From Lachnospiraceae bacterium (GTDB lineage: Bacteria > Bacillota > Clostridia > Lachnospirales > Lachnospiraceae): a DNA stretch of 64,000 nt. Numbering within the stretch: the stretch's first letter is position 1; the number at the start of each line of letters is the position of its first letter. Below the pieces are notes generated by a model that was not told the origin of the DNA, did not search any database, and saw only the letters and a list, made by a program, of their open reading frames with translations. Positions 1-64,000 of this stretch are shown one piece after another. The stretch spans positions 124,001 to 188,000 of the forward strand of contig CAJTDK010000001.1 in assembly GCA_910575105.1 (NCBI GenBank), written 5' to 3'. The position numbers and the translations under genes are program-made.

Positions 1-112
1 AGCGATAAATTCTGACATATAATTTCATTTCCTTTCTTTTTACATAATAAAAGAGAGACTATGTATCATAATCTCTCTTTGTTTTATTTCCATATTAAAT
101 TTTTACTTATTT

Positions 113-586
113 TTACCATCTGTGTTTGCAATTAACGCATACACGGTCAACTTTATTTGTACGATAGCCAGTTAATATACTGAACTTTCTTGGAACAAGC
201 TGTATTGATGTACTTCTACAACGAGGACATCTAACTACGGAATCTGGTTTGGTACTTATTTTACTTGTTTCAGATTCCATAAATGCATCTGGTTTATATT
301 CTCGGCGTAATACTTCCTTTGCCTTGTTTAAATCTTTGGGTGCTTTAAACTTATAAGCTAGTTTTGAACTTTCATCATCTTCCATAAATACATCATCCAA
401 ATATCCAGAACCACCGCCCAAATCATAATAATACCAATCAATCAATTCTTCTTCAGGTGCCGATTCATCCCCATCCATACCAAGGCTTGCTCCGCACACC
501 AAACAAGTATTCAAAGAATTTTTCTGTTTTAAAATATCCTCATTTAGAACACTTCCACAAGCTTCACATAAAATTTTCCTACTCAC
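113..586 (-). CDS. Zinc-ribbon protein, function unknown
   Basis: About 157 residues with four CxxC knuckles: CEAC and CLVC near the N-terminus, CPRC and CVNC near the C-terminus, so two zinc ribbons flank an acidic middle. A GTG start at 586 is preferred over the upstream in-frame GTG because it lies 8 bases after GGGAGG. It heads away from the next minus-strand genes at 674-1686 and may share their transcript. Two-ribbon layouts suit nucleic-acid or protein binding, but no family is recognised. Confidence 0.6.
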   Translation of the reverse strand: MSRKILCEACGSVLNEDILKQKNSLNTCLVCGASLGMDGDESAPEEELIDWYYYDLGGGSGYLDDVFMEDDESSKLAYKFKAPKDLNKAKEVLRREYKPDAFMESETSKISTKPDSVVRCPRCRSTSIQLVPRKFSILTGYRTNKVDRVCVNCKHRW

Positions 587-673
587 AACCAGCACCTCCC
601 GTTCTTTTTCTTGCTTATAATATTACCACATATCCCATACTTTTTCAAGTATTTTATCGAACATATATTCTAT

Positions 674-1297
674 TTAACAAATCTGATCAATAAGCTTTTC
701 TAGTTCAATTTTCTCAAAAACATCATTTAGCATGTTCCTATCATATGTTTTAATATTTTTCAAACTCTGACAGTTCTTACTTAATTTCAAAGCGGCTTCT
801 AATGCGTTTAATTGATATTTTTGTAGCCTTTGATTTTCTTTTCGCTGTTCAAGAAACGCTTCAATCATATCCCAAATATCCTCATTGCTAAAATGCAAAT
901 ATTGTATCAATTCTCTTCTCTTTCTTTTTGTTAATTTGCTCCAAGTGTTATCCATATAAATAAGATTTCTTAAAATTTTTGAAGCTGATAAAAGTTCTCC
1001 TTCTTTATTGAAACATTTGATACCATATATTCTTTGGAATTTTCTGAAATAGTCTTCTATATCATCTGCCGGTATCTCTCTCATTTTTGCGATCTGACAG
1101 TCACACAAATAAACTTGCGTTGCACTGTCAAACATGAGTCCAATTTCCTTTACCACATTTCCATTCTGTAAGTCTTCACGCTTAGAGAACAAAACACCTG
1201 ATATGACTGCTCCTGATGTAAGTGTGACCACATATGGTCTTGATATCTCTAAATCCTCATATTTTACTGTTTCGTTGTTATCTTTGTTTTTACTCAA
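674..1297 (-). CDS. Hypothetical protein with beta-rich N-terminus
   Basis: 207 residues from a TTG start preceded by AAGGAGA. The first 70 residues alternate like a small beta barrel (Sm/LSM- or SH3-like, inferred only from pattern). The remainder is charged and helical, with runs such as KRKRRELIQYL. It follows the gp10-like gene by about 20 bases, so the two are probably co-transcribed. No family is recognised; a phage assembly or chaperone role would be guesswork. Confidence 0.5.
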   Translation of the reverse strand: MSKNKDNNETVKYEDLEISRPYVVTLTSGAVISGVLFSKREDLQNGNVVKEIGLMFDSATQVYLCDCQIAKMREIPADDIEDYFRKFQRIYGIKCFNKEGELLSASKILRNLIYMDNTWSKLTKRKRRELIQYLHFSNEDIWDMIEAFLEQRKENQRLQKYQLNALEAALKLSKNCQSLKNIKTYDRNMLNDVFEKIELEKLIDQIC

Positions 1298-1317
1298 TAT
1301 ATCATTCTCCTTAATTT

Positions 1318-1686
1318 TTATTTAAAATGCTTTGAAAATGCATCTTCTATATTTTTCTTTATTTTTTCTTCTGTCCGTTGCCAAAATCCACCATTGCCAA
1401 GTAAGCCGCCATCCTCGGCATAATTATATATCGTTTCTGTATCTCTACCAGATGGAGCATATTGTGTACCCGTATTAATCGAAAACTGACTTACTGCACT
1501 GTCACCATTAAAGTTTATACCATCCAGTTGCGGAGAATCTCGTAGCTGTCCTGTGCGATGATAGCGTCCTTCGGGACTGTCATAAAAATGAGACACTTCT
1601 TGACGTAAATCCTGAAAAGATTGCTCAGTTGCTTCTTGTGTAGCAGCGTACATTTCTTTTCGTATCGCATTTTTAAGTGATTCCAT
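1318..1686 (-). CDS. HK97 gp10-like head-tail joining/tail protein
   Basis: 122 residues. The middle holds the family's typical RTGQLRDS signature, followed by a beta-rich stretch and a short helical C-terminus, and the length fits gp10-like tail-completion proteins. It is the only structural-type phage gene in the AT-rich left part, far from terminase and portal at 43-49 kb. That suggests either that the left element is itself phage-derived or that a phage was split. The call rests on motif recognition. Confidence 0.55.
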   Translation of the reverse strand: MESLKNAIRKEMYAATQEATEQSFQDLRQEVSHFYDSPEGRYHRTGQLRDSPQLDGINFNGDSAVSQFSINTGTQYAPSGRDTETIYNYAEDGGLLGNGGFWQRTEEKIKKNIEDAFSKHFK

Positions 1687-1960
1687 TGACGTATATTTCG
1701 CTATTTTCTCACCTTCTTACTTATTTTGCTATATTTAGTTTTTAACATATTATTATTTGGATTTTCTCGGCGAAATTGCCGATGATCTTAATTTGAATTT
1801 TTGAATTATATGATTGTTGATAGTTACCCTGATAAATTACTTATGATCCGAAACCAACAAGGTTTCTTCAATAAAATTTTTTACTCTTGTTCTTAATAAC
1901 ATGTACTCCTTCTACTGGTAAATAAAAAATATATTAATATCTATTAATACAATAGACATA

Positions 1961-1996
1961 AAAGGTTATCACCCATAAAAAGCGATAACCCCTTTT
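1961..1996 (-). terminator. Hairpin terminator candidate
   Basis: Inverted repeat AAAGG-TTATC / GATAACC-CCTTT with a 13-base loop. On the minus strand the arm is followed by TTTTAT. It would end transcripts from the 2158-3792 gene after the tandem repeats. Confidence 0.5.
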
Positions 1997-2000
1997 GCTC

Positions 2001-2122
2001 ACACCCTATTATATTGACATACTTGAGCTAATGCACGTTTTTTATAAGATTTTATAAAATTTTTATATTTTTTGATTCCTACACCCTATTATATTCATCA
2101 CTATAAGTTAATGCACGTTTTT
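2001..2122. repeat. Two-copy direct repeat (about 42 bp, 80-bp period)
   Basis: Both copies begin ACACCCTATTATATT (2001 and 2081) and end TAATGCACGTTTTT (about 2030 and 2109), with diverged middles. Conserved ends with a variable centre fit paired protein-binding sites better than chance. Confidence 0.6.
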
Positions 2123-2157
2123 CAGAAAAAATTTTAAACTTTTTCTCGTACACAATT

Positions 2158-3792
2158 TCAAGCACTTTCACTCCACAAAATTTTATGCTCTTTATCTGAC
2201 TTCGTTATCACTCTATTGTCTTTAGGAACGCAGTGACAGCACTTGCTTTCAGTATTGCAAAAATAATAGTTTTTGTATCCCTCATATACCAGCAATTCTT
2301 TTTTCTTAAATTTTACACTGACCGGATGTTTTGTATCTGAATCTGAAAAGAACTTCAAATTAAGTCGCTTTTTCTTATCACTGTAATTTGCCTGCCAGTA
2401 TTTGCTTTTTCCAGTCGAAAATCTATCTATAATATTATATTGATCCAAAAAATTGCAAGTATAATCATTTTCAATTTTCTCATAATGCACAATCAGTGTT
2501 TCAGCTATATTATCAGAAATAGTATCAATATCTTCCTCAACCACATCTATGTCGTATGTAAGCAGATTTATCATATCGTATTTTTTCTTTCCTTTTTCTC
2601 TCTCTAAAATCGGGATCACAATATCATCATATCTCTTTATTGTCTCCAAAAAGCTATTACATGAATAAGGATTAACAGGTTTCAAATAATCTGTACAATA
2701 TTCATAAATACCCATGCTTTCTCTTCCAAACAACTTAAAATATTTTTTTGGCTCAAGTTCTTTTAAAAGTCTTTTGGGTTCAGTCTTAGAAAGATTACTA
2801 TTTTGGGGTGCCCTAATAATCTCATAATTAAGAGCATACATCAGATGATTAAGTAAATTCTGTTCAACTATTTTTAAGTCCACAGGAATATTACGATCTG
2901 ATATATTTCTTCCAGTAGTACGCAAAATATACTCTTGCAATTTCTTATAAGGATCTTTCGTTAATCCTTCTTGGTTCTTAGATTTAAACATACGATTATT
3001 CCTCAAAATACCATCAATGATTGCGTGTATATCATCTGAATCTTCCCTAAATAATTTGTGAATATCATTTTTAATTATCCATTTCAAAGTATCGGAATAT
3101 ACTAATAAACGGTCAATATCTCTTTGTGAATCCATCCATCTTTTTTCTGAAAACTCGTCAAAATATGAATAATATGATTCTTCTCCATCACAATCTACAC
3201 TCTTTTTTAATTCTGGAATGTTCTTATGCAAAATATCATTTGCTTTTCCTATTTCTCTTACTAAATGATATTTTATATTCCGTAATAACGTAGTTGCGTT
3301 TATGATCGGTTCATCACTTGTTAGTTTGCCTTGAAATATCTTTATAACAATTTCAATCATTAATTCCTGGATATCAAAAGTATCATATTCTCCCTTATGG
3401 AATTTTCTGTATCCTCCTTTTACACGCACTCCATCCTTGTAGCCCGTATTAATGGATTTTTTATTATATTCCCATTTTGCATTACTTAAAATCCTGTTTA
3501 AACATGTAAAACGGAATTTTACCTTTGAATCATGCTTTTTCTGTTCATCGGAAATTTCTGCTTTAATAAATTCTGAATCCAGGACATTATCCATGTATTC
3601 AGTCCCTTTCAAGCTTGAGTAATACTTATTTGTTAATTCTCGCAGCCTGTCTTTTTCTTCAAAAAACACTCTGTTTAAAGCAGATTTATCTCCATTTTGA
3701 TACTTTAAATATTCCTGATATAACTCTTCTGCGTCTGATGTTTGTGTCTGTTTTATATGTATCACCGCCTTGCTTTCTATTTTGTATAACAT
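2158..3792 (-). CDS. Large hypothetical protein, possibly sigma-factor related
   Basis: 544 residues, basic and helical. Residues about 15-55 (YLKYQNGDKSALNRVFFEE) and the FDIQELMIEIVIKIF segment near 145 resemble region 2 of sigma-70-like proteins, but no clear region 4 helix-turn-helix was found. The C-terminal 60 residues contain a CCHC cluster that could bind zinc. It lies 48 bases downstream of the helicase gene on the same strand, so the SOS-like helicase promoter may drive both. The sigma relation is a weak inference. Confidence 0.4.
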   Translation of the reverse strand: MLYKIESKAVIHIKQTQTSDAEELYQEYLKYQNGDKSALNRVFFEEKDRLRELTNKYYSSLKGTEYMDNVLDSEFIKAEISDEQKKHDSKVKFRFTCLNRILSNAKWEYNKKSINTGYKDGVRVKGGYRKFHKGEYDTFDIQELMIEIVIKIFQGKLTSDEPIINATTLLRNIKYHLVREIGKANDILHKNIPELKKSVDCDGEESYYSYFDEFSEKRWMDSQRDIDRLLVYSDTLKWIIKNDIHKLFREDSDDIHAIIDGILRNNRMFKSKNQEGLTKDPYKKLQEYILRTTGRNISDRNIPVDLKIVEQNLLNHLMYALNYEIIRAPQNSNLSKTEPKRLLKELEPKKYFKLFGRESMGIYEYCTDYLKPVNPYSCNSFLETIKRYDDIVIPILEREKGKKKYDMINLLTYDIDVVEEDIDTISDNIAETLIVHYEKIENDYTCNFLDQYNIIDRFSTGKSKYWQANYSDKKKRLNLKFFSDSDTKHPVSVKFKKKELLVYEGYKNYYFCNTESKCCHCVPKDNRVITKSDKEHKILWSESA

Positions 3793-3840
3793 CTCTCAGA
3801 GCCAATAGAATAATCTACTGACTCTGAAATGCTTATCCTT

Positions 3841-6372
3841 TTATTCAGTTACTTCTCCATTTTTATCTACACGATAAAACATAAAGCGTCCTTTGTATGG
3901 TGTAGTGATTTTTCCATTTAAGCGAATTTCAATTATACGACCATTTGCGTTCATACCAAATTTTTCTTGCATCATTTTCGAAACTTGACGTTTAGATTCA
4001 AATATTCCTACCTCTTTATTCTCAATAACATCTATTACTCTAACCTTAACAGGTTCTTTTCTACCACAATACAATTCATCTAATGGTTTTCCCATCAATT
4101 TTTCAATGATTTGTATTTCTTCTAAGGACAAATTTTTATTTACATATCTTCTTTTTACTGTTCCAACCACCCAATCATATAAATTTGTACCTCTATATTT
4201 TCTGTTTTGATTATTGATAATCACACCATCTTCAATTGCTTGTTTTGCAAAATCCATTTTATTATTAAACTGCTTTTCAAGTTTGCTACCCAAATATATT
4301 CCTAGTATTTCTAATTGTTTCTTCTGATCTTCTGATAGCGATTTGCAACGACTTAAAGTTTGCTTTTTTATTCCTACGTTATACCCATCAATTATGTCTC
4401 TACATTGTATGTTTAAATGTCCATATCTCTCTTTATACAGCTTTGCATAATAAACAAATTCATTAAATGATTTATCACTTCGAGTTTCACAAGAAAAATT
4501 AGGTAAATACTTATCTAATATTTCCTTCTTCCATTCAGGATAAATAATACTTTTATTACGCATTTTCTTCTTTTCATAAATAATAAATCCCCATAATTTT
4601 CTTATTTCTATATCTTCTGAAGAATGAGATGGATATTTACCAAGTTTTTCATAATATTCAGCAATATTCTTAATATTTCTTTCAAACCTATTTTTATATA
4701 CATCCCAAACAAAACCTCTTTTATTAAGTTCATTAACTTTATATTTTGACAGTAAATCTAATTTCTTTCTCATATTACTCACCCAATTACCAGTATGAAA
4801 TCCATCTATATCTATATAGTCTCCTGGAACTAATACATCTCCATTATGTTCTCTAACATACTTATCAAAGTGCCTTAATCCATTTTCCCAATCATAAAAA
4901 AGTACATCCCAAATAAATCCTATTTCATCTAGTTGGTTAATCCTATCGATTGTCAATAGATAACTCCCATTCCCTTTTTTTGTAATTCTCATACATCCAA
5001 CCCACTGACCCAATTTCACATTCGTACCATCAACCACTTCCACATAACGTTCCGGCACATCACAGTCTCCCACTCTCTCTTTATACTGTTTTAATGCCTT
5101 AATATATAAATCCCAACTACCCTCTAACCTCTCCTCAATTTCTTTAAATCCGCTAACAACATCCATAAACTGATCCATCACAATAAATTCATCCACATCA
5201 AAACCAACCTCATATTCCTTACCCTCTTTTTCACATTCTTTCTTCCGTCTTTCAATCTCGCCCCTTAATTCATTCGGGAAATTATCAGCCATTTCAGAAA
5301 TAAACTGGCTATTAGCAACAAGATCAAATATTAAAGGAATAATCTTTTTATCACATGCAAACGCTCTACCAATCATCTGAAAATATAAATTAGGACTAAT
5401 TGTCTCTCTAAGCATAATCACTCCATTGATATCACCATGGATGCCTTCCGCAACCATATTAACAGATAGGCATAATTTGATGCCCTCTTCTGTATCATTC
5501 TTGAAAGCTTGAAACTCCTTATCCTTATCAATATTTTTGCTATGTACTTCATACATCCGCACAGATGAAAAACCTGCATCATTAAACCATTTCTTTATTA
5601 CTGGCCGCATTCTTCTTAAATGCTTAGTATCTTTCAAGAAAACAACAAATTTCTCATTGCCAGTCATAATATATTTCCTGAATATATCCGATACACCATT
5701 CCCCTTATCCAGATTTTCCTTTAATATTTTTACTTGCTTAAATAGTTCTTTCTTTTCATCCTCGCTGTTGTAACTTCTCTCAATTTTCTTATTTAAGCTT
5801 TCGGCATCCTTTTCATACGAATAGACACCACAAACGTATCTAGCCATAGGAAGAATACCGTCAAGTATTGCCTGTGATAAGTTCATGTCGCAAGCCAAAT
5901 TATCATTAAATAGCTCTTTAACTACATTCCTACGTTTATCCAAATAGCGAATCGGAGTCGCTGATAAACCTAAAACTTTTGCATTTGGATACATTTCTAA
6001 TAAAACTTTGATTCCTTTTGACCACTCTCTTGCTAATGCTCTATGCATTTCGTCAAGCAAAATATAATCAGGCTGCAATACTTCCATATCTTCTTTTTTC
6101 ATATTTGGCATGTTGCAATAAATATTACACTCTAACCTTTTCAGCATTTCTTCATCCAGTTTTTCCTTAAACTGATCATTGATTTTATGACTTGTAGACA
6201 GAACAAAAAATTTACTATCCGGATTATCTTCAATCAGCTTTCCCATTAAAAGACTTTTGCCTGAACCAGTCGGCTGAACGACAGCAATTCTCTGAATTCC
6301 TTCGTTATACATACGGCAAATATTTTTATAAGTTTTTTGATTGTGTTCATGCAATGGTTTCATTCTCTTCAC
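3841..6372 (-). CDS. DEAD/DEAH-box helicase with helicase-associated repeats
   Basis: 843 residues. Residues 36-40 are the Walker A GSGKS, 107-110 the DEMH box, and LSATP lies near 135. A C-terminal helicase core follows to about 400 (motif VI-like QMIGRAFA). Then come several helicase-associated (HA, PF03457-type) repeats with LGQWV and GNWVSNMR signatures, and a NUMOD-like tail near 780. The start has GGAGGGTGAAGAGA before ATG. Known relatives are plasmid and phage helicases that remodel nucleic acid. The upstream promoter carries LexA-like boxes, so damage-inducible expression is likely. Confidence 0.85.
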   Translation of the reverse strand: MKRMKPLHEHNQKTYKNICRMYNEGIQRIAVVQPTGSGKSLLMGKLIEDNPDSKFFVLSTSHKINDQFKEKLDEEMLKRLECNIYCNMPNMKKEDMEVLQPDYILLDEMHRALAREWSKGIKVLLEMYPNAKVLGLSATPIRYLDKRRNVVKELFNDNLACDMNLSQAILDGILPMARYVCGVYSYEKDAESLNKKIERSYNSEDEKKELFKQVKILKENLDKGNGVSDIFRKYIMTGNEKFVVFLKDTKHLRRMRPVIKKWFNDAGFSSVRMYEVHSKNIDKDKEFQAFKNDTEEGIKLCLSVNMVAEGIHGDINGVIMLRETISPNLYFQMIGRAFACDKKIIPLIFDLVANSQFISEMADNFPNELRGEIERRKKECEKEGKEYEVGFDVDEFIVMDQFMDVVSGFKEIEERLEGSWDLYIKALKQYKERVGDCDVPERYVEVVDGTNVKLGQWVGCMRITKKGNGSYLLTIDRINQLDEIGFIWDVLFYDWENGLRHFDKYVREHNGDVLVPGDYIDIDGFHTGNWVSNMRKKLDLLSKYKVNELNKRGFVWDVYKNRFERNIKNIAEYYEKLGKYPSHSSEDIEIRKLWGFIIYEKKKMRNKSIIYPEWKKEILDKYLPNFSCETRSDKSFNEFVYYAKLYKERYGHLNIQCRDIIDGYNVGIKKQTLSRCKSLSEDQKKQLEILGIYLGSKLEKQFNNKMDFAKQAIEDGVIINNQNRKYRGTNLYDWVVGTVKRRYVNKNLSLEEIQIIEKLMGKPLDELYCGRKEPVKVRVIDVIENKEVGIFESKRQVSKMMQEKFGMNANGRIIEIRLNGKITTPYKGRFMFYRVDKNGEVTE

Positions 6373-6542
6373 CCTCCAAATTTATAATTTTTACAATTAT
6401 CTCTTCTCTCTTTACTTCTCCATTCACTTCAAAACTTCTTCAATTTCTTCAATCTCCCACAACTTTTCACACCTTTTTCACTTCAAAGCGAAAAATATAT
6501 AACATTTCACAATTCCCATAATAATCTACGTTCACATTAAAT

Positions 6543-6595
6543 CGAACATCTGTTCTTATATTCTCTACTATAACAAACATATGTTCGTATGTCAA
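6543..6595 (-). promoter_or_regulatory. Promoter with two LexA-like boxes (helicase)
   Basis: Minus strand: -35 TTGACA (6590-6595), 17-base spacer, -10 TATAGT (6567-6572). The spacer is almost entirely a Gram-positive LexA/DinR-type box, CGAACATATGTTTG (6574-6587). A second box, AGAACAGATGTTCG on the minus strand, lies downstream at 6543-6556. This predicts tight repression relieved on DNA damage. Confidence 0.75.
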
Positions 6596-6604
6596 GACAA
6601 AAAA

Positions 6605-6644
6605 ATACCAACCACCAGTTTTTTCTCTTTCTGATGGTTGGTAT
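6605..6644 (-). terminator. Rho-independent terminator
   Basis: Arms ATACCAACCA / TGGTTGGTAT. On the minus strand they are followed by seven T. It ends the 6650-7573 gene just before the helicase promoter. Confidence 0.85.
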
Positions 6645-6649
6645 AACCT

Positions 6650-7573
6650 TCATTTCGTATTCTTTTTCTTACCTTTTTTCTTGTTCTTTTTCCTACTCTC
6701 TAATAGCCTATTAACTTCTTCGTACATATTTTGGCTTTGTTCCGCAATTGACATATAATACTGTCTTTGATAAAGCGAAAAACTGCATTCAATTAGATTA
6801 AACAGCATTATTACTTCGGTAGGCAATAATGCCATCATGGAAATTATCGTTTTAAATCCTTTATCTTTCAAGATTTTACTACCAAATTCTATATCAATCT
6901 TGCTAAAAATAGATATTGTTAAAAATGCTATTAAAATAGCTGTTAATATATGTATTATCCATTCACCCCAAATATTAAAAAATTTACTTTTATTTTGTAT
7001 CTTTTTACTCATTTCTAACAATAGATAAGAACTTACATTAAATAAAATATATCCTTGAAAAAGAGGTATAGAATAATAAATTCCTTTCTTTGTACTTAAC
7101 ATTATTACTGAAAAAATGATGACTTGACAAGCAAAAAATACATATTTCAATACCTTATTTTTGTCAATTTCCACCTCTTTTTTACTTCTATCCCAATCAT
7201 ATTTTAACATTAAGGATAAATATAAAACCAAATTTTTCTTGTAAATATTTAATAATTCAATATCTTTACAATTTTCTTCACAACATTCTATACATATCCA
7301 AATCAAAGTGTCATTTTTTATTCTTATATCTTTATAATATTTATCATATGCATTTATTCTAACTTTTAACTCGGTTAAAGGCTTAAACAAATTTGTTTCA
7401 TCGGCCTCCATTATTTCACTAGATATTTTCCTAATATCATTTCGCCATTTTGCTCTCTCATTTGTAATATATTCTGCATAACGCTTTCTTTGATCAATAA
7501 AAATATTACTTAGTGTCAAAAAAATTGTTGAGACTACCGTAGATGTCAAAATAGTAGTAATAAAAGTATCCAT
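6650..7573 (-). CDS. Membrane protein of unknown function
   Basis: 307 residues. Hydrophobic segments lie at the N-terminus (about 5-25), at about 145-165 and 170-190, and at about 210-230, with another near 245-265. A charged cytoplasmic stretch (ERAKWRNDIRKISSEI) follows the first segment, and the tail is poly-lysine. It is monocistronic, with its own terminator, beside a toxin locus and a helicase. The layout of a membrane anchor followed by a helical domain is common in accessory defence proteins, but no family is recognised. Confidence 0.55.
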   Translation of the reverse strand: MDTFITTILTSTVVSTIFLTLSNIFIDQRKRYAEYITNERAKWRNDIRKISSEIMEADETNLFKPLTELKVRINAYDKYYKDIRIKNDTLIWICIECCEENCKDIELLNIYKKNLVLYLSLMLKYDWDRSKKEVEIDKNKVLKYVFFACQVIIFSVIMLSTKKGIYYSIPLFQGYILFNVSSYLLLEMSKKIQNKSKFFNIWGEWIIHILTAILIAFLTISIFSKIDIEFGSKILKDKGFKTIISMMALLPTEVIMLFNLIECSFSLYQRQYYMSIAEQSQNMYEEVNRLLESRKKNKKKGKKKNTK

Positions 7574-7646
7574 TATTTAATATCTCTTTCCTTTTTTTAC
7601 CATCAATCAACATTCAATTATCAAACCACGCTCACAACAAAACCAA

Positions 7647-7675
7647 TTGTCGAAAAACCTCAAACATGATATATT
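7647..7675 (+). promoter_or_regulatory. Toxin mRNA promoter
   Basis: TTGTCG (7647-7652), 17-base spacer, TATATT (7670-7675). Predicted start near 7683, at the GGGAAACCATAGA repeat. Confidence 0.65.
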
Positions 7676-7766
7676 ATTGTTACGGGAAACCATAGAGCCA
7701 AAGGCGGCTTACCCTCTGTTTATCGGAGGGGCAACCCTCCAGACGAAAGAAAGGAGGGTGATACCA

Positions 7767-7859
7767 ATGAATGTTACATACTCTGATCTAATTCAGTTTT
7801 GTATATTTATTGTCGCCCTTGTCAGTCTGTGTTATCAGATCTTCAAGGGAAAGAAATAG
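7767..7859 (+). CDS. Hol-Tox-like type I toxin peptide
   Basis: 30-residue hydrophobic peptide. MNVTYSDLIQFCIFIVAL is followed by a short membrane segment and a KGKK tail, matching the 'putative holin-like toxin' family. ATG is preceded by AGGAGGGTG. The long 5' leader (about 85 bases) and the 3' region carry inverted copies of GGGAAACCATAGA (7684-7696 and 7931-7943), so the mRNA ends can pair. A convergent antisense promoter lies downstream. Expected to damage the membrane when not silenced by the antisense RNA. Confidence 0.8.
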   Translation: MNVTYSDLIQFCIFIVALVSLCYQIFKGKK

Positions 7860-7947
7860 CCGCCACTACTGCAATAGTTGACGGCTAGCCCTATAAAGGG
7901 TTGTAACTTAGTCATTTGAGGGTAGCCGCTTCTATGGTTTCCCTTAT
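7860..7947 (-). ncRNA. Antisense RNA antitoxin of the Hol-Tox locus
   Basis: A minus-strand promoter TTGATA (7977-7982), 17-base spacer, TATATT (7954-7959) fires towards the toxin gene, with a predicted start near 7947. Its first bases repeat the toxin transcript's own 5' end (GGGAAACCATAGA). The 3' end is not defined by sequence and may reach into the toxin ORF. Convergent overlapping RNAs are the hallmark of type I toxin-antitoxin loci. Confidence 0.65.
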
Positions 7948-8062
7948 GTCTATAATATATCATATGACAAGGATCGTATCAAGAATTAATTGCTTGTCTG
8001 CATGATTTTATCCTGTTTCTATGTTGCTGCTTATAATCCCTATCCCCTTAATCACATCTCTC

Positions 8063-8740
8063 TTATATGCCCATGTAGCACCTCCAAATCCATTCATCCA
8101 ACATTTCCTTGTCTACAATCCAAAAACCTAAATATGAGCCAAATAACGACTTTATACGGCACTGTATAGGATAAGCTTTTGCAGGAATACCCGTTTCAAC
8201 TAAATCTTCTAATTCAGGTATCATATTAGCCATTCGCATGTAATTGCTCATTGTCTGTTGTGTTATACCATATGATTCTGCTCTAATTCTTTTTGTGTCG
8301 AAGGATGATTGAAATTTGGCAAATTAAAAAGTTTTTCATTTGCCACTGTGTACTGATTCCCATGATTACCACCTTGTATAAAACCATACCAATTATTTAA
8401 AAATTCGAAACATCTACCGAGTTTAACTGGATTAGTATTACCCAAAACCCTTTGGCGGAGATTAGATTCTATGAGATCCTTAATTTCCTTTTCACCAGAA
8501 CATTACCTTATCATACCTTGCAACAGTACCAGTTCCAACACCTGCCATTTTAGCAAGTTCTTTGTCTGTGTGAGTGCTTTTAACTTTTTCTCCATTTGGA
8601 GAAGAAGTTAAATCTGTGCGAGTGCCTTGTGTTGACTTTGCTTGTTCTTGTATTTTCTTTTTAAACTTGTCCATAACAGCTAATCTTTGGGCGGGTGGAA
8701 GGTTACGTCTACCTAGTTGCGTATTGATCATCCATTCCAA
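8063..8740 (-). pseudogene. Degraded ParB-like/DNA-binding partition protein
   Basis: Three adjacent open segments in different frames join into one protein. The first (8740 to 8492) has MINTQLGRRNLPPAQR and LAKMAGVGTGTVARYDKVM. The next (about 8500 to 8263) has IKDLIESNLRQR and NPVKLGRCFEF. The last (about 8251 to 8160) has MSNYMRMANMIPELEDL. This order is typical of ParB-like replication and partition regulators of Gram-positive mobile elements. At least two frameshifts break it, and the last 40 codons look unrelated. Not functional as it stands. Confidence 0.7.
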
Positions 8741-9017
8741 TCCATTACATCAACATTTTCCCCTCTATATCATATACACACAATCAAATATCCGTATCAA
8801 ATTCCATTCAAAGCACATCACATGAACAAATTAACCACTCAGCAATCCGCTTTCAAAATACGCCTCTATTTCGCAAAATAAGCCCAACACATATGACAAT
8901 TATCCTGTCACTTGAAAGAGCGATTTCATTGGCAAAAATCGACAACAACTAATTCCACATTCTTCCACATTCTAATTTTATATGCTACAATAATAAAAAA
9001 CAGGAAGGAGACTCCTC

Positions 9018-9992
9018 ATGAATAAAAAAATACAAGTTTTCATTTCATCTACATATACAGATCTCATTGAAGAACGCCAAGCTGCTGTTGAAGCTATTCT
9101 TGATGCTGGACATATTCCTGCCGGTATGGAATTATTTAAAGCAGGAAATGAATCTCAATTAAAAACGATATATAAATGGATTGACGAATCTGATGTATAT
9201 ATGCTTATTCTTGGCGGGCGTTATGGCACTGTTGAGCCTAAATCTGAGAAAAGCTATACACAACTTGAATATGAATATGCTTTATCTAAAAATATTCCTG
9301 TTTTTTCAGTTGTTATTAACAATTCGTATTTGACCCAAAAAATCAATTCAATGGGCTATGATAAGGTAACTGAGCAAGACAATCCTGACAAATATAAGTC
9401 TTTCAAAGAATTTGTTATGTCTAAAATTATTCGTGAAGTTAGTGACGGTAAGGATATCCAAATTGCAATTCATTCAACACTCAATGAATTTATAAATGAA
9501 TACGATCTAACTGGTTGGATTCGTAATTCTAAAGAAAATGACACTATTCAATTATTAAAAGATAATACTAATCTGTTAAAAGAAAATAATCTACTTAATA
9601 AACAGATACAAAAACTCCAAGAACAACTAAATGCAAAATCTAAAGAACAATTTGGCAATTTCTCTTTTGATGAATTAGTGAAATTATTTAAAAATAAAGA
9701 ATTTAGTATTCCATCAAAATTTACAAAACAGGAAAAAGATTTAACAATAAACGCTCTTGATTTTTTTATTAAACATTTCAGTTTCATGGTTACTGGTATA
9801 GAAAATATAAAAAAGGAATCAGATTACGAAGCATATATCTTTTATGATATTGCACCTTATTATGTTAGTTTTGATTTTCTCGAAAGAATTAAATTGTCAA
9901 ACACAACCGCTCAAAGAATACACACAACAAAATTGGGGGCTTCATTCTATGCCATGTTAGAATTTAAGGGCATGACAAAAATAAATTCTTGA
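9018..9992 (+). CDS. DUF4062-domain protein, putative defence sensor
   Basis: 324 residues. The N-terminal 150 residues are a DUF4062 domain (VFISSTYTDLIEERQAAVEA, then LILGGRYGTVE and YTQLEYEYAL), a TIR/SLOG-like fold found in antiviral and signalling proteins. A coiled coil rich in leucine and asparagine (about 175-215) separates it from a C-terminal helical domain of unknown type. AAGGAG precedes the ATG, and a strong terminator follows at 10056. It is the only plus-strand gene in this area, a common sign of an independently acquired cargo gene. Confidence 0.75.
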   Translation: MNKKIQVFISSTYTDLIEERQAAVEAILDAGHIPAGMELFKAGNESQLKTIYKWIDESDVYMLILGGRYGTVEPKSEKSYTQLEYEYALSKNIPVFSVVINNSYLTQKINSMGYDKVTEQDNPDKYKSFKEFVMSKIIREVSDGKDIQIAIHSTLNEFINEYDLTGWIRNSKENDTIQLLKDNTNLLKENNLLNKQIQKLQEQLNAKSKEQFGNFSFDELVKLFKNKEFSIPSKFTKQEKDLTINALDFFIKHFSFMVTGIENIKKESDYEAYIFYDIAPYYVSFDFLERIKLSNTTAQRIHTTKLGASFYAMLEFKGMTKINS

Positions 9993-10055
9993 TCTTAATA
10001 TGTATTTAATAAAAAAATTTTTAAGTCCTAATCTATAATTCCAAAAACATAATTC

Positions 10056-10089
10056 GTGCCTTTGACATCCACTATCAGTTCAAAGGCAC
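10056..10089 (+). terminator. Rho-independent terminator
   Basis: GTGCCTTTGA / TCAAAGGCAC, a 10-bp perfect stem, then TATTTTTATT. Ends the DUF4062 gene. Confidence 0.9.
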
Positions 10090-10104
10090 TATTTTTATTC
10101 ACAC

Positions 10105-10344
10105 TTATAATTTCTTCTCTTTCCTAAATTTTTCAAAATCCACAATCTCACCCATACCGCCATTATTGACCAATTTAACCTTATATCGCTCAAACTCTGC
10201 CAGATCCCATAATTCACACTCAGGAACATCGGAAAGAGTCAGATCTGTTTCTGTTGCCTCTATCGTCATATGGAAGAATGAAATATCTGTTACCTGGTAG
10301 ATTTTACCTTCTACGTTTAAAAATTTTATTTTTGTGTTGTTCAA
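10105..10344 (-). CDS. Small hypothetical protein
   Basis: 79 residues, beta-rich N-terminus, ending EKFRKEKKL. It lies 13 bases downstream of the 10358-10693 gene, so probably an operon. No recognisable family. Confidence 0.5.
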   Translation of the reverse strand: MNNTKIKFLNVEGKIYQVTDISFFHMTIEATETDLTLSDVPECELWDLAEFERYKVKLVNNGGMGEIVDFEKFRKEKKL

Positions 10345-10357
10345 TTATTATTTCTCC

Positions 10358-10693
10358 CTATATCATAAATCTTGTTGCTTGTACTTCCCGAAAATACTCA
10401 TCAGGATTTTCACCAGCTTCAATCAATTCTTCTTTACTCTCTTCTATGATCCGTTGCATTTCGTCATGAGATAATCCATAAGCTCTTGCCATTTCCTCAC
10501 TTGTACAATAAAATTCCTGTCCAGTAAGCTTGTCCATCATTGAGCGTAGATAAAGATAAATCAGATCATATGTAAGTCCATCCTTTATACCATCATCTAT
10601 TAATGGCTCAATGTTTTCTTTTATCATTTCACTTGTGATACCATATTTACCATAATTGACTAAAATATTCTGTATTATTGTTTGTTTATCCAT
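10358..10693 (-). CDS. Small hypothetical protein (plasmid-type)
   Basis: 111 helical, acidic residues. A segment near 65-90 (FYCTSEEMARAYGLSHDEM) could be a weak helix-turn-helix. GGAGAAATTATA precedes the ATG. Followed closely by the 79-residue gene; function unknown. Confidence 0.5.
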   Translation of the reverse strand: MDKQTIIQNILVNYGKYGITSEMIKENIEPLIDDGIKDGLTYDLIYLYLRSMMDKLTGQEFYCTSEEMARAYGLSHDEMQRIIEESKEELIEAGENPDEYFREVQATRFMI

Positions 10694-10749
10694 TATAATT
10701 TCTCCTTTATTTCAAAAATATCATATAACTACAAATTCACAAAAAATAA

Positions 10750-11523
10750 CTATGTAATTTTTTCATTAACAAATAGTTTTATCTTTTCATTTTCACTAAG
10801 ATTTGAAAAAATGTCTCTCATATATTCAATGCCACTCCGTGTAAAAACATAACTATATGAATAACTATCCCCATGTTTCTTTCGTTTTACAATCCTCAAA
10901 ATCTTTTTATTTATGGCATTATCAGTAGCAAATGTAATTCGTGTTGTTGCACCATTACATTCCATCTCCTTTATCTCTATGATATTTAACTTAACAAGAT
11001 ATTCTCTAATCTTATAATAACTGTAATCTTTTGGTATCGTTCCATCTTCAGAAAACATCTTAAACAGATTACTAAATCTTATTTCTTCATCCGTAATAGG
11101 CGCATATATTTCGCTTGAACCGTTTTTGTCAGTTAGTATGTTTCTCTTTTCAGCTCTATATTCAGAAAACAATATTACAGCTTTCTCTATATCTTTTATT
11201 TTATCTTCTCTGATCTCTTCTATTTCAATATTACTTTTTTTACTATTTTTTACAAAATGCACAAAATGTTTTGAAACAAAAAAACGTTTCTGTTTTCCAG
11301 TATCATCTAAGTATTTTTCAAATTCTTTAAAAATCAATGTTTTTGTTTCGCCCTTTTTAGGAACAATATACTCAAATAGTATACTTTCTATTGTTTTTCT
11401 CTTATCAAAATATGCAAACCCATCACAAATTTTTATTCGATAATTTTTCAAAGTAGATAGAATTACATTAAATAGCGCATCACCCTCTACCGGAACTTTA
11501 TTACCACTTAATATTTCTACCAA
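10750..11523 (-). CDS. Hypothetical protein with possible C-terminal winged helix
   Basis: 257 residues. The C-terminal half (IREYLVKLNIIEIKEM to YVFTRSGIEYMRDIF) has the helix-strand pattern of a winged helix, and the N-terminal half is unrecognised. It overlaps the end of the GIY-YIG gene by 7 bases, so the two are translationally coupled. A transcription-factor role is only inferred. Confidence 0.5.
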   Translation of the reverse strand: MVEILSGNKVPVEGDALFNVILSTLKNYRIKICDGFAYFDKRKTIESILFEYIVPKKGETKTLIFKEFEKYLDDTGKQKRFFVSKHFVHFVKNSKKSNIEIEEIREDKIKDIEKAVILFSEYRAEKRNILTDKNGSSEIYAPITDEEIRFSNLFKMFSEDGTIPKDYSYYKIREYLVKLNIIEIKEMECNGATTRITFATDNAINKKILRIVKRKKHGDSYSYSYVFTRSGIEYMRDIFSNLSENEKIKLFVNEKIT

Positions 11524-11840
11524 TGTATTTCAGCATTATACAAATCAACTCCCGATTTTTTAAATTGTGTTATATAATAACCTTCTAAAATTAAAATTCT
11601 GGCCTTTGTTGTGATCGGATTATCTTCTGAATAGCGTTCTAATATTTCAAAGTTAAAATTATCTTCTCCATATTCATTGAAATCATTTTGTAATTCTTTG
11701 TTATAGTGACAATTTTTTCTTAACTGTGGAATATGTTCTTCGTGCCATCTTCTATAAATATCTAAACTTTCGCCTATATAGACTTTTCCATTTGATCTAT
11801 TTGTAATAGTGTAAATACCTGATAACTTCTTTGTTGTCAT
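11517..11840 (-). CDS. GIY-YIG endonuclease
   Basis: 107 residues from the ATG at 11840, chosen because the GIY core starts 8 residues later; an upstream extension to 11900 is open but lacks the family pattern. Motifs are GIYTITN, VYIGES, a catalytic-type arginine in YRRW, and a conserved glutamate in LILEGYYI. Single-domain GIY-YIG proteins in mobile DNA are often homing-type nickases. It overlaps the downstream 10750 gene. Confidence 0.75.
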   Translation of the reverse strand: MTTKKLSGIYTITNRSNGKVYIGESLDIYRRWHEEHIPQLRKNCHYNKELQNDFNEYGEDNFNFEILERYSEDNPITTKARILILEGYYITQFKKSGVDLYNAEIHW

Positions 11841-11900
11841 TATATATAATTTTTCTTCTTGCAATATAATACTTCTCCCTTTACTCAAATAGTGTTTCAA

Positions 11901-12199
11901 AATTTTATAAAATAGTGCTTGCTTTTGCAGTCCATGTGTGGTAGTCTATTGATAAAAGTTAATAGCAGTTACCTTGTCTACATGGAACTGCATTTTTTAA
12001 TTTGCACGCAAAAAATAGCGAAAACCATTGATTTTACAAGGTTTTCTCCGTTTTTAGTGAGTTTGATTTCCCCCGTGGATTTCGTAAGTAAAACATTTCA
12101 AAAACCGTTGTTTTCTAAGGCTTTTTTAGAATCAGGATGTTTAGTTTCCCCCCTATTGTATACGAATGTATAATAATGAACGTAGTGAATGGGCCAAGG
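11901..12199. other. Gene-free AT-rich stretch
   Basis: Short ORFs here lack ribosome sites. It contains a GAAAACC ... GGTTTTC inverted repeat (12020-12047). Two blocks (CCATTGATTTTAC at 12025 and CGTGGATTTC near 12075) recur near 41633 and 41660. Confidence 0.5.
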
Positions 12200-14011
12200 T
12201 TATGCTAACAACCCCACTGCAATGCTATAATCACTTAGCCTATTCTCAACTCCGCTTTCATTTACATCCAAGTCCACACCATCTAATCCATTATTATAAA
12301 TATCCATATTATTATCTAAATTTGTATTATCAGTATTATTACTATCATCTCCATCATATGGATTAACAAATTTATACTTATTCCATTCATATCCTTTATC
12401 ACTATATTGTTTTACTACAACCAAACATCTTTCTTTCCATAATTTTCTTATATGTTTACCTATTTCATTAGGAGTTAATTCATCTAATCCTAATGTCTCT
12501 GCTAATTCTTCATAGGTTGCTTTCTTACCATTATCAAGATTATTTACTAATGCAATGTATACAATGTAATCTGTTTGTGATATTTTCCCATCAATTAAAG
12601 CATTAGCAACTGAAAAATAGAATTTTATATGTTCCTGATATAGCTCCCGAAAACGTCTTGCCATTTTTAAACGACATTCCTTAAAATCATCTGGTTTCTT
12701 TTTATCTGGTGAAATCTCTATATACTTCTTCTCTTTTAATCCTTCTAAAAGTTCCTTCAACCGTTTCTCACTAATGCAATATCTCTTTTTGATTGATGAA
12801 TATAATAATTCCTGTAAATTTCTCACACGGAATCCTCGTCTGCCAAAACTTTCCTTATAAACTTCCAAAAGCGTTATAATCAAAAATTCATGTCCTTTTG
12901 TTTCTCTAAAACTTTTTTTCGTTAGAAGTTTTTTATTTAACATAGCAGCTTGACCTTCTACTATGGAGATTTTAGCTCCGTTATGATAAGTTCCACAATA
13001 TACCTTATCACACTGATCTTCTACAAATTTTCGTTTTGGATCGTCTTTTTTGAAACTTTCATAACATCCTAACAGTTTATATTTATCTTCTTCCAAAAAT
13101 CTTTTGGTATCATCCTCAATTATCTTTTTACTTTTCGGTGGTCTGCATTTTAGATTATATTCCTGACATACAGAATAAATTTTAGAATCAAGACAATGTT
13201 CTGCTTTTAACATATTTACAATTCTTCCATGCCAGAAATTTCGTTGTCCTTTATCTGCTCCCTCATTAAGCATTTTTCTTACACAGAGATAACAGGGATA
13301 TTCATTTAGGCTTTCATAATTCCACTTTTGTTTTTCAAGAATTTTGATATTCTCTTGCTCATTATTATAATAGTTGATTAACTTTGATAAATATGGAAGT
13401 TTAAATGCTTTGAACTGATTTCCTACTCTATATCTGTTATCTATAACTTTCACAAATGACCATCTTTCCTTATTTTCATAGTCATATGTGTCATCATCTA
13501 GCTTATGATTATATGTACAAGGTGGTCTTGAAATCTGTGTTGGTGAAGCTGCTTTTATATCTGCACCTAAAATATCCACAAGTATTCTATTTATTTCTGT
13601 AACTTCTTTTATTTTGCAAGTAGGACTTATGCTTATATAATAATGATATCCATGCCCACTGCTGATACACGCATGAAGGAATAACTTAGATATTTTATTC
13701 TTTATCATTTGTGTACATTCTCTTGCATCTTTCATATCTGGATGTTCTTTTTTATCAAAATCCAAATATATTACTTTTCGCATCCGTTGACTTGTAATCG
13801 TACCATCTAATTTTCCACGATTAGTAGCAATCTGATTATATACATCATGTGTTTCCCGGAATTCATTAATAAAATACTTAAATGCATTAAAACTTTTTAC
13901 ATACCATATCTTTTTATCATTTTCATTTGTCCCTACATTTCCATCCGTATCACGTCTTAATGCAATCATCCTTATGTATTCATTATCCTTCAATTTTTCA
14001 GGATAAAGCAT
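12200..14011 (-). CDS. Archaeo-eukaryotic-type primase (replication protein)
   Basis: 603 residues. Residues 81-86 (IYLDFD) give the hhhDhD metal-binding motif and 117-125 (SSGHGYHYY) the second AEP motif, so this is a primase/polymerase domain of the AEP superfamily. A cysteine pair (CYLC, about 240) precedes a middle domain, and a C-terminal winged-helix pair (about 500-570) probably binds DNA. The tail is rich in Asn and Asp. It ends the same-strand block that starts at tubR, so plasmid segregation and priming may be co-expressed. Likely role: self-primed replication of the element. Confidence 0.75.
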   Translation of the reverse strand: MLYPEKLKDNEYIRMIALRRDTDGNVGTNENDKKIWYVKSFNAFKYFINEFRETHDVYNQIATNRGKLDGTITSQRMRKVIYLDFDKKEHPDMKDARECTQMIKNKISKLFLHACISSGHGYHYYISISPTCKIKEVTEINRILVDILGADIKAASPTQISRPPCTYNHKLDDDTYDYENKERWSFVKVIDNRYRVGNQFKAFKLPYLSKLINYYNNEQENIKILEKQKWNYESLNEYPCYLCVRKMLNEGADKGQRNFWHGRIVNMLKAEHCLDSKIYSVCQEYNLKCRPPKSKKIIEDDTKRFLEEDKYKLLGCYESFKKDDPKRKFVEDQCDKVYCGTYHNGAKISIVEGQAAMLNKKLLTKKSFRETKGHEFLIITLLEVYKESFGRRGFRVRNLQELLYSSIKKRYCISEKRLKELLEGLKEKKYIEISPDKKKPDDFKECRLKMARRFRELYQEHIKFYFSVANALIDGKISQTDYIVYIALVNNLDNGKKATYEELAETLGLDELTPNEIGKHIRKLWKERCLVVVKQYSDKGYEWNKYKFVNPYDGDDSNNTDNTNLDNNMDIYNNGLDGVDLDVNESGVENRLSDYSIAVGLLA

Positions 14012-14170
14012 ATCATAGTACCTTCTTAGAATTTCTGTTTGTGTGTTGTTACTAATAATACATCACTCTCCTTTGTTTTTTATTGAAATGGGAATAAACG
14101 CTGAAGAAACAGCGTTTCACTACTCCCTTATTACCCTATTCTCTTTTTAATAATCAACTTTTCACAATAT

Positions 14171-14368
14171 TTACACGCCTTTGACGTTGACAGCTTGTAC
14201 ACCTTTTTCAGTGTCGATAAGATCATATTCTACTGGTTCCGCTTCTGCTAATACCTTGAATCCTGTTCCTGCGATCCCTGAATAATGTACAAACACATCT
14301 TTTCCATCATCACCTTTAATAAACCCATAACCTCGCTGATTGTTAAACCACTTAACTTTTCCTTTCAT
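14171..14368 (-). CDS. Cold-shock-domain protein
   Basis: 65 residues, full CSD length. KVKWFNNQRGYGFI carries RNP1 and KDVFVHY carries RNP2. Single-stranded nucleic-acid binding and RNA-chaperone activity are known for the family. It lies between the primase and a small membrane protein in a same-strand series. Mobile-element copies may serve replication or host expression. Confidence 0.9.
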   Translation of the reverse strand: MKGKVKWFNNQRGYGFIKGDDGKDVFVHYSGIAGTGFKVLAEAEPVEYDLIDTEKGVQAVNVKGV

Positions 14369-14452
14369 TACATCATTCCTCCTTCATCTACTGAACTTCA
14401 TCATAATAGTGGCAAGCTGTAATCTACTCGCCACTATTTATTTCTACATTTG

Positions 14453-14617
14453 TTAATCATTCTTTTCTTCTGTTTTATTTCTAAGTAAATTGATCTTTAT
14501 ATCACCACGAATAAAAGCAACAATCACAAATACTGTACATACTATCATGAAAACAATTCCAAGTTTCATGCTTAAATCCAATATAAACTTAATCAAAAAT
14601 TGTAATGTAGCTAACAT
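14453..14617 (-). CDS. Small membrane protein (54 aa)
   Basis: ATG at 14617 is preceded by AAGGAGAAATAT. Residues about 5-38 form one long or two short hydrophobic segments (KLGIVFMIVCTVFVIVAFI), then a charged KNKTEEKND-like tail. It sits in the gap between two same-strand genes with normal spacing. Function unknown; possibly a membrane anchor for a neighbour. Confidence 0.6.
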   Translation of the reverse strand: MLATLQFLIKFILDLSMKLGIVFMIVCTVFVIVAFIRGDIKINLLRNKTEEKND

Positions 14618-14676
14618 ATATTTCTCCTTTTTATAGGCGGTATATCACTTATTTGGACATACCGCCTGGATTGCTT

Positions 14677-15426
14677 TTATTCTTTATTGCTCAACTCTGC
14701 CTTAATTTCATTCAATGTCTTCAAATTATCCTCTAAAGCTGCTCTGTATTTTTCTACAAACTCCCATTTAGACTGATATTCAAGGTTATAGGATACAGCT
14801 AACGAATTAATAATTTCCCATAGATTAGGATCATAGTCTTCCTCATACAAGTACATACAGCTTAAATCTTCGTCCATGATTTCATATTTGAAGACTCCAT
14901 TTAAAGGCACTTCCTGTATGCAATTTGCATATTTATTTTCGTAATCATCAACAAATTCATCTACTGACACATTGGCTTTCTTGAATTCCATATCATAAAT
15001 ATATTCAAAATATTCCGGTGTTACAAAAATGCCTGTACGGTTGATAAATTCCACTCTTGACACGAAATCTTCATGTACCGGCTCTTTACAGTCGAATTCT
15101 TTATCTATCGGATGAATCAAGCATGACTTTTCACCAGTAATTTCAATATCTAAGCCGCCCATACAGTGATTGAACCTAATGACAATAGTATTTTCATTGC
15201 CGTGAATAGAATTAATCATATTATCACTGTCCAGTTCAATCTTACATCCCGTATCAGGCTCTAAAAGAGTAATCTGCCCGTCTGTGCCAATATCCGGATC
15301 AGCTATCATAACAGCGTCTTTCATATGTACTGTTATTACGCTGTTATCTGTACTTGATACCGTTACTTTCTTGCCTTTTACCAGTTCTCTTACATCTTTG
15401 ATTGTTAGTTCATTTAATTTTTCCAT
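14677..15426 (-). CDS. Acidic hypothetical protein
   Basis: 249 residues, strongly acidic, mixed beta (residues 15-110) then helical. No motif recognised. It lies between two cold-shock-domain genes in the tubRZ-to-primase block. High acidity could suit a nucleic-acid mimic, but this is speculation. Confidence 0.5.
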   Translation of the reverse strand: MEKLNELTIKDVRELVKGKKVTVSSTDNSVITVHMKDAVMIADPDIGTDGQITLLEPDTGCKIELDSDNMINSIHGNENTIVIRFNHCMGGLDIEITGEKSCLIHPIDKEFDCKEPVHEDFVSRVEFINRTGIFVTPEYFEYIYDMEFKKANVSVDEFVDDYENKYANCIQEVPLNGVFKYEIMDEDLSCMYLYEEDYDPNLWEIINSLAVSYNLEYQSKWEFVEKYRAALEDNLKTLNEIKAELSNKE

Positions 15427-15569
15427 GTTATTGCTTATCCTCCATATATTTTTATTGTAGAGAGTCAGCTTTTCGCCAACTCTCGGTTATTTATTTGATG
15501 TGATAGGGGCATCACCTATCAGTACTTCCATCTATTTAACTCTTCTCTATAAAGAAAAGAAATCTTACA

Positions 15570-15950
15570 TTATTCTTCGCTTATACTAAATCCTGCATAT
15601 GCTGCCACTTCTAATAAATCCATTTCTTTATCGACTACTGGCTTGTCTGACTTGTCAACCACATACCATCCATGAATCCCCTTATCATCACCGATCCGCA
15701 TAATATGTAACCCTTCTTTTGCCAGCTCATGCACAATCATCTGCCTTGTAAGGATCGGCTGTACATTTACTGCTTGGATTTTTCCATTTTCATCAGGATC
15801 ACTTACTTCAAAATTAACAATGTCCTCTGATAATAGTAACTTCCGTCCTTTCATATTAATCTGGGAATAATGCACAAAATAATCTTTATCTCCTGATGCG
15901 ATAAATCCCCAACCACGGTTTTCATGAAAAAATTTAACTGTCCCTTGCAT
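15570..15950 (-). CDS. Cold-shock domain with C-terminal extension
   Basis: 126 residues. The first 66 form a CSD (VKFFHENRGWGFIA, then KDYFVHYSQI). Residues 70-126 form an extra domain (LAKEGLHIMRIGDDKGIHGWYVV) not seen in ordinary Csp proteins. It differs clearly from the second CSD gene at 14171, so the two are not a recent duplication. Confidence 0.8.
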   Translation of the reverse strand: MQGTVKFFHENRGWGFIASGDKDYFVHYSQINMKGRKLLLSEDIVNFEVSDPDENGKIQAVNVQPILTRQMIVHELAKEGLHIMRIGDDKGIHGWYVVDKSDKPVVDKEMDLLEVAAYAGFSISEE

Positions 15951-16029
15951 GTTTTTAATCTCCTTTTCTTTTTTGATTTATTTTTCAGGTGGGAGATACT
16001 ATACCCCCATCTACTAATTACTTCTTTAT

Positions 16030-16365
16030 TTAAGAATCCAGTTCATTTAACAAATCCAAACTCACATTGCTACGTCTTCTCTTTTTCATTCTACTTATTT
16101 GTTTATCCCTAGCTTCTAACAAATACTCTCTTGCCGTCATTCTCTTTTCTTTGGTAACTGCCGTATTCCACTGTGGAATATGAACTTCATTTAAGTATTC
16201 AGATAGTTTTTCTACATCTGATTCCTTTAGACAGTCCTTCCCACATTTAAATCTGGATAGATCATTCACATCTACACCTACATTCAAAGCAATTGCCTTT
16301 AACATCAAGCCTTGATTATTAATTTCAATCAGCTTATTTCGTACTGAATCGTTGTTATGTGCCAT
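16030..16365 (-). CDS. HTH regulator downstream of tubZ (TubY-like position)
   Basis: 111 residues from ATG 16365 with AGAGG upstream. Residues about 20-55 (LKAIALNVGVDVNDLSRFKCG) form a Cro/XRE-like helix-turn-helix, and the C-terminus is very basic (RMKKRRR). It is the first gene after tubZ. In the Clostridium phage c-st system a DNA-binding TubY is encoded beside TubRZ, but no homology is claimed, only position. Confidence 0.6.
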   Translation of the reverse strand: MAHNNDSVRNKLIEINNQGLMLKAIALNVGVDVNDLSRFKCGKDCLKESDVEKLSEYLNEVHIPQWNTAVTKEKRMTAREYLLEARDKQISRMKKRRRSNVSLDLLNELDS

Positions 16366-16493
16366 TTTTATAACCTCTACTTCTCTTTTGAAGTAAGGAA
16401 TTAGCATTATTTCTGACCATAATAAAATTTCATCTGATTGTCAGTGATTGTTTCTTACTAATTCCTTATTTCCTTTGATTATGTTTGATAATC

Positions 16494-17558
16494 TTATAAA
16501 AATAATAAATCCCTTGTAGATTTTTTCTTTTCCGGTTTCGGTTTTTCAACTGTAATATCTCCCAAAAAGTCAATACTACCCGTCAATCTTCGTTCACTTG
16601 TAGCGGTCAAATTCTTTTTAATTGTCTCTTTATCCTCTTCAATTTTCTTTTTCATTTCTTCCAACCTCTTATATGGAATGGAACAACCTGATATAGCCAA
16701 CACAGTTGCGTCATAATCCCATCCTTCAAAAGTCGCAAATGGTTTTCCGACATTATCAACAATCTCATTAAGACGTACATTGTCATTAGAATTAACTAAT
16801 GCAATATTAGCAACTACTTCATCATCCTCTAACGGCGCATAAATGTTATCTCTTATCTTCTCAATTACTGTTTGAGTTGTGGCTTTATCAGATCCATGCT
16901 TATTGATAATACATGCGCCTCTTTGTGATAAAACGTTTTCAATTTCTGCCCGATCAACTACTCCTCTTGCAGAATTTGTCTCACAATTCAGGAATGCATC
17001 CAAATAACAAGCAAGCTGCTCATTTAAGATAAGTTTGTCCTTATTTCTGTTATTATCAATGATAATTGTTGCACCATTTCCCTCAACAGTTTCTAACTCC
17101 TGGAAAAACTCATAGCAATTCATATATTCTTTTATGCTTGCGTTTTTATCAGGAATACATGTAACCACACATATGATTTTATCTGTTTCAGCTTGCAATC
17201 TCCTTTTAGTGGCCGGTACTATTGCACTTCCGGACCCCCCTCCAGAACTTCCTACAAGGAAAATAACACGACATTCTTTAAACCTTTCTTTAATCTCATT
17301 AATGAGAAGATCAAAATTCTCACAATTATTATCTGCTAATAACTGTTTTGCCTTTCTTCTTTCTTTACTACTCCCATATCCACCTAAAATGTGATATTTA
17401 CATTCTTCAGGTATATTCAGACTATCCAAATCAGATTGAGCCGTATTAGCAGCCATCACAAGATAATCTTTTGCTTGAATACTTTTAATTACGTTACCGC
17501 CCATCTGTCCGAAACCGATAAAACCATACCATTCTTTAATACTCATTGTTACTTCCAT
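16494..17558 (-). CDS. tubZ: TubZ-like tubulin/FtsZ GTPase, plasmid partition
   Basis: 354 residues. The N-terminal YGFIGFGQMGGN matches the first nucleotide-binding loop, and residues 104-111 (SSGGGSGS) replace the classic GGGTGSG tubulin signature. The length and the charged C-terminal tail (KPKPEKKKSTRD) fit TubZ, which forms treadmilling filaments that pull TubR-centromere complexes. The start at 17558, 1 base after the tubR stop region, follows GAGGAAAATTAGA. Type III partition is known from Bacillus plasmids and Clostridium phage-plasmids. Confidence 0.85.
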   Translation of the reverse strand: MEVTMSIKEWYGFIGFGQMGGNVIKSIQAKDYLVMAANTAQSDLDSLNIPEECKYHILGGYGSSKERRKAKQLLADNNCENFDLLINEIKERFKECRVIFLVGSSGGGSGSAIVPATKRRLQAETDKIICVVTCIPDKNASIKEYMNCYEFFQELETVEGNGATIIIDNNRNKDKLILNEQLACYLDAFLNCETNSARGVVDRAEIENVLSQRGACIINKHGSDKATTQTVIEKIRDNIYAPLEDDEVVANIALVNSNDNVRLNEIVDNVGKPFATFEGWDYDATVLAISGCSIPYKRLEEMKKKIEEDKETIKKNLTATSERRLTGSIDFLGDITVEKPKPEKKKSTRDLLFL

Positions 17559-17559
17559 T

Positions 17560-17829
17560 CTAATTTTCCTCCATATCGTCATATTTTTTTAATAGTTCCA
17601 TACCTAACTCATTGATAAAATAACTGTCTGCTCTTTCTACTTTTATACCGGATTCTACTAAATTCCTCTTTTGTAAAATCTTGATATGCTTGTACAATGT
17701 ATTTGGCTTATTTCTTCCCTCTTTCTCTGAAATTTCCGTCACTGTCATACCTCTTATACAATTAGTAGCCTTATTAGTCCGTAAAAGTTTCAAAATTATA
17801 TACTGTGTTCTGACTAATTCATCATTCAT
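17560..17829 (-). CDS. tubR: TubR-like winged-helix partition adaptor
   Basis: 89 residues from ATG 17829 with AAGGTGAT upstream. It is a winged helix (MTVTEISEKEGRNKPNTLYKH then LQKRNLVESG). It directly precedes tubZ, which is the canonical tubRZ order. TubR binds centromere iterons and represses its own operon. The ORF can be extended to 17976, but that part has no ribosome site and non-protein-like sequence. Confidence 0.75.
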   Translation of the reverse strand: MNDELVRTQYIILKLLRTNKATNCIRGMTVTEISEKEGRNKPNTLYKHIKILQKRNLVESGIKVERADSYFINELGMELLKKYDDMEEN

Positions 17830-18269
17830 TCTTATCACCTTCTTTCTTCTAATGATATTCTCTTTTTGTTTCTTACTAATTTGGATGAACAAAGTAAAAA
17901 TATATAGGCTTTTATCCCTTATTTCTTCAAGACATCCCTTTTCATCTTGTAACAATAACAGCCACTTGCCCTTCATGATCTTTCTTCTCCATTTTTCTTA
18001 CAAAACATCTCTCTTTATTAAATTTTTTCAATGTACAACTATTTTTCCCCACAAAAAGCGTTAAACTAAGTAATACTTCCCCTTTGTTAATGAAACAATG
18101 CTTCAATATGGTAAATATTACTATTGGAAAAAGTGCTGAATTGCTTGAAATCATTGTGAAGATGTGTAATAGTATCAATGGGCGTTTCCGCTCTATGTAT
18201 TTGCATAGACCTGTCCAAGGGTGTTGCAGCACCGTTTGAGGATAGGTCTATGTGTTTCTGTTAATAATA
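17830..18269. other. tubRZ leader; candidate centromere region
   Basis: About 440 bases without a credible gene between tubR and its promoter. This is where tubC iterons would lie, but clear tandem iterons were not found by eye. It holds a long hairpin, CATAGACCT ... AGGTCTATG (18204-18252), enclosing GGTG/CACC. Confidence 0.45.
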
Positions 18270-18321
18270 AGTATAGAACGTACGTTTGTATTTGTCAATA
18301 GAATTTGCAAACTTATGTTCT
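18270..18321 (-). promoter_or_regulatory. tubRZ promoter with LexA-like boxes
   Basis: Minus strand TTGACA (18293-18298), 17-base spacer, TATACT (18270-18275). The spacer contains CAAACGTACGTTCT (18275-18288) and a second similar box, AGAACATAAGTTTG on the minus strand, lies at 18308-18321. The architecture copies the helicase promoter at 6543-6595. Confidence 0.7.
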
Positions 18322-18343
18322 TTTTTGTGTGGTTTTGGGTATT

Positions 18344-18385
18344 AAAAAACTACCCTTTGTACTTTTGAGGTACGTTGGGTAGTTT
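18344..18385 (-). terminator. Rho-independent terminator
   Basis: AAACTACCC / GGGTAGTTT with an inner GTAC/GTAC stem. The minus strand continues TTTTTT. Ends the 18460-19314 gene just before the tubRZ promoter. Confidence 0.8.
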
Positions 18386-18459
18386 GAAGCTTTTTATTTA
18401 AGAAAATATATCATATAGTATTTGTTCTTTTGAATTATCTTCCCGTCCTTCTGCTCTTG

Positions 18460-19314
18460 CTATGGAACATAACTTGTCAATGATTCAAAACCATTAAGTG
18501 ACCAATTAATTATAATGTCATATGTAAAAGGTTCTTTATCCTCTTCGACTGTTTCAAATGTTAAATTAAATATTAGTGTTTTATATTTTAACATTGGTTC
18601 ATTAACTACACTTTTTAATATATTTATCTTTTTATCCGGTAAATCAGCATATACATTTGGATCATTAATACATAAAGTATCATCAGAATTATTAGCGGCA
18701 AAACACATTAAAATGTCTACAGATCCATTTTCCGAGATAGGAAGATACTTCTTACTACCATTTTCTAAACCTTGCACTATTTCTTCATTTCCACGAGCAT
18801 CTATTACTCTTAAATAATTGACTTTCATAGTTAATATAAAATTTTTATAATTTTTCAACTGAATTTTTGTACTGCAATATTCAAAAATAAAGTTTCCTTT
18901 TTCTTTAATAATATCGTCTGTAATATTATTATAAACCATACAGCATTTTCCATGAATATATGTCAAATAAATTCTTTTATTATTATCTCTACACTCGTTT
19001 ATAATTGCTTGATCTTCCAAAATTTGTGGATTTAAAGCTTTAACATATACTTGTCCATTTAAAGACAATTCTTGTTCATTCATGTTTCCATAATAAAATC
19101 TCATATGATTTTCATAATCTTCTTCACATAAACTTTTTGATGGATAAATTGCATCTACTACCGGAAATGGTCTTCTTGCTATTTCTTCTACTTCTCTATT
19201 ATGCTTTTCAATAGATTTTGTTATTCTATTAGCTTGAAATCCAATAATAAAAGTTGCCAGAACCCCCATAAAATTTATTGCTAAGTCCAATGTATTATAA
19301 ATCCATTTATACAT
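18460..19314 (-). CDS. Membrane-anchored hypothetical protein
   Basis: 284 residues from ATG 19314 (AGAGG upstream). One N-terminal membrane segment (about 8-27) is followed by a short coiled region (KSIEKHNREVEEI) and a large beta-rich soluble domain. No family recognised. It is monocistronic between a toxin-antitoxin pair and tubRZ and may be accessory cargo. Confidence 0.5.
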   Translation of the reverse strand: MYKWIYNTLDLAINFMGVLATFIIGFQANRITKSIEKHNREVEEIARRPFPVVDAIYPSKSLCEEDYENHMRFYYGNMNEQELSLNGQVYVKALNPQILEDQAIINECRDNNKRIYLTYIHGKCCMVYNNITDDIIKEKGNFIFEYCSTKIQLKNYKNFILTMKVNYLRVIDARGNEEIVQGLENGSKKYLPISENGSVDILMCFAANNSDDTLCINDPNVYADLPDKKINILKSVVNEPMLKYKTLIFNLTFETVEEDKEPFTYDIIINWSLNGFESLTSYVP

Positions 19315-19393
19315 ACATACACCTCTTTCATTATAATATAGACACATAACTCGACAAAAACTGACGCATAAATCCATGATTTTTATATCACAA

Positions 19394-19425
19394 CAAAAGC
19401 CAGCCCAAGATCAGGACTGGCTATT
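19394..19425 (-). terminator. Rho-independent terminator
   Basis: AGCCAG-CC / GG-CTGGCT stem. The minus strand continues TTTTGTTGT. Ends the toxin gene. Confidence 0.8.
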
Positions 19426-19439
19426 ATAAATAATCCATT

Positions 19440-19751
19440 CTATATTAAATTCTTATATTCCCTTCTTCCATCCACAATTGCATATATTATGACTATCCTC
19501 TTATCATAATCGACTTTATAAAATATCAGATGTCTTTTCACAATAAGCACTCTATATCCCTGTTTCCGTAAAATTGAATATCTTGGAATGCTGCCAGACT
19601 TCGGAAAATCTTCCAAATTATTAATAGCTGCTTCAATTTTATCAAGATAATTCAATGCTATATCAGTACTTCCTGAATCTTCCGCAATATAAAAAATAAT
19701 CCCCCTTAGTTGCTCGTCTGCTTTATCTGTACGGACTATCTTATATTTCAT
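19440..19751 (-). CDS. ParE/RelE-family toxin
   Basis: 103 residues of the ParE/RelE fold: ADEQLRGIIFYIAED, ALNYLDKIEAAINNLEDFP, then YRVLIVKRHLIFYKVD and a C-terminal VDGRREYKNLI. The family poisons gyrase or cleaves mRNA. The start overlaps the antitoxin end by 11 bases. Confidence 0.88.
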   Translation of the reverse strand: MKYKIVRTDKADEQLRGIIFYIAEDSGSTDIALNYLDKIEAAINNLEDFPKSGSIPRYSILRKQGYRVLIVKRHLIFYKVDYDKRIVIIYAIVDGRREYKNLI

Positions 19752-20022
19752 CAGACTGCCTCCTTAATAAAGACTGTCTTATATCATCGAAAGTATCCTG
19801 CATAGGTGCAACTCTTCCGTTTTCAACATCATTTTCCGCTTCTGCTAATGTACGCAATAATTCCAGTTCTGACTTCATTTGATAATAATCTTGCAAACCT
19901 AACACCGCTGTATCCCCACGTCCATTTACTGTAATAATAACGGGAGTCCTTTCTTCATGACATTGTTTGGATATCTCACTGTAATGGTTCCTTAAGTCTG
20001 ATGATGGTCTGATTGTTTCCAT
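19741..20022 (-). CDS. Phd/YefM-family antitoxin
   Basis: 93 residues. The N-terminal DNA-binding part reads IRPSSDLRNHYSEISKQC, then PVIITVNGRGDTAVL, and the C-terminal acidic tail is toxin-binding. GGGAGGGTCG is upstream. The leader has repeated ATACAATAT and a palindrome around AATAATATTG, suitable for autorepression. Confidence 0.88.
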   Translation of the reverse strand: METIRPSSDLRNHYSEISKQCHEERTPVIITVNGRGDTAVLGLQDYYQMKSELELLRTLAEAENDVENGRVAPMQDTFDDIRQSLLRRQSDEI

Positions 20023-20107
20023 ATACGACCCTCCCTTAAAATAATATTGTATTATTTGATATAGTCATATTGTATCTTAATTTGTATATTTATTCAATAA
20101 TTATTTA

Positions 20108-20147
20108 CAAAATAATAGCCAATCATTTATGATCAGCTATTATTAAT
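20108..20147 (-). terminator. Rho-independent terminator
   Basis: AATAATAGC / GCTATTATT perfect 9-bp stem, minus-strand tail TTTTG. Ends the Uma2 gene. Confidence 0.75.
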
Positions 20148-20181
20148 AATTATATTCAGTTTCAAAGACATTAAAAAGCTA

Positions 20182-20730
20182 TTACATATCTGATACCTTT
20201 ATTGAAAAATCCTCATATATTCCAACAGGCACATCATCACCGAAAGTATATTCTTCTATCGTATCATGCACAAAATTATATACCGTGATCCGATTTTTCT
20301 CAGAATCAACAATCCAATATTCTTTAACACTGGCATTCCGATATTTAAAAAGCTTTATCAGATAATCCATCCGCTTGCTACTTGGTGAAACTATTTCAAT
20401 AATCCAGTCAGGCGCACCATTACAGCCCTTGTCGGTAAGTTTACTTTTATCACAGATAACAGAAATATCAGGCTCTACATAATTTTTATCATTTTCATTT
20501 AAGAATACAGCAAACGGAGCTGAAAATACACTACATTCTCCCTTATTATGCTTGATATAATCTTTTATTTGATAAGATAGATCCATTACAAGTGTTTGAT
20601 GTTTTGTATTTGGCGGAGCCATATAATAAATTTTCCCATCAATCAACTCAGCTCGTTTCCCATCTGGCAGCGCATAAATATCTTCTATCGTGTAGATTTC
20701 TTCTTTACGGATTACATTCATTGACTGCAC
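20182..20730 (-). CDS. Uma2-family (DUF820) PD-(D/E)XK nuclease
   Basis: 182 residues. Conserved signs are ELIDGKIYYMAPP, YVEPDISVICD and APDWIIEIVSPSSKR, the last two carrying the acidic and basic residues of a restriction-like fold. Uma2 proteins are common in mobile and defence regions, but their targets are unknown. Monocistronic. Confidence 0.85.
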   Translation of the reverse strand: MQSMNVIRKEEIYTIEDIYALPDGKRAELIDGKIYYMAPPNTKHQTLVMDLSYQIKDYIKHNKGECSVFSAPFAVFLNENDKNYVEPDISVICDKSKLTDKGCNGAPDWIIEIVSPSSKRMDYLIKLFKYRNASVKEYWIVDSEKNRITVYNFVHDTIEEYTFGDDVPVGIYEDFSIKVSDM

Positions 20731-20897
20731 CTCCTGTTCTTAAGGATATTATAGGATATAATTTGTCTGAGTACAACTGGTTATTGTGGTTTCTCATATG
20801 GTCCCTATCAAGAAATGCCTATTTTTCAAGGTTCTTCGTGTTTTTGTGTGTTGAAAATAGCGTGTTTTCGTTGGAACTGGTCACATAAAATTTATCA

Positions 20898-21812
20898 CTA
20901 TTTTATAGCATTATCAAGTAGTCTACGTATTATATCATAATCATGCATTTGTATTTGATAACCATAATTGTTTTCAAGAATAAATTTCCTAGCATCCCGA
21001 GTAAAATAAGACGTAGTAGCTAAAATACCCCCATTAACTCTATCTGTGTTGATTGTTCCGACAAGATTTCTTACTATTCCAACTCCAACATGCCTTTTAG
21101 CAGCATATTTTTTACATTCAACATAATAAATAAAATCTCCAAGTATCTCGGGTTTTCTTAGAATTATATCTTTTCCCCCATCTCTAGTTTTTTGTGTATG
21201 TTCCACATTATATCCCAATTTACTATAAATTTCTAACATAACCATTTCAAAATCAGTACCAGTTAATTGATAAAGTGCCTGTGGATTTTCTGAAAGGTAC
21301 TTTAAAACTTGTTCATTAACTGGCGATAATGTAATAATTGTAGACTCTTTGTTATTTGTGAATTCTTCTGAATCTGGATTGAAAATTTCATTAACAATTT
21401 TAGTGTTTGCTTCTTTTTCTTCTATATCATCTTCCTCTATCTCATTCTGAGGGAAATATAAAAGATCATAATTTTTAAATACTTTTGAAACAACCTGTGC
21501 AGACTCGCGTAATGGTTTCAAATCATCATTCAGCTGTTTTATAGGTTGAACCAAATTATCTAATGTACTTTGAAGTGTTTTTGTAATAAGCTTTTCATAT
21601 CCATTAATTACATTCGATTGTTCTCTCAAAAATTGCGCCAAATCTATTGTCGTATTACTAATAATTTTTGTTTGATAATCACCAAGTGACTTAACAGAAT
21701 ACTGCATTTCTGCAACTCTTGTTTGAAATATTTCATACAAGTTTTTATAATCATTAACTGTTCCCATTGCTTTTCTCAAACTATTTTGAGTATTAATCAA
21801 CTCATTATCCAT
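20898..21812 (-). CDS. Mrr-like restriction endonuclease with coiled coil
   Basis: 304 residues. A long coiled coil (1-110) and an acidic linker precede a C-terminal Mrr_cat PD-(D/E)XK domain from about 190: LGYNVEHTQKTRDGGKDIIL and YYVECKKYA give the D...ExK site. Mrr-type enzymes cut modified or foreign DNA, and the coiled coil suggests oligomerisation. No partner methylase is adjacent, consistent with a type IV-like mode. Confidence 0.8.
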   Translation of the reverse strand: MDNELINTQNSLRKAMGTVNDYKNLYEIFQTRVAEMQYSVKSLGDYQTKIISNTTIDLAQFLREQSNVINGYEKLITKTLQSTLDNLVQPIKQLNDDLKPLRESAQVVSKVFKNYDLLYFPQNEIEEDDIEEKEANTKIVNEIFNPDSEEFTNNKESTIITLSPVNEQVLKYLSENPQALYQLTGTDFEMVMLEIYSKLGYNVEHTQKTRDGGKDIILRKPEILGDFIYYVECKKYAAKRHVGVGIVRNLVGTINTDRVNGGILATTSYFTRDARKFILENNYGYQIQMHDYDIIRRLLDNAIK

Positions 21813-22378
21813 TTTAATCCTCCAAGTTCTTAATCTAATACGGATAATAATTTATCATATATTGGATTTATTTTCAACTATATATTGTGCTTTTTTTCTA
21901 ACATTAACTATATATTGTTACTCACACACTCTCATTTTCTACAGACTACCGAACATCATTTTTCCTAACTGATAATCATTATCATTTATATTTAATTCCC
22001 ACTAAAATACTAGGAATTAAAACTCAACATTCCAAACAAACTCCATTCCCCATTATACCACTTCCAAATAAGCCTATTCCAAACTAACCAAAAAAGAAAC
22101 AAAATAGTTTCTCGTGTCGAACCTCATACCGAACTAACTAAAACCTATCTTTTTAATAAATTATTACTCCCCATAAATCACAAAATATCCAAGAAAATCA
22201 ATACTTTCCGCAACTATCCACTTTCAAAAAATCCCATCTACCGAACAACCCACAAAAATCATAATTTCAGACATAAAAATAACAATCCCTTCAAAGGGAA
22301 ATCGCTAAAAATGGCTTATTTATAGGCTTTTTCCACTTTATTATACCATCCTACCGAACATAAAACTAATTCCAATTA

Positions 22379-22410
22379 ATAAAAGCCATCCCATTATGGG
22401 ACAGCCTTTA
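22379..22410 (-). terminator. Rho-independent terminator
   Basis: TCCCAT / ATGGGA core with outer AAAGC/GCTTT pairing. The minus strand continues TTTTATTAATT. Likely ends the 22538-23755 series. Confidence 0.7.
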
Positions 22411-22429
22411 ATTATGTAGTATAAAAACT

Positions 22430-22505
22430 ACACGCCTAACTCAGCATAGCACAACCTAACTCAACATAACTGAACGCATCAAAGCACAACGCAACATAAC
22501 TTAAA
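22430..22505. repeat. Degenerate tandem repeat
   Basis: Units around CTAACTCAGCATAGCACAA, CTAACTCAACATAACTGAA and GCAACATAACTT repeat head to tail with drift. Confidence 0.5.
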
Positions 22506-22537
22506 ATGCATAGCCTATAACAAAATATAACCCATAG

Positions 22538-22723
22538 TCATCTGCAAATTTCATCAATTATCATTTTCAATCGCTCTCTCCCATCCTGCAAATAGTACAG
22601 ATCACCATTAATCAGTATTGGCTCTCCCTTTCCATGCGCCGATAAAATCTTTTGCTGATACATCCCGATTCCGACAGCTACACCCATACAAAATTCATTA
22701 CTTTTAAATAACGATTCATTCAC
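22538..22723 (-). CDS. Small hypothetical protein
   Basis: 61 residues with a glycine-rich MGVAVGIGMYQQKILS stretch. GTGATGAACTGTG lies upstream. Follows the LexA-like gene on the same strand. Unknown. Confidence 0.4.
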   Translation of the reverse strand: MNESLFKSNEFCMGVAVGIGMYQQKILSAHGKGEPILINGDLYYLQDGRERLKMIIDEICR

Positions 22724-22809
22724 AGTTCATCACCTCTAATCATTTTCTAATTGATAATTATTCTAATTTATTTTTTCTGCTTTTCACCTGTTTCTTCTCC
22801 TATTTCCGT

Positions 22810-23061
22810 TTAATCACTTCCATCATACTGTTTTTCATCCAGTTTCATATATCCATAGCCCGTTATCTTTATTGCCCTTGGTGAATTTCCACGTATTTCA
22901 ATTTTCCCTTCTTCTTCCAACTTACGTAACTGACTATGTACGCTTGATGTAGATTTCAAACCAACTCCTTTACAAATGTCTCTTACAGACGGCGCATATC
23001 CACATTCTTCTATGTATTTAAGAATAAAATTATAAATTTTCTCTTTTGTCCTATTTTCCAT
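22810..23061 (-). CDS. LexA-like DNA-binding protein lacking the protease domain
   Basis: 83 residues. MENRTKEKIYNFILKYIEE, YAPSVRDICKGVGLKSTSSV and HSQLRKLEEEGKIEIRG form the LexA N-terminal winged helix almost exactly. The S24 autoprotease half of normal LexA (about 200 residues) is absent, with a short acidic tail instead. It could compete with host LexA at the boxes before the helicase and tubRZ, but could not self-cleave on DNA damage. Confidence 0.85.
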   Translation of the reverse strand: MENRTKEKIYNFILKYIEECGYAPSVRDICKGVGLKSTSSVHSQLRKLEEEGKIEIRGNSPRAIKITGYGYMKLDEKQYDGSD

Positions 23062-23155
23062 GATTCAACCCTCCAATCTTGCACGTTTCTTAAGTTTATT
23101 TCTCCATTTTTTTAAGATTCCCGTCAAACTAATTGCACTTATATTTTCTATATTA

Positions 23156-23755
23156 TTATTTTCCTTCCACGATTTTTAAGTATTTATATAATGTTGGTCT
23201 GCTGATACTGGATAATCTTGATAACTCGGACAGATTAATACTTCCATTCTGAAACATGGGATAATACTTCAGAAAATTATATGGTAATGTCTCGATTGTT
23301 GTTTGTGGTCTGCCTAGCTTAACACCTTTCGCTTTTGCATTTACCATTCCAGACTTTATCCTTGCGGTAATAATATCTCTTTCCAATTCCGCAAAAACAC
23401 CCCACATCAGCATCATCCCTTTACTAATTGCATCCAACTCTTTTCCTGGAGAACAATCAATTGTAATACTTCCGGCAATCACGAGTTTAATTTGCTTATC
23501 CTGCACTTCTTTAATGATTTCACATAGCTTCTGTGTACTTCTTGTTAAACGGCTTACTTCCAGTGATGTTATAGAATCACCAGGCTTTGCAATCTGCATT
23601 AAACGATTTAATTCTTTCCGATCATCCTTTGTTCCACTTTCGTATTCAAAGAAAATATTATCTTCTTTGATCCCCATGCTTTTTAGTTCTCTTTTCTGCC
23701 TGTTTATATCTTGTTTAGATTCATTAGTGGAGCATCGCGCGTATCCATATTCCAT
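23156..23755 (-). CDS. Serine recombinase (resolvase/invertase)
   Basis: 199 residues from ATG 23755 with GGAGGTGAT upstream. The N-terminal YGYARCSTNESKQDINRQ carries catalytic Ser9. LEVSRLTRST, the E helix (MLMWGVFAELERDII) and a C-terminal helix-turn-helix (LSRLSSISRPTLYKYL) complete a small resolvase. Likely resolves element multimers or inverts a segment; res sites were not identified. Confidence 0.88.
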   Translation of the reverse strand: MEYGYARCSTNESKQDINRQKRELKSMGIKEDNIFFEYESGTKDDRKELNRLMQIAKPGDSITSLEVSRLTRSTQKLCEIIKEVQDKQIKLVIAGSITIDCSPGKELDAISKGMMLMWGVFAELERDIITARIKSGMVNAKAKGVKLGRPQTTIETLPYNFLKYYPMFQNGSINLSELSRLSSISRPTLYKYLKIVEGK

Positions 23756-24014
23756 TTCATAATCACCTCCATCATCATTTACTACTAATATTTCCCCTAA
23801 AAATTCCACTGAAAATCAATAATGTAAAAGAAATCCCTATTCCTATTTCCTTTACAAAAAGAGTGCATATTTGATATGATTTCCACATAAAACCATCTTT
23901 TTTAAACTGTAAATAGAATCACCTGATTTCCTTTACAACTTTAATTTATTACATTTTCTCCGTTGTCATATGGTTTTACTTCCTATATAATTAGATTGAA
24001 ATTATTTTAAGGAT

Positions 24015-24290
24015 GTGATCACTATAAATATTGAAATAAGACCAAGGAACAAAATCAAAGAATTTTCCAACAGACTGCATAATACATTAGAAAACTTATT
24101 ATTTTCCATTGTTCAGAAACTTCCAGAAGCATTTATACCAGCTCCACTTATGAATTGGCTAGATAGATACATCACCAAACGCATTCAGGAACTACAACAA
24201 AAAATTACCCGTCAGAAATGGCAGCAGATACACCTTGAAAAAGCTATTGAAGAAATCCATGCAGAACAGGACAAAAAGAAAGCACCTTAG
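24015..24290 (+). CDS. Small basic helical protein
   Basis: 91 residues from a GTG start with AAGGAT just upstream. Amphipathic helices dominate, with a C-terminal coiled coil (ITRQKWQQIHLEKAIEEI). A strong terminator follows directly. Isolated plus-strand gene; no family recognised. Confidence 0.55.
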   Translation: MITINIEIRPRNKIKEFSNRLHNTLENLLFSIVQKLPEAFIPAPLMNWLDRYITKRIQELQQKITRQKWQQIHLEKAIEEIHAEQDKKKAP

Positions 24291-24322
24291 AAAGAGTTTT
24301 ATTCTTTCTAAGGTGCTTTTAC
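24281..24322 (+). terminator. Strong terminator (bidirectional)
   Basis: AAGCACCTTAGAAAGA / TCTTTCTAAGGTGCTT, a perfect 16-bp stem followed by TTT. Serves the 24015 gene and perhaps the opposing toxin gene. Confidence 0.92.
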
Positions 24323-24332
24323 TGATTACATA

Positions 24333-24626
24333 TTAAATTTTATCATAATGTGTCCACATACGAACAATTTTTATCGTTCCTTGATATTCAATCTCATCAA
24401 CAATAACTGGTTCATTATATACTTGATATACAAGACGGTGCTGAATATTAATTCTTCTGGAATAATAGCCGCTTAGATTTCCAACCAATCCCTCATATGG
24501 CGGTGGATTCTGAAAAGGATTTTCCGCTACAATATCCAATAATTTTTTGGCTTTTGAAACAAGTCCTGCCCCTTTTAACAATTTTTTATCTTTGTCAGCC
24601 TGTTTACTAAATCTTATTATATACAT
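24333..24626 (-). CDS. yoeB: YoeB/Txe-family mRNA interferase toxin
   Basis: 97 residues. KQADKDKKLLKGAGLVSKAKKLLD, then PPPYEGLVGNLSGYYSRRIN, HRLVYQV and a C-terminal MWTHYDK. The conserved E, R, H and terminal Y of YoeB are present. Cleaves ribosome-bound mRNA in known relatives. Abuts yefM. Confidence 0.92.
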   Translation of the reverse strand: MYIIRFSKQADKDKKLLKGAGLVSKAKKLLDIVAENPFQNPPPYEGLVGNLSGYYSRRINIQHRLVYQVYNEPVIVDEIEYQGTIKIVRMWTHYDKI

Positions 24627-24881
24627 TTACCATTCCTCATTCGGATCATATACAGAGCATTTCTCAAGCGGTTCTTTTCCTGCTTCAATAATACTTTCTG
24701 TCATACCTGGTATAGAGTTCAAGTATAGTGTCTCTTGGATAGCGTTCCAATCATCCTCCGAAATGAGAACAGCGTTTTTTCCACGGTTATTCGTAATTGT
24801 AATGGGCTGGCTACTGTTATTAACTTCTGATAGAATTTGATATATATTTTCTCTTGCTCTCGTTACACTTATTGCAGTCAT
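24627..24881 (-). CDS. yefM: YefM antitoxin
   Basis: 84 residues: TRARENIYQILSEVNNSS, PITITNNRGKNAVLISEDDW, then an unstructured acidic C-terminus. Length is standard. Directly precedes yoeB. GGAGATG is upstream. Confidence 0.92.
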   Translation of the reverse strand: MTAISVTRARENIYQILSEVNNSSQPITITNNRGKNAVLISEDDWNAIQETLYLNSIPGMTESIIEAGKEPLEKCSVYDPNEEW

Positions 24882-24901
24882 GCTATCATCTCCTTTTCTT
24901 T

Positions 24902-24930
24902 ATTATAACGTACGCATTTGCGTACGTCAA
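24902..24930 (-). promoter_or_regulatory. yefM-yoeB promoter and operator
   Basis: Minus strand TTGACG (24925-24930), 17-base spacer, TATAAT (24902-24907). ACGTACGCA / TGCGTACGT (24908-24927) is a perfect 9-bp palindrome filling the spacer, the expected YefM autorepression site. Confidence 0.8.
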
Positions 24931-24978
24931 TATGCTCATTCTAATTTTAAAATTCATTGTCATACATAGACAACCATA

Positions 24979-25016
24979 AAAAGAAATAGCATCCCAACCG
25001 TCCAAAGTTAGATGCT
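24979..25016 (-). terminator. Rho-independent terminator
   Basis: AATAGCATC / GATGCTATT stem. The minus strand continues TCTTTTTATG. Ends the HEPN/MNT operon. Confidence 0.8.
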
Positions 25017-25119
25017 ATTCTTGTGAATAAATATCTTTACTGACAGCAATCGAAAATTCAATTCCGATCGCTTTCTAAGTAGATTATACAGTGGAGGGCT
25101 TGAGAAATCAAGTCCTTCT

Positions 25120-25512
25120 TTAATCAGTCTGTAAATATTCCTTCACACTGTTCAAAATTAAAACCGCTGTTTCTATTTGCTCTATAGCAGTTTCCTTTGA
25201 TACAATATAAAAATCATCATAATCACTTTTTTCTCTATACTGCTTTAATGTTCCTAATCTCCGTCCCAATTCTCTAGGGAAAACGCCTGTTGCAACATAT
25301 TCTTTATTAAAATAGCCAATGACATCTTTATGTCGTTTAAAATCTATTATTCCATACGCTAATACTGACTTAACAGAATAAAATGCTGAATAATAAGAAC
25401 GATTTATAGAATCCTTGTAAAATTCATTATCAAAGCAATACTTAGACACTTTTAAGCTTTCTTCTGCCTGATGTAATCGGTAATCACTTAATTCTTTTTG
25501 TCTATTATCCAT
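25120..25512 (-). CDS. HEPN-domain protein (HEPN/MNT toxin)
   Basis: 130 helical residues with the HEPN pattern: YRLHQAEESLKVSKYCFDN, NRSYYSAFYSVKSVLAYG, FKRHKDVIGYFN. The R...H pairing resembles HEPN RNases. The start overlaps the MNT gene end by 8 bases. In known type VII pairs the partner adenylylates the HEPN toxin. Confidence 0.85.
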   Translation of the reverse strand: MDNRQKELSDYRLHQAEESLKVSKYCFDNEFYKDSINRSYYSAFYSVKSVLAYGIIDFKRHKDVIGYFNKEYVATGVFPRELGRRLGTLKQYREKSDYDDFYIVSKETAIEQIETAVLILNSVKEYLQTD

Positions 25513-25843
25513 TTAGAACAATTCCCTCTCTTTGCACATTATCATAAAAGGGTAATGCACCAAGCCAATACTTAAAATGTTCCTCATTTTTCATGATCAC
25601 GCTTATATCAACACCATATTCCATTTGAAAATCAAAAGCTATATTAAAAACCGCTTTTTCTGTCTTTGCAATTTCTTCATCTGTAAGGGTCGTCAATATC
25701 ATAATATCAATATCTGAATTTTCCTTATAGTCACCTCTGGCATAGGAACCATACAAAATAATTTTAGTAAGCATATCGCCAAGTAGATCTTTTACCTGCA
25801 TTGAAAAGTTTAATAATATATCATGAGTATTCACCGTTTCCAC
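25505..25843 (-). CDS. MNT-type nucleotidyltransferase antitoxin
   Basis: 112 residues. GSYARGDYKENSDIDIMIL is the GSx10DxD nucleotidyltransferase signature, with a third acidic residue in YGVDISVI. Minimal NTases neutralise HEPN toxins by AMPylation in studied systems. First gene of the operon. Confidence 0.88.
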   Translation of the reverse strand: METVNTHDILLNFSMQVKDLLGDMLTKIILYGSYARGDYKENSDIDIMILTTLTDEEIAKTEKAVFNIAFDFQMEYGVDISVIMKNEEHFKYWLGALPFYDNVQREGIVLNG

Positions 25844-26015
25844 TCCCTCTCTATATATAGTATAACAGTTATTTTCATATTAAACAATCCAAATAAAAAT
25901 AATGGGAATGAATTATTTCATCCCCTTTTGTCAAATCTGCACGTCCATTCCTAATTTGTTCCCCTTAAAAGACTGCCATATCTCAGGCAGTCTACAAGCT
26001 AAAATTCCATGTTTC

Positions 26016-26312
26016 TTATATGGGAATATCACAATATTCTTTAATTATCACGCTTATCTTATCCTTTCTCGTGTGCATTGCTTTTATAACAACATCATTA
26101 AGTTCATCTTTTCCTATTTCCATTTTAACAATAGGAGCAAGAAGAATTTCCGCCATAAGATATATGTCATCGTAAACAATACCTAATAAGCTTCCATCTT
26201 CCGGCAGTTCTGATCCACAAATCAGCTTGTTTATTTCGCTGATTTTTGCCGTTGCTTCATTTGCATACTCAAGAAACATGAGAACCATTTGTTTTTTATA
26301 TTGATCTGTCAT
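26016..26312 (-). CDS. Small hypothetical helical protein
   Basis: 98 residues with predicted long amphipathic helices. No motif. AGGAGAAAATCG lies upstream of the ATG. Unknown. Confidence 0.45.
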   Translation of the reverse strand: MTDQYKKQMVLMFLEYANEATAKISEINKLICGSELPEDGSLLGIVYDDIYLMAEILLAPIVKMEIGKDELNDVVIKAMHTRKDKISVIIKEYCDIPI

Positions 26313-26394
26313 TTCGATTTTCTCCTTCTGCGTTATTTAATTTTCGGATGTTACTTTCTTTCACATCCGAATTTTTTCAATTTAATAACTTGAT

Positions 26395-26760
26395 TTACCT
26401 CACCGCATATTTTCCACATGCAGCATATCCATACCTATTATTTGAATGCTCCCCGTTTATCTGCCGAAAATATTCATCAAGGCAAAACGCATATGACCGA
26501 CTTAATAGACAAATAGATTTTCCACCTTTCAAAACGCTTATTTGTGCAATCACAATACAATTTGTCAACGAAAGATTTTTCCTTATAATATTTTCCAATG
26601 CTTTGCGTAAATCACTGTATGACGTATCAAAATAATGCTTTGTGCCTTTATTTCCATCATTCACAAAAAATATGATCCTGTATGAAAATCTATCCTCAAC
26701 CATGTTATGAGCCATGCAACCTCTTTGAATATCCTGCAAAATATCTGTTACTGTAAACAT
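26395..26760 (-). CDS. Hypothetical protein
   Basis: 121 residues from ATG 26760 (GAGGAAAATC upstream). Mixed alpha/beta; a C-terminal C..C..Y-rich stretch. It follows the DUF262 and sigma genes on the same strand with short gaps, so it may belong to that operon. Confidence 0.45.
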   Translation of the reverse strand: MFTVTDILQDIQRGCMAHNMVEDRFSYRIIFFVNDGNKGTKHYFDTSYSDLRKALENIIRKNLSLTNCIVIAQISVLKGGKSICLLSRSYAFCLDEYFRQINGEHSNNRYGYAACGKYAVR

Positions 26761-26810
26761 GATTTTCCTCACTTTCTTTATAGGGGAGGATTGCCCTCCC
26801 CTCTTGTTCT

Positions 26811-27911
26811 CTATGCAGCTTTCCGGATTTCCTCAGAATATTTCCTAATCAACGCTTTCAGATAATCAAGTTTTCCGTGTACAATAATGGAATCCCTTGT
26901 TGAACGCTTTTTATCGTCCATTATCAAATCATTCCAAGTTTTTCCGTTAATCACTATTTCATTTCCACCATTCACGAACCAATCAAGAAAACTTCCAAAT
27001 TCTTTGTCAGCCCTTCCAAACTCTGAAAAACTCTTAAATGCTGCCACAAAAATATGTGTATGTTTCACATCAAATAATGCTTTGACTTCTTTTGAGATTT
27101 CCAATGAATCAGTCAGCCTTGTAAGTAATTTATCCAGAATATCAAAATCAGAAATACATGCGTTTTCATTCAGCCATTCAAAATTTTTCTTTGTTTCTTT
27201 CCGGTAATTATCAGGATAATTACAGAGAAGAATTGAATCTGCCACAAGCCTTTCAAATGTTCCGTTTGTTTTTCCTTTTGCGTTGCCTGAATACACATTT
27301 AAAAAGAATCTATTTTCTGTTATTCGCCTTATATCCATTGCAAAATTTTCAATATAGGTAAATGCCCTCTGATTTGTATTCATGGCTTTATGATTGTTAA
27401 ATTTTCTGACAAGCTTAGAAATATCAATTGTATCACAATCCTGATGAATGACTGTCTCAATCTGATACTGGTCAAATCTATCCCGCAATTCTTCCGGCAA
27501 CTGAGCATATGTCTTGTTACGGATGTCGCACTGTACAGATTCCCACATAATTTCGTTGTCGGCATCCCTCTTAACGTTTCCGTTCTCGTCTAATATTTTA
27601 CGCTGATACGTGATCATAGGCTCATCAATGTTTTGCGTTATTCTTGTCGCCCCATATTTGAATAAGGAAAGTGAACTGGAACGCTGCAAGCCGTCAATGA
27701 TCCATTGTTTTGTAATATTGTTTGTAATTTCCTCTCCTAAAATAATTGGCGGGATGTAATTGCCTGTCAGAACTGTTGCTATCAGTTCATTGATCATGTT
27801 GTGATTCCACTGACCACTTAATCTCTGGCACTCCTGATCTGTGCGGATTGTCTCGGCTTTCATTAATTTTAAATACTGGTCAAGGCTATAAGTCTGTTTT
27901 CTGATCTTCAT
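26811..27911 (-). CDS. DUF262 (ParB/Srx-fold) protein
   Basis: 366 residues. YSLDQYLKLMKAETIRTDQECQR, YIPPIILGEE and WIIDGLQRSSSL give the DUF262 signature, including the IDG(L/Q)QR catalytic-type motif. No DUF1524 HNH nuclease partner follows, unlike GmrSD systems. It lies 12 bases after a sigma-factor gene. Possible roles are nucleotide-dependent DNA binding or cleavage. Confidence 0.8.
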   Translation of the reverse strand: MKIRKQTYSLDQYLKLMKAETIRTDQECQRLSGQWNHNMINELIATVLTGNYIPPIILGEEITNNITKQWIIDGLQRSSSLSLFKYGATRITQNIDEPMITYQRKILDENGNVKRDADNEIMWESVQCDIRNKTYAQLPEELRDRFDQYQIETVIHQDCDTIDISKLVRKFNNHKAMNTNQRAFTYIENFAMDIRRITENRFFLNVYSGNAKGKTNGTFERLVADSILLCNYPDNYRKETKKNFEWLNENACISDFDILDKLLTRLTDSLEISKEVKALFDVKHTHIFVAAFKSFSEFGRADKEFGSFLDWFVNGGNEIVINGKTWNDLIMDDKKRSTRDSIIVHGKLDYLKALIRKYSEEIRKAA

Positions 27912-27923
27912 TGTGATTTCCTC

Positions 27924-28505
27924 CTAAAATAATATTTTTATGTTTTCGTAACTTCTTATAATCTGCATGTTGTTTGTATAATCTCTTTCCGACAATTTCA
28001 ATATCTGCCGTATTTCATATGGTTCGTATCCATCTACCAACAGATTTAAGATATTAACTTGCAGGTTAGATAACATCGATATGTATTGCTGTACTTTATT
28101 TTGATACTGTTCTTTTTCCTGCGTCTTAAGAACTTCCTCAAATGTATCAAAGTCAGATGGTATTAAATCCATTAAGCTGCTCTTGTCTTCATCTTCGTTT
28201 GCCGCATCCAATGACGTTGCAAGTTGATTCAATACCCTTTTATGTCTATGTCTCTTTGTCAATTCTGACTTAAATTTCTTTTGTAAACAAGTATGGAAGA
28301 ATCCTTCAAAACAAACTCCCATATCAGGATCATAGGTATTGTACGCCTGCCATAACGTCAAGTTTGCGAGTGAATAAAAATCATCATAGTCAGCTTTTGC
28401 CAATGGCTCATTAAACTTTAAAAAGATTGACTTTGATATTTTTTTCAGCTTCTTCATATCGTTTTCGCAATATGGCTGTAGTATTGATAAGTCTTTACCG
28501 CTCAT
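27924..28505 (-). CDS. Sigma-70-family transcription factor
   Basis: 193 residues. Region 2: DYDDFYSLANLTLWQAYNTYDP and FEGFFHTCLQKKFKSEL. Region 4: LSNLQVNILNLLVDGYEPYEIRQILKLSERDYTNNMQ. Phage- and plasmid-type sigma factors redirect host polymerase to element genes. Heads an apparent operon with DUF262. Confidence 0.82.
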   Translation of the reverse strand: MSGKDLSILQPYCENDMKKLKKISKSIFLKFNEPLAKADYDDFYSLANLTLWQAYNTYDPDMGVCFEGFFHTCLQKKFKSELTKRHRHKRVLNQLATSLDAANEDEDKSSLMDLIPSDFDTFEEVLKTQEKEQYQNKVQQYISMLSNLQVNILNLLVDGYEPYEIRQILKLSERDYTNNMQIIRSYENIKILF

Positions 28506-28583
28506 TGCTTTACCCCTTTCTTGTATTGAGATTTTTAATGGAAAATAAATAATTTGTTTACTTTCAATGCGCTATTGAAAAAT

Positions 28584-28623
28584 AGGTGTGTAGGGAGTCG
28601 AACCCTACAGAAACCATTCACCT
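28584..28623 (-). ncRNA. tRNA-like acceptor/T-arm minihelix
   Basis: On the minus strand AGGTG (28619-28623) pairs with CACCT (28584-28588). Between them TAGGG-TTCGACT-CCCTA forms a textbook T-arm with a 7-base loop. There are no D or anticodon arms, so this is not a functional tRNA. It may be a tRNA scar, an att core or a processing signal. Confidence 0.5.
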
Positions 28624-28642
28624 TGTTTTTATGTACCGTTGC

Positions 28643-28798
28643 TTATGCTTTGCTTGCTTTTACCAGCTTACGATCATCAAACCATTTGACTGAATTGCCT
28701 TTAAATTTGGGATTAGGCTGTAAAATTACTGATTTTCCTACTTGTGTAACAACTCCATTTTCGGTTTTAACTGCAAAATTTACTTCATGTTTCTTCAT
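28643..28798 (-). CDS. Small basic protein (51 aa)
   Basis: Starts at ATG 28798 after AAAGGAGGGCAAATACC, a very strong ribosome site. Predicted beta-rich (VNFAVKTENGVVTQVGKSV) and basic at the C-terminus. Function unknown. Lies between the sigma gene and the 93-residue gene on the same strand. Confidence 0.65.
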   Translation of the reverse strand: MKKHEVNFAVKTENGVVTQVGKSVILQPNPKFKGNSVKWFDDRKLVKASKA

Positions 28799-28894
28799 GG
28801 TATTTGCCCTCCTTTTTTTTGACTACCTCCCACCCCTTAACGAGTGGGAACGCTCACGGCTTAAAGCCCTTTTTATAGTTGCCGTGACAACTGT

Positions 28895-29176
28895 CTATTT
28901 AATTCTTAATACCTTAAAGCTTGTAACCTTTTCAAACGGCTTTAAATCATCTCCTAAGATTTCAGTAAGCTTTGTCTTGTCTAAGGATGTCCGGCTCTGA
29001 GGTTTATAAGTGATCTTTGCCGTGTCAGTGATCTCCGTATCAATCTTTTTTTCGGTCATGTAAGAAATGATCTCATGCTCAACTGCTTTTAGTTCGCCTT
29101 CAATCTCTTCTTTCATAGCCTTTAAACTTCTTAATTCCTGCACTTTGCTTTCTAATTCACTTTTTGTTATACACAT
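28895..29176 (-). CDS. Coiled-coil phage-type protein
   Basis: 93 residues. A heptad-rich N-terminus (residues 5-50) is followed by a basic beta segment ending FEKVTSFKVLRIK. Such short coiled-coil-plus-strand proteins occur in phage replication regions, but no function is assigned. Confidence 0.5.
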   Translation of the reverse strand: MCITKSELESKVQELRSLKAMKEEIEGELKAVEHEIISYMTEKKIDTEITDTAKITYKPQSRTSLDKTKLTEILGDDLKPFEKVTSFKVLRIK

Positions 29177-29338
29177 ATCCTCTTATCTCCTTTTCTTATA
29201 TATTGGCAACCCTTAAAGAATCTTCTGGACTATTATCTACTCTCGGGCGATTCACCAGTATATTGCTTCAAGTTTGTGAGGGCTTTCGGCTTACTCGGTT
29301 GCTGTAGGTCTGTTTTGTTTGACCTTGTGAGTATATTA

Positions 29339-29858
29339 TATATTGGTACTAATATAATTTCAAGACGTAATATTTCACAATTTTATATTGGTGCTAATAT
29401 TATATTTTTGTATATGTGTACCAATATATGCTTATTTATCATATTGACACCATCATATATAGGTGCTAATATAAAATTACAAAAGAGAGAATACATAACT
29501 ATAAAAATATATAATCGTTTAAAAGGAGGTTGTGTGATGACTGTATCAGAAGCGCAAAAAAGAGCGAGCAAAAAATATTTTAATGCGAACTATAAACAAG
29601 TAAAATTATCAATGCCAAATGAAGAAGCTGAAGCATTGGAAACACATTGTAATAATAACCATTATTCAAAAGCTGGATTTATTAGAGAAGCTATAAAAGA
29701 AAAAATCAACAGAGATAATACTCAAACATAAAATAGGCATAAAAATATGTCTATTTTTTTTGCCCATTTATATATTGGTGCTATTATACACATTTACTAT
29801 ATTTACTATATTATTTTTGGTAATTATCACATCTTGAAATTATATTGGTACTAATATA
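29339..29858. repeat. Six 18-bp iterons flanking a RHH gene
   Basis: Consensus TATATTGGTRCTAATATA at 29339-29356, 29384-29401, about 29412-29428 (inverted, half site), 29456-29473, 29771-29788 and 29841-29858. The unit is nearly palindromic. Four copies precede and two follow the ribbon-helix-helix gene at 29537. Confidence 0.85.
29537..29731 (+). CDS. Ribbon-helix-helix DNA-binding protein
   Basis: 64 residues from ATG 29537 after AAAAGGAGG. YKQVKLSMPNEEAEALETH is the ribbon and helix A, and HYSKAGFIREAIKEKI is helix B. The family binds short repeated operators as dimers. The iterons around the gene are the natural target, so it is likely autoregulated or acts as a partition/copy-control protein. 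Confidence 0.8.
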   Translation: MTVSEAQKRASKKYFNANYKQVKLSMPNEEAEALETHCNNNHYSKAGFIREAIKEKINRDNTQT

Positions 29859-29971
29859 TAATTATCTCAACACCAGAACAAAAGCACCTTGATAATTTCA
29901 TAGACTTTACATCTCCCATGTGATATACTTACTACTATAAAGATAACGGTTCACGGAAAAGGAGTGATCAT

Positions 29972-30232
29972 ATGACAGACAACGAATTATTACTTGCTTT
30001 ATCTGACATGTTTGACAAAAAATTAAAGCCTATAAATGATAGGCTGAAAAAGATTGAACTTACCCAAGAAAATGATATTCTTCCACGTTTGCAAAATATC
30101 GAATCTTGTTATACAAGCACATACAAACGATATCAAACGGGTGTTGAACAAATCGAAGCAATGCAAGCGGATATAGATATTCTTAAAAAGGTTGTGACAG
30201 ACCACAGCGAAAAGCTACAAAAGATTTCATAA
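29972..30232 (+). CDS. Coiled-coil hypothetical protein
   Basis: 86 residues, almost entirely heptad repeats (FDKKLKPINDRLKKIEL, QIEAMQADIDILKKVV). AAAGGAG upstream. Possibly a leucine-zipper-like partner; no family recognised. Confidence 0.55.
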   Translation: MTDNELLLALSDMFDKKLKPINDRLKKIELTQENDILPRLQNIESCYTSTYKRYQTGVEQIEAMQADIDILKKVVTDHSEKLQKIS

Positions 30233-30315
30233 CAACTGCATACATATATCAAGGATGTAAAGTCTATTGAATTATCAAGGGCTTTACATCTTTTTTATTT
30301 ATGGAGGTTGAGGAT

Positions 30316-30837
30316 ATGAAAGCATATTTTAACAATGTACAGACATTAGACGAACTCAGGAAACAATACAGAGACTTGCTAAAGAGATATCACCCTGATA
30401 ACGGCGGATCAGAAGAAGAAACAAAAGCAATAAATGTTGAGTATGAAAGATTATTCAAGACATTAAAGGATAAGCATACAAGACAGGACAACGCAACAGA
30501 CAGCAATACAGATAATAATAAATCATCATTTGACAATATGCGGTATAACTTTGAAGAGGATGAGCTATTAAGGGAAATGCTGCAAAAGGTCATTCACCTA
30601 TCAGACATCACAATTGAAATCATAGGGAACTGGCTATGGATCAGCGGTAATACATACCCGTATAGAAAAGAACTGAAAGACCTTGGTTTCAAGTTTGCAG
30701 GTCAGAAAAAGTCATGGTACTGGCATTCTGACGCATTTCGAAAAAGAAGCCATAGGAAACTAAGTATGGACGATATCAGAAACTATTATGGCAGTACGGA
30801 AGTCGAGACAGACAGATGCAAACGGATTGGAGCATAG
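30316..30837 (+). CDS. J-domain (DnaJ-like) protein
   Basis: 173 residues from ATG 30316 (GGAGGTTGAGGAT upstream). Residues 1-45 are a J domain with HPD at 26-28 (YHPDNGGSEEETKAIN). An Asn/Asp linker and a C-terminal domain with WLWISGNTYPYRKELKDLG and SWYWHSD follow. This fusion recurs on plasmids and would recruit host Hsp70/DnaK. Confidence 0.82.
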   Translation: MKAYFNNVQTLDELRKQYRDLLKRYHPDNGGSEEETKAINVEYERLFKTLKDKHTRQDNATDSNTDNNKSSFDNMRYNFEEDELLREMLQKVIHLSDITIEIIGNWLWISGNTYPYRKELKDLGFKFAGQKKSWYWHSDAFRKRSHRKLSMDDIRNYYGSTEVETDRCKRIGA

Positions 30838-30899
30838 AAACTCTTAAGGGTGTGACTTATACAGTTGCACCCTCACAATATTCATAGTAAAGGAGATAC

Positions 30900-31385
30900 A
30901 TGGAGATGAAAAACAGAATGGTTAGAATGATAATAGCAACAATGGCAACTGCATTATTAGTAGGTTGTAACAGTATCACGATAAAAGGGCAGCAAGACAA
31001 TATCAAAGCGGATAATATGGGTAGTGTGCCAGATAATATAGTCAGCAGTATAACAGACAGTATAACAGTAAGTAATGAAGTAATGGCAACAGACAATGGC
31101 TTGCATGGATGGGACAATACAGAGATCTACTTCACTCGTACGCAAAAGGATTATGACGCAATGACAGAGATATTAGAAAACAGAAACGGCAAGATCATCA
31201 TTGAAGTGATTGAAGCTACTGTATTAGATGATGAGGGTAACGGCTCTGATCAGTTTGGATTTTATGTGAAGTATGATGCAAAACAGTTTTCAAGGGGTGA
31301 TAAAGTACAGAGCATACTTGTGTATAACCCTAATACGAATTATGTTGATGATATACTGTACAAAGTGGACTCATTGATTGAATGA
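30900..31385 (+). CDS. Lipoprotein, function unknown
   Basis: 161 residues. Signal MVRMIIATMATALLVGC ends in a lipobox (LLVGC), so the mature protein starts at Cys near 23 and sits on the outer face of the membrane. A Ser/Asp/Asn-rich linker precedes a beta-rich domain (IIEVIEATVLDDEG). AAAGGAG upstream. Confidence 0.75.
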   Translation: MEMKNRMVRMIIATMATALLVGCNSITIKGQQDNIKADNMGSVPDNIVSSITDSITVSNEVMATDNGLHGWDNTEIYFTRTQKDYDAMTEILENRNGKIIIEVIEATVLDDEGNGSDQFGFYVKYDAKQFSRGDKVQSILVYNPNTNYVDDILYKVDSLIE

Positions 31386-31731
31386 TGGCAAGTTTTGGGA
31401 AAGCTAATATAGAGTGAGATAATCGTAAAAAATAAGCCTTGGCAGATTAGATAATACAGTCTGTCAAGGCTTTAATTTTATGCTTATGTAGTGGCTTTAT
31501 TTTGTGTTTTTAGTGGTATTTTGAGTATTTATGCTTGTAGGTGTATTCTTGTTGAATGATTGTGTTTTGATTGAAAATAAGTGCCATATTCGCTTGTATG
31601 GTAGGTATTTATGGGGTGTTGGTGTGATAGGTATACCCGGGGTACATTACATCTTGAAAATCTGAGCTTGATCCCCAAACCTGTGCATGTGTTGCTCCCA
31701 CACGTCAAGCCTATTTTTCAAAGGCACCGAA
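31386..31731. other. Gene-free stretch
   Basis: Contains the terminator at 31435-31475 and otherwise low-complexity T/G-rich sequence with no ORF supported by a ribosome site. Confidence 0.5.
31435..31475 (+). terminator. Terminator of the J-domain/lipoprotein operon
   Basis: AAGCCTTG-CAGA / TCTG-CAAGGCTT stem with one mismatch, followed by TAATTTTAT. Confidence 0.75.
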
Positions 31732-32013
31732 CTAAACGTTGCGTTTATGTTTATCCTCATACTCTTTAATCTTCCTCAATACCCTCCTAAACCTCCGATC
31801 CCTGAGTAAATACATTTTATCTCGTCCTACAGAAAATTTCGACATAAAATCAGGATTAGCGTCAAAAAACCTCTCCTGTTCTTCATCTGATAAATGTATT
31901 GTAAATTCCTCATAGAAATCCAGGTCATCTCCAAAAATATAGCTATAAAGCCTTTTTGCCCGTCCTACTGGTATAAAGATATCTTTTTGGCATAAATTAT
32001 TAATTGCTACCAC
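31732..32013 (-). CDS. Small hypothetical protein opposite an XRE repressor
   Basis: 93 residues, basic C-terminus (RRFRRVLRKIKEYEDKHKRNV). Divergent from the XRE regulator at 32128, whose operators cover this gene's promoter. The repressor-plus-small-gene layout could be a toxin or a lysis/excision gene, but nothing in the sequence decides. Confidence 0.5.
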   Translation of the reverse strand: MVAINNLCQKDIFIPVGRAKRLYSYIFGDDLDFYEEFTIHLSDEEQERFFDANPDFMSKFSVGRDKMYLLRDRRFRRVLRKIKEYEDKHKRNV

Positions 32014-32055
32014 CTACCCCCTATTATCCATTTCACACTTTTTCCCATATTACAT

Positions 32056-32100
32056 ATTTTAGAGTTTATTCCTCTAAAAGTCAATAGAGTTTATAACTCT
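32056..32100 (-). promoter_or_regulatory. Divergent operator/promoter
   Basis: Minus promoter TTGACT (32079-32084), 17-base spacer, TAAAAT (32056-32061). TTTTAGAG / CTCTAAAA (32057-32079) fills the spacer and AGAGTT / AACTCT (32086-32100) follows, two related inverted repeats for the XRE protein. Confidence 0.7.
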
Positions 32101-32127
32101 TAGATAAAATAATTCTGAGGTGAGAAT

Positions 32128-32352
32128 ATGAATTACAGAGAACGCATCCGTGCATTACGTGAAGATAACGATTATACCCAGACTCAGATAGCAAATATTT
32201 TAAATATCGGTCAGCGCACCTATGCTGATTATGAACTTGGCAAAACACGTATTCCTGTTGATGCCCTGATTAAGCTTGCTAAATTCTATGATGTGGATAT
32301 GGATTATATCTGCGGTTTGAGTGGGGTGCGAGGTAGGTTTCCTGTGGGGTAA
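32128..32352 (+). CDS. XRE-family transcriptional regulator
   Basis: 74 residues, one HTH_3 domain (IRALREDNDYTQTQIANILN, then YADYELGKTRIPVD and LIKLAKFYDVDMDYICGL). GAGGTGAGAAT upstream. Expected to repress itself and the divergent 93-residue gene. Confidence 0.88.
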   Translation: MNYRERIRALREDNDYTQTQIANILNIGQRTYADYELGKTRIPVDALIKLAKFYDVDMDYICGLSGVRGRFPVG

Positions 32353-32506
32353 GACAGTTAAACACTCTCTCAGTAATATATACATCTTTTGTTTCTTTCG
32401 AATCAATTTAAATAACTCCCCTTCAACAAGAACTGCTATACTTGTAATTCTCATCAAAGAAGAGTTATTTTTTAGAAATAGACTATTTTAACACTATTCA
32501 TCCTAT

Positions 32507-32809
32507 TTAAGCATACGCACACACTGTCTGCTTAAAAACAAATTCTTTTTTTATAGGTACATATTCATTATTAAAACAATACATATCTCCAACTGCAACC
32601 ATGTAATCTAATGTGTCTAAAATCATATTATGTACTTTAAAACTATTTACATCAGTATCCGCAACGCCTAATACAAGCAGTTCCTGCTTAATAATTTGTG
32701 CAATTTGTTCATAATTAAACATTTCTTTTTGCCGAGATATTGTTCTTGTTATCATCATTTGTACTTCATTCATGTTTGTAATCTGTCCTAATTCTCTAAA
32801 ATAACACAT
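32507..32809 (-). CDS. Hypothetical protein
   Basis: 100 residues with helical core (FNYEQIAQIIKQELLVLG). Starts may lie downstream at MNEVQMM. AGGAGAGG upstream of the longest start. Unknown. Confidence 0.4.
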   Translation of the reverse strand: MCYFRELGQITNMNEVQMMITRTISRQKEMFNYEQIAQIIKQELLVLGVADTDVNSFKVHNMILDTLDYMVAVGDMYCFNNEYVPIKKEFVFKQTVCAYA

Positions 32810-32888
32810 AATTCCTCTCCTTAATAATATGTACCTTTAAACTAATTATAAGTTTCTTTCTATGTCATGTCAATATTGATAAATATAT

Positions 32889-34982
32889 TTATGACTCGAA
32901 ACTTATCTTTGTTTCAACAGTTTTCGATATATTCTTTGCTATTTCTTTTGCTATTTCAACCCTAAGTTTTGAAAGCAACCTCCTATCATTTCCCTTTTTT
33001 AAATGTACATAGATGTAAAAATATGGGAATCCGAATCTTGCACTCTCTAACTTTTCTTTTATATCTGAACACTCGCTATATGGAACAACATTCCCATCGT
33101 ATTCATATACAAAGGCTTCTCCAACCCCTAATGAAAATATAACATCCTCAATTAGATACGAAGAAATATCATCTTTATATTTTTCCATTATCGTTTCGGT
33201 CGATTCAGATATCAAATCGTTGCCTAAATTCATTCGAATAGTCGCCCAATCCATTTTATCAAAGGCTTTATATGTTTTAATTAAAAATTCATATGCCTCT
33301 TTTTTAGTATCTAGCTTCTTTACAAATTCTGTATCGATACAGTCCTTTTGAAGTTTCTTCTCTCCATCTTTTATTGCAGCCCGAACCTCTTTTATCTCAT
33401 TTTCAATTTTTTTATTCAAGCTTTCTAATTCTTCCTGTACCACCTGATTAATCTCCTGTAATTCCGTTCTCCTCCTTATAAGAGAAACATGCCTTTTCTC
33501 ATTCAAAAAAATCTCCCGAAGATAGTCACAACACAAACTCATTTTTTCATTACATCTTGTATTTTTGTACTCTTCCACCAAATGTCGGTGTAATAATCCA
33601 TTAAGCCAACTATCATTCCATTGAATTATATTCAAAACAGAAGAATCTTTAGCATACACAATATCTAACGTGCGCCATAAGCCGCTTATGTCCGAAAAAT
33701 ATTTTTTTTCATCCGAATCCTCATTCTCTTTCTGTAAATATTCTTCTGCCAATATTTTCACTGCTCTTCTATATAAAGAGGCAACTTTGGAACTGCGGTG
33801 ATGATAATTAATCATTGTAAATATCTGATATCGATCATTTAAAAGAGAGTCTAATATTTGAATATTCTTATAAGAAAAACATACACATATTCTTTTCTCT
33901 CCAAGTTTATCTAAGGTCACCCCAAGTTTTACAGTATTAATCAAACGTTTATATGCAACCTTTCCCCATAGCATACCAGAATTACCTGAATCTCTTGGAA
34001 CAAAATCAAGACGATCTGTATCTATAGTCCCATCTACTATACTATGTAAGCCACTCCAAAACGAATCTTTATTTCTTATTAAAGCAAACAAAAATTCAAT
34101 AATAGTAAAATAATATAAAACATTTATTATATCTTGTTGGCCATCATCCATTTTCAAACTATTTTCTATTAAGTCTGGAAACACCCATTCTACTATATAC
34201 TTAATAATCTGAATACTAATCATTTCATGTAAATGTTCAGGCTTTTTATTTTTTGTACTTATAGCCATTCTAGTATCAATTTGTGCAATACTTGCATCAT
34301 CTATATTACGATATGAAGATAAAATATTCAAAAAAGCATTTTGTCGTTTTGTTCTTTTTTCATAGGAAAGTTTCTGCAAGTCATCAAATATTTCTTCAAT
34401 AACTCGTTCAATTATATGACTTTGCGGTGGATGTCCAATATCATGTAAAAGACCAACTAACCTTAATGCTTGGACTAAACACGAATACAGAAACGTTTCA
34501 TATCCATCTTGTGAATATCTGGGAACTAAATTCAACAAACAATTCCCTTCAAACATTTCCAAAAAATCTTTTCCAATTATTGATTTAATTGTCAAATTTT
34601 GTTTCCGTTTAATTGAATCCAAAACATTTAGAGTATTTTGTTGAAATGTAAAGATAAATTGAGAATTACCTCTACCGTTTCTTATATATGTCAATATTTC
34701 TTGAAATGCTTCATCTGACTTTTCCATCAGTATCTTAATTGATTCATTTCCAACAGAATTCACGACAGCATTGCAGAAAACGTCCGAGGTAAGTTGCATA
34801 GTCCCTAAAGAGTGTTCATAGCGTTTTGTTCTATTTGGCGGAAATGTAAAATAAACTGTTGAACTTTGATTCACATCATGTAACCTATTAAAAAAAGGTG
34901 TATGAATTATTTTATTCTCCAAACTTGTATAATATATTGTCCCATGTACATTATCAATCACTTGATAAAATTTAATATTCAT
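32889..34982 (-). CDS. HD-domain dNTPase-like protein (SAMHD1/Dgt type)
   Basis: 697 residues from ATG 34982 (GGAGAGGGATT upstream). RYEHSLGT (His57) and GLLHDIGHPPQSH (HD at 180-181) plus DTDRLDFVPRD give the HD metal site of the SAMHD1/dGTPase family. A coiled-coil insertion near 500-550 and an unusual C-terminal domain extend it beyond typical lengths. Relatives deplete dNTPs during phage infection, so a defence role is plausible. Monocistronic. Confidence 0.78.
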   Translation of the reverse strand: MNIKFYQVIDNVHGTIYYTSLENKIIHTPFFNRLHDVNQSSTVYFTFPPNRTKRYEHSLGTMQLTSDVFCNAVVNSVGNESIKILMEKSDEAFQEILTYIRNGRGNSQFIFTFQQNTLNVLDSIKRKQNLTIKSIIGKDFLEMFEGNCLLNLVPRYSQDGYETFLYSCLVQALRLVGLLHDIGHPPQSHIIERVIEEIFDDLQKLSYEKRTKRQNAFLNILSSYRNIDDASIAQIDTRMAISTKNKKPEHLHEMISIQIIKYIVEWVFPDLIENSLKMDDGQQDIINVLYYFTIIEFLFALIRNKDSFWSGLHSIVDGTIDTDRLDFVPRDSGNSGMLWGKVAYKRLINTVKLGVTLDKLGEKRICVCFSYKNIQILDSLLNDRYQIFTMINYHHRSSKVASLYRRAVKILAEEYLQKENEDSDEKKYFSDISGLWRTLDIVYAKDSSVLNIIQWNDSWLNGLLHRHLVEEYKNTRCNEKMSLCCDYLREIFLNEKRHVSLIRRRTELQEINQVVQEELESLNKKIENEIKEVRAAIKDGEKKLQKDCIDTEFVKKLDTKKEAYEFLIKTYKAFDKMDWATIRMNLGNDLISESTETIMEKYKDDISSYLIEDVIFSLGVGEAFVYEYDGNVVPYSECSDIKEKLESARFGFPYFYIYVHLKKGNDRRLLSKLRVEIAKEIAKNISKTVETKISFES

Positions 34983-35243
34983 AATCCCTCTCCAATACAT
35001 ATAAATTTTTCATCCCGCTTATAATTTATTCCCCTATTACAAAATCTTATAAAACATCTAATTTTATTATACATTTCCTCCCTTTATCCTACAATCCTCT
35101 ACAATCCCCGATATATCACAACAAACACATTCCACAACACAACAGGAAATTTCTACTAATTCCGCACCAAAACCATAAAAAACCACGTCAGATTTCCGAC
35201 CTTAAAGTGTCTTATATGTAGAAACACAAAGGAAAGCAAATCA

Positions 35244-35699
35244 ATGAATTGGTTAGAGAAAATCTCAGCAAACGATCAGCTATATAACAATCTAGCTTCA
35301 TTTTTAGATCAGTATGAAGAATCCGGCTTAGAAAAAGCACTGCAGTTATACCGCACCACACATCAAGCCTATATATGCAAAACCAAGCAAGGAAAGCAAT
35401 CCATAACTAAACTCAATATCTATGACATTATTTATCTTGAAATTCAAAAACACGATATCTCTGTCCATACCGTACATGGAACATACCATAAATACGGTTC
35501 ATTAGCCAATGAGCTAAAGTTTCTGTCTCCCTATGGTTTCCTCAAGTGTACTAAAAACTGCATTGTATCTTTAAATCATATCCAATCCATACATGGAGAT
35601 GATATTAATCTTATTGACGGCACCCAAATACATATGAGCCGAAAATACGCTTCAACTATCATTATCGCTTTCTCACAAAGCAAACCTTTTAAAGTGTAA
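35244..35699 (+). CDS. LytTR-domain transcription regulator
   Basis: 151 residues. The C-terminal 100 residues are a LytTR DNA-binding domain (ITKLNIYDIIYLEIQKHDISVHT, LKFLSPYGFLKCTKNCIVSLNHI). There is no receiver domain, so it is not a classic two-component regulator. AAAGGAAAG upstream. Targets unknown. Confidence 0.85.
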   Translation: MNWLEKISANDQLYNNLASFLDQYEESGLEKALQLYRTTHQAYICKTKQGKQSITKLNIYDIIYLEIQKHDISVHTVHGTYHKYGSLANELKFLSPYGFLKCTKNCIVSLNHIQSIHGDDINLIDGTQIHMSRKYASTIIIAFSQSKPFKV

Positions 35700-35709
35700 G
35701 CCAAAAAAT

Positions 35710-35750
35710 AAGGACTCAGCCAAGATATCTTCATCTCAGCTAAGTCCTTT
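35710..35750 (+). terminator. Rho-independent terminator
   Basis: AAGGACT-AGC / GCT-AGTCCTT stem, then TTATT. Ends the LytTR gene. Confidence 0.75.
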
Positions 35751-35848
35751 TATTATCCCCAATCTACCGTATCAGGGGGAGAGGGTATGTTTCCATCAGA
35801 AATATTTAAGTACCTACCATATATGGGTATACCCTACAAAAAAATCGT

Positions 35849-35890
35849 AAAAAATAGGGCATACCAGACTTCTACATCCGATATGCCCTA
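35849..35890 (-). terminator. Rho-independent terminator
   Basis: TAGGGCATA / TATGCCCTA 9-bp perfect stem. The minus strand continues six T. Ends the 35912-37456 pair. Confidence 0.85.
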
Positions 35891-35911
35891 CAACATTCAA
35901 TCACAATCTCA

Positions 35912-36169
35912 TCACCTCTTAAGCCCATTAACAAGCTTATCACGCTCCATCTTCTCTTGTTCAGCACGTTGCATAGCTTTTTCAAGATATGGATTCCACA
36001 ATTCTTTACTTTGTTTTAATCGTTCGGTTTCTTCCCTTTTCCAAGCTTCTTTTTGCGCTTCTCTCTGTTTCGACTCCCGAAATATTTCATCAGCCAATCT
36101 ATTATTCTTTCTGCACTCAATATCATTTAATAATTTTGCCGCTCTCTTTTCTATATCTGTCATAATCAA
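35912..36169 (-). CDS. Charged coiled-coil protein
   Basis: 85 residues, Arg/Lys/Glu-rich single helix (RAEQEKMERDKLVNGLKR end). Starts 9 bases after the HNH gene stop, so co-transcribed. AGGAGGACT upstream. Function unknown. Confidence 0.55.
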   Translation of the reverse strand: MIMTDIEKRAAKLLNDIECRKNNRLADEIFRESKQREAQKEAWKREETERLKQSKELWNPYLEKAMQRAEQEKMERDKLVNGLKR

Positions 36170-36178
36170 AAGTCCTCC

Positions 36179-37456
36179 TTAATCATCAATTTCAATCTTC
36201 CAGTTTATCATAGCTTCATATACCTTATATGGAATTGCATCTTTATATTGTTCTGCCATATCTTTAATAAAATCTTCTTTGTATTCCTTATATCTGTTAA
36301 AAGCCAATTCAGCAGTATCAAATCTTCCTAATTTTATCTGTTTACCCATAAACGACATTGCTGCACGGTATTTCTTTTTATCCTTATCATAATATACGCC
36401 TATAGGGAAATCGCCCCTATCAGCTTTCCTGTCAAGAAATAACGTATTAATTGCATGGGGTACAAAACAACATGTTTCAGAGCTGTATATTTTATTTCCT
36501 TTAAAAAGGATATCCTTATCCAAGTCTAATGGCATACCAGACACCTTATTCTGATCATACCATAACTTAAAATTAGAATAATTCAGCCATTCCTCACAAA
36601 CAGTACAGCCTTTATATTGTGGTTGTCTCTCATGGAATTTTGCATTGTAACAGCGATGGATCATATCATGCCACTTAAAATAAGACTCCGATTTGCAGTC
36701 CACATCTTCACTCCCATGATAACCAATACCGCACATTGTAGGCTTCATTACTCTCCTGCTCCAATCATCAGGCTTAAATCTTATGTCATTCATTACCTTT
36801 AGAATAAATTCTTCGGAATCATCACCCGTTTTATTGAAATGGTTTTTGACAATCCTGTACTGCTCCTGATTCAATGGATAAAGGTTTCTGTAATAACAGT
36901 CCTGCTTGTTAAATCCACCATGCCATATGTAGATATTATTTGCCTTATCAGGATTCACAATAAATTCTTCTACTACTGCTTTTGCTGCATAGAATTGAAC
37001 ACTTTTATAAATCCAGCGCCCTCCGCAAAATACATTCTTTCTTAACGAATATCTCAATGCTCCGTAGTTATCATAACTTCTTTGTAACAGATTATATTTA
37101 CCATTCGAAAATCTGATCACTCTCCCATAATTGGATAACCATGTATCTTTATAGTCCATAAGCTTTACAAATATTTCATCTGTCCCTAATGGAATGAATT
37201 TTAGCTTTGAAATATCCAGTATTCTTTCAGGCTTAATAACCTTATACTGTCTCTTAATTAATATCTCCAGGTCATCCGAAAACTCAATCTTATTCTTTTT
37301 CTCTAAATATTCTCGTTGTCTTTTGTATTCACACTCTTTACATTGATTCAGGTAATACGGATTATTATATTGTCCTTTTATCAAATTAAATTTTTCTATT
37401 GGCATCAGTCTGCCACACTTTTTACATATTTTTGTCTGTGAAATTTCTGTATTCAT
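36179..37456 (-). CDS. HNH/AP2-like homing-type endonuclease
   Basis: 425 residues from ATG 37456. An N-terminal zinc ribbon (CKKCGRLMPIEKF ... CKEC) is followed by a NUMOD4-like segment (WLSNYGRVIRF), an HNH-like core with CxxC (CTVCEEWLNYSNFKLWYD, LDKDILFKGNKIYSSETCCFVP) and a C-terminal AP2-like DNA-binding domain (GVYYDKDKKKYRAAMSFMGK). Typical of free-standing phage homing nucleases. It flanks the structured gene-free region, a common insertion setting. Confidence 0.78.
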   Translation of the reverse strand: MNTEISQTKICKKCGRLMPIEKFNLIKGQYNNPYYLNQCKECEYKRQREYLEKKNKIEFSDDLEILIKRQYKVIKPERILDISKLKFIPLGTDEIFVKLMDYKDTWLSNYGRVIRFSNGKYNLLQRSYDNYGALRYSLRKNVFCGGRWIYKSVQFYAAKAVVEEFIVNPDKANNIYIWHGGFNKQDCYYRNLYPLNQEQYRIVKNHFNKTGDDSEEFILKVMNDIRFKPDDWSRRVMKPTMCGIGYHGSEDVDCKSESYFKWHDMIHRCYNAKFHERQPQYKGCTVCEEWLNYSNFKLWYDQNKVSGMPLDLDKDILFKGNKIYSSETCCFVPHAINTLFLDRKADRGDFPIGVYYDKDKKKYRAAMSFMGKQIKLGRFDTAELAFNRYKEYKEDFIKDMAEQYKDAIPYKVYEAMINWKIEIDD

Positions 37457-37519
37457 TTTTACTTTTATAATTCCTTTCGATATGATAATAGATAACATTC
37501 GCTTATAAACGAACGCTAA

Positions 37520-38560
37520 AAAGAGAATCCTGAAATGGACTCTCTGATATGTTTTTCATATTCAATTGTATGTCGTTCACCCTTCATGGCGATTTCTCAA
37601 TTCTGCGAAACTATGATATAGCGGCACCAAAATGGGAAATATTGACTTCCCCAGCTTGTAGGGGGAAATAATAGAGATATTTTCTAAGCCGTTTGTATCG
37701 GCTTAGGATTAGTCCACGATAGACTAATTCATATGATTGCAGTTGTACCACCGTGGTACAACCTTTTACACACTTCTGTGGAAACTCATCCCCTTATAGG
37801 CGTTGAGTTTAAACCCATCGCTATAGGTAATGCCCATTTGGGCTTATCGTTGAAAACTCAAACGATGCAATCGTTTCGTTCGTCATTAATGAAGAACGGA
37901 ATTATTTTACCTAACACTTTAAACCGTTTGCTTTTTCAATTTTCAGATATTCATACTATACATTTCCGGATGTCCAAAATCGTGACATCCGATTTTTCGG
38001 TTTTACTTTATCAACAGAAATAGAATTTAAAATACTTCCAATATATAGTAACAAATCATTACCCACCTGAAGGAACAAATCGTTCACTCAGCTTATATAT
38101 TCAATCCTACATAATGTCGGATTCAATCTTTCATGCTGCAAGTTTCAAATCATACAAAATGAAGGATTAGAAATCAAAATCAGCCACGGGAATATTCCCT
38201 TCTCCTCTTTCGACCACTTATATGCGAATAGATTAAATCTACCACATTGCTTTTAGAGCAAGATGGTTCAAAACCTGATAACAACCGTACCTATAAGTAC
38301 ACACCAGTTTCCCATGAGGAACCACCGTCTCACGGGTCTATGGTATACGGTAAGATGCAGTATACCTGCTACAGATGTATGCAGCAATTGTGTCATAGTG
38401 TCACAACCCTGTGACCATAGCAGACACACTCTCCACTTTTACGGAATCGGTTTGAACCGAAATCGTAGGATGCAAAATTAAAAAGTTTTTCATTTGCCCA
38501 ATCACAATGAAGGTAACTGACAGTGACCTCCGTTTGCCCCTTCCAATCGGACTAATCGCT
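37520..38560 (-). ncRNA. Large structured noncoding RNA candidate
   Basis: About 1 kb with no supported ORF but dense inverted repeats: 37684-37706, 37708-37728, 37742-37762 (GTTGTACCAC/GTGGTACAAC), 38311-38336, 38342-38366 (GGTATAC/GTATACC), 38368-38385 and 38400-38415 (GTCACA-GGGT-TGTGAC). Stems at 38311 and 38368 contain G-U pairs only if read from the minus strand, where the plus strand would have A-C mismatches. A minus-strand terminator-like hairpin ends it at 37520-37548 (AGAGA.TCC/GGA.TCTCT then TTTT). Size and mobile context resemble ornate large RNAs such as GOLLD or ROOL, but identity is not established. Confidence 0.6.
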
Positions 38561-38575
38561 GAATAACTGTAATCT

Positions 38576-39592
38576 TCAAAAATTGTCATTAGCAGCATCA
38601 GTATTCACATTTCCGCAATCAGAACTACTCTTTACATATAAATAATCATATTTTTGAAAAACATCTTCAGGAACTATCTTGTTAAGAAACTCTTCACCTG
38701 AATAACCTTTTTCTATCGCCTGTTTATATTTCTTTTCATTCTGTTGATTCCTATAATGAACATATCTATGTATACACTTTGTTTCTTTTTCTGGATATTC
38801 CGTACCATATTTAACCATACAATAGTATTTCTGCATAAGTGATCTGCTTTCATTAGCTTTCTTGTCAATAGTTTCTTCTCCAAGTTCAAAGTTTTCCCTG
38901 TTAACAGAAAAGCCAATAATCAATTCTTTATCTTTAAATCTCCCATAATGATTAGGCAGATTCTTTAACTGTCCTTTTTCATCACGTATCATCACGCTAT
39001 GCCTAAAAATATAAATAAGTCTATTATCCTCTAGCAGATGATTATACTTATCATAAGTTGTATAGGAAGTCACACCACAAAGCGAACCAATATAATCATT
39101 AGTCATAAATCCAACAAAATTATTATATGCATTTCCCATTTCATCATAATATGTTGCATTATAGTTTATAGTATTAATCATAGATATGAAATATCTTAAT
39201 ACAGAAAATTTGTCCAATCTACTGTCTAAATTCATAATTTTATGAATTTCTTCTGATGTAACAATAATCAAGAAAATCTTATCATCATTCTCATTGTGAT
39301 GATTATCTATAAACAGATTACTAATATCCAAAATATAGTCTTTCTCATTATTATTGACTACAATTTTTATGTAATTCTTCACAGCTAATTCATTTAACCC
39401 CTTAGACAATCTCTCCGCATACTTACGCCCAATTATAATATCGTCAGTTAAATAAAACGACAATAATTTAATATTGATATAGTATTTGTTGGTATTCAAA
39501 TTCTGCATCATCCTCAATGCTATATATACAGCAATGGCATCAGAAGACAATTCTTTGTTAGTTATAATTTTACTATTTAAAAATATATCCAT
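38576..39592 (-). CDS. Hypothetical protein with winged-helix pattern, possible replication initiator
   Basis: 338 residues. MDIFLNSKIITNKELSSDAIAVYIALRMMQN is a typical N-terminal winged-helix opening in plasmid initiators. A second helical repeat (VTSEEIHKIMN ... VGFMTNDYIGSLCGVTSYTTYDKYN) has helix-turn-helix spacing. The C-terminus is unrecognised. AGGAGGAT upstream. The role in replication is inference. Confidence 0.5.
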   Translation of the reverse strand: MDIFLNSKIITNKELSSDAIAVYIALRMMQNLNTNKYYINIKLLSFYLTDDIIIGRKYAERLSKGLNELAVKNYIKIVVNNNEKDYILDISNLFIDNHHNENDDKIFLIIVTSEEIHKIMNLDSRLDKFSVLRYFISMINTINYNATYYDEMGNAYNNFVGFMTNDYIGSLCGVTSYTTYDKYNHLLEDNRLIYIFRHSVMIRDEKGQLKNLPNHYGRFKDKELIIGFSVNRENFELGEETIDKKANESRSLMQKYYCMVKYGTEYPEKETKCIHRYVHYRNQQNEKKYKQAIEKGYSGEEFLNKIVPEDVFQKYDYLYVKSSSDCGNVNTDAANDNF

Positions 39593-39714
39593 AATAATAT
39601 TAAGATCCTCCTAAAAATAATTAATATCAAATCATAAAAATAGGTATCACTTTGCATTATTGCAAGTGATGTTAAGTCTTTTATATTAGTTAATCATATA
39701 TATTAATAGCACTT

Positions 39715-39787
39715 CACGTTAGTACAATTTTTTGTACCAACCACTTGATTTTTTCAAGTGTATAAAGCAATTTTTTGTACTAACGTG
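39715..39787. promoter_or_regulatory. Nested inverted repeat over a stop codon
   Basis: Arms CACGTTAGTACAA / TTGTACTAACGTG (13 bp, perfect) enclose a second hairpin CACTTGA/TCAAGTG, and the arms carry direct copies of AATTTTTTGTAC. The right arm includes the stop codon of the 39780 gene. Either a strong terminator or attenuator, or a protein-binding cruciform. Confidence 0.7.
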
Positions 39788-39989
39788 GAGTCCGGTTATT
39801 TTGAATGTCTTGTGCTCTAAGAAGACGTATATCCTTTAGCACTTTTGAATATCTTCCATTAGCACAAAATACGTGAAATACATTACCTGTCTTGTCATGT
39901 CTACCACAACCAATCGGAAATATACCTCTTTTAAATAATTGATTACACTCTTCAATATCATAGTTATATGTGTACTTTTTGCCATTCAT
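39780..39989 (-). CDS. Small hypothetical protein
   Basis: 69 residues (CNQLFKRGIFPIGCGRHDKTG, YSKVLKDIRLLRAQDIQ). Ends inside the inverted repeat at 39715-39787. GGAGGATTATTTTT upstream. Unknown. Confidence 0.55.
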   Translation of the reverse strand: MNGKKYTYNYDIEECNQLFKRGIFPIGCGRHDKTGNVFHVFCANGRYSKVLKDIRLLRAQDIQNNRTPR

Positions 39990-40079
39990 AAAAATAATCC
40001 TCCAACACTTAAAATAATCATCAAAATAATACTTCTCTTTTATGTTTCTTCTTTATTATCAAATAGGGTAGTGCCATCT

Positions 40080-40211
40080 TTAGACACTACCTCCTGAGTA
40101 GTGATGTTGAACTTCTACATACCTATATCCTTCTCTTCTCCATTTGGTTCCAAGCCATCCCCTTAAATTTTGAGAGTAGCAAACTTCAGTACCCCTATAT
40201 CTTTTTTTCAA
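40080..40211 (-). CDS. Possible small basic protein (43 aa)
   Basis: TTG start, no clear ribosome site. Composition (RGWLGTKWRREGYRYVEVQ) looks protein-like. It fills most of a 320-base gap. Weak call. Confidence 0.25.
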   Translation of the reverse strand: MKKRYRGTEVCYSQNLRGWLGTKWRREGYRYVEVQHHYSGGSV

Positions 40212-40309
40212 TATTCAGTTTTTACTTGTATTGGAATTTCACTGTGCAGAATTACACAATGGAAAAATTAATAGTCAGATTTTCTTGATTTCACTGTTAC
40301 AGATTATTA

Positions 40310-40483
40310 TTATTTTTTTCTTAATGGACACCATACAGGACTTGTCTCAGGCAGATGCTCCACTCCAATTTTACCCATATCATCTGATCTATCCTCATGG
40401 TCACAATAATAAATCTTATTACCGTAATCATACATCTTAGTAAATTCACACTCTCTGCAATGTAATCTTTCACAATTATTCAT
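40310..40483 (-). CDS. Small cysteine-rich protein (57 aa)
   Basis: Starts at ATG 40483 inside the end of the HU-like gene (8-base overlap), so translationally coupled. Cysteines at 4, 9, 12, 27 and 52 (LHCREC, YYCDHE, VWCPL) suggest a zinc knuckle. Function unknown. Confidence 0.65.
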   Translation of the reverse strand: MNNCERLHCRECEFTKMYDYGNKIYYCDHEDRSDDMGKIGVEHLPETSPVWCPLRKK

Positions 40484-40808
40484 CAATTACTTCAAACCTC
40501 TTTTCTCCCCTGATATATTTATCTATTTCTTTTGAAATATTAAATTTGATAACTCTTCTTTCGGGAAGGCGTATTTTCTGCCTATGTATCGTATCAAAAG
40601 CTATCCTTCCCTTTCGTGTATTGGACACGAATTTGCCAAACCCTCTTAAATTAACATCTTCACCGTCAATCATGCACTGTGATAGTTCTCCAAGAAATTC
40701 ATTGATGATAAGCTCTATATCAACATATCTCAGCCTTTCCTTATATCCCACTTTGTCAACATTTACCTTTTCCCATACTTTTCTGATTACTTCCGGTTTT
40801 AAAATCAT
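40476..40808 (-). CDS. HU/IHF-family DNA-bending protein
   Basis: 110 residues. VDIELIINEFLGELSQCMIDG, EDVNLRGFGKFVSNTRKGR and a basic arm (RQKIRLPERRVIKF) match HU/IHF. Longer than the usual 90 residues at both ends. Would compact or bend the element's DNA. Followed by the coupled 57-residue gene. Confidence 0.85.
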   Translation of the reverse strand: MILKPEVIRKVWEKVNVDKVGYKERLRYVDIELIINEFLGELSQCMIDGEDVNLRGFGKFVSNTRKGRIAFDTIHRQKIRLPERRVIKFNISKEIDKYIRGEKRFEVIDE

Positions 40809-40809
40809 G

Positions 40810-41262
40810 TTACTTGTCCTCCTGTTTGTTTAAATATTCTTCTACCTGTTTAACGGTTAAATCAAATCTCTTACCATATACAGGCTTCTTATCTTTTTGA
40901 TTTTTAAAGATTGCATATCCACTGACTTTTAATGGATGGTTTCTTGTACTGCATTTCTTAACATAGAACCCTTTTTTTGCAGCTAATTTCTTTATGTACT
41001 TTGGCATTGGCCTGTTGTCTGCAATGTCATGTCTTTTCTGTTTGATTTCATTTTTTGACATTTGTAGTGTTTCCTTTACCCATTCATATGCCTCTTGAAA
41101 TCCCGGATCAGAAATATCATGAAAATCACCTTTCCACCATTTAGCCCATTGAAGAAACATTTTGTTTATTCCAAAATCTGTCTTCGTGAACCAATAAGCC
41201 ATGATCCATTTCTTTTCCTTGAAAAAGTGTATTTTGTTTCTGCTTTTTGTTACTTCTGTCAT
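40810..41262 (-). CDS. Hypothetical protein
   Basis: 150 residues, basic, Trp-rich (WFTKTDFGINKMFLQWAKWWKGDFHD). The stop lies 1 base before the HU-like start region, so it is first in that operon. AAGGAGGTCACAGAG upstream. No family. Confidence 0.5.
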   Translation of the reverse strand: MTEVTKSRNKIHFFKEKKWIMAYWFTKTDFGINKMFLQWAKWWKGDFHDISDPGFQEAYEWVKETLQMSKNEIKQKRHDIADNRPMPKYIKKLAAKKGFYVKKCSTRNHPLKVSGYAIFKNQKDKKPVYGKRFDLTVKQVEEYLNKQEDK

Positions 41263-41797
41263 CTCTGTGACCTCCTTTTTTTATCCTTGAAATTGATATT
41301 TTATTTTGCGCCTATATGTTACCCTTATAATGCGTTATACGGCTCATACAGACGTTTTAATATATCGTGCCATACAATTTATTTCTTCTACATTCAGGCA
41401 CTAAAATAAGCCTCACAATCGCTTTATGCACATGCGCATACATGACTGTGGGACTTATTTATATGTCCGAAAATATTCAATTGTCATACGTGCAAGATTC
41501 TCCTTTCTTGCATATTCCTTCAGGTGATTACGATGGTGATTACGATTTTTTGAAACATAGCGTATTTACGGGGTTTTTAGCCTACAAAAAGGGTTCAAGT
41601 CCGTTAATGGGACTTAATTCACAAAGCTAAACCCATTGATTTTACTGGATGTCCATAGATTCTACGTGGATTTCTCGGCCAAAAGTGGGTGAAAATGGGG
41701 CAAACTTCTCAAAAATATTTACAAATTCGAACTGACATTCCTCTATATTTATTTGGGAAACAGCAGTTATAACTCAACTACTTCGCGGTATCTCCAT
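41263..41797. other. Gene-free junction between AT-rich element and phage block
   Basis: About 535 bases without a supported gene. Composition changes across it. Contains an imperfect hairpin (AATAAGYCYCACA arms, about 41408-41451) and copies of CCATTGATTTTAC and CGTGGATTTC also found near 12.0 kb. No integrase or clear att sequence was recognised. Confidence 0.5.
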
Positions 41798-42001
41798 TTA
41801 ATTCAGATTGTACTTATCTTTTATTTCCTTGATCCGTTTATTTCGCTCTTCATAAATATAAGCAAAATCTGCCTTGTTGCTATCCAGGCCCTTAATATAC
41901 CTTCCCTCATCTTTTAGTCTTTTTACAACCCTGTCTTCTTCATCCAGCACCCACTCTCTTAATTCTTCGTATTCTTTTTGCGCCTGGTCTATGTTATTCA
42001 T
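41798..42001 (-). CDS. Small phage protein downstream of MuF gene
   Basis: 67 residues, charged helix (AQKEYEELREWVLDEEDRVV). The start overlaps the MuF gene end by 8 bases. Last gene of the head operon before the junction. Confidence 0.55.
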   Translation of the reverse strand: MNNIDQAQKEYEELREWVLDEEDRVVKRLKDEGRYIKGLDSNKADFAYIYEERNKRIKEIKDKYNLN

Positions 42002-43490
42002 GTGAATACCTCCTATATCCTATCCCAAGCCTTTCGGCAATACTAATAACTTCATCATGTCTTGTGTTGTATTCGTTCAAATCCGAAATTGGCAGATGCT
42101 CTTCCAATCCTGTCTGGCTTCTCGTTAGTTCATAAACAAACCGCTCATCTACCCCTCGCAATATTTCCATATCAAACTCCATAAACAATTGAATATCATC
42201 ATTGCTAAAAGAATACTCATTTGAAGAACCTATCGGATGATTATGCGTAACATATGCGCCCTTCAAAGCATCTCCCATATCATCATCCGGATGGACGCTT
42301 TCTTTATCCCCAAAACACTGAAAAACAAGCCCTAAAGCCGTTATGACAACAGCCGATTCCTTATCATATCCGGCAATCTCTTTTTCGTATCCCCTTAATG
42401 TAGATAATACCACATCTTTTGACATGTTATCAAGCGATCCCAGATATTTAGGCGGGTCATGGTCGATATTTTTTCCCTCTCCATCCTCGTAAGAAGATGC
42501 AGGCTGAACGGGTGTCAATATGCTGTCCTCTCCCAGCTTCGGAGCTTCCGCTTCAACATACTGTACAGCGCACCTGCACCTCGGGTGCGCCGGAGGCGTA
42601 AGCTTATGCCCCGGAAAGAGAACCCTTCCAGGAAAGCCAAATTCTCCATCCATGCCAACCTGCGTCCCGTCTAAAGCCTGACAGATGCTGCACACATTAT
42701 CGGTCCCGGCAGTGACCCACCGTTTTTCCACGATACCCATCAGCCCCTCTGCCTGGGCCTGCCTTATCGTCTCATCCATGCCCTTGTTGAATGCAAACGC
42801 CATTTCCGTATGTGCGATCGTGTAAGCCCGCTCCCTCTGCTGCCGCGCTGCATAGATAAGCTGCTTATCCCTGGCCTTTCTTTCGATGCTCTCCTTCTTC
42901 ATCCGGGGATATTCTTTAGCAAGCCTCTCCTTTATGCTGTTATAGTACCTGACATTCGCTTTTGTCTGCCTTGCCGTCAGGCCGATGCAAGGGCGGATGA
43001 CCCTGGCCAGCTCATCCACCGTATACTTATCCGTAATTCTCTTTACCAGCATTGCGTTAATCGCTTTTCTCTGCTCTTCGGTGGCCGATGTAACAAACGC
43101 CGAGCCGCGGCTGGTTATCCACGACACAACATTCGGCACGCCCGTATTAAACGCAAATCCTGGCAGAAGGTCATCGAAAATCGGCTGGCCTTTCACCCCC
43201 GCCGTGATCGCATCCAGCCACACCGGATACATTTTGTCTGCAACCATCTTCGTGTAATCCTGCTGCCACAGCCGCATCGTCTCTTCGGATACCGTCCCCT
43301 CCAGTATGGCCTCCCTGATCTCTTTGTAAGAGAACACATTTCCCTGATCCTTCCAGAATCTTACCAGAAACTTAGCCGGTTCATCAGCATTCCCATCCAG
43401 ATAGTCATTTAGACGGTTTAATACTTCCTGGCCGTCTTTGCTCGCTGATTTTTGGATATATCTCCTTTTAGGTGCTTTAAAAATAAACAT
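41994..43490 (-). CDS. MuF/SPP1-gp7-like head protein with JAB-like C-terminal domain
   Basis: 498 residues. Residues about 190-325 are the phage head morphogenesis (MuF/gp7) domain, with CSICQALDGT and PPAHPRCRCAVQYVE. Residues about 350-498 form an added domain with AYVTHNHPIGSSN and SFSNDDI, resembling the HxH...D metal site of JAB/MPN-type proteases. MuF proteins of other phages carry C-terminal toxin or effector domains and are packaged in the capsid. The start follows the portal stop by 4 bases. Confidence 0.82.
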   Translation of the reverse strand: MFIFKAPKRRYIQKSASKDGQEVLNRLNDYLDGNADEPAKFLVRFWKDQGNVFSYKEIREAILEGTVSEETMRLWQQDYTKMVADKMYPVWLDAITAGVKGQPIFDDLLPGFAFNTGVPNVVSWITSRGSAFVTSATEEQRKAINAMLVKRITDKYTVDELARVIRPCIGLTARQTKANVRYYNSIKERLAKEYPRMKKESIERKARDKQLIYAARQQRERAYTIAHTEMAFAFNKGMDETIRQAQAEGLMGIVEKRWVTAGTDNVCSICQALDGTQVGMDGEFGFPGRVLFPGHKLTPPAHPRCRCAVQYVEAEAPKLGEDSILTPVQPASSYEDGEGKNIDHDPPKYLGSLDNMSKDVVLSTLRGYEKEIAGYDKESAVVITALGLVFQCFGDKESVHPDDDMGDALKGAYVTHNHPIGSSNEYSFSNDDIQLFMEFDMEILRGVDERFVYELTRSQTGLEEHLPISDLNEYNTRHDEVISIAERLGIGYRRYSHE

Positions 43491-43494
43491 ACGC

Positions 43495-44883
43495 TCACCT
43501 TCCCAGCCGCTTCTTCGCTTCCCCGATCACTTCATCAGAAATATCATCATCTCCCTTTCCCGCTGCCGTCTCCAGCTCTGGAGGCTGGTTCTGGCCCTGC
43601 TGCCGCTCCCGCGTTCCATCAATATCACGGGCATCTTCTGACCTTCCCGGCAGATGTCCCACCTGCCGCACATAATCCTCAAGCCCGTCATCCGGCACAA
43701 GAACTCCGATACTGGTCATATCCCTGATAAAGGCAGACACCTTTTCAATGTCCACATCCTCGATATCTCCGTGCGTCAGCTTCGGATAATCCGTCATTCC
43801 CGCAAAATGTTTTCCGTTTATGTCGATCAGGTTCGGTATGCCCTGGCTGTTGAAAGTCTCCGCGATAATATCCAGATACGCGCCGCAGGCCATAGCGAAC
43901 AGCGCCGTCTTATCCGAGCTTAACGCCCAGGAGCCATTCTGCTGGTGCCCGAGAAAGATAAAATCAGCAAGGACCGTCATTGCAATCCTGGTATCATAGC
44001 GTTCTATTATTGCGTTTGTGTCAAATTGACGTGTTCCCCCAGTACTTAAAAGCTCCACCTTGAATCCACCAGGAAGAACCAGTCCTTCCTCCTCATCACG
44101 CCGTATATTGCGCACCATTTCTTCTAAGGCAGCCCTAAGCTCCGCCATTTCCTTATCATTAGCGTTCCAGATTTCATTTCCTGTATCTTCCGGAGTATAG
44201 ATAACCGGCAGACCGGCCAGATCCCGCTCTATACCGATTCCCTCTATCTCCTGGATCCTTCGCTTAAAATACCAGGATCTGTATGCATTTCTTAGAATGC
44301 TCCTCCCCTCCGGGTTATCTTTCCTTGAACGCGTCCGAAACAGCATTCCCTTGCTCATGGGAATCGTAAACAAGCCAAAGTCCGGAGGAGGCATCTGCGT
44401 CATTCCAATAAGGTTGTCCGCATTATCATATTCCCATTGATAAAGCGTTTCCTGCGCCCTGATCGGGAGCTTTGCCCATCCGATCAATCCATCATCGAAC
44501 TTGCTCCTTGTCCTGATGTCGTGGGTGTTTCCCAGCCTGCGCTTGTACACTATCTCATGAAAGCTCCAGCCATAGGTAAGAAAAGACAAGATTTCTGATA
44601 CAGTATCCACCCAGGTAGTCTGCATATCATCAAGGCATGACTGGACAAATTCTGCTGCCTCCTTATCCCCTGGAGTGCTGCCCTGCGGCTCTACCGTCCA
44701 TGTGGTCTGACGGACCAGCATCTCAATCGCGTACAGGATAGCGCCGACGATATCATCATTGTCAGCCATCTCCCGGTAAGCTTCTATGCCTTTATGCCCC
44801 TGCAGTTCCGGGAGAAATTCTTCATAAATAATGCCGCCATACCGGCGCTGGCCGATACGGCCTATTTCTTTTCTGTTAGCCAT
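43495..44883 (-). CDS. Phage portal protein (DUF935/Mu gp29-like)
   Basis: 462 residues. YREMADNDDIVGAILYAIEMLVRQTTW, LTYGWSFHEIVYKRR, GRSILRNAYRSWYFKRR and ADFIFLGHQQNGSWAL are typical portal segments. The C-terminus is acidic and Gln-rich. The portal forms the dodecameric DNA channel. Normally follows the large terminase directly, but here 2.4 kb of immunity DNA intervenes. Confidence 0.88.
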   Translation of the reverse strand: MANRKEIGRIGQRRYGGIIYEEFLPELQGHKGIEAYREMADNDDIVGAILYAIEMLVRQTTWTVEPQGSTPGDKEAAEFVQSCLDDMQTTWVDTVSEILSFLTYGWSFHEIVYKRRLGNTHDIRTRSKFDDGLIGWAKLPIRAQETLYQWEYDNADNLIGMTQMPPPDFGLFTIPMSKGMLFRTRSRKDNPEGRSILRNAYRSWYFKRRIQEIEGIGIERDLAGLPVIYTPEDTGNEIWNANDKEMAELRAALEEMVRNIRRDEEEGLVLPGGFKVELLSTGGTRQFDTNAIIERYDTRIAMTVLADFIFLGHQQNGSWALSSDKTALFAMACGAYLDIIAETFNSQGIPNLIDINGKHFAGMTDYPKLTHGDIEDVDIEKVSAFIRDMTSIGVLVPDDGLEDYVRQVGHLPGRSEDARDIDGTRERQQGQNQPPELETAAGKGDDDISDEVIGEAKKRLGR

Positions 44884-44919
44884 CAACAATTCCCGCTTTC
44901 TTTAAATCTGTGCATAGAA

Positions 44920-44943
44920 AACACCGCCCATTTCTGAGCGGTG
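44920..44943 (-). terminator. Rho-independent terminator
   Basis: AACACCGC / GCGGTGTT stem. The minus strand continues TTTTCTATG. Sits between the inserted immunity genes and the portal gene. Confidence 0.8.
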
Positions 44944-44990
44944 TTCCTCCTGTTTTTCATGGTTTTCTGTTTTTCATGGTTTTACCAATC

Positions 44991-45191
44991 TTATGCTATA
45001 ACTCTTTTATTCGGGAAATATTTTGCAAAAGTATAAACTGCTTGCAGATACTCTGTATCGCAATTTGATTGTATCATCCTTTCTATCCCCTGCCTGTATT
45101 CTTCTTGAACTGCACTAACTGATTTCCGGCTTATATAACTTTCCTTTTCAATCTCTCTTTGTTCTTCACATGTTGGTAAAATTAAGCCCAT
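44991..45191 (-). CDS. Small hypothetical protein
   Basis: 66 residues from ATG 45191 (GGAGGTGG upstream). Charged helices (REIEKESYISRKSVSAVQEE). Follows the antirepressor remnant with a 1-base gap. Unknown. Confidence 0.5.
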   Translation of the reverse strand: MGLILPTCEEQREIEKESYISRKSVSAVQEEYRQGIERMIQSNCDTEYLQAVYTFAKYFPNKRVIA

Positions 45192-45192
45192 C

Positions 45193-46007
45193 TTATGCCA
45201 CCTCCGTCTTCCGCCAAATAACATGATAACACTTCCTCTGTCCGTCACACTGGACATATTCTATATCTTTCGGATAGTCATTATCTAAATACCACTGACG
45301 AATCATATCAATGACCTGCGGCGCGTATTTTCTAACCGTTCCCTGCCACTTCCCCTTGGATTCCCATGTCTCTGTATACATACTTTCAGGTATGTCTAAT
45401 CTGCGGATGATTTCATTTACTGCCTTGTCCGCTGGTTTTCCAGAGCTTTGGTAATATAAGCCTACTTGTCTGGCAATATGTACAGTATCATAATACTGCT
45501 GGTCTGACTCAATCAGCACTGGGAGCTCCACTCCCGCTTTCTCATAAAGTGTCTTAGCGGTAAGAAGCTGGATTTTGCTGTCACAGCCTGCTGCCTTTAA
45601 CATTGGCGTAAGAATTTTTACTGCATTGTTGACGCTGGCTAGATGTTCATTTTGTGACTTATCTTTCTTCGGCATTTCATAGAAGCCTGTCTTATGAAGA
45701 GTTGGAAGAACTTCATCTACAACCCAGTCTGTAAACGACTCTGCATTAGGTTTTCGGCTCTTAAATACAAGCTTATAAACCCCGCTTTCCGTTAGGAAAT
45801 TCTCGCCAGCGTTGTTTAATTTTCGGATGTGACTAATAGTAACATCTGAATTTTTCACTTTTATAACTTGCCTAGTGTTCATGCGTGACTTACCGCTTCA
45901 TTTCCAAGTTCTAAACATCTTCCCACATGATACGGATTAAACAATACTTCTCCATCCAGCTCAAATACTTCTACCTCTTGATCTTCAAAAATCATCAGAT
46001 TATTCAT
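45193..46007 (-). pseudogene. Frameshifted BRO-family antirepressor
   Basis: The N-terminal piece (46007 to 45879: MNNLMIFEDQEVEVFELDG, FNPYHVGRCLELGNEAV) and the remainder (45882 to 45193: MNTRQVIKVKNSDVTISHIR, ESGVYKLVFKSRKPNAESF) form one BRO-N antirepressor when joined. They overlap as ATGA in different frames, with a few residues apparently missing at the joint. Could be re-initiated, but the BRO-N fold spans the break, so loss of function is likely. Confidence 0.75.
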
Positions 46008-46213
46008 GCACGAACACCTCCCCTCTTTGCTTCTGCTTTGGCAGCTTTCATTCCCTGCAAATACCCGAAGCGAAAACTGTTTCCAATAAGATGAAACCAA
46101 TCTGGCGATTTCTCGTATAGCTCCGCTACCTGCGCTGTATTTAATTCATATCCAGCCGGAATCTTTCCTATCATACTTTCTGCTTTTTCCACAACATTTT
46201 TTAATTTTGACAT
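46004..46213 (-). CDS. Small hypothetical phage protein
   Basis: 69 residues (YELNTAQVAELYEKSPDWF, FGYLQGMKAAKAEAK). AAGGAGAATTTTATT upstream. Overlaps the antirepressor start by 4 bases. Common layout in lysogeny regions; role unknown. Confidence 0.55.
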   Translation of the reverse strand: MSKLKNVVEKAESMIGKIPAGYELNTAQVAELYEKSPDWFHLIGNSFRFGYLQGMKAAKAEAKRGGVRA

Positions 46214-46241
46214 AATAAAATTCTCCTTGAAATCTTGGTCA

Positions 46242-46286
46242 GAATTCTATATAATCAATATAGAATTCCTGTTAGTTAACAGGTTT
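46242..46286. promoter_or_regulatory. Operator-like palindromes
   Basis: GAATTCTATATA ... ATATAGAATTC (46242-46268) and CCTGTTA/TTAACAGG (about 46268-46283) are adjacent inverted repeats ahead of the antirepressor operon. Confidence 0.6.
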
Positions 46287-46290
46287 CAGC

Positions 46291-46536
46291 TCAGAACAAA
46301 CACGTACTCGTCAAGGTCAATGTGTTTGTTCTTTTTTTGTTGCTATCAATTCTTCTACGGACAAGCCTAATACTATAGCTAATTTCCCCGCAATATCTGG
46401 CCTACACTTCTTCCCATTTCTAATATGAAATAATTTCTCTTGAAACCGATATCTCCGCAAGTTTAACGCAATTATATTGTTACTTTGCCATAGCAATCAA
46501 CATTTGATCCGCATTAATATGTACAGTTACTTCCAC
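46291..46536 (-). pseudogene. Frameshifted Cro-like repressor
   Basis: From a GTG at 46536 (GGAGGTGAAAAAG upstream): MEVTVHINADQMLIAMAK, then stop. Shifted frames continue VKLAEISVSRE and FHIRNGKKCRPDIAGKLA and LGLSVEELI. Joined, this is a typical small Cro/CI HTH protein. Two frame changes inactivate it. Confidence 0.7.
46293..46331 (+). terminator. Hairpin with T tract
   Basis: AGAACAAACA / TGTTTGTTCT 10-bp perfect stem, followed on the plus strand by seven T. It overlaps the end of the cro-like remnant; the transcript it ends is not obvious. Confidence 0.6.
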
Positions 46537-46576
46537 CTTTTTCACCTCCTTGGATGATTCATTTTTGACACTTTTT

Positions 46577-46651
46577 ATTTTACGTCTCATTTTCGAATAT
46601 GTCAAGTAACATTTTAAAAAAGTTGCATTTATGACACATTTGTATTATAAT
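46577..46651. promoter_or_regulatory. Divergent promoters of the inserted immunity module
   Basis: Minus strand: TTGACA (46600-46605), 17-base spacer, TAAAAT (46577-46582), towards the cro remnant. Plus strand: TTGCAT, 17-base spacer, TATAAT (about 46623-46651), towards the repressor. TGACAC occurs at both. Confidence 0.7.
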
Positions 46652-46672
46652 GAATTTAAAGGAGGATTTATT

Positions 46673-47131
46673 ATGGGTGTTAACGAATATATACAAATTG
46701 GTTCTCGCATCAAATCACTTAGAATTAATAAAGGGTATACTCAAGCGTATATGGCAAAACAATTAAACATCCCCCGCTCATCATATGCCAACTACGAAAA
46801 CAACCGAAGAGAACCTAGTATGGAAATAATCAGAAATATTGCTAAATTTTTTGATATTCCTATTAGCTCATTATTGGAGGGCCCTTCCTCAATGACAAAC
46901 CTGCAAATATGTCTGGCAGAATCTGGAACCAAAAACCTACCAATCCCCAAATTTGAGGGTAAGGATCAAATAAAGTTTAACCAATTGGTTTCATATTTTG
47001 CCAAATTAACACCGGCTGGAAAGGATAAGTTAGTATCCTATGCCAAAGATTTAACTTTAATACCAAATTATATTGGACTTTCTAAAAAAGAATTGGACCT
47101 TTATGCAGATTCTACTTCCACCACTGACTAG
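46673..47131 (+). CDS. XRE-family repressor
   Basis: 152 residues from ATG 46673 after AAAGGAGG. HTH_3 (IGSRIKSLRINKGYTQAYMAKQLN, YANYENNRREPSMEIIRN) then a C-terminal oligomerisation-type helical region; no S24 protease. Divergent from the cro remnant, so the CI-like member of a second lysogeny switch. Confidence 0.85.
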   Translation: MGVNEYIQIGSRIKSLRINKGYTQAYMAKQLNIPRSSYANYENNRREPSMEIIRNIAKFFDIPISSLLEGPSSMTNLQICLAESGTKNLPIPKFEGKDQIKFNQLVSYFAKLTPAGKDKLVSYAKDLTLIPNYIGLSKKELDLYADSTSTTD

Positions 47132-47171
47132 CCTTCAGTTTCCATTTCTGTGTCATCTGTGAAATCAAAAT

Positions 47172-47272
47172 GACGTTAGTTCGAATATAGGTTTTGCTAT
47201 TGTAAATCACCAACATTTCTCTGAAACTTTAATGCCCCAAAACATTTACCGACCCCATTTCAAACTAACGTC
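47172..47272. repeat. Short inverted-repeat element within a broken gene
   Basis: GACGTTAGTTCGAA (47172-47185) and TTCAAACTAACGTC (47259-47272) are 13/14 inverted repeats bounding 101 bases. The element begins exactly where the ORF from 47339 is cut. Confidence 0.6.
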
Positions 47273-47339
47273 CTTCGATTGGCATCCGTGCTACGCAATG
47301 TAATTCCTTATCTGTCATCTTTGCCACACTGTTCTCCAT
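47265..47339 (-). pseudogene. 5' remnant of a small phage gene
   Basis: ATG 47339 after GGAGGTAACAAGAAA encodes 24 residues (MENSVAKMTDKELHCVARM), then stops in the inverted repeat. A matching tail, HFDFTDDTEMETEG, reads from about 47171 to 47128. Probably one gene split by the insert. Confidence 0.5.
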
Positions 47340-47346
47340 TTTCTTG

Positions 47347-48813
47347 TTACCTCCTCCAATAACTGCTCTTGCCTAACGTGTTCTTCGGCGGTGCACTGCC
47401 GGTATATTTCTTAATCTTTCCCAGATAAACAGAAAGCGTGAGCGCATCCGCCCTGTCTGGCGAATCAAGCCCCCGCTTCTTCATCTCTTTCTTTGGTTCT
47501 ATCTCTATCTTCCCATTACTGGCTATGAAATACTTTCTTGAAATCACCTGCGCTACCGTCTCCGCATCGTCTTTGATCACGATATCTTTATTTTCCAGCA
47601 ATTCCTTCAGCGACGCCCACATATGGGTTGTCAGGTTGTTATAATACTCCGCCGCCTCTTTTCCTACCTTCGTGTCAGTCTCGATCTTTTCCGCGGCATT
47701 TATCGGAATGATATACAATCTGCTCAGGTTGCGCTCCCTCTTCACTTCTTTTAACCGGTCCGTGACGCCTCCCCCGAGACCCGTATCGTCGATATTCACG
47801 TAGATTCTCCCCTTATAATCCGGGAAATCCCTAGCAATGTGCTGATATTCCAGTACGATGTCCCCGGTCGTAGCCATAAGATCCTGGCCTCTGCGGTGCC
47901 TTACTATCTCTAAGCGCCCCTGGAAATTCCTATAGATCACCGTCTCATCATCACCGTAACGGGCAACGTCCACGCCGAGTATTACCTGCGGCATCCCTTT
48001 TCCATCCGGCAGCTCATACAACCGGTCTGTACACTGGTCCATAAGCTGGGAACTAATAAAGATGTCATCCTCCTGATTCGGGAACTCTCCGCGTACCCGG
48101 ACGCGGATCACATTAGAGTCCCACCCGTATTTCTTTATCAGAGACTGGATATTCTCTTTATCCGTCCGGTCACTGTCCATAGAGGAAACCGTATGGCGTT
48201 TGTACAATGCCATGTCGGAATTGTGGCTGTCAAAAAACGCCCCGCTGGTCTTCGTGGGATTCCCGCACAGCAAAAGCTTATTGTTCTTTCCGGACAGCGT
48301 CCCCAGGATCGCCTCCATAATCGGATCCGCCACGCCGGAAGCTTCGTCTACAATAAAGAGCATATTGTCCTCGTGGAAGCCCTGCATGTTCTCCGGCTTT
48401 GTGGCAGTCCTGGCCACGCCGAACCAGCGCTTCTCATTCCCATTCATATAGACATAAGTCTTTGTCCATTTCAGGAGCACGGTAAGCAATGGGGAACGGC
48501 TCATCCATTTCGATATCTCCGACCACAAGACATCGTGGAGCTGCTGCTTAGTCGGTGCCGTCGCAACGATACGCGGATACGGAAAGCAGGTGATAAACCA
48601 CAAAAAAAGAGCCGCCTCCAATCCGGTCTTACCAACACCCTGCCCTGACTTAATACTGACTTTTGGGTGATGCGCCAGATCCCTTGCCGCCTCTGCCTGC
48701 CATTTATCCGGTTCAAATGTAAGTACCTCCCTGAAATAGATAACCGGATCATCCTGCCACATGGGGATGCTTTCATCAAGGAAGTCGCTCAGCCACTTCA
48801 TATCACTTGCCAT
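47347..48813 (-). CDS. terL: Phage terminase large subunit
   Basis: 488 residues. Walker A SGQGVGKT at 56-63, Walker B FIVDEAS near 155, then nuclease motifs GVDVARYGDDET, IDDTGLGGG and SPDRADAL. It pumps DNA into the procapsid and cuts it. Starts 11 bases inside the end of the small-subunit gene. Confidence 0.95.
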   Translation of the reverse strand: MASDMKWLSDFLDESIPMWQDDPVIYFREVLTFEPDKWQAEAARDLAHHPKVSIKSGQGVGKTGLEAALFLWFITCFPYPRIVATAPTKQQLHDVLWSEISKWMSRSPLLTVLLKWTKTYVYMNGNEKRWFGVARTATKPENMQGFHEDNMLFIVDEASGVADPIMEAILGTLSGKNNKLLLCGNPTKTSGAFFDSHNSDMALYKRHTVSSMDSDRTDKENIQSLIKKYGWDSNVIRVRVRGEFPNQEDDIFISSQLMDQCTDRLYELPDGKGMPQVILGVDVARYGDDETVIYRNFQGRLEIVRHRRGQDLMATTGDIVLEYQHIARDFPDYKGRIYVNIDDTGLGGGVTDRLKEVKRERNLSRLYIIPINAAEKIETDTKVGKEAAEYYNNLTTHMWASLKELLENKDIVIKDDAETVAQVISRKYFIASNGKIEIEPKKEMKKRGLDSPDRADALTLSVYLGKIKKYTGSAPPKNTLGKSSYWRR

Positions 48814-49543
48814 CCTGCTGCCCCCTTGACCTTATTGTCGCTTCCATCCATTCACGAACGGTCTCCGTCCCTTCAGAAGAAGAACCGCTCTTGATTTTCT
48901 CTGTATTGATCCGGATCTGTTCTATTCTCGCTTTCTGTTCTTCAGTAGCAAGGTCCCATCGTTTATGCAGCAGCTCGTCATACTGCTTGATATCTCCGCG
49001 CAAAGAAGTCATTGCCTTGGCCTGGGCGCTCAGGAAATTCCCCTGTTTGTCCCATGCCTGCTGTACTTCCCATTTCTCTCCGATCACATTTCCATCCTTT
49101 TCCTCCACCTTCTCAATAGTTTTATCATCCCTGTCGCGTACATACATGATCTGCTGTGCCCGGATGATGGCAGCATAGGAAATCTGAATTTGATTCCAGA
49201 GGATATCCAGCGGGTCTGTCGGCATTTCTTCAATAATGGAAACGGTTTCTTCTGGAAGATACTTCGAGAAGAAACCGTATTTTTCTGCATTCTTATTTCC
49301 TTTCGGGGCACCGTGGCCGGCAGCATTTTTATTGCCGGGCGGGGCGCCGCGTTTCCGTCTTGATTCCGAACGTTCGCTTTTATCCTTTTCCGAACATTCG
49401 CTTTTGTCCCAGCCCTGGTTATGCTTCCATCTCCGGACTGTCCCCTCTGGTTTACCCAGTTCCTTTGCTATATCTACCAGAGCCATACCTGCATGATACA
49501 TCTCTTCCGCCTTAACTGACTCCGGGCATCTGGCTCTTGGCAT
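48803..49543 (-). CDS. terS: Phage terminase small subunit
   Basis: 246 residues from ATG 49543 (AGGTGGTGAT upstream). N-terminal HTH (DIAKELGKPEGTVRRWKHN), then the characteristic GAPPGNKNAAGHGAPKGNKNA repeats and a helical oligomerisation core. Recognises pac/cos DNA and stimulates TerL. Confidence 0.9.
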   Translation of the reverse strand: MPRARCPESVKAEEMYHAGMALVDIAKELGKPEGTVRRWKHNQGWDKSECSEKDKSERSESRRKRGAPPGNKNAAGHGAPKGNKNAEKYGFFSKYLPEETVSIIEEMPTDPLDILWNQIQISYAAIIRAQQIMYVRDRDDKTIEKVEEKDGNVIGEKWEVQQAWDKQGNFLSAQAKAMTSLRGDIKQYDELLHKRWDLATEEQKARIEQIRINTEKIKSGSSSEGTETVREWMEATIRSRGQQDGK

Positions 49544-49583
49544 ATCACCACCTCTCCCCCTTCGTGCGGCCTCACACATTTAT

Positions 49584-49612
49584 CGCCATAAAAAGAACAC
49601 CTGGAATTACTC
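49584..49612 (-). terminator. Rho-independent terminator
   Basis: CATCTGGAG / CTCCAGGTG-like stem. The minus strand continues TTCTTTTTATG. Ends the 49607 gene. Confidence 0.7.
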
Positions 49613-49807
49613 CAGATGCTCCCCGTTGACATGTTCTATATATTCTTTCATCATCTTACTCAATTGCCCTGCCTGACTGACACCTTGCTTTTCACAGGCT
49701 TTTGCAAATTCCTCTACCGTCTCCCGCTTAAGCTTATACGACTTCGATACCCAGCCGGCCTTATCCTGATACCGTTGATTGCGTAAGGTTTGCTTACTCG
49801 CCGCCAT
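49607..49807 (-). CDS. Small RHH-like protein
   Basis: 66 residues. Ribbon-helix-helix-like pattern (SYKLKRETVEEFAKACEKQGVSQAGQLSKMMKEYI) after a basic N-terminus. Overlaps the preceding small ORF. Probably regulates the local phage or toxin genes. Confidence 0.65.
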   Translation of the reverse strand: MAASKQTLRNQRYQDKAGWVSKSYKLKRETVEEFAKACEKQGVSQAGQLSKMMKEYIEHVNGEHLE

Positions 49808-49961
49808 GCTTAACCATCCTCACAATCTTCGGGACTACGTCCACTAATTCTAACAGGCCAGCACAAAGCAGAATAATTGAAGTGTAGATATTTTTACCCA
49901 CTCCAAAGTTCAGAATGACTGCAAAAACAAGAAACATATCATATAAAGTTATTTTTTTCAT
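49794..49961 (-). CDS. Small membrane protein (55 aa)
   Basis: MKKITLYDMFLVFAVILNFG, a second hydrophobic stretch (SIILLCAGLLELV) and a basic tail. It overlaps the next gene's start (14 bases), supporting translation, but there is no strong ribosome site. Could be holin-like. Confidence 0.45.
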   Translation of the reverse strand: MKKITLYDMFLVFAVILNFGVGKNIYTSIILLCAGLLELVDVVPKIVRMVKHGGE

Positions 49962-49979
49962 ATATTTTTAAAGCCAATG

Positions 49980-49988
49980 TGTTATAAT
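49980..49988 (+). promoter_or_regulatory. Extended -10 antisense promoter
   Basis: TGTTATAAT on the plus strand, with start predicted near 49995, reading into the 3' end of the 38-residue peptide gene. Confidence 0.45.
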
Positions 49989-50020
49989 ATTTTCAGGAAG
50001 GGAGATTACTCTCCCTCTCC

Positions 50021-50137
50021 TTAGTCCAGAGCTTCTATGAGTTGTGCAATTGCCGCTATCACTGACGCCACAGCGATTAAGACTTTTGCAACCATCTCTA
50101 TGAAGCTCTTTATCTTTTTCTTTCGTTTTTTCTTCAT
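50021..50137 (-). CDS. Small hydrophobic toxin-like peptide (38 aa)
   Basis: MKKKRKKKIKSFIEMVAKVL then an alanine/isoleucine membrane helix and an acidic end. ATG 50137 follows AAGGAGGAAAAGCCA, driven by a perfect consensus promoter. A GGGAG/CTCCC hairpin lies just after the stop. A plus-strand extended -10 at 49980 could make an antisense RNA. The layout fits type I toxins, but the family was not recognised. Confidence 0.65.
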   Translation of the reverse strand: MKKKRKKKIKSFIEMVAKVLIAVASVIAAIAQLIEALD

Positions 50138-50162
50138 TGGCTTTTCCTCCTTCCTTGATTAT

Positions 50163-50191
50163 ATTATATCGCATGGTGCACCATATGTCAA
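50163..50191 (-). promoter_or_regulatory. Perfect consensus promoter with palindromic spacer
   Basis: TTGACA (50186-50191), exactly 17 bases, TATAAT (50163-50168). The spacer holds ATGGTGCACCAT (50173-50184), a perfect palindrome and probable operator. Confidence 0.88.
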
Positions 50192-50258
50192 GGATATTAG
50201 AGGAATTTATATAATAATTGGCTTAACTATTATGTCTATCAGTTTGCTATTGATTTAT

Positions 50259-50474
50259 TCATATTACCCTTTGCAGTACACAAATCAATATATATAAGAT
50301 CATTGTCATAAACGCAGCTACTATTATATTTATAAAATAAAACAAAATAGCCTTTCCCTGACTAGAGAAAATAACATCTTCATCAACAAAATTACCTTCT
50401 ATTCTAAACAAAACAGACAAGCACGTAACCAAAGACAATACTATAAAGAATATAGCAAACAATATATTCAACAT
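50259..50474 (-). CDS. Small membrane protein
   Basis: 71 residues from ATG 50474 (GAGAAGTGATGAA upstream). Two hydrophobic helices (ILFAIFFIVLSLVTCL and YFINIIVAAFMTMILYILI). Unknown; AT-rich like the next two genes. Confidence 0.55.
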   Translation of the reverse strand: MLNILFAIFFIVLSLVTCLSVLFRIEGNFVDEDVIFSSQGKAILFYFINIIVAAFMTMILYILICVLQRVI

Positions 50475-50546
50475 TTCATCACTTCTCATCATTTTGCCAA
50501 CTGTTCTGCCTAGCTGACTCTTTCTTAGTCTCAGGCTTTTAAAAAT

Positions 50547-51140
50547 TTATTTTTGCATATCAGTATCTATTACTCTAAAAATTCTTTTTATTATCATCAT
50601 CAAATTAATAACCAGCATATAAGTCAACGAATAAATTAAAGTACTCTGAATACATCCATATTTTTTTGTGAAACAATAGCATAAACAAAATATTAGCAAA
50701 ACTATACTTGTGAGAATTTCAAACATAATAGTATAATATGTTTCAAGCAATGACTTTTTAGAAACTTCTGCCTCTGTGCTAAAGTACTGTGGATTCTGCT
50801 TTATCTTTGCTTTCATATCAATAACCATTGTCAACAAAGCGAACAACATTGCCGTCAGTATGGAAACTATAATCGTTATAATGTTAATCGTCTCTCCGCT
50901 TATCTTTTTTGTCATTGCTGTTGCTATCCCCATAAAAAAGGGCATTACCATATAATTAATTATTGGAACAACCAGCATTTTTCCTCTATTATTTTTAAAA
51001 CAATTCAAATGATTTTTTATTATATCCATAACAGATATATAATTCAACCCAAATCCAAATTTACTGATTATTATAATTAAAATCACCACAATCCACATTA
51101 TAATATATGGCTCTGATAAGTGCGTCAAAAAATTTCTCAT
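50547..51140 (-). CDS. Polytopic membrane protein (candidate effector)
   Basis: 197 residues with about five hydrophobic helices. Follows the 317-residue soluble protein by 14 bases on the same strand. More AT-rich than the surrounding phage genes, so likely acquired cargo. Membrane protein plus soluble partner is a frequent abortive-infection layout, but this pair is not recognised. Confidence 0.55.
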   Translation of the reverse strand: MRNFLTHLSEPYIIMWIVVILIIIISKFGFGLNYISVMDIIKNHLNCFKNNRGKMLVVPIINYMVMPFFMGIATAMTKKISGETINIITIIVSILTAMLFALLTMVIDMKAKIKQNPQYFSTEAEVSKKSLLETYYTIMFEILTSIVLLIFCLCYCFTKKYGCIQSTLIYSLTYMLVINLMMIIKRIFRVIDTDMQK

Positions 51141-51154
51141 CTTTTCCTCTCTAA

Positions 51155-52108
51155 CTAAACAAGCAGGCCCATCCCTTTTAAATATTCTTTTGCCGTATCT
51201 TGCATAACAGGTTTTAAGCTTTCATATATAGGATGGCCTCCATCTTGATTTACTTTTTTTGTAATATCTTCATTTACTATTAAATTATTCATATCCCGCA
51301 AGTTAAATGTCTTATCTGTATCCCCTAACGAAAATTCCAACTTTAAATCGTCATATTCAAAGCCCTCCATTTCAATTATATCCGTATAGCTTCTCTGACC
51401 AGAAAACCATTCTTGCATTTCCTTCTTTTTCCGTTCCAGAAAGCCTAACGGTTTGTGTATAATTCTTTCTTCCTTTGTCTGCTTTACCCCATAATTGATG
51501 CCTATTCTATTAGATTCTTCTTCGGGTATTTCATAACGTATCATCTTAATCTTTTTCAAAATTCCACTATTAAAATATCTATCTACATATTCTTTAGGTG
51601 CAATTGCCCTCATACTTAAATGGAAATCAGTACATATATCTGTCAAACATTTTTGCAGATGCCTCTGCAACGATAACTTCATTCCATATACACCCATCGT
51701 CTGTAAAATGATAACAGCATTGCTGATTTGCCCCGCTGGAACAGCTATGCAAAAACCAAATGGCATCATATCAGCCTGCTCAATGGAACGTTTTGTAATT
51801 TCTCCAGTCCGAACATTGACTAATTCCGATTCTATTCCATACTCTCCAGTTTTCACTCTCCCATAAATAATCTGATACTCTTTCTGCCCCTCTCCATTTT
51901 TAATTATCTCTGTCTCAACACGTTCAAATTGAAATAAGGTGTCTTTAGTTTCATCATTTGAATATGAAAGCATATTATTTCTTATATATTCCTCTATGCA
52001 ATCAATCATCGATTTATTATCAATCAATGCATTTAGGTCTCTTCTCTTATTTTCCCCATCAATAATGCTAAGTCCATAAATTATTAGGCTGATTTTCTTT
52101 TTTGCCAT
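51155..52108 (-). CDS. Soluble hypothetical protein (candidate sensor)
   Basis: 317 residues from ATG 52108 (GAGGATGGAAAA upstream). N-terminal beta-rich half, a hydrophobic helix (AVIILQTMGVYGMKLSLQRH) near 135-160, then basic and acidic stretches. No family recognised. First gene of the pair with the membrane protein. Confidence 0.55.
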   Translation of the reverse strand: MAKKKISLIIYGLSIIDGENKRRDLNALIDNKSMIDCIEEYIRNNMLSYSNDETKDTLFQFERVETEIIKNGEGQKEYQIIYGRVKTGEYGIESELVNVRTGEITKRSIEQADMMPFGFCIAVPAGQISNAVIILQTMGVYGMKLSLQRHLQKCLTDICTDFHLSMRAIAPKEYVDRYFNSGILKKIKMIRYEIPEEESNRIGINYGVKQTKEERIIHKPLGFLERKKKEMQEWFSGQRSYTDIIEMEGFEYDDLKLEFSLGDTDKTFNLRDMNNLIVNEDITKKVNQDGGHPIYESLKPVMQDTAKEYLKGMGLLV

Positions 52109-52167
52109 TTTTCCATCCTCCACACACGATAAGATATTTCCATAATATACCATTTCTCAGCAATTCT

Positions 52168-52206
52168 CAACAAAAAAGACGCCCTGATTTCTGCAGAACG
52201 CCTTTT
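52168..52206 (-). terminator. Rho-independent terminator
   Basis: AAGGCG / CGTCTT outer stem with an inner TTCTGCAGAA palindrome. The minus strand continues TTTTTTG. Ends the ArpU-like gene. Confidence 0.65.
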
Positions 52207-52279
52207 CAATATTGTGTGTGGCCGAGAAGCTTCTGTTTCTTTTCTTCCGCTTCCCGATGATACCATAATATCACAGGTG

Positions 52280-52732
52280 CTACTGACATTCACTGACATC
52301 TTTAAAATCTTTAGGAAGCCTGAAATGCACCAATGCCTTCCCATGAATCCTAAATATCTGTCTCTCAGAAAAAGACATCTTCTCCGCAATCTCCCACCAC
52401 GCAAGCCCCGCTATGTAACGGTAAAACAACACATCCTTCTCATTTTCGCTTTTCAGCTTCTTAATCCTTATGGCAATGTCCTTATAAGTCCTAATCCGCT
52501 CATAGCGTTCCTTTATAAGGCTGCGCTCCAGACGATCCAGTTCTGCCGCATATCCCGACAGATCTGACTGTCCGGAACCATGCGGCATCCCGTCGTTGTT
52601 TACCGACATGGACGAACGCATAGCACGCAGTTCCGCAAGCTCTGTCTCTATCCGATTAATCCTCCGTACATGACCGCGATAGCCTTTCAGGTATTCCTTT
52701 TTCTGCTCATTCTCCGACTGCACCGCCTGCAT
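52280..52732 (-). CDS. ArpU/DUF1492-like late transcription regulator
   Basis: 150 residues: an N-terminal coiled coil (IETELAELRAM) and a C-terminal sigma region-4-like HTH (IAGLAWWEIAEKMSFSERQIFRIHGKAL). The family activates late phage genes. Sits upstream of terminase, as usual. Confidence 0.8.
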   Translation of the reverse strand: MQAVQSENEQKKEYLKGYRGHVRRINRIETELAELRAMRSSMSVNNDGMPHGSGQSDLSGYAAELDRLERSLIKERYERIRTYKDIAIRIKKLKSENEKDVLFYRYIAGLAWWEIAEKMSFSERQIFRIHGKALVHFRLPKDFKDVSECQ

Positions 52733-52738
52733 ATGACA

Positions 52739-53014
52739 TCACTCCCTCCTTATCCTCGCATAATCCATCGCTACATACTGCCCGTAAGTCATCCCGGCTT
52801 CCCTCGCCTTCCTGGCCAGCTCCTGCAAGGAGCTTTCCCGCTTTTGCCTTCCAGCACGCTTTTCTTTTTCTTCCTTAAGCCTCTGGTCTCTTTCTTTATT
52901 GCGCTTGATCTGGTTCCTGATATAGCCTTTCTTTGAACATTCCTCACAACAGTATTTCCTGTTCCTGTCCGTAACTTCCCTGCCGCAGACAGGGCATATT
53001 CTTACTTTCTCCAT
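52739..53014 (-). CDS. Zinc-finger phage protein
   Basis: 91 residues. CPVCGREVTDRNRKYCCEEC is a treble-clef-like zinc site, followed by a long basic helix and a C-terminal YGQYVAMDYARIRRE. Starts 28 bases after the preceding gene. Typical of Firmicutes phages; function unknown. Confidence 0.7.
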   Translation of the reverse strand: MEKVRICPVCGREVTDRNRKYCCEECSKKGYIRNQIKRNKERDQRLKEEKEKRAGRQKRESSLQELARKAREAGMTYGQYVAMDYARIRRE

Positions 53015-53042
53015 ATATTCCTCCTTATACTGCTGCCGTATA

Positions 53043-53180
53043 TTACTGAATTACTATCCGTGCGGCGTCGCACACTGACCATTGCCGTCCTGCTGCCCAT
53101 TCCTGCACATTTTTCTCAAGCGGCATACGGATATAGCCGCCCTGGTCTGTCGGTTTCCTTGGTTCAATCCTTATGTTCAT
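53043..53180 (-). CDS. Small phage protein (45 aa)
   Basis: ATG 53180 lies inside the end of the 53164 gene (17-base overlap). IRIEPRKPTDQGGYIRMPLE then WSVCDAARIV. Coupled translation is likely. Confidence 0.5.
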   Translation of the reverse strand: MNIRIEPRKPTDQGGYIRMPLEKNVQEWAAGRQWSVCDAARIVIQ

Positions 53181-53787
53181 AATCCATCTGCCTATCTTTA
53201 TATTGCCCTTCCCAGTCAAGAGCCTGTCCACAATGATAACAGTAATCTGCTATTCCCGTGCCAACGAAATTCCCACCGCAAGTCGGAAATGTATATTCAT
53301 CTGTATAACGCAGACCATCATTATCTGTCTTTAATGGCTTCTGGGGTAGTTGCTTTTGCAATGCTTTATATGCGGTCTCCAAGGCCATATTAGCATCCGT
53401 AGCACGATCAAATCTACTGATTCTGACTTTTAAAATCGAACTGGCTTTATAAGCTGTCATATTTTTGTTCACCTTTGCAAAGAATTCCTTTTTCTTTAAT
53501 TTTATAGTCTCGATCATGAGATCTACATAACCCAAATAATGATTGGCTGTATCATTATCATATTTTGTATCATCCAAGATTTCTTCCCTTATCTCCTCCA
53601 ACTGTCCTATAGTTTCGTCTACATACAGCGTAATCATATACTCGCTCAATATATCTGTATATTCGCTTTGTATGTAAATCATATCCTGCAAATCTTCGAT
53701 TTTATATTCAAGGAATCTGTTCTTCATCTCAAGTTCTTCTTTTTCCTTTTTTGCTCTTAAATTACAAATTCCAAACATTTTATTCAT
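53164..53787 (-). CDS. Phage coiled-coil/zinc-ribbon protein
   Basis: 207 residues. N-terminal coiled coil, helical middle (ANMALETAYKALQKQLPQKP), C-terminal zinc ribbon (TFPTCGGNFVG and YCYHCGQALDW). This C-terminus recurs in Clostridial phages. Overlaps its upstream neighbour by 4 bases. Confidence 0.7.
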   Translation of the reverse strand: MNKMFGICNLRAKKEKEELEMKNRFLEYKIEDLQDMIYIQSEYTDILSEYMITLYVDETIGQLEEIREEILDDTKYDNDTANHYLGYVDLMIETIKLKKKEFFAKVNKNMTAYKASSILKVRISRFDRATDANMALETAYKALQKQLPQKPLKTDNDGLRYTDEYTFPTCGGNFVGTGIADYCYHCGQALDWEGQYKDRQMDYEHKD

Positions 53788-54368
53788 CCTTTCCTCTTGC
53801 GCCCACCGATTTCATTCGGTTGACCGCATTCAAGTATTTCTTCTTCATCTTCTCTGTATGCTTTTGGAAGAGGCATCCATGCATTAACGATAAGATCTTG
53901 ACTTATGCAGCTCTTTTCTTCGTCGCCTAGGTAATATGCTCCTCCGCATTCATCTTCCTCATAACGTCCTACTTGCGGTACTGAAAAGTTCTCAAATGAC
54001 AGTAAAATATATTTATCATTCTTCGGCGGTTCTTCTGCTGGTATCCACTTAGGTTTTGCAGATGATTCCAATTCATCTGCAACAGCTTCAAGCCATTCGC
54101 TACACTCTCCAGATTTTACGATTTTAATTGCATGGTCCGCATCTAGCAGGTTATCCATTTCCTTATTCTCGCTTATCCTCCTGCAGATCCTATCCAAATC
54201 ATAGGCAGTAGGGATGTCAGAAAGGCATTCCATAACTGCTATTTGTTTCGCATTAAGTCCAAGAAGAAAAGCATTAAGTTCAGCGTCAGTTTTAAATTCA
54301 GAAATATCACATTCTTTACTGCATATATTTTTTCTTAATGCACTTCTGCTAATCAAATCACCGCTCAT
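53784..54368 (-). CDS. DUF551-containing phage protein
   Basis: 194 residues. The C-terminal domain reads WIPAEEPPKNDKYILLSFEN and VNAWMPLPKAYRE, the DUF551 signature. The N-terminal SGDLISRSALRKNI opening is common in gut phages. Function unknown. Confidence 0.75.
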   Translation of the reverse strand: MSGDLISRSALRKNICSKECDISEFKTDAELNAFLLGLNAKQIAVMECLSDIPTAYDLDRICRRISENKEMDNLLDADHAIKIVKSGECSEWLEAVADELESSAKPKWIPAEEPPKNDKYILLSFENFSVPQVGRYEEDECGGAYYLGDEEKSCISQDLIVNAWMPLPKAYREDEEEILECGQPNEIGGRKRKG

Positions 54369-54415
54369 TTTCTCTTACCTCGCTCCACCCATTTTCACCC
54401 GTTCACCCAAAAACA

Positions 54416-54631
54416 CTAAGGCATCCAGTAATTTCCCTTTAAAGCGTTCTCAATACTTCCGCCGATTCCAGTGAAGAAAAATGAGACTTCATCCTCCGCG
54501 TCTGTCCCGCTTCCTGTCTGCCATATTTCATGACCTATCCTTTTGCAAATATCACTTGCCTTTTGCAAAATTTCATTTTCTTCGTTTGTAAAACTGATAC
54601 TACAGTTTGTACTTATTGATACATTTGCCAT
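54416..54631 (-). CDS. Small hypothetical phage protein
   Basis: 71 residues (FTNEENEILQKASDICKRIG). AGGTGTAAAA upstream. Unknown. Confidence 0.5.
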   Translation of the reverse strand: MANVSISTNCSISFTNEENEILQKASDICKRIGHEIWQTGSGTDAEDEVSFFFTGIGGSIENALKGNYWMP

Positions 54632-54683
54632 TTTTACACCTCACTTAAACTACGTGCCTAAATAATAATCCGCCCCATCTCCA

Positions 54684-56057
54684 TCATGCAAACCTTAACT
54701 GCTGCCCGCTGTCATCTATCCTCATATTCGGCATCCGCTCGCCAATCTTCAGATAACTGCAATTCGCTTCTACAAGCTTTCGCGCCATGACCGGCACCAC
54801 ACTGTTTCCGATCCGCGCCACCTGCTTGCTGACCGGATATTTATTACCGTTATGGTCCCTGTCAATAATGTAGTCCCCTGGGAAGCCCTGCATCAGCTTT
54901 AACTCTTCCGGCTTAAGCATGCGCAGAAATATATCCGATATGATGTATGTCTCTCCATCTATTTCAAACAGGACATTTACCAGCCCAAACCTGTCTTTCG
55001 TAGTAATCGTCCCTAACGGGTTGTCCAAGGACTGCCCAGCCCCAGAGCCATAGTATTTGATCAGAAACGCAGACACCAAACCAAAATGCCCCGGGGACGT
55101 CGTAATTGTGTGAAGCGGCTCTTCACAGCCCTGCCCAATCCCGGTCTTATAAAATTTTGTGATGAACGCCGTAACAAGTCCATATCGGTTACTGGTATCA
55201 ATAGTCTTGACCGGCTCTGTCAAAAGCTGTCCCCGTGAATCACCGGCTCGTGTTTCTCCGTGATACTGGATGAGGAATGCCCAAGCCTCTTTATCCCTAA
55301 CCATGTACGGATGCCGATTCTTAATGATATACTTATCAATTCCATTGGCAATTCTGGCCTGAGTTGCATCTGCAAGGGGTTTCTTACGCCCAAAGATGGA
55401 TTTCCCAAGATCTGACCAATCGACATAGTCTCCGCACTGCTGCCATTTTAAAAGGTCTCCCATACCTGTTTTGTTATGTGTAGGCTCCGGCCAGACAATC
55501 TCCATTCCGTCCTTTCGGAATACCGCATACCAACGCTTCCTGGTAGTCGGCGCCCCATAATCTGCTGCCACCAGCTCCCTGCTGTCAAATAGATAACCCA
55601 GCGATTTCATCGCCGCAATAAATTTCCTGTAGTCCTCTCCTTTCCGTTCCGGTACAGGATGCCCCTCTGTATCCAGCGGCCCCCACTGCTGGATCTCTTC
55701 CACATTCTCCATAATGATCACATCAGGAAGGAGAGTTTTCGCATGTTTATATACCGCCCATGGCAATATGCGCAGACCGTGTTTTCTGGGCTTTCCGCCC
55801 TTAGCCTTGCTGTGGCTTGTACAGTCCGGGCTTGCCCACATAAGGGATACCCTTCGCCCTTTTACGTATTTCTGCAGGTCAACCTTAAAAATATCCTCTG
55901 TCAGGTGCAGTGTATCCGGATGATTCGCCTTATGCATCAGGATAGCGTCTGGATCATGGTTGACCGCTATGTCCACCTGCCGTCCTAATGCCATTTCTAT
56001 TCCTACGCTTGCCCCGCCTCCTCCGGCGAAGCAGTCTATGATCAATCCGCCCCTCAT
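54684..56057 (-). CDS. DNA (cytosine-5)-methyltransferase
   Basis: 457 residues. Motif I FAGGGGASVGIEMAL near 10-24; motif IV WASPDCTSHSKAKGG with catalytic Cys79 (PDC instead of the usual PPC); motif VI MENVEEI near 118; motif VIII-like around TTRKRWYAVF; C-terminal GFPGDY and RIGNSV motifs IX-X. It methylates cytosine C5, probably guarding phage DNA. No cognate nuclease is adjacent. ATGA overlap with the radical SAM gene. Confidence 0.92.
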   Translation of the reverse strand: MRGGLIIDCFAGGGGASVGIEMALGRQVDIAVNHDPDAILMHKANHPDTLHLTEDIFKVDLQKYVKGRRVSLMWASPDCTSHSKAKGGKPRKHGLRILPWAVYKHAKTLLPDVIIMENVEEIQQWGPLDTEGHPVPERKGEDYRKFIAAMKSLGYLFDSRELVAADYGAPTTRKRWYAVFRKDGMEIVWPEPTHNKTGMGDLLKWQQCGDYVDWSDLGKSIFGRKKPLADATQARIANGIDKYIIKNRHPYMVRDKEAWAFLIQYHGETRAGDSRGQLLTEPVKTIDTSNRYGLVTAFITKFYKTGIGQGCEEPLHTITTSPGHFGLVSAFLIKYYGSGAGQSLDNPLGTITTKDRFGLVNVLFEIDGETYIISDIFLRMLKPEELKLMQGFPGDYIIDRDHNGNKYPVSKQVARIGNSVVPVMARKLVEANCSYLKIGERMPNMRIDDSGQQLRFA

Positions 56058-56983
56058 GGCATCACCTCATTCTTCAATCCTTTTCTTTCACAATACTCTT
56101 CCCAGGTCTCATTCCGGTAACTACCTCCATATATGTACCGATTCTGGAATTCCAACTGCGTTTTATTTGGAATAATCCCTAACCTTTCATTTCGTTCGGC
56201 CTGGGCATACAGATTAATTGCTTTATATTTCTTCAATGCCTCTACCCGCTCTGTGGCATCCTGAATATCTGCCGTCACCAGTAAATAGATAAAAATCCTG
56301 TAAGGCTTTACTCCATACTTCCCTAGCAGCTCTATCGTCTTCCTGATAGGTTCTATCTGCGACTTCTGATCACATGAAAATCGTATAAACCTAATCCAAT
56401 TCAACCGCGACAAAATATCAGCTACACCGTCATTTACCAGACGTGCATCCATTCCCTGATTAAGATCAATACGGTAGCCACTCCCGATCAGGCTTGCCAT
56501 CTGCTCTATTCCATGCTCACAGGCCAGGATATTGTTATCCATCAGAATCAACTTATTCGTATCTTCCCTGACGACCTCTTCCCACGTTCTGTATGGCCTT
56601 ATATCACCTTCTTTTCTTGGCACCACACACCACCGGCAATGATTCGGGCATCCCCTCGTAAGATATCCAATAGCATAATCACATTCAGGATATATGCTGT
56701 AATCAGGAAACATATCATCTATTTCTTCTGGCAGCCCCTGGCTCATCGGAATATCCATATAACCTGTTCCACCACGGATTACATCCTCTGGAAGATAAGG
56801 ATCTGTGGGAGTGAAATCAAATATCTTGCTGCTATATACCCGGCCATACTTTCTTAACGGATTCCACCACTCCACATCGTCTCCACAGCTCTTATGCCAT
56901 GCAGATATTTTCATCAAAGCATAGTTGGGAAAATTCTTGCTTTTGAAATGCTTTTTTTCTGCATCATGCAAACCTACAACCAT
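56054..56983 (-). CDS. Radical SAM enzyme
   Basis: 309 residues from ATG 56983. CPNHCRWC (Cys112, 116, 119) binds the 4Fe-4S cluster, and the following DNNILA and DLNQGMDARL segments fit a TIM-barrel radical SAM core. It is translationally coupled (ATGA) to the downstream C5-methyltransferase. The substrate is unknown; a DNA-base or nucleotide modification is an inference from coupling. Confidence 0.85.
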   Translation of the reverse strand: MVVGLHDAEKKHFKSKNFPNYALMKISAWHKSCGDDVEWWNPLRKYGRVYSSKIFDFTPTDPYLPEDVIRGGTGYMDIPMSQGLPEEIDDMFPDYSIYPECDYAIGYLTRGCPNHCRWCVVPRKEGDIRPYRTWEEVVREDTNKLILMDNNILACEHGIEQMASLIGSGYRIDLNQGMDARLVNDGVADILSRLNWIRFIRFSCDQKSQIEPIRKTIELLGKYGVKPYRIFIYLLVTADIQDATERVEALKKYKAINLYAQAERNERLGIIPNKTQLEFQNRYIYGGSYRNETWEEYCERKGLKNEVMP

Positions 56984-57173
56984 ATTAGTACGGCCCTCCT
57001 TCCGCCCTATGGAATGCTCCTGCAGGATATAGCCAATCACCTTTTACATAAATGTCATCAACCGTAAATTCGCCGGAAACAAGGCTATGTATTTCACAGT
57101 ATCACCTCTACTAAATCACAATAGCTCACCTACGAGTCGCAATCACAAGCGCATCCTCCATGTTCTGGTCGAT

Positions 57174-57896
57174 TCACATAATCCATGCCTCCTGCGGCAT
57201 GTTATCTAAGATTCTATCAAGTTCCCTCACTTCTTCACCCCATTGATATTGAAAGCCACTCGATTCTTTATCTGCCTTTTCATACACTTCTTCTATCTGC
57301 TTGACCATCTGCAGATACCCAGTATTCTGATCACGCAAGATATCCATGGCGGCTTTCAAACAATCGTATCGGTGCCTTAATGCAATAAATGACTGATAAA
57401 CTCGAAAACACTGCCTGGCCGCAGCTATCAATTCATCCTTTGTCAACCGTTTCAGCACTTTCTTACTTTCATCCTCCGCCCATGCGTCCGTGCATGATAA
57501 TCCAAAATAATCCTGTTCGTATGAATCATATCCAAGAAGACCTCCATAGCCTTCTCCCGCACCTACCGCCACAAAAAATTTGTCAAAACAGTCCGGCACC
57601 CATTCCCCATTCAAATCCTCGCTCATCCGGTCACATTCTGCGCACAAATCAGCAAACATCATTTTAAACTCATACGCCTCATCTTCATTTCCGTCTAATG
57701 CATTTATAAGCGTATCTTCATCTGTGTCAAAATACCAATGGACATTTTCACATTCTTCTTGAATATCCCAAAGTTCCTGTTGAATGGTCTCTAAATTCAA
57801 ATCTTTAACAATTGGCTTTTTATACCTCAATTGTTTAGCCTTAAATCTTTTTGTCTCCTCTGCATTAATCATCTCTTCAAAGAAGCCCGTGTACAC
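57174..57896 (-). CDS. Hypothetical acidic phage protein
   Basis: 240 residues, acidic, helical, Trp/Tyr-rich (EGYGGLLGYDSYEQDYFGLS). No motif. The exact start is uncertain, as several GTG/ATG codons near 57840-57896 lack strong ribosome sites. Confidence 0.6.
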   Translation of the reverse strand: MYTGFFEEMINAEETKRFKAKQLRYKKPIVKDLNLETIQQELWDIQEECENVHWYFDTDEDTLINALDGNEDEAYEFKMMFADLCAECDRMSEDLNGEWVPDCFDKFFVAVGAGEGYGGLLGYDSYEQDYFGLSCTDAWAEDESKKVLKRLTKDELIAAARQCFRVYQSFIALRHRYDCLKAAMDILRDQNTGYLQMVKQIEEVYEKADKESSGFQYQWGEEVRELDRILDNMPQEAWIM

Positions 57897-57934
57897 GTCA
57901 CCCCGGCCGGAGGCTTGGCTCCTTTCTTCAATTT

Positions 57935-58249
57935 TTAATATCTGTTCGGCTTTTTCACTTTCCGCTGTTCAGGGATATGCGGCTTGTCCACACATTTATC
58001 CAGCCCTGCCGCAAATTCCTTTGCTCCCTTATTGTTTGCCTCTATCTCATCGGCAATATGGCGCAGCGATAATACAATCAGGCCCGCATCCGCAGTAGAA
58101 TATGGACTTATCGACTTGATGATATTATTGGAATAATATCTCAGTCCATCTTCCACCAGGCTCATGGCCTCCTTTTCCTTCCCGTTTGCAATCAGCTCAT
58201 TCCCGCGACTCACGTAACTTCTCATACGAACCTCTTTAAATCTTTTCAT
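57935..58249 (-). CDS. Hypothetical helical phage protein
   Basis: 104 residues from ATG 58249 after GGAGGTGTGT. Helical hairpins (SRGNELIANGKEKEAMSLV, IVLSLRHIADEIEANN). Unknown. Confidence 0.6.
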   Translation of the reverse strand: MKRFKEVRMRSYVSRGNELIANGKEKEAMSLVEDGLRYYSNNIIKSISPYSTADAGLIVLSLRHIADEIEANNKGAKEFAAGLDKCVDKPHIPEQRKVKKPNRY

Positions 58250-58340
58250 ACACACCTCCAAAATCTTCAAATGTCATCTGCCTATTGCCAGGCTCAAAAT
58301 TCATCCAAAGCACCTCTCTATATTTCCTCTGAATCCAACT

Positions 58341-58490
58341 CTACGACTCCGCATGCATAACTGCTATTTCCTCACCGAAGTACGGGCAAAAATTTATTTC
58401 ATCCGTATCTGTAAGTCCTGCGATATATCCATACATCCTCAAATCCTCCTGATCCTGCTTAATTTTCTGTATATTCCCCCTCAATTCCGC
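58341..58490 (-). pseudogene. Remnant of a phage gene
   Basis: The C-terminal part reads LRMYGYIAGLTDTDEINFCP and ends GEEIAVMHAES, like the end of zinc-ribbon phage proteins (CPYF where CPYC is usual). The upstream part lies antisense to a plus-strand gene, so the 5' end seems lost. Confidence 0.35.
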
Positions 58491-58514
58491 ACATCCTACC
58501 ATCGGGGTGATAGT

Positions 58515-58691
58515 GTGATAGATAATAAAGAGCTTCCCATCGGCTTTACGATGGAACTGGCACAGCATTCCGATGTACTGAACCGCTTTGCACAGCTTCC
58601 CGAATCGGAACAGAAGCCCATCATCGACGGTGCCAGGAAGGTAAGATCCCATAATGAGATGCGCAATTATGTGGAGAATATGTTTCAGTAA
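58515..58691 (+). CDS. Small plus-strand protein (58 aa)
   Basis: GTG 58515 after GGGG encodes ELPIGFTMELAQHSDVLNRF and ends MRNYVENMFQ, a small helical protein type I have seen repeatedly in Lachnospiraceae mobile DNA (recollection, not searched). A good terminator follows. Alternative start ATG 58551. Confidence 0.6.
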   Translation: MIDNKELPIGFTMELAQHSDVLNRFAQLPESEQKPIIDGARKVRSHNEMRNYVENMFQ

Positions 58692-58692
58692 A

Positions 58693-58714
58693 AGCTCTCT
58701 TTGAGGGCTTTTTA
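58693..58714 (+). terminator. Bidirectional terminator
   Basis: AGCTCTC-TTT-GAGGGCT stem followed by TTTTTAC; the minus strand also ends in TTTT. Serves the 58515 gene. Confidence 0.75.
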
Positions 58715-58734
58715 CTTATCCCGGCCTTTGCGTA

Positions 58735-59142
58735 TTACTCGCATCTGGTAAACCTTTCCATGATATATTCCGCAATGCCTTTCCTCTGCATATCCTTCGG
58801 TTCCTGCAGCATGGTCACCGGCAGGTCCCCGAAGCCTGCGTTCCTGTCATCTATGTAATAATCTGCAAATACCTTCCGGCAGTTATTATGAAAATGTTCG
58901 ATATTCTCCCTGAGATTATCATTAACGGCGTCAAACTCAAGCCCGTAGTTTTTACAGAATTTGACCGCCGATTTCAGCAGATCATCCTCCCTGCAGGTCC
59001 ACAGGATGACCTTATCACCTGCCTGCTGCCGCTCTTTCAGGTAACTGATCAGCTCCGTATTCGGCCCGCCAAGCTGCGGGTACGCTTCCGCCAGGTTTAA
59101 CGTCCTATCAAAATCCACTGCATATATTTTGCCGCATGCCAT
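58735..59142 (-). CDS. HAD-superfamily hydrolase
   Basis: 135 residues. VDFDRTL (motif I), ILWTCRE (motif II), then YYIDDRNAGF with the motif-IV acidic pair. Small phage HADs are often nucleotide or polynucleotide phosphatases. ATG with AGGAGAGAGGAA upstream. Confidence 0.85.
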   Translation of the reverse strand: MACGKIYAVDFDRTLNLAEAYPQLGGPNTELISYLKERQQAGDKVILWTCREDDLLKSAVKFCKNYGLEFDAVNDNLRENIEHFHNNCRKVFADYYIDDRNAGFGDLPVTMLQEPKDMQRKGIAEYIMERFTRCE

Positions 59143-59243
59143 TTCCTCTCTCCTCCAAAAATCTTAAAAATATATTTTTCCCGTATCCCACATGGAATAC
59201 ATATTTTCCCCTCACCTGCGCATCCTATCCCTGAAAGGGGTGC

Positions 59244-59405
59244 ATGCACATGGAACAGAAATCATCATTTCCAACAGAAAAACCCATTGATTATACCGAA
59301 TCCAAAGACGCTTATGACGGCAAACGCGAGACTGCAAGCTACCAGGACGCCGCGTCTCTGCCGCCGGCAAAGCGCCCGGACCAGGACAAAGCCGATGAGG
59401 AATAG
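59244..59405 (+). CDS. Small plus-strand protein (53 aa)
   Basis: ATG 59244 or 59250 after AAAGGGG. Polar, disordered-looking (PTEKPIDYTESKDAYDGKRE, KRPDQDKADEE). A hairpin AGAGGGC/GGCTCTCT with T-rich tail follows. No family. Confidence 0.55.
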   Translation: MHMEQKSSFPTEKPIDYTESKDAYDGKRETASYQDAASLPPAKRPDQDKADEE

Positions 59406-59486
59406 AGGGCTTTAGGCTCTCTATTTGTTTGTTTTGAATCCTCGGCTTCTGTAATTTAATTCCTTTCAGCCAACGGCCCTTTCAAA

Positions 59487-59726
59487 TCACTCATTCCGTA
59501 TATCCCACAGGCTCATTCTCCTCTTCTTATTGCTTTGATCCTTGCCTTCAGGCTCTTCATCACCCATTCCTGCATCTATAAACTCTTTTGTCATTCCCGT
59601 CATGTCTTCTACATAGCCATCTACCATTTTAAAATAGTGGGTGGCTAATATTTTTGTCGTGATAACGAATGTTACTATCGAACACACGATGCAAGGCAAT
59701 ATTGCATTACACATTCTTTGCATCAC
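59487..59726 (-). CDS. Small membrane-anchored protein
   Basis: 79 residues. One hydrophobic helix (AILPCIVCSIVTFVITTKIL) then a polar tail ending SNKKRRMSLWDIRNE. AGGAGGTGATGCAAA upstream. Unknown. Confidence 0.6.
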   Translation of the reverse strand: MMQRMCNAILPCIVCSIVTFVITTKILATHYFKMVDGYVEDMTGMTKEFIDAGMGDEEPEGKDQSNKKRRMSLWDIRNE

Positions 59727-59869
59727 CTCCTATTCTGCCGCCATCTGCAGCTCTTTCTTAAAGCACCGCCAATCTTTAAACCTTCTTTTCCTTGCCATTA
59801 TGTTCCATCTTTCCTATAATTTAAGTACAGGGCACTGCCAATGCCGAGTACAAAAGAAAGATATGCGCT

Positions 59870-60082
59870 ATGGATATTTCTAAAATAATCAATGACTCCC
59901 TTGATAAGTCTATGAAAGAATATGTAGATGGAAAATTCAGCAACCTTGATTTCTTAGATGACAAACGTTCTGTTGAACATATAGAGCAAGATGCAAGGTT
60001 AATGAATTATACCAACATTCTTCTAAGAACATATCATGCAGAACTCAAAAAAGAGCTTTCTAAGCACGGTTTTGAGATTTAA
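59870..60082 (+). CDS. Small hypothetical protein
   Basis: 70 residues, helical, acidic. AAAGAAAGATATGCGCT upstream, moderate ribosome site. Terminator follows at 60116. Unknown. Confidence 0.55.
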   Translation: MDISKIINDSLDKSMKEYVDGKFSNLDFLDDKRSVEHIEQDARLMNYTNILLRTYHAELKKELSKHGFEI

Positions 60083-60115
60083 TCCATTTTGCTGCAGTAA
60101 TAAATGCTCTATCGA

Positions 60116-60156
60116 AACGGGACAGCTTCCTGCCAGAGGCTGTCTGTTTCTTTTTC
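60116..60156 (+). terminator. Rho-independent terminator
   Basis: GAAAC-GGACAGC / GCTGTC-TGTTTC stem, then TTTTTCTT. Confidence 0.85.
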
Positions 60157-60167
60157 TTCTTTCCCAC

Positions 60168-60386
60168 TCACACCACCTCCTTCTCTGGAATTTTTGGTTT
60201 TAAAAACATATCAATATCAACACCCAAGACACCGCAAATAGTTGCATATTCATCAAGCGTAAGTCTTCTTTCTCCTTGTAACGCAAGACTAAGTTTTGCA
60301 GGTTCTATACCTGTTTTTTTGCTAACAAATATTTGCGTAATCCCTTTGTCTGCAAGATATTTCTTTATTTCTAAATTTGTTTGCAT
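60168..60386 (-). CDS. XRE-family Cro-like regulator
   Basis: 72 residues from ATG 60386 (GGAGGTGGATAT upstream). HTH: LADKGITQIFVSKKTGIEPAKLSLALQG. Divergent from the CI-like repressor; the operators lie between. The Cro side of a lysogeny switch. Confidence 0.82.
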   Translation of the reverse strand: MQTNLEIKKYLADKGITQIFVSKKTGIEPAKLSLALQGERRLTLDEYATICGVLGVDIDMFLKPKIPEKEVV

Positions 60387-60400
60387 ATATCCACCTCCAA

Positions 60401-60448
60401 TCACAATATTATTGGGATTAATTGTAATATATTCCAATATTATTGTGA
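60401..60448. promoter_or_regulatory. Lysogeny-switch operators
   Basis: TCACAATATTATTGG (60401-60415) and CCAATATTATTGTGA (60434-60448) are perfect inverted copies. A third half site, AATATTATTGTAC, lies near 60509. They cover the cro-side promoter region. Confidence 0.85.
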
Positions 60449-60549
60449 AGTCAATAGCTTTTCTAAAAAAATCTCAAGAATTTTGTGAATATATATTTAC
60501 ATTTTCTAAATATTATTGTACTATTTGTGTACAAAGAGAGGTGAAATCA

Positions 60550-61329
60550 ATGACTTTTGGTGAAAAATTGAAAGCCGCACGAATAGAATCCGGATTAAAA
60601 CAATCAGAATTGGCAAAGAAACTCAATACCACGGGAAACACTATAAGCAACTGGGAAAATAATGTGAGTAAACCTGACCTAGATACTCTTTCATATATTT
60701 GCGGAATTTTACATGTGACAGCTTCGTATTTTTTACAAGCTACAATTCCAGAGGATGAAGTATCTATTCCAGAATTAAAACTTGTTAAGAAATATCGCTA
60801 CATAGCTAAACGTTCACCTAATGGTGCAAAAACAATTAACGCAGTATTAGAGAATGAATATGCCATAGCTGAACAGTTACAGAAACAAAAAGACCATATA
60901 GAAGAACTGGAAAACACCCACTCATCTACTATTATAGACATTCAGACACGCCTGGAAAATAACACCCGGTTTATAGAATACCACCACAGTGCATCTGCCG
61001 GGACGGGGGTATTCATTCTTGGCAATGAGACGGTCGATCAACTCCCGATCCTGGACACGCCGGAAAATCGGAAAGTGGATTACGCAATCAAAGTATCCGG
61101 AAATTCCATGGAGCCGGACTATAACGATGGCGATATCGTTCTTGTCTCCCAGAAGGTAGAGTTAAATCACGGTGATGTTGGAATCTTCATCGTAAACAAT
61201 AAAGCTTATATTAAAGAATATGGTGTCACTGAACTAATTTCACACAATCCTGAAGCAGATAACATCAATATTGCTGAATACGATAATATTGTATGCCTGG
61301 GAAAAGTTATTGGTAAATACAGGCAATAA
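60550..61329 (+). CDS. CI-type repressor with S24 autoprotease
   Basis: 259 residues from ATG 60550 (GAGAGGTGAAATCA upstream). HTH_3 (LKAARIESGLKQSELAKKLN), coiled linker, Ala150-Gly151 cleavage site in SASAGTG, catalytic Ser186 (SGNSMEP) and Lys222. RecA-stimulated self-cleavage would induce the prophage. Its last codons are part of the 80-bp repeat. Confidence 0.92.
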   Translation: MTFGEKLKAARIESGLKQSELAKKLNTTGNTISNWENNVSKPDLDTLSYICGILHVTASYFLQATIPEDEVSIPELKLVKKYRYIAKRSPNGAKTINAVLENEYAIAEQLQKQKDHIEELENTHSSTIIDIQTRLENNTRFIEYHHSASAGTGVFILGNETVDQLPILDTPENRKVDYAIKVSGNSMEPDYNDGDIVLVSQKVELNHGDVGIFIVNNKAYIKEYGVTELISHNPEADNINIAEYDNIVCLGKVIGKYRQ

Positions 61330-61380
61330 TAGTGTAGACTGGAGCGCTGTTATCATTAAACAAAAGAAAAGAGGAAAAAA
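61301..61380 (+). repeat. 80-bp direct repeat, left copy
   Basis: Covers the repressor's last eight codons and the leader to the next gene. It matches 63889-63968 at about 74 of 80 positions, including TAATAGTGTAGACTGGAGCG exactly. Confidence 0.92.
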
Positions 61381-61382
61381 TT

Positions 61383-62333
61383 ATGGGATTATTCAATATT
61401 TTCAAAAGCAAAAATATAATTAATAAACGACAAACGCCACAAAATGGTTATGAACACCAAAATTTTATTCCCAAAGATGTAATAAACAATTTAAGAAAGT
61501 CTGAAAATAACTATGAGTCCGTAAATGATAGCGAAGCACTCTCAAGCCAAAATACCAATGATATTGAAAAACCTCTTATTCCTAAAACTGTTACAGATGA
61601 CTTACAATCGATTGAAGCAAGTAAGGAATATAGAGAAAAAGTCTATAACAAATATTATCGGGATTTTCTTGAAAAACCCTTTATCTCAAAAAACCGGGAA
61701 TTAAATACCAATTGGCTGGAAGAAAAAGAAATGTTCCCCCTCACGGGCATAATCCCGCGCGCTAGGATGACACGATTTTCAGACGGACTTCTTCCTGGCC
61801 ATGTATACATGTTGTATTGGCTGAAAAAATACACGAACAAATCTGTTCCCGTATATTTTGAATACAGATACGGAATAAATTTTGAAAAAGAAAAGCAATT
61901 TCTTATTAAGAGCGGATACCTTAATATAACTAACAAACCCACAGTTCTCGGTGATAAGGCAATTCAAAAACATTATGATGTAATAGATGCGCATACCCTT
62001 GATTCAGGGTACAATAGGGACATTCAGATTGCGAGAAAACTCAATTCTTCTGAAACCCCTGCGAAAGATATGGTAGATAACAACCTGAGAGGAATGGGCT
62101 TTGAAAAAGAAGGAAATATTACTGCAGCTATTAATTTATACGAATATAACGTAAAACACCATTTTTATGGAACACATCCCTATCAAAGACTAGCCATAAT
62201 TTACCGTAAACAAAAAGATTATAAAAACGAAATCCGTGTAATAAATTCTGCGCTCAAAATCTTCCAACCCACTTCTCCAGATGATTGGTTTGTAAAACGC
62301 CTTGAAAGGGTCAAAAAACTCCAAAGGGATTGA
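61383..62333 (+). CDS. Hypothetical protein with TPR-like C-terminus
   Basis: 316 residues. Disordered N-terminus, a middle domain with FPLTGIIPRARMTRF and LPGHVYMLYWLKKY, and a C-terminal TPR-like pair (EKEGNITAAINLYEYNVKHH, YQRLAIIYRKQKDYKNEIRV). AGAGGAAAAAATT upstream. First cargo gene after the repeat; likely expressed in the lysogen. Confidence 0.6.
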   Translation: MGLFNIFKSKNIINKRQTPQNGYEHQNFIPKDVINNLRKSENNYESVNDSEALSSQNTNDIEKPLIPKTVTDDLQSIEASKEYREKVYNKYYRDFLEKPFISKNRELNTNWLEEKEMFPLTGIIPRARMTRFSDGLLPGHVYMLYWLKKYTNKSVPVYFEYRYGINFEKEKQFLIKSGYLNITNKPTVLGDKAIQKHYDVIDAHTLDSGYNRDIQIARKLNSSETPAKDMVDNNLRGMGFEKEGNITAAINLYEYNVKHHFYGTHPYQRLAIIYRKQKDYKNEIRVINSALKIFQPTSPDDWFVKRLERVKKLQRD

Positions 62334-62423
62334 CAATTACGGCATCGGATTCGAGCCGTCATTGCTCAGCAATGAACACGGACATAGATTCTATTCTAAA
62401 AGCATTAAATAGGAGAAATGATC

Positions 62424-62656
62424 ATGTGTGTATATTGTGGCGGAACTTTAAAAGAAGCTACTATGGATTATGTGGAAAAATTGACAACTATGTTATTGTC
62501 ATTAAAAATGTACCTTGCAAAAAATGTAACCAATGCGGAGAGGAATATTTTTCCACTCCGGTTGCCAAAAAGATTGAGTCTATACTTGATGGTATCCAGA
62601 AAATCTCCAGCGAAATCACAGTAACTGTAATAGATTACCCCACCCAGGCCGCATAG
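62424..62656 (+). pseudogene. Frameshifted YgiT/MqsA-type zinc-finger antitoxin
   Basis: ATG 62424 (GGAG 8 bases upstream) gives MCVYCGGTLKEATMDYVEK. One missing A in the AAAAA run near 62480 shifts the frame, and IDNYVIVIKNVPCKKCNQCG and EEYFSTPVAKKIESIL continue in the next frame. The CxxC...CxxC pair marks YgiT/MqsA. Sequencing error or true decay. Confidence 0.75.
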
Positions 62657-62658
62657 AT

Positions 62659-62802
62659 ATGAGCGCAATAAAAGAAAGAATACTGGGAGCTGTCACCATG
62701 ATGGATGATTCTGGCACAGAAAAAGTTTGGAATTTTCTTACGCAAAAACTTATCATTGTTACTATAAAAAACAAAAAAAGAGGAAAGAGGTATATTCTTT
62801 GA
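62659..62802 (+). CDS. Small helical protein (47 aa)
   Basis: MSAIKERILGAVTMMDDSGT then VWNFLTQ and a basic tail. It starts 2 bases after the antitoxin remnant and overlaps the toxin start by 4 bases. Probably an accessory antitoxin or a truncated helper. Confidence 0.55.
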   Translation: MSAIKERILGAVTMMDDSGTEKVWNFLTQKLIIVTIKNKKRGKRYIL

Positions 62803-63164
62803 AAGATAAGCTGATGCCCATTGCATATTTTAATAAAGCATTTAATAAATACCTTCCTTATCCTTTGGAATATGATATTATATACCAATCATCTGGTTTG
62901 GAAAAGCATATTTCCAAACGACATCCCGAATGTCTGCCTTATCTGAACTTTATAACAGCTATCATTTCCTGCCCCGATTATATTGGGATAAATCCCAACG
63001 AAAAGGGGAGAAGTTTTGAATTAGTAAAAGTTTTTAGTGAAAATGTCCAAGTAGGAATTAAATTAGACACAAAAAATGATTACCTATATGTAGCAACACT
63101 ACATACTATAACAAATGGCAAATTACAACATGGTCTCTCCAATGGCCGCCTCAAAAAAATTTGA
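62799..63164 (+). CDS. PBECR3-type nuclease (putative toxin)
   Basis: 121 residues from TTG 62799 (AGAGGAAAGAGG upstream). EYDIIYQSSGLEKHISKRHP, IISCPDYIGINPNEKGRSFE and YVATLHTIT match the phage Barnase-EndoU-colicin-RelE-like nuclease family; a His and a Thr-containing strand are the likely active site. Coupled downstream of antitoxin-like genes, so a toxin-antitoxin or anti-competitor role is likely. Confidence 0.78.
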   Translation: MKDKLMPIAYFNKAFNKYLPYPLEYDIIYQSSGLEKHISKRHPECLPYLNFITAIISCPDYIGINPNEKGRSFELVKVFSENVQVGIKLDTKNDYLYVATLHTITNGKLQHGLSNGRLKKI

Positions 63165-63340
63165 CAAATTTGTAATCATATATTACAATAATGGCATAAA
63201 TAAATAGTAGCTATATGGCAAAGGTCGGAAAGGCTCCCGACGCACTCGAGAGAGTACCTGAGATGATGGATACGCCGCCCATCTTGTTGTATAGATAGCT
63301 GTTAAGGGTGCTGCATTATTGGCTGCACCCTTTTTATTAT
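63161..63340 (+). ncRNA. Free-standing small RNA candidate (about 140 nt)
   Basis: Promoter TTGACA (63161-63166), 17-base spacer, TACAAT (63184-63189), start near 63196. Hairpins GTCGG/CCGAC and ACTC-GAGA-GAGT follow. Terminator AAGGGTGC.GC/GCTGCACCCTT then TTTTT (63304-63336). An internal 27-codon ORF (MAKVGKAPDALERVPEMMDT...) has no good ribosome site. Confidence 0.65.
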
Positions 63341-63352
63341 CACTCACGAGCC

Positions 63353-63403
63353 ATGAAAAAGGGCTTGGAACAGGCAATATTAAAACAGGCAGGGCTCAAA
63401 TAA
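63353..63403 (+). pseudogene. 3' remnant of hicA
   Basis: Encodes MKKGLEQAILKQAGLK and stop, the usual C-terminus of HicA toxins. The N-terminal two thirds, with the catalytic His, is missing, replaced by the small-RNA unit. Confidence 0.7.
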
Positions 63404-63432
63404 CTCTGCCGTTAAAAAATGGAGGTTTCTGC

Positions 63433-63837
63433 ATGAATAAATTACTGTTTTATCCCGCTATTTTCCACAAGGCAGAAGAAGGAGGTTTCTGGATTTCTTT
63501 TCCAGATTTTCCAGAATGTCTTACAGAAGGGAAAGATATGACAGATGCATACGAAATGGCTGTTGACGCACTTGGGCTTGCGCTTACATCACGTGAAGCC
63601 ACAAACAACTCCCTGCCGAAGTCTTCTGATCCAACTGCTATTTCAGTTGATAAAGATTCATTTCTTGTTGTGATAGAGTTTGATATGCTTGCATACAAAA
63701 AAAGAACCAATCCACGGGCTGTAAAAAAGACTCTCAGCATTCCTGAATGGCTCAATGAAGAAGCTACTGCTATTGGAGTAAATTTCTCTCAGGTACTGCA
63801 GGAAGCGCTTATACAAAAAATACAAGCTAAGCAATAA
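63433..63837 (+). CDS. hicB: HicB-family antitoxin (orphan)
   Basis: 134 residues from ATG 63433 after GGAGG. HicB fold (YPAIFHKAEEGGFWISFPDF, PECLTEGKDMTDAYEMAVDA) and a C-terminal RHH (LSIPEWLNEEATAIGVNFSQ). Its toxin partner is only a remnant upstream. Confidence 0.9.
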   Translation: MNKLLFYPAIFHKAEEGGFWISFPDFPECLTEGKDMTDAYEMAVDALGLALTSREATNNSLPKSSDPTAISVDKDSFLVVIEFDMLAYKKRTNPRAVKKTLSIPEWLNEEATAIGVNFSQVLQEALIQKIQAKQ

Positions 63838-63888
63838 TAAAAACCGCCTCTGCGCAACAGGAATGACTTACTTAATATTTATGTATGA

Positions 63889-63968
63889 GAAAAGTTATTG
63901 GTAAATACAGGTAATAATAGTGTAGACTGGAGCGCTGTTACTATAAAGCAAAAGAAAAGAGGGAAAAA
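63889..63968 (+). repeat. 80-bp direct repeat, right copy
   Basis: Near copy of 61301-61380, including the repressor's terminal codons out of context. Followed by AAGGAGGT at the window edge, so another gene probably starts beyond 64000. Confidence 0.9.
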
Positions 63969-64000
63969 GTATAAGAAAAAAATCTTATATATAAGGAGGT

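Follow-up and report, generated by a model that had tools for sequence, protein, structure and literature searches.

The sequence analysed here, a 64-kb stretch of a Lachnospiraceae genome referred to throughout as the window, contains on its minus strand a segment (37457-38575) in which we recognise no gene. The segment lies between an upstream open reading frame of 338 amino acids (38576-39592, minus strand) and a downstream gene for an HNH homing endonuclease (36179-37456, minus strand). The endonuclease gene specifies 425 amino acids from an ATG (439 from the TTG chosen by the ORF tool), and its product matches PHROG family 953 (E 6.6e-67) with a weak C-terminal AP2 match below the Pfam cut-off. 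The 338-aa protein is 35% identical to a 452-aa protein at a related locus (L024), which itself has a weak HTH_36 match below the cut-off. Proteins encoded at the corresponding position in L023, L024, L029, L037 and others share a C-terminal tail around IEEILDMPTEGEVQMN; the front part of the L037 protein appears unrelated by eye, as if recombination swaps fronts. In L022 and L025 the RNA is preceded by a short protein with no PHROG match, and in L047, L075 and L079 we find, between a winged-helix-like gene and the RNA, genes that by eye we take to resemble Doc-type toxins or Phd-type antitoxins.

The element carrying this segment is a prophage. Repressor, terminase, portal and MuF-like genes occupy 42-61 kb of the window; beyond the window there are a tape-measure gene and two integrase genes (integrases at 114988-116292 and 188716-189834 of contig C1). 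The G+C content steps near 41-42 kb, from about 0.27-0.36 on the left to mostly 0.42-0.51 on the right as far as 60 kb. The wider element has an integrase gene at either end, which together with this step raises the possibility of one prophage nested inside another. A tubulin gene of the TubZ/PhuZ type (16494-17582, minus strand; Pfam Tubulin and TubZ_C_3, PHROG 4733) suggests either plasmid-like partition or a phage cytoskeleton. The window also contains a Pistol self-cleaving ribozyme (RF02679, 64.3 bits) at 28821-28892 on the minus strand, and L045 has one as well (1175-1244, minus strand, 67.4 bits), in both cases downstream of the endonuclease gene and its leader. A skipping-rope RNA (RF02924, 66.2 bits) lies at 63214-63291 on the plus strand, ~1.4 kb from the integrase gene past the right end of the window.

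Relatives of the segment in other genomes

Annotated phages and plasmids contained no match to the segment. Among 397 genomes of the same family nine had a DNA match, six of which we took as real: the window's own genome, G381, G255, G264 and G273 (much of the RNA), and G176 (3' part alone). The matches in G123, G157 and G016 span just 23-34 nt and were set aside, G123 and one G157 contig having been read and G016 and a second G157 contig compared by BLAST. Viral contigs yielded the relatives L029 and L037; the viral scans gave no convincing similarity in L030, L036 and L038-L042, and two further loci from them (L099, L100) lie outside the analysis.

Scanning the conserved 3' leader of the segment against ~85,000 species genomes returned 38 loci. 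Ten of these have the search pattern alone in common and were left out, none of them matching the covariance model R1 described below, while 28 share sequence beyond the pattern, including four that had been found previously (L059 = L023, L062 = L037, L076 = L025, L077 = L024). The hosts of the 28 are mostly Lachnospiraceae, a family to which we take some of the genera to belong, with one labelled Eubacteriaceae and two from one Clostridiales assembly. Adding the window, L022, L026, L029, L093 and L097 gives the 34 loci, all of them with the 3' leader, on which the tallies below are based. L093 and L097 were found through the neighbouring gene, a route that revealed the leader in these two loci and none in L096. 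L051 and L080 are truncated where the stretch or contig ends, and the upstream limit of L052 and L063 was set by hand. None of the RNA motifs occurs in L083 or L084, which contain distant relatives of the upstream protein.

Organisation of the RNA locus

The large structured RNA body extends over 37522-38540 of the minus strand, every part of which is similar to at least three other loci; relatives reach further upstream, and 38540 is a provisional 5' limit. From 5' to 3', the alignments define a 5' module in which a conserved CGATTTCGGTTCAAAC motif is followed by hairpins (38386-38472, minus strand), and then a core module of three hairpins (38275-38367, minus strand) with the motif GTGGGACGGTGGTTCCCCGCG, which is present in 17 of the 34 loci if up to five differences are allowed. 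A variable middle follows, in which hairpins are gained and lost from locus to locus. The 3' domain (37677-37829, minus strand), described by R1, is found in 18 of 34 loci, a count that includes the six on which R1 was trained and two weak matches of 29-30 bits (L056 and L061). Of the 397 family genomes R1 found five, each of which had served to train it, and of 392 in an order-level draw it found one, the window's own. Additional stems seen in the fold lie between the 3' domain and the leader (37577-37669, minus strand).

The leader consists, in 5' to 3' order on the minus strand, of a ACAACTGAATAT-like conserved box (37557-37570; TACAATTGAATATG in the window), a hairpin resembling an intrinsic terminator with its U run (37518-37545), a second hairpin (37493-37518), a conserved ATCGAAAGGAA that is the Shine-Dalgarno region of the endonuclease gene (37471-37481), and the start codon; box and ATCGAAAGGAA were delimited in the leader alignment. 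The first hairpin, already noticed in a preliminary description of this DNA, reads AGAGAGTCC-ATTTCA-GGATTCTCT and then TTTT on the minus strand. It is not among the calls of a simple terminator scan, we think because only four T fall within the counted bases. Covariation across loci amounts to 7 in this hairpin against a null mean of 1.8 (3.5% of simulations as high) and to 19 in the second against a null mean of 6.6 (0.5% of simulations as high). No promoter stands out, the 18 promoter-like sites found comparing with 14.8 ± 3.6 in shuffles.

Core or 3' domain is present in 20 of the 34 loci. The remaining 14 have neither by these two criteria, yet six of them (L026, L045, L058, L074, L080, L093) show similarity to the RNA body on closer comparison. 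We therefore count as loci with little or no RNA body the other eight, seven of which have 0-79 nt of such similarity and one of which has just 97 nt from stop codon to ribosome-binding site; L097, one of these eight, was too short to serve as a query. At the other extreme, the longest relatives (L022, L029, L046, L062, L064, L078) have about 1.7-1.95 kb between genes, most of it shared with other loci, and many, not all, of their 200-nt windows are more stable than 30 shuffled versions. Gain and loss of hairpins as modules is strong when loci are compared.

The 5' part of the RNA contains a 24-nt near-palindrome, GCAAATGAAAAACTTTTTAATTT (38473-38497, minus strand), that is found again in an apparently coding stretch (8319-8343, minus strand), two places including the query itself as against 0.00 expected; similar palindromes are found in L024, L028, L029 and L037. 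We rejected a dispersed repeat as the nature of the segment, which apart from itself has one 24-nt match in its own genome.

Folding and covariation of the RNA body

The preliminary description had read a series of stems from the sequence and had seen in two of them G-U pairs that become A-C mismatches on the plus strand. Both the stems and the asymmetry are present: one such pair each, read by eye, occurs in 38336-38311 (minus strand, CCCGTGAG..CTCATGGG) and in 38385-38368 (minus strand, GCTGCA..TGTAGC), and further stems were confirmed at 37684-37706, 37708-37728 and 37741-37763. The minus strand of 37580-38560 has a folding energy of -294.7 kcal/mol as compared with -245.5 ± 8.7 for shuffles (z -5.7), and the plus strand one of -252.3 kcal/mol (z -5.5), with none of 20 shuffles as stable in either case. 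For nine full-length sequences including the window the consensus energy of the minus strand is -276.1, against -147.0 ± 4.3 in 20 column shuffles, a control that ignores dinucleotides; that of the plus strand is -228.

Comparison with relatives supports individual hairpins. Local helices were folded from the window alone and then scored in the eight other full-length loci, where 1029 of 1297 cells are paired (null 961 ± 15 in 200 simulated alignments) and covariation reaches 137 (null 50 ± 14, with a maximum of 94 in the 200 simulations, the simulated null being a purpose-built approximation). Sliding one side of each helix by 1-3 columns lowered these values to 462-567 paired cells and a covariation of 36-54. 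A reversed-sequence control was discarded as invalid because reversal preserves base pairs. Thus the local helices of the body contain compensatory base changes beyond the phylogenetic null, and covariation among homologues, whose absence the preliminary description had named as refuting, is present for the local hairpins.

Pairs at longer range behave differently. When the whole centroid fold of the window is scored with its long-range pairs, paired cells are not in excess (1202 of 1574; null 1191 ± 24, from the same kind of simulation); double changes are in excess (72; null 40 ± 8), and similarly so in the plus-strand centroid (68 versus 40 ± 8). The consensus fold closes 38465-38456 with 37481-37473, all 72 of 72 cells being paired and none of the changes two-sided. 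Within this helix TTTCGGT (38462-38456) could pair with ATCGAAA in the Shine-Dalgarno region. In the leader alone, an all-pairs covariation test found no significant pair in 19 class A rows, from which the poorly aligned L044 and L076 had been dropped beforehand, and none in 13 class B rows. With covarying local helices, no excess pairing in the whole centroid and a null leader test, the local hairpins of the RNA body are supported and a global fold is not. The initial reading of a large structured RNA is thus borne out by folding energy and by covarying local hairpins, and goes unsupported by long-range pairs and by the all-pairs test of the leader alone.

With regard to strand, local pairs predicted on both strands and read as minus comprise 88 G-U and 36 A-C cells, or 42 and 23 by distinct positions (p 0.025). 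This count is fairer than one from the consensus fold (278 G-U versus 65 A-C), which is biased by the choice of fold. The minus-strand preference first drawn from two stems is supported.

Coding potential

Open reading frames of at least 50 aa in the segment number five, of 96, 72 and 55 aa on the plus strand and 65 and 53 aa on the minus strand; all except the 55-aa frame were compared with relatives. The 96-, 72- and 65-aa frames are mostly interrupted or fragmented there. The 53-aa frame, which crosses the core, is open in L062 and L029 and has stops in L022, L052, L064, L072, L075 and L077. Moreover, the window and L062 are 82% identical across the segment, with nine of 13 gaps not multiples of three and with 57, 62 and 60 substitutions by phase. 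Given frames broken in relatives, gaps out of phase and substitutions spread evenly over the phases, we rejected the segment as protein-coding, a role that these comparisons make unlikely. There is accordingly no long frame inside and none conserved across relatives, in keeping with the original reading. The description of the segment as gene-free holds for its interior; however, it is not isolated, being joined to the leader of the HNH endonuclease gene and varying in length between loci.

The leader and the endonuclease gene

The next gene after the RNA encodes the endonuclease in all seven loci that were found by RNA sequence (the window, L022-L025, L029 and L037, the last being the same locus as L062); L026 is excluded from this count as it was found via a match near the leader. 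Because the leader was itself the query, the association of leader and endonuclease in the genome scan is not independent evidence. With this in mind, the gene after the leader is related by BLAST to the window endonuclease in 31 of the 33 other loci; in L079, where it is a fragment of 120 aa, and in L097 it looks related by eye. In L022 and L026 the gene is broken into two frames. The endonucleases behind the RNA represent several subfamilies, and many of them are just 24-36% identical to the window enzyme.

A leader and endonuclease gene with no more than 79 nt similar to any RNA body occur in eight of 34 loci, indicating that neither requires the body. L073, which is without the RNA, is 97% identical to the RNA-bearing L024 across the leader and the start of the gene, which implies independent movement of the unit; leader and gene follow other sequence also in L065 and near L026, beside genes that by eye resemble insertion-sequence transposases. 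From these comparisons leader and gene seem to move as one unit, and the large RNA would be either an optional upstream part of that unit or a resident sequence next to which it lodges.

By a motif rule the leaders fall into two types, of 21 and 13 loci. The terminator-like and second hairpins recur by eye, with changed sequence, in most of the 34 leaders; L076 seems to be without the terminator hairpin.

Comparison with Rfam and the literature

At the gathering score, Rfam 15 gave no match in the RNA region and two hits elsewhere in the 64-kb window. With the threshold relaxed to E 10 or below, 37300-38800 gave seven hits to snRNA, snoRNA, sRNA and microRNA models, all far below their cut-offs. 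Eight relatives searched at E 1 or below contained one tRNA and microRNA-like hits under the threshold, all of them outside the intergenic RNA, and 18 more searched at the gathering score contained one Pistol ribozyme and one tRNA, both outside it. The models of GOLLD, ROOL, OLE, HEARO and the group I and II introns, the families singled out at the outset, are absent from the hits in the segment (E 10) and in the eight relatives (E 1). In a keyword search of the literature we recognised no description of the window RNA, which may have an earlier name, for example in Weinberg 2017 or the Harris and Breaker review.

Discussion

The minus strand of this Lachnospiraceae prophage carries what we propose to be a member of a previously unclassified family of large structured RNAs, ~1 kb long here and with intergenic spaces of up to about 1.9 kb in relatives, running in the same direction as the adjoining genes. 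The reading that we favour, with a probability of roughly 0.4, is that of a free phage RNA that ends at the terminator, the endonuclease being a passenger behind it that is expressed by read-through. The RNA would be the distal part of a phage transcript and would fold during its synthesis; transcription would mostly stop at the terminator hairpin, releasing a free noncoding RNA, and the endonuclease would be expressed solely from read-through transcripts. The leader hairpins and the Shine-Dalgarno region may hold this expression at a low level or time it. On this view the phage RNA would be the resident, probably with a role of its own in lytic growth, and the endonuclease a mobile passenger that settled behind it.

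We found no RNA locus that is without the endonuclease, an outcome more in line with a leader than with a resident RNA. It is possible, if less probable, that the whole RNA is a giant regulatory leader, the 5' untranslated region of the endonuclease gene, which would set read-through and hide the ribosome-binding site, possibly through pairing of TTTCGGT with ATCGAAA. The endonuclease as next gene in all seven loci found by RNA sequence agrees with this, as does the fully paired helix with which the consensus fold closes 38465-38456 on 37481-37473; however, that helix is without both-sided changes and long-range pairs overall are unsupported. A leader of this kind is also hard to square with the eight of 34 loci where leader and gene have little or no RNA body, and with enzymes behind the RNA that belong to several subfamilies, many 24-36% identical to the window's. 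In PMC3014915, two phage homing endonucleases, I-TevI and the stand-alone mobE from Aeh1, are reported to be translated less because of RNA structure in the initiation region, which would make the last 100 bases a plausible switch whether the RNA is free or a giant leader.

The segment might instead have no RNA function: recombination around a mobile gene for an endonuclease could have piled up intergenic DNA rich in palindromes. In favour of this, loci differ strongly in the hairpin modules that they have gained or lost, both strands fold well, the 24-nt near-palindrome is common to the RNA and the apparently coding stretch at 8321-8344, and the stricter all-pairs test of the leader found no covariation. 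We nonetheless consider this unlikely: the body covaries and is biased towards the minus strand, and the hairpins are not dispersed, one 24-nt match being found elsewhere in the genome.

Rather doubtful is a selfish element composed of giant phage RNA, leader and HNH enzyme, in which the RNA would act with the enzyme on DNA or would sense phage development to release the enzyme. We give little credence to an RNA that, like ARRPOF, would serve in replicating or partitioning a plasmid-like prophage, with the upstream winged-helix-like protein as its partner. In its favour, the preceding gene has a relative whose product weakly matches HTH_36, and the element carries a TubZ-like gene; against it, other genes precede the RNA in relatives (the short protein in L022 and L025, the toxin-antitoxin-like genes seen by eye in L047, L075 and L079). 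Least probable is an RNA partner that binds the HNH enzyme and guides or scaffolds it as HEARO does IsrB. An HNH-type gene does follow the RNA immediately in those RNA loci that were examined, but one enzyme subfamily occurs both with the RNA (L062) and without it (L073), HEARO has no match, and no guide segment was identified.

Few RNA families are known at such a size. GOLLD and ROOL, which form homo-oligomeric cages, are frequently, not obligatorily, found near tRNA islands. According to PMC12286853, the roles of these two phage RNAs are still poorly understood. The window RNA adds a family without detected relation to either, in the genomes of named strains, among them Parablautia and Petralouisia strains, and a defined 3' end, a fixed genetic neighbour and named strains make its expression, its structure and its effect on the endonuclease directly testable.

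Like GOLLD, the window RNA is very large, structured, found in prophages and phages, and better conserved in its 3' part than in its 5' part; like ROOL, it is a large ornate RNA of phages and prophages whose function is undescribed (both as portrayed in PMC12286853). Unlike both, it matches neither covariance model and has no tRNA gene in the 64-kb window, and unlike GOLLD it is linked to an HNH gene. The early suggestion of a GOLLD/ROOL-type RNA, possibly of a new class, accordingly stands as to size, prophage setting and the absence of an Rfam family, and falls short on any match to the GOLLD and ROOL models.

IsrB contains RuvC plus HNH domains. HEARO with IsrB resembles the window in joining a structured RNA to an HNH-encoding ORF; however, there is no match to the HEARO model and the gene in the window is of the PHROG homing type, also found without the RNA. 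The adjacent ORF is not IsrB, its matches being PHROG HNH endonucleases and the weak AP2 domain with no RuvC family among them. The HEARO RNA in PMC12286853 is 343 nt long. The leaders of T4 I-TevI and Aeh1 mobE, like that in the window, have structured RNA where a phage homing endonuclease gene begins; theirs, as presented in PMC3014915, lies at the initiation region, whereas in the window the leader comes after ~1 kb or more of structure. ARRPOF, named for plasmid replication (PMC12641628), is likewise large, structured and tied to mobile elements; it differs in host and gene context, and the window RNA has no match in Rfam 15, which may not hold an ARRPOF model. Compared with these systems, we rate the window RNA as a large, ornate RNA of phages, linked to a homing endonuclease and without detected relation to the named RNAs.
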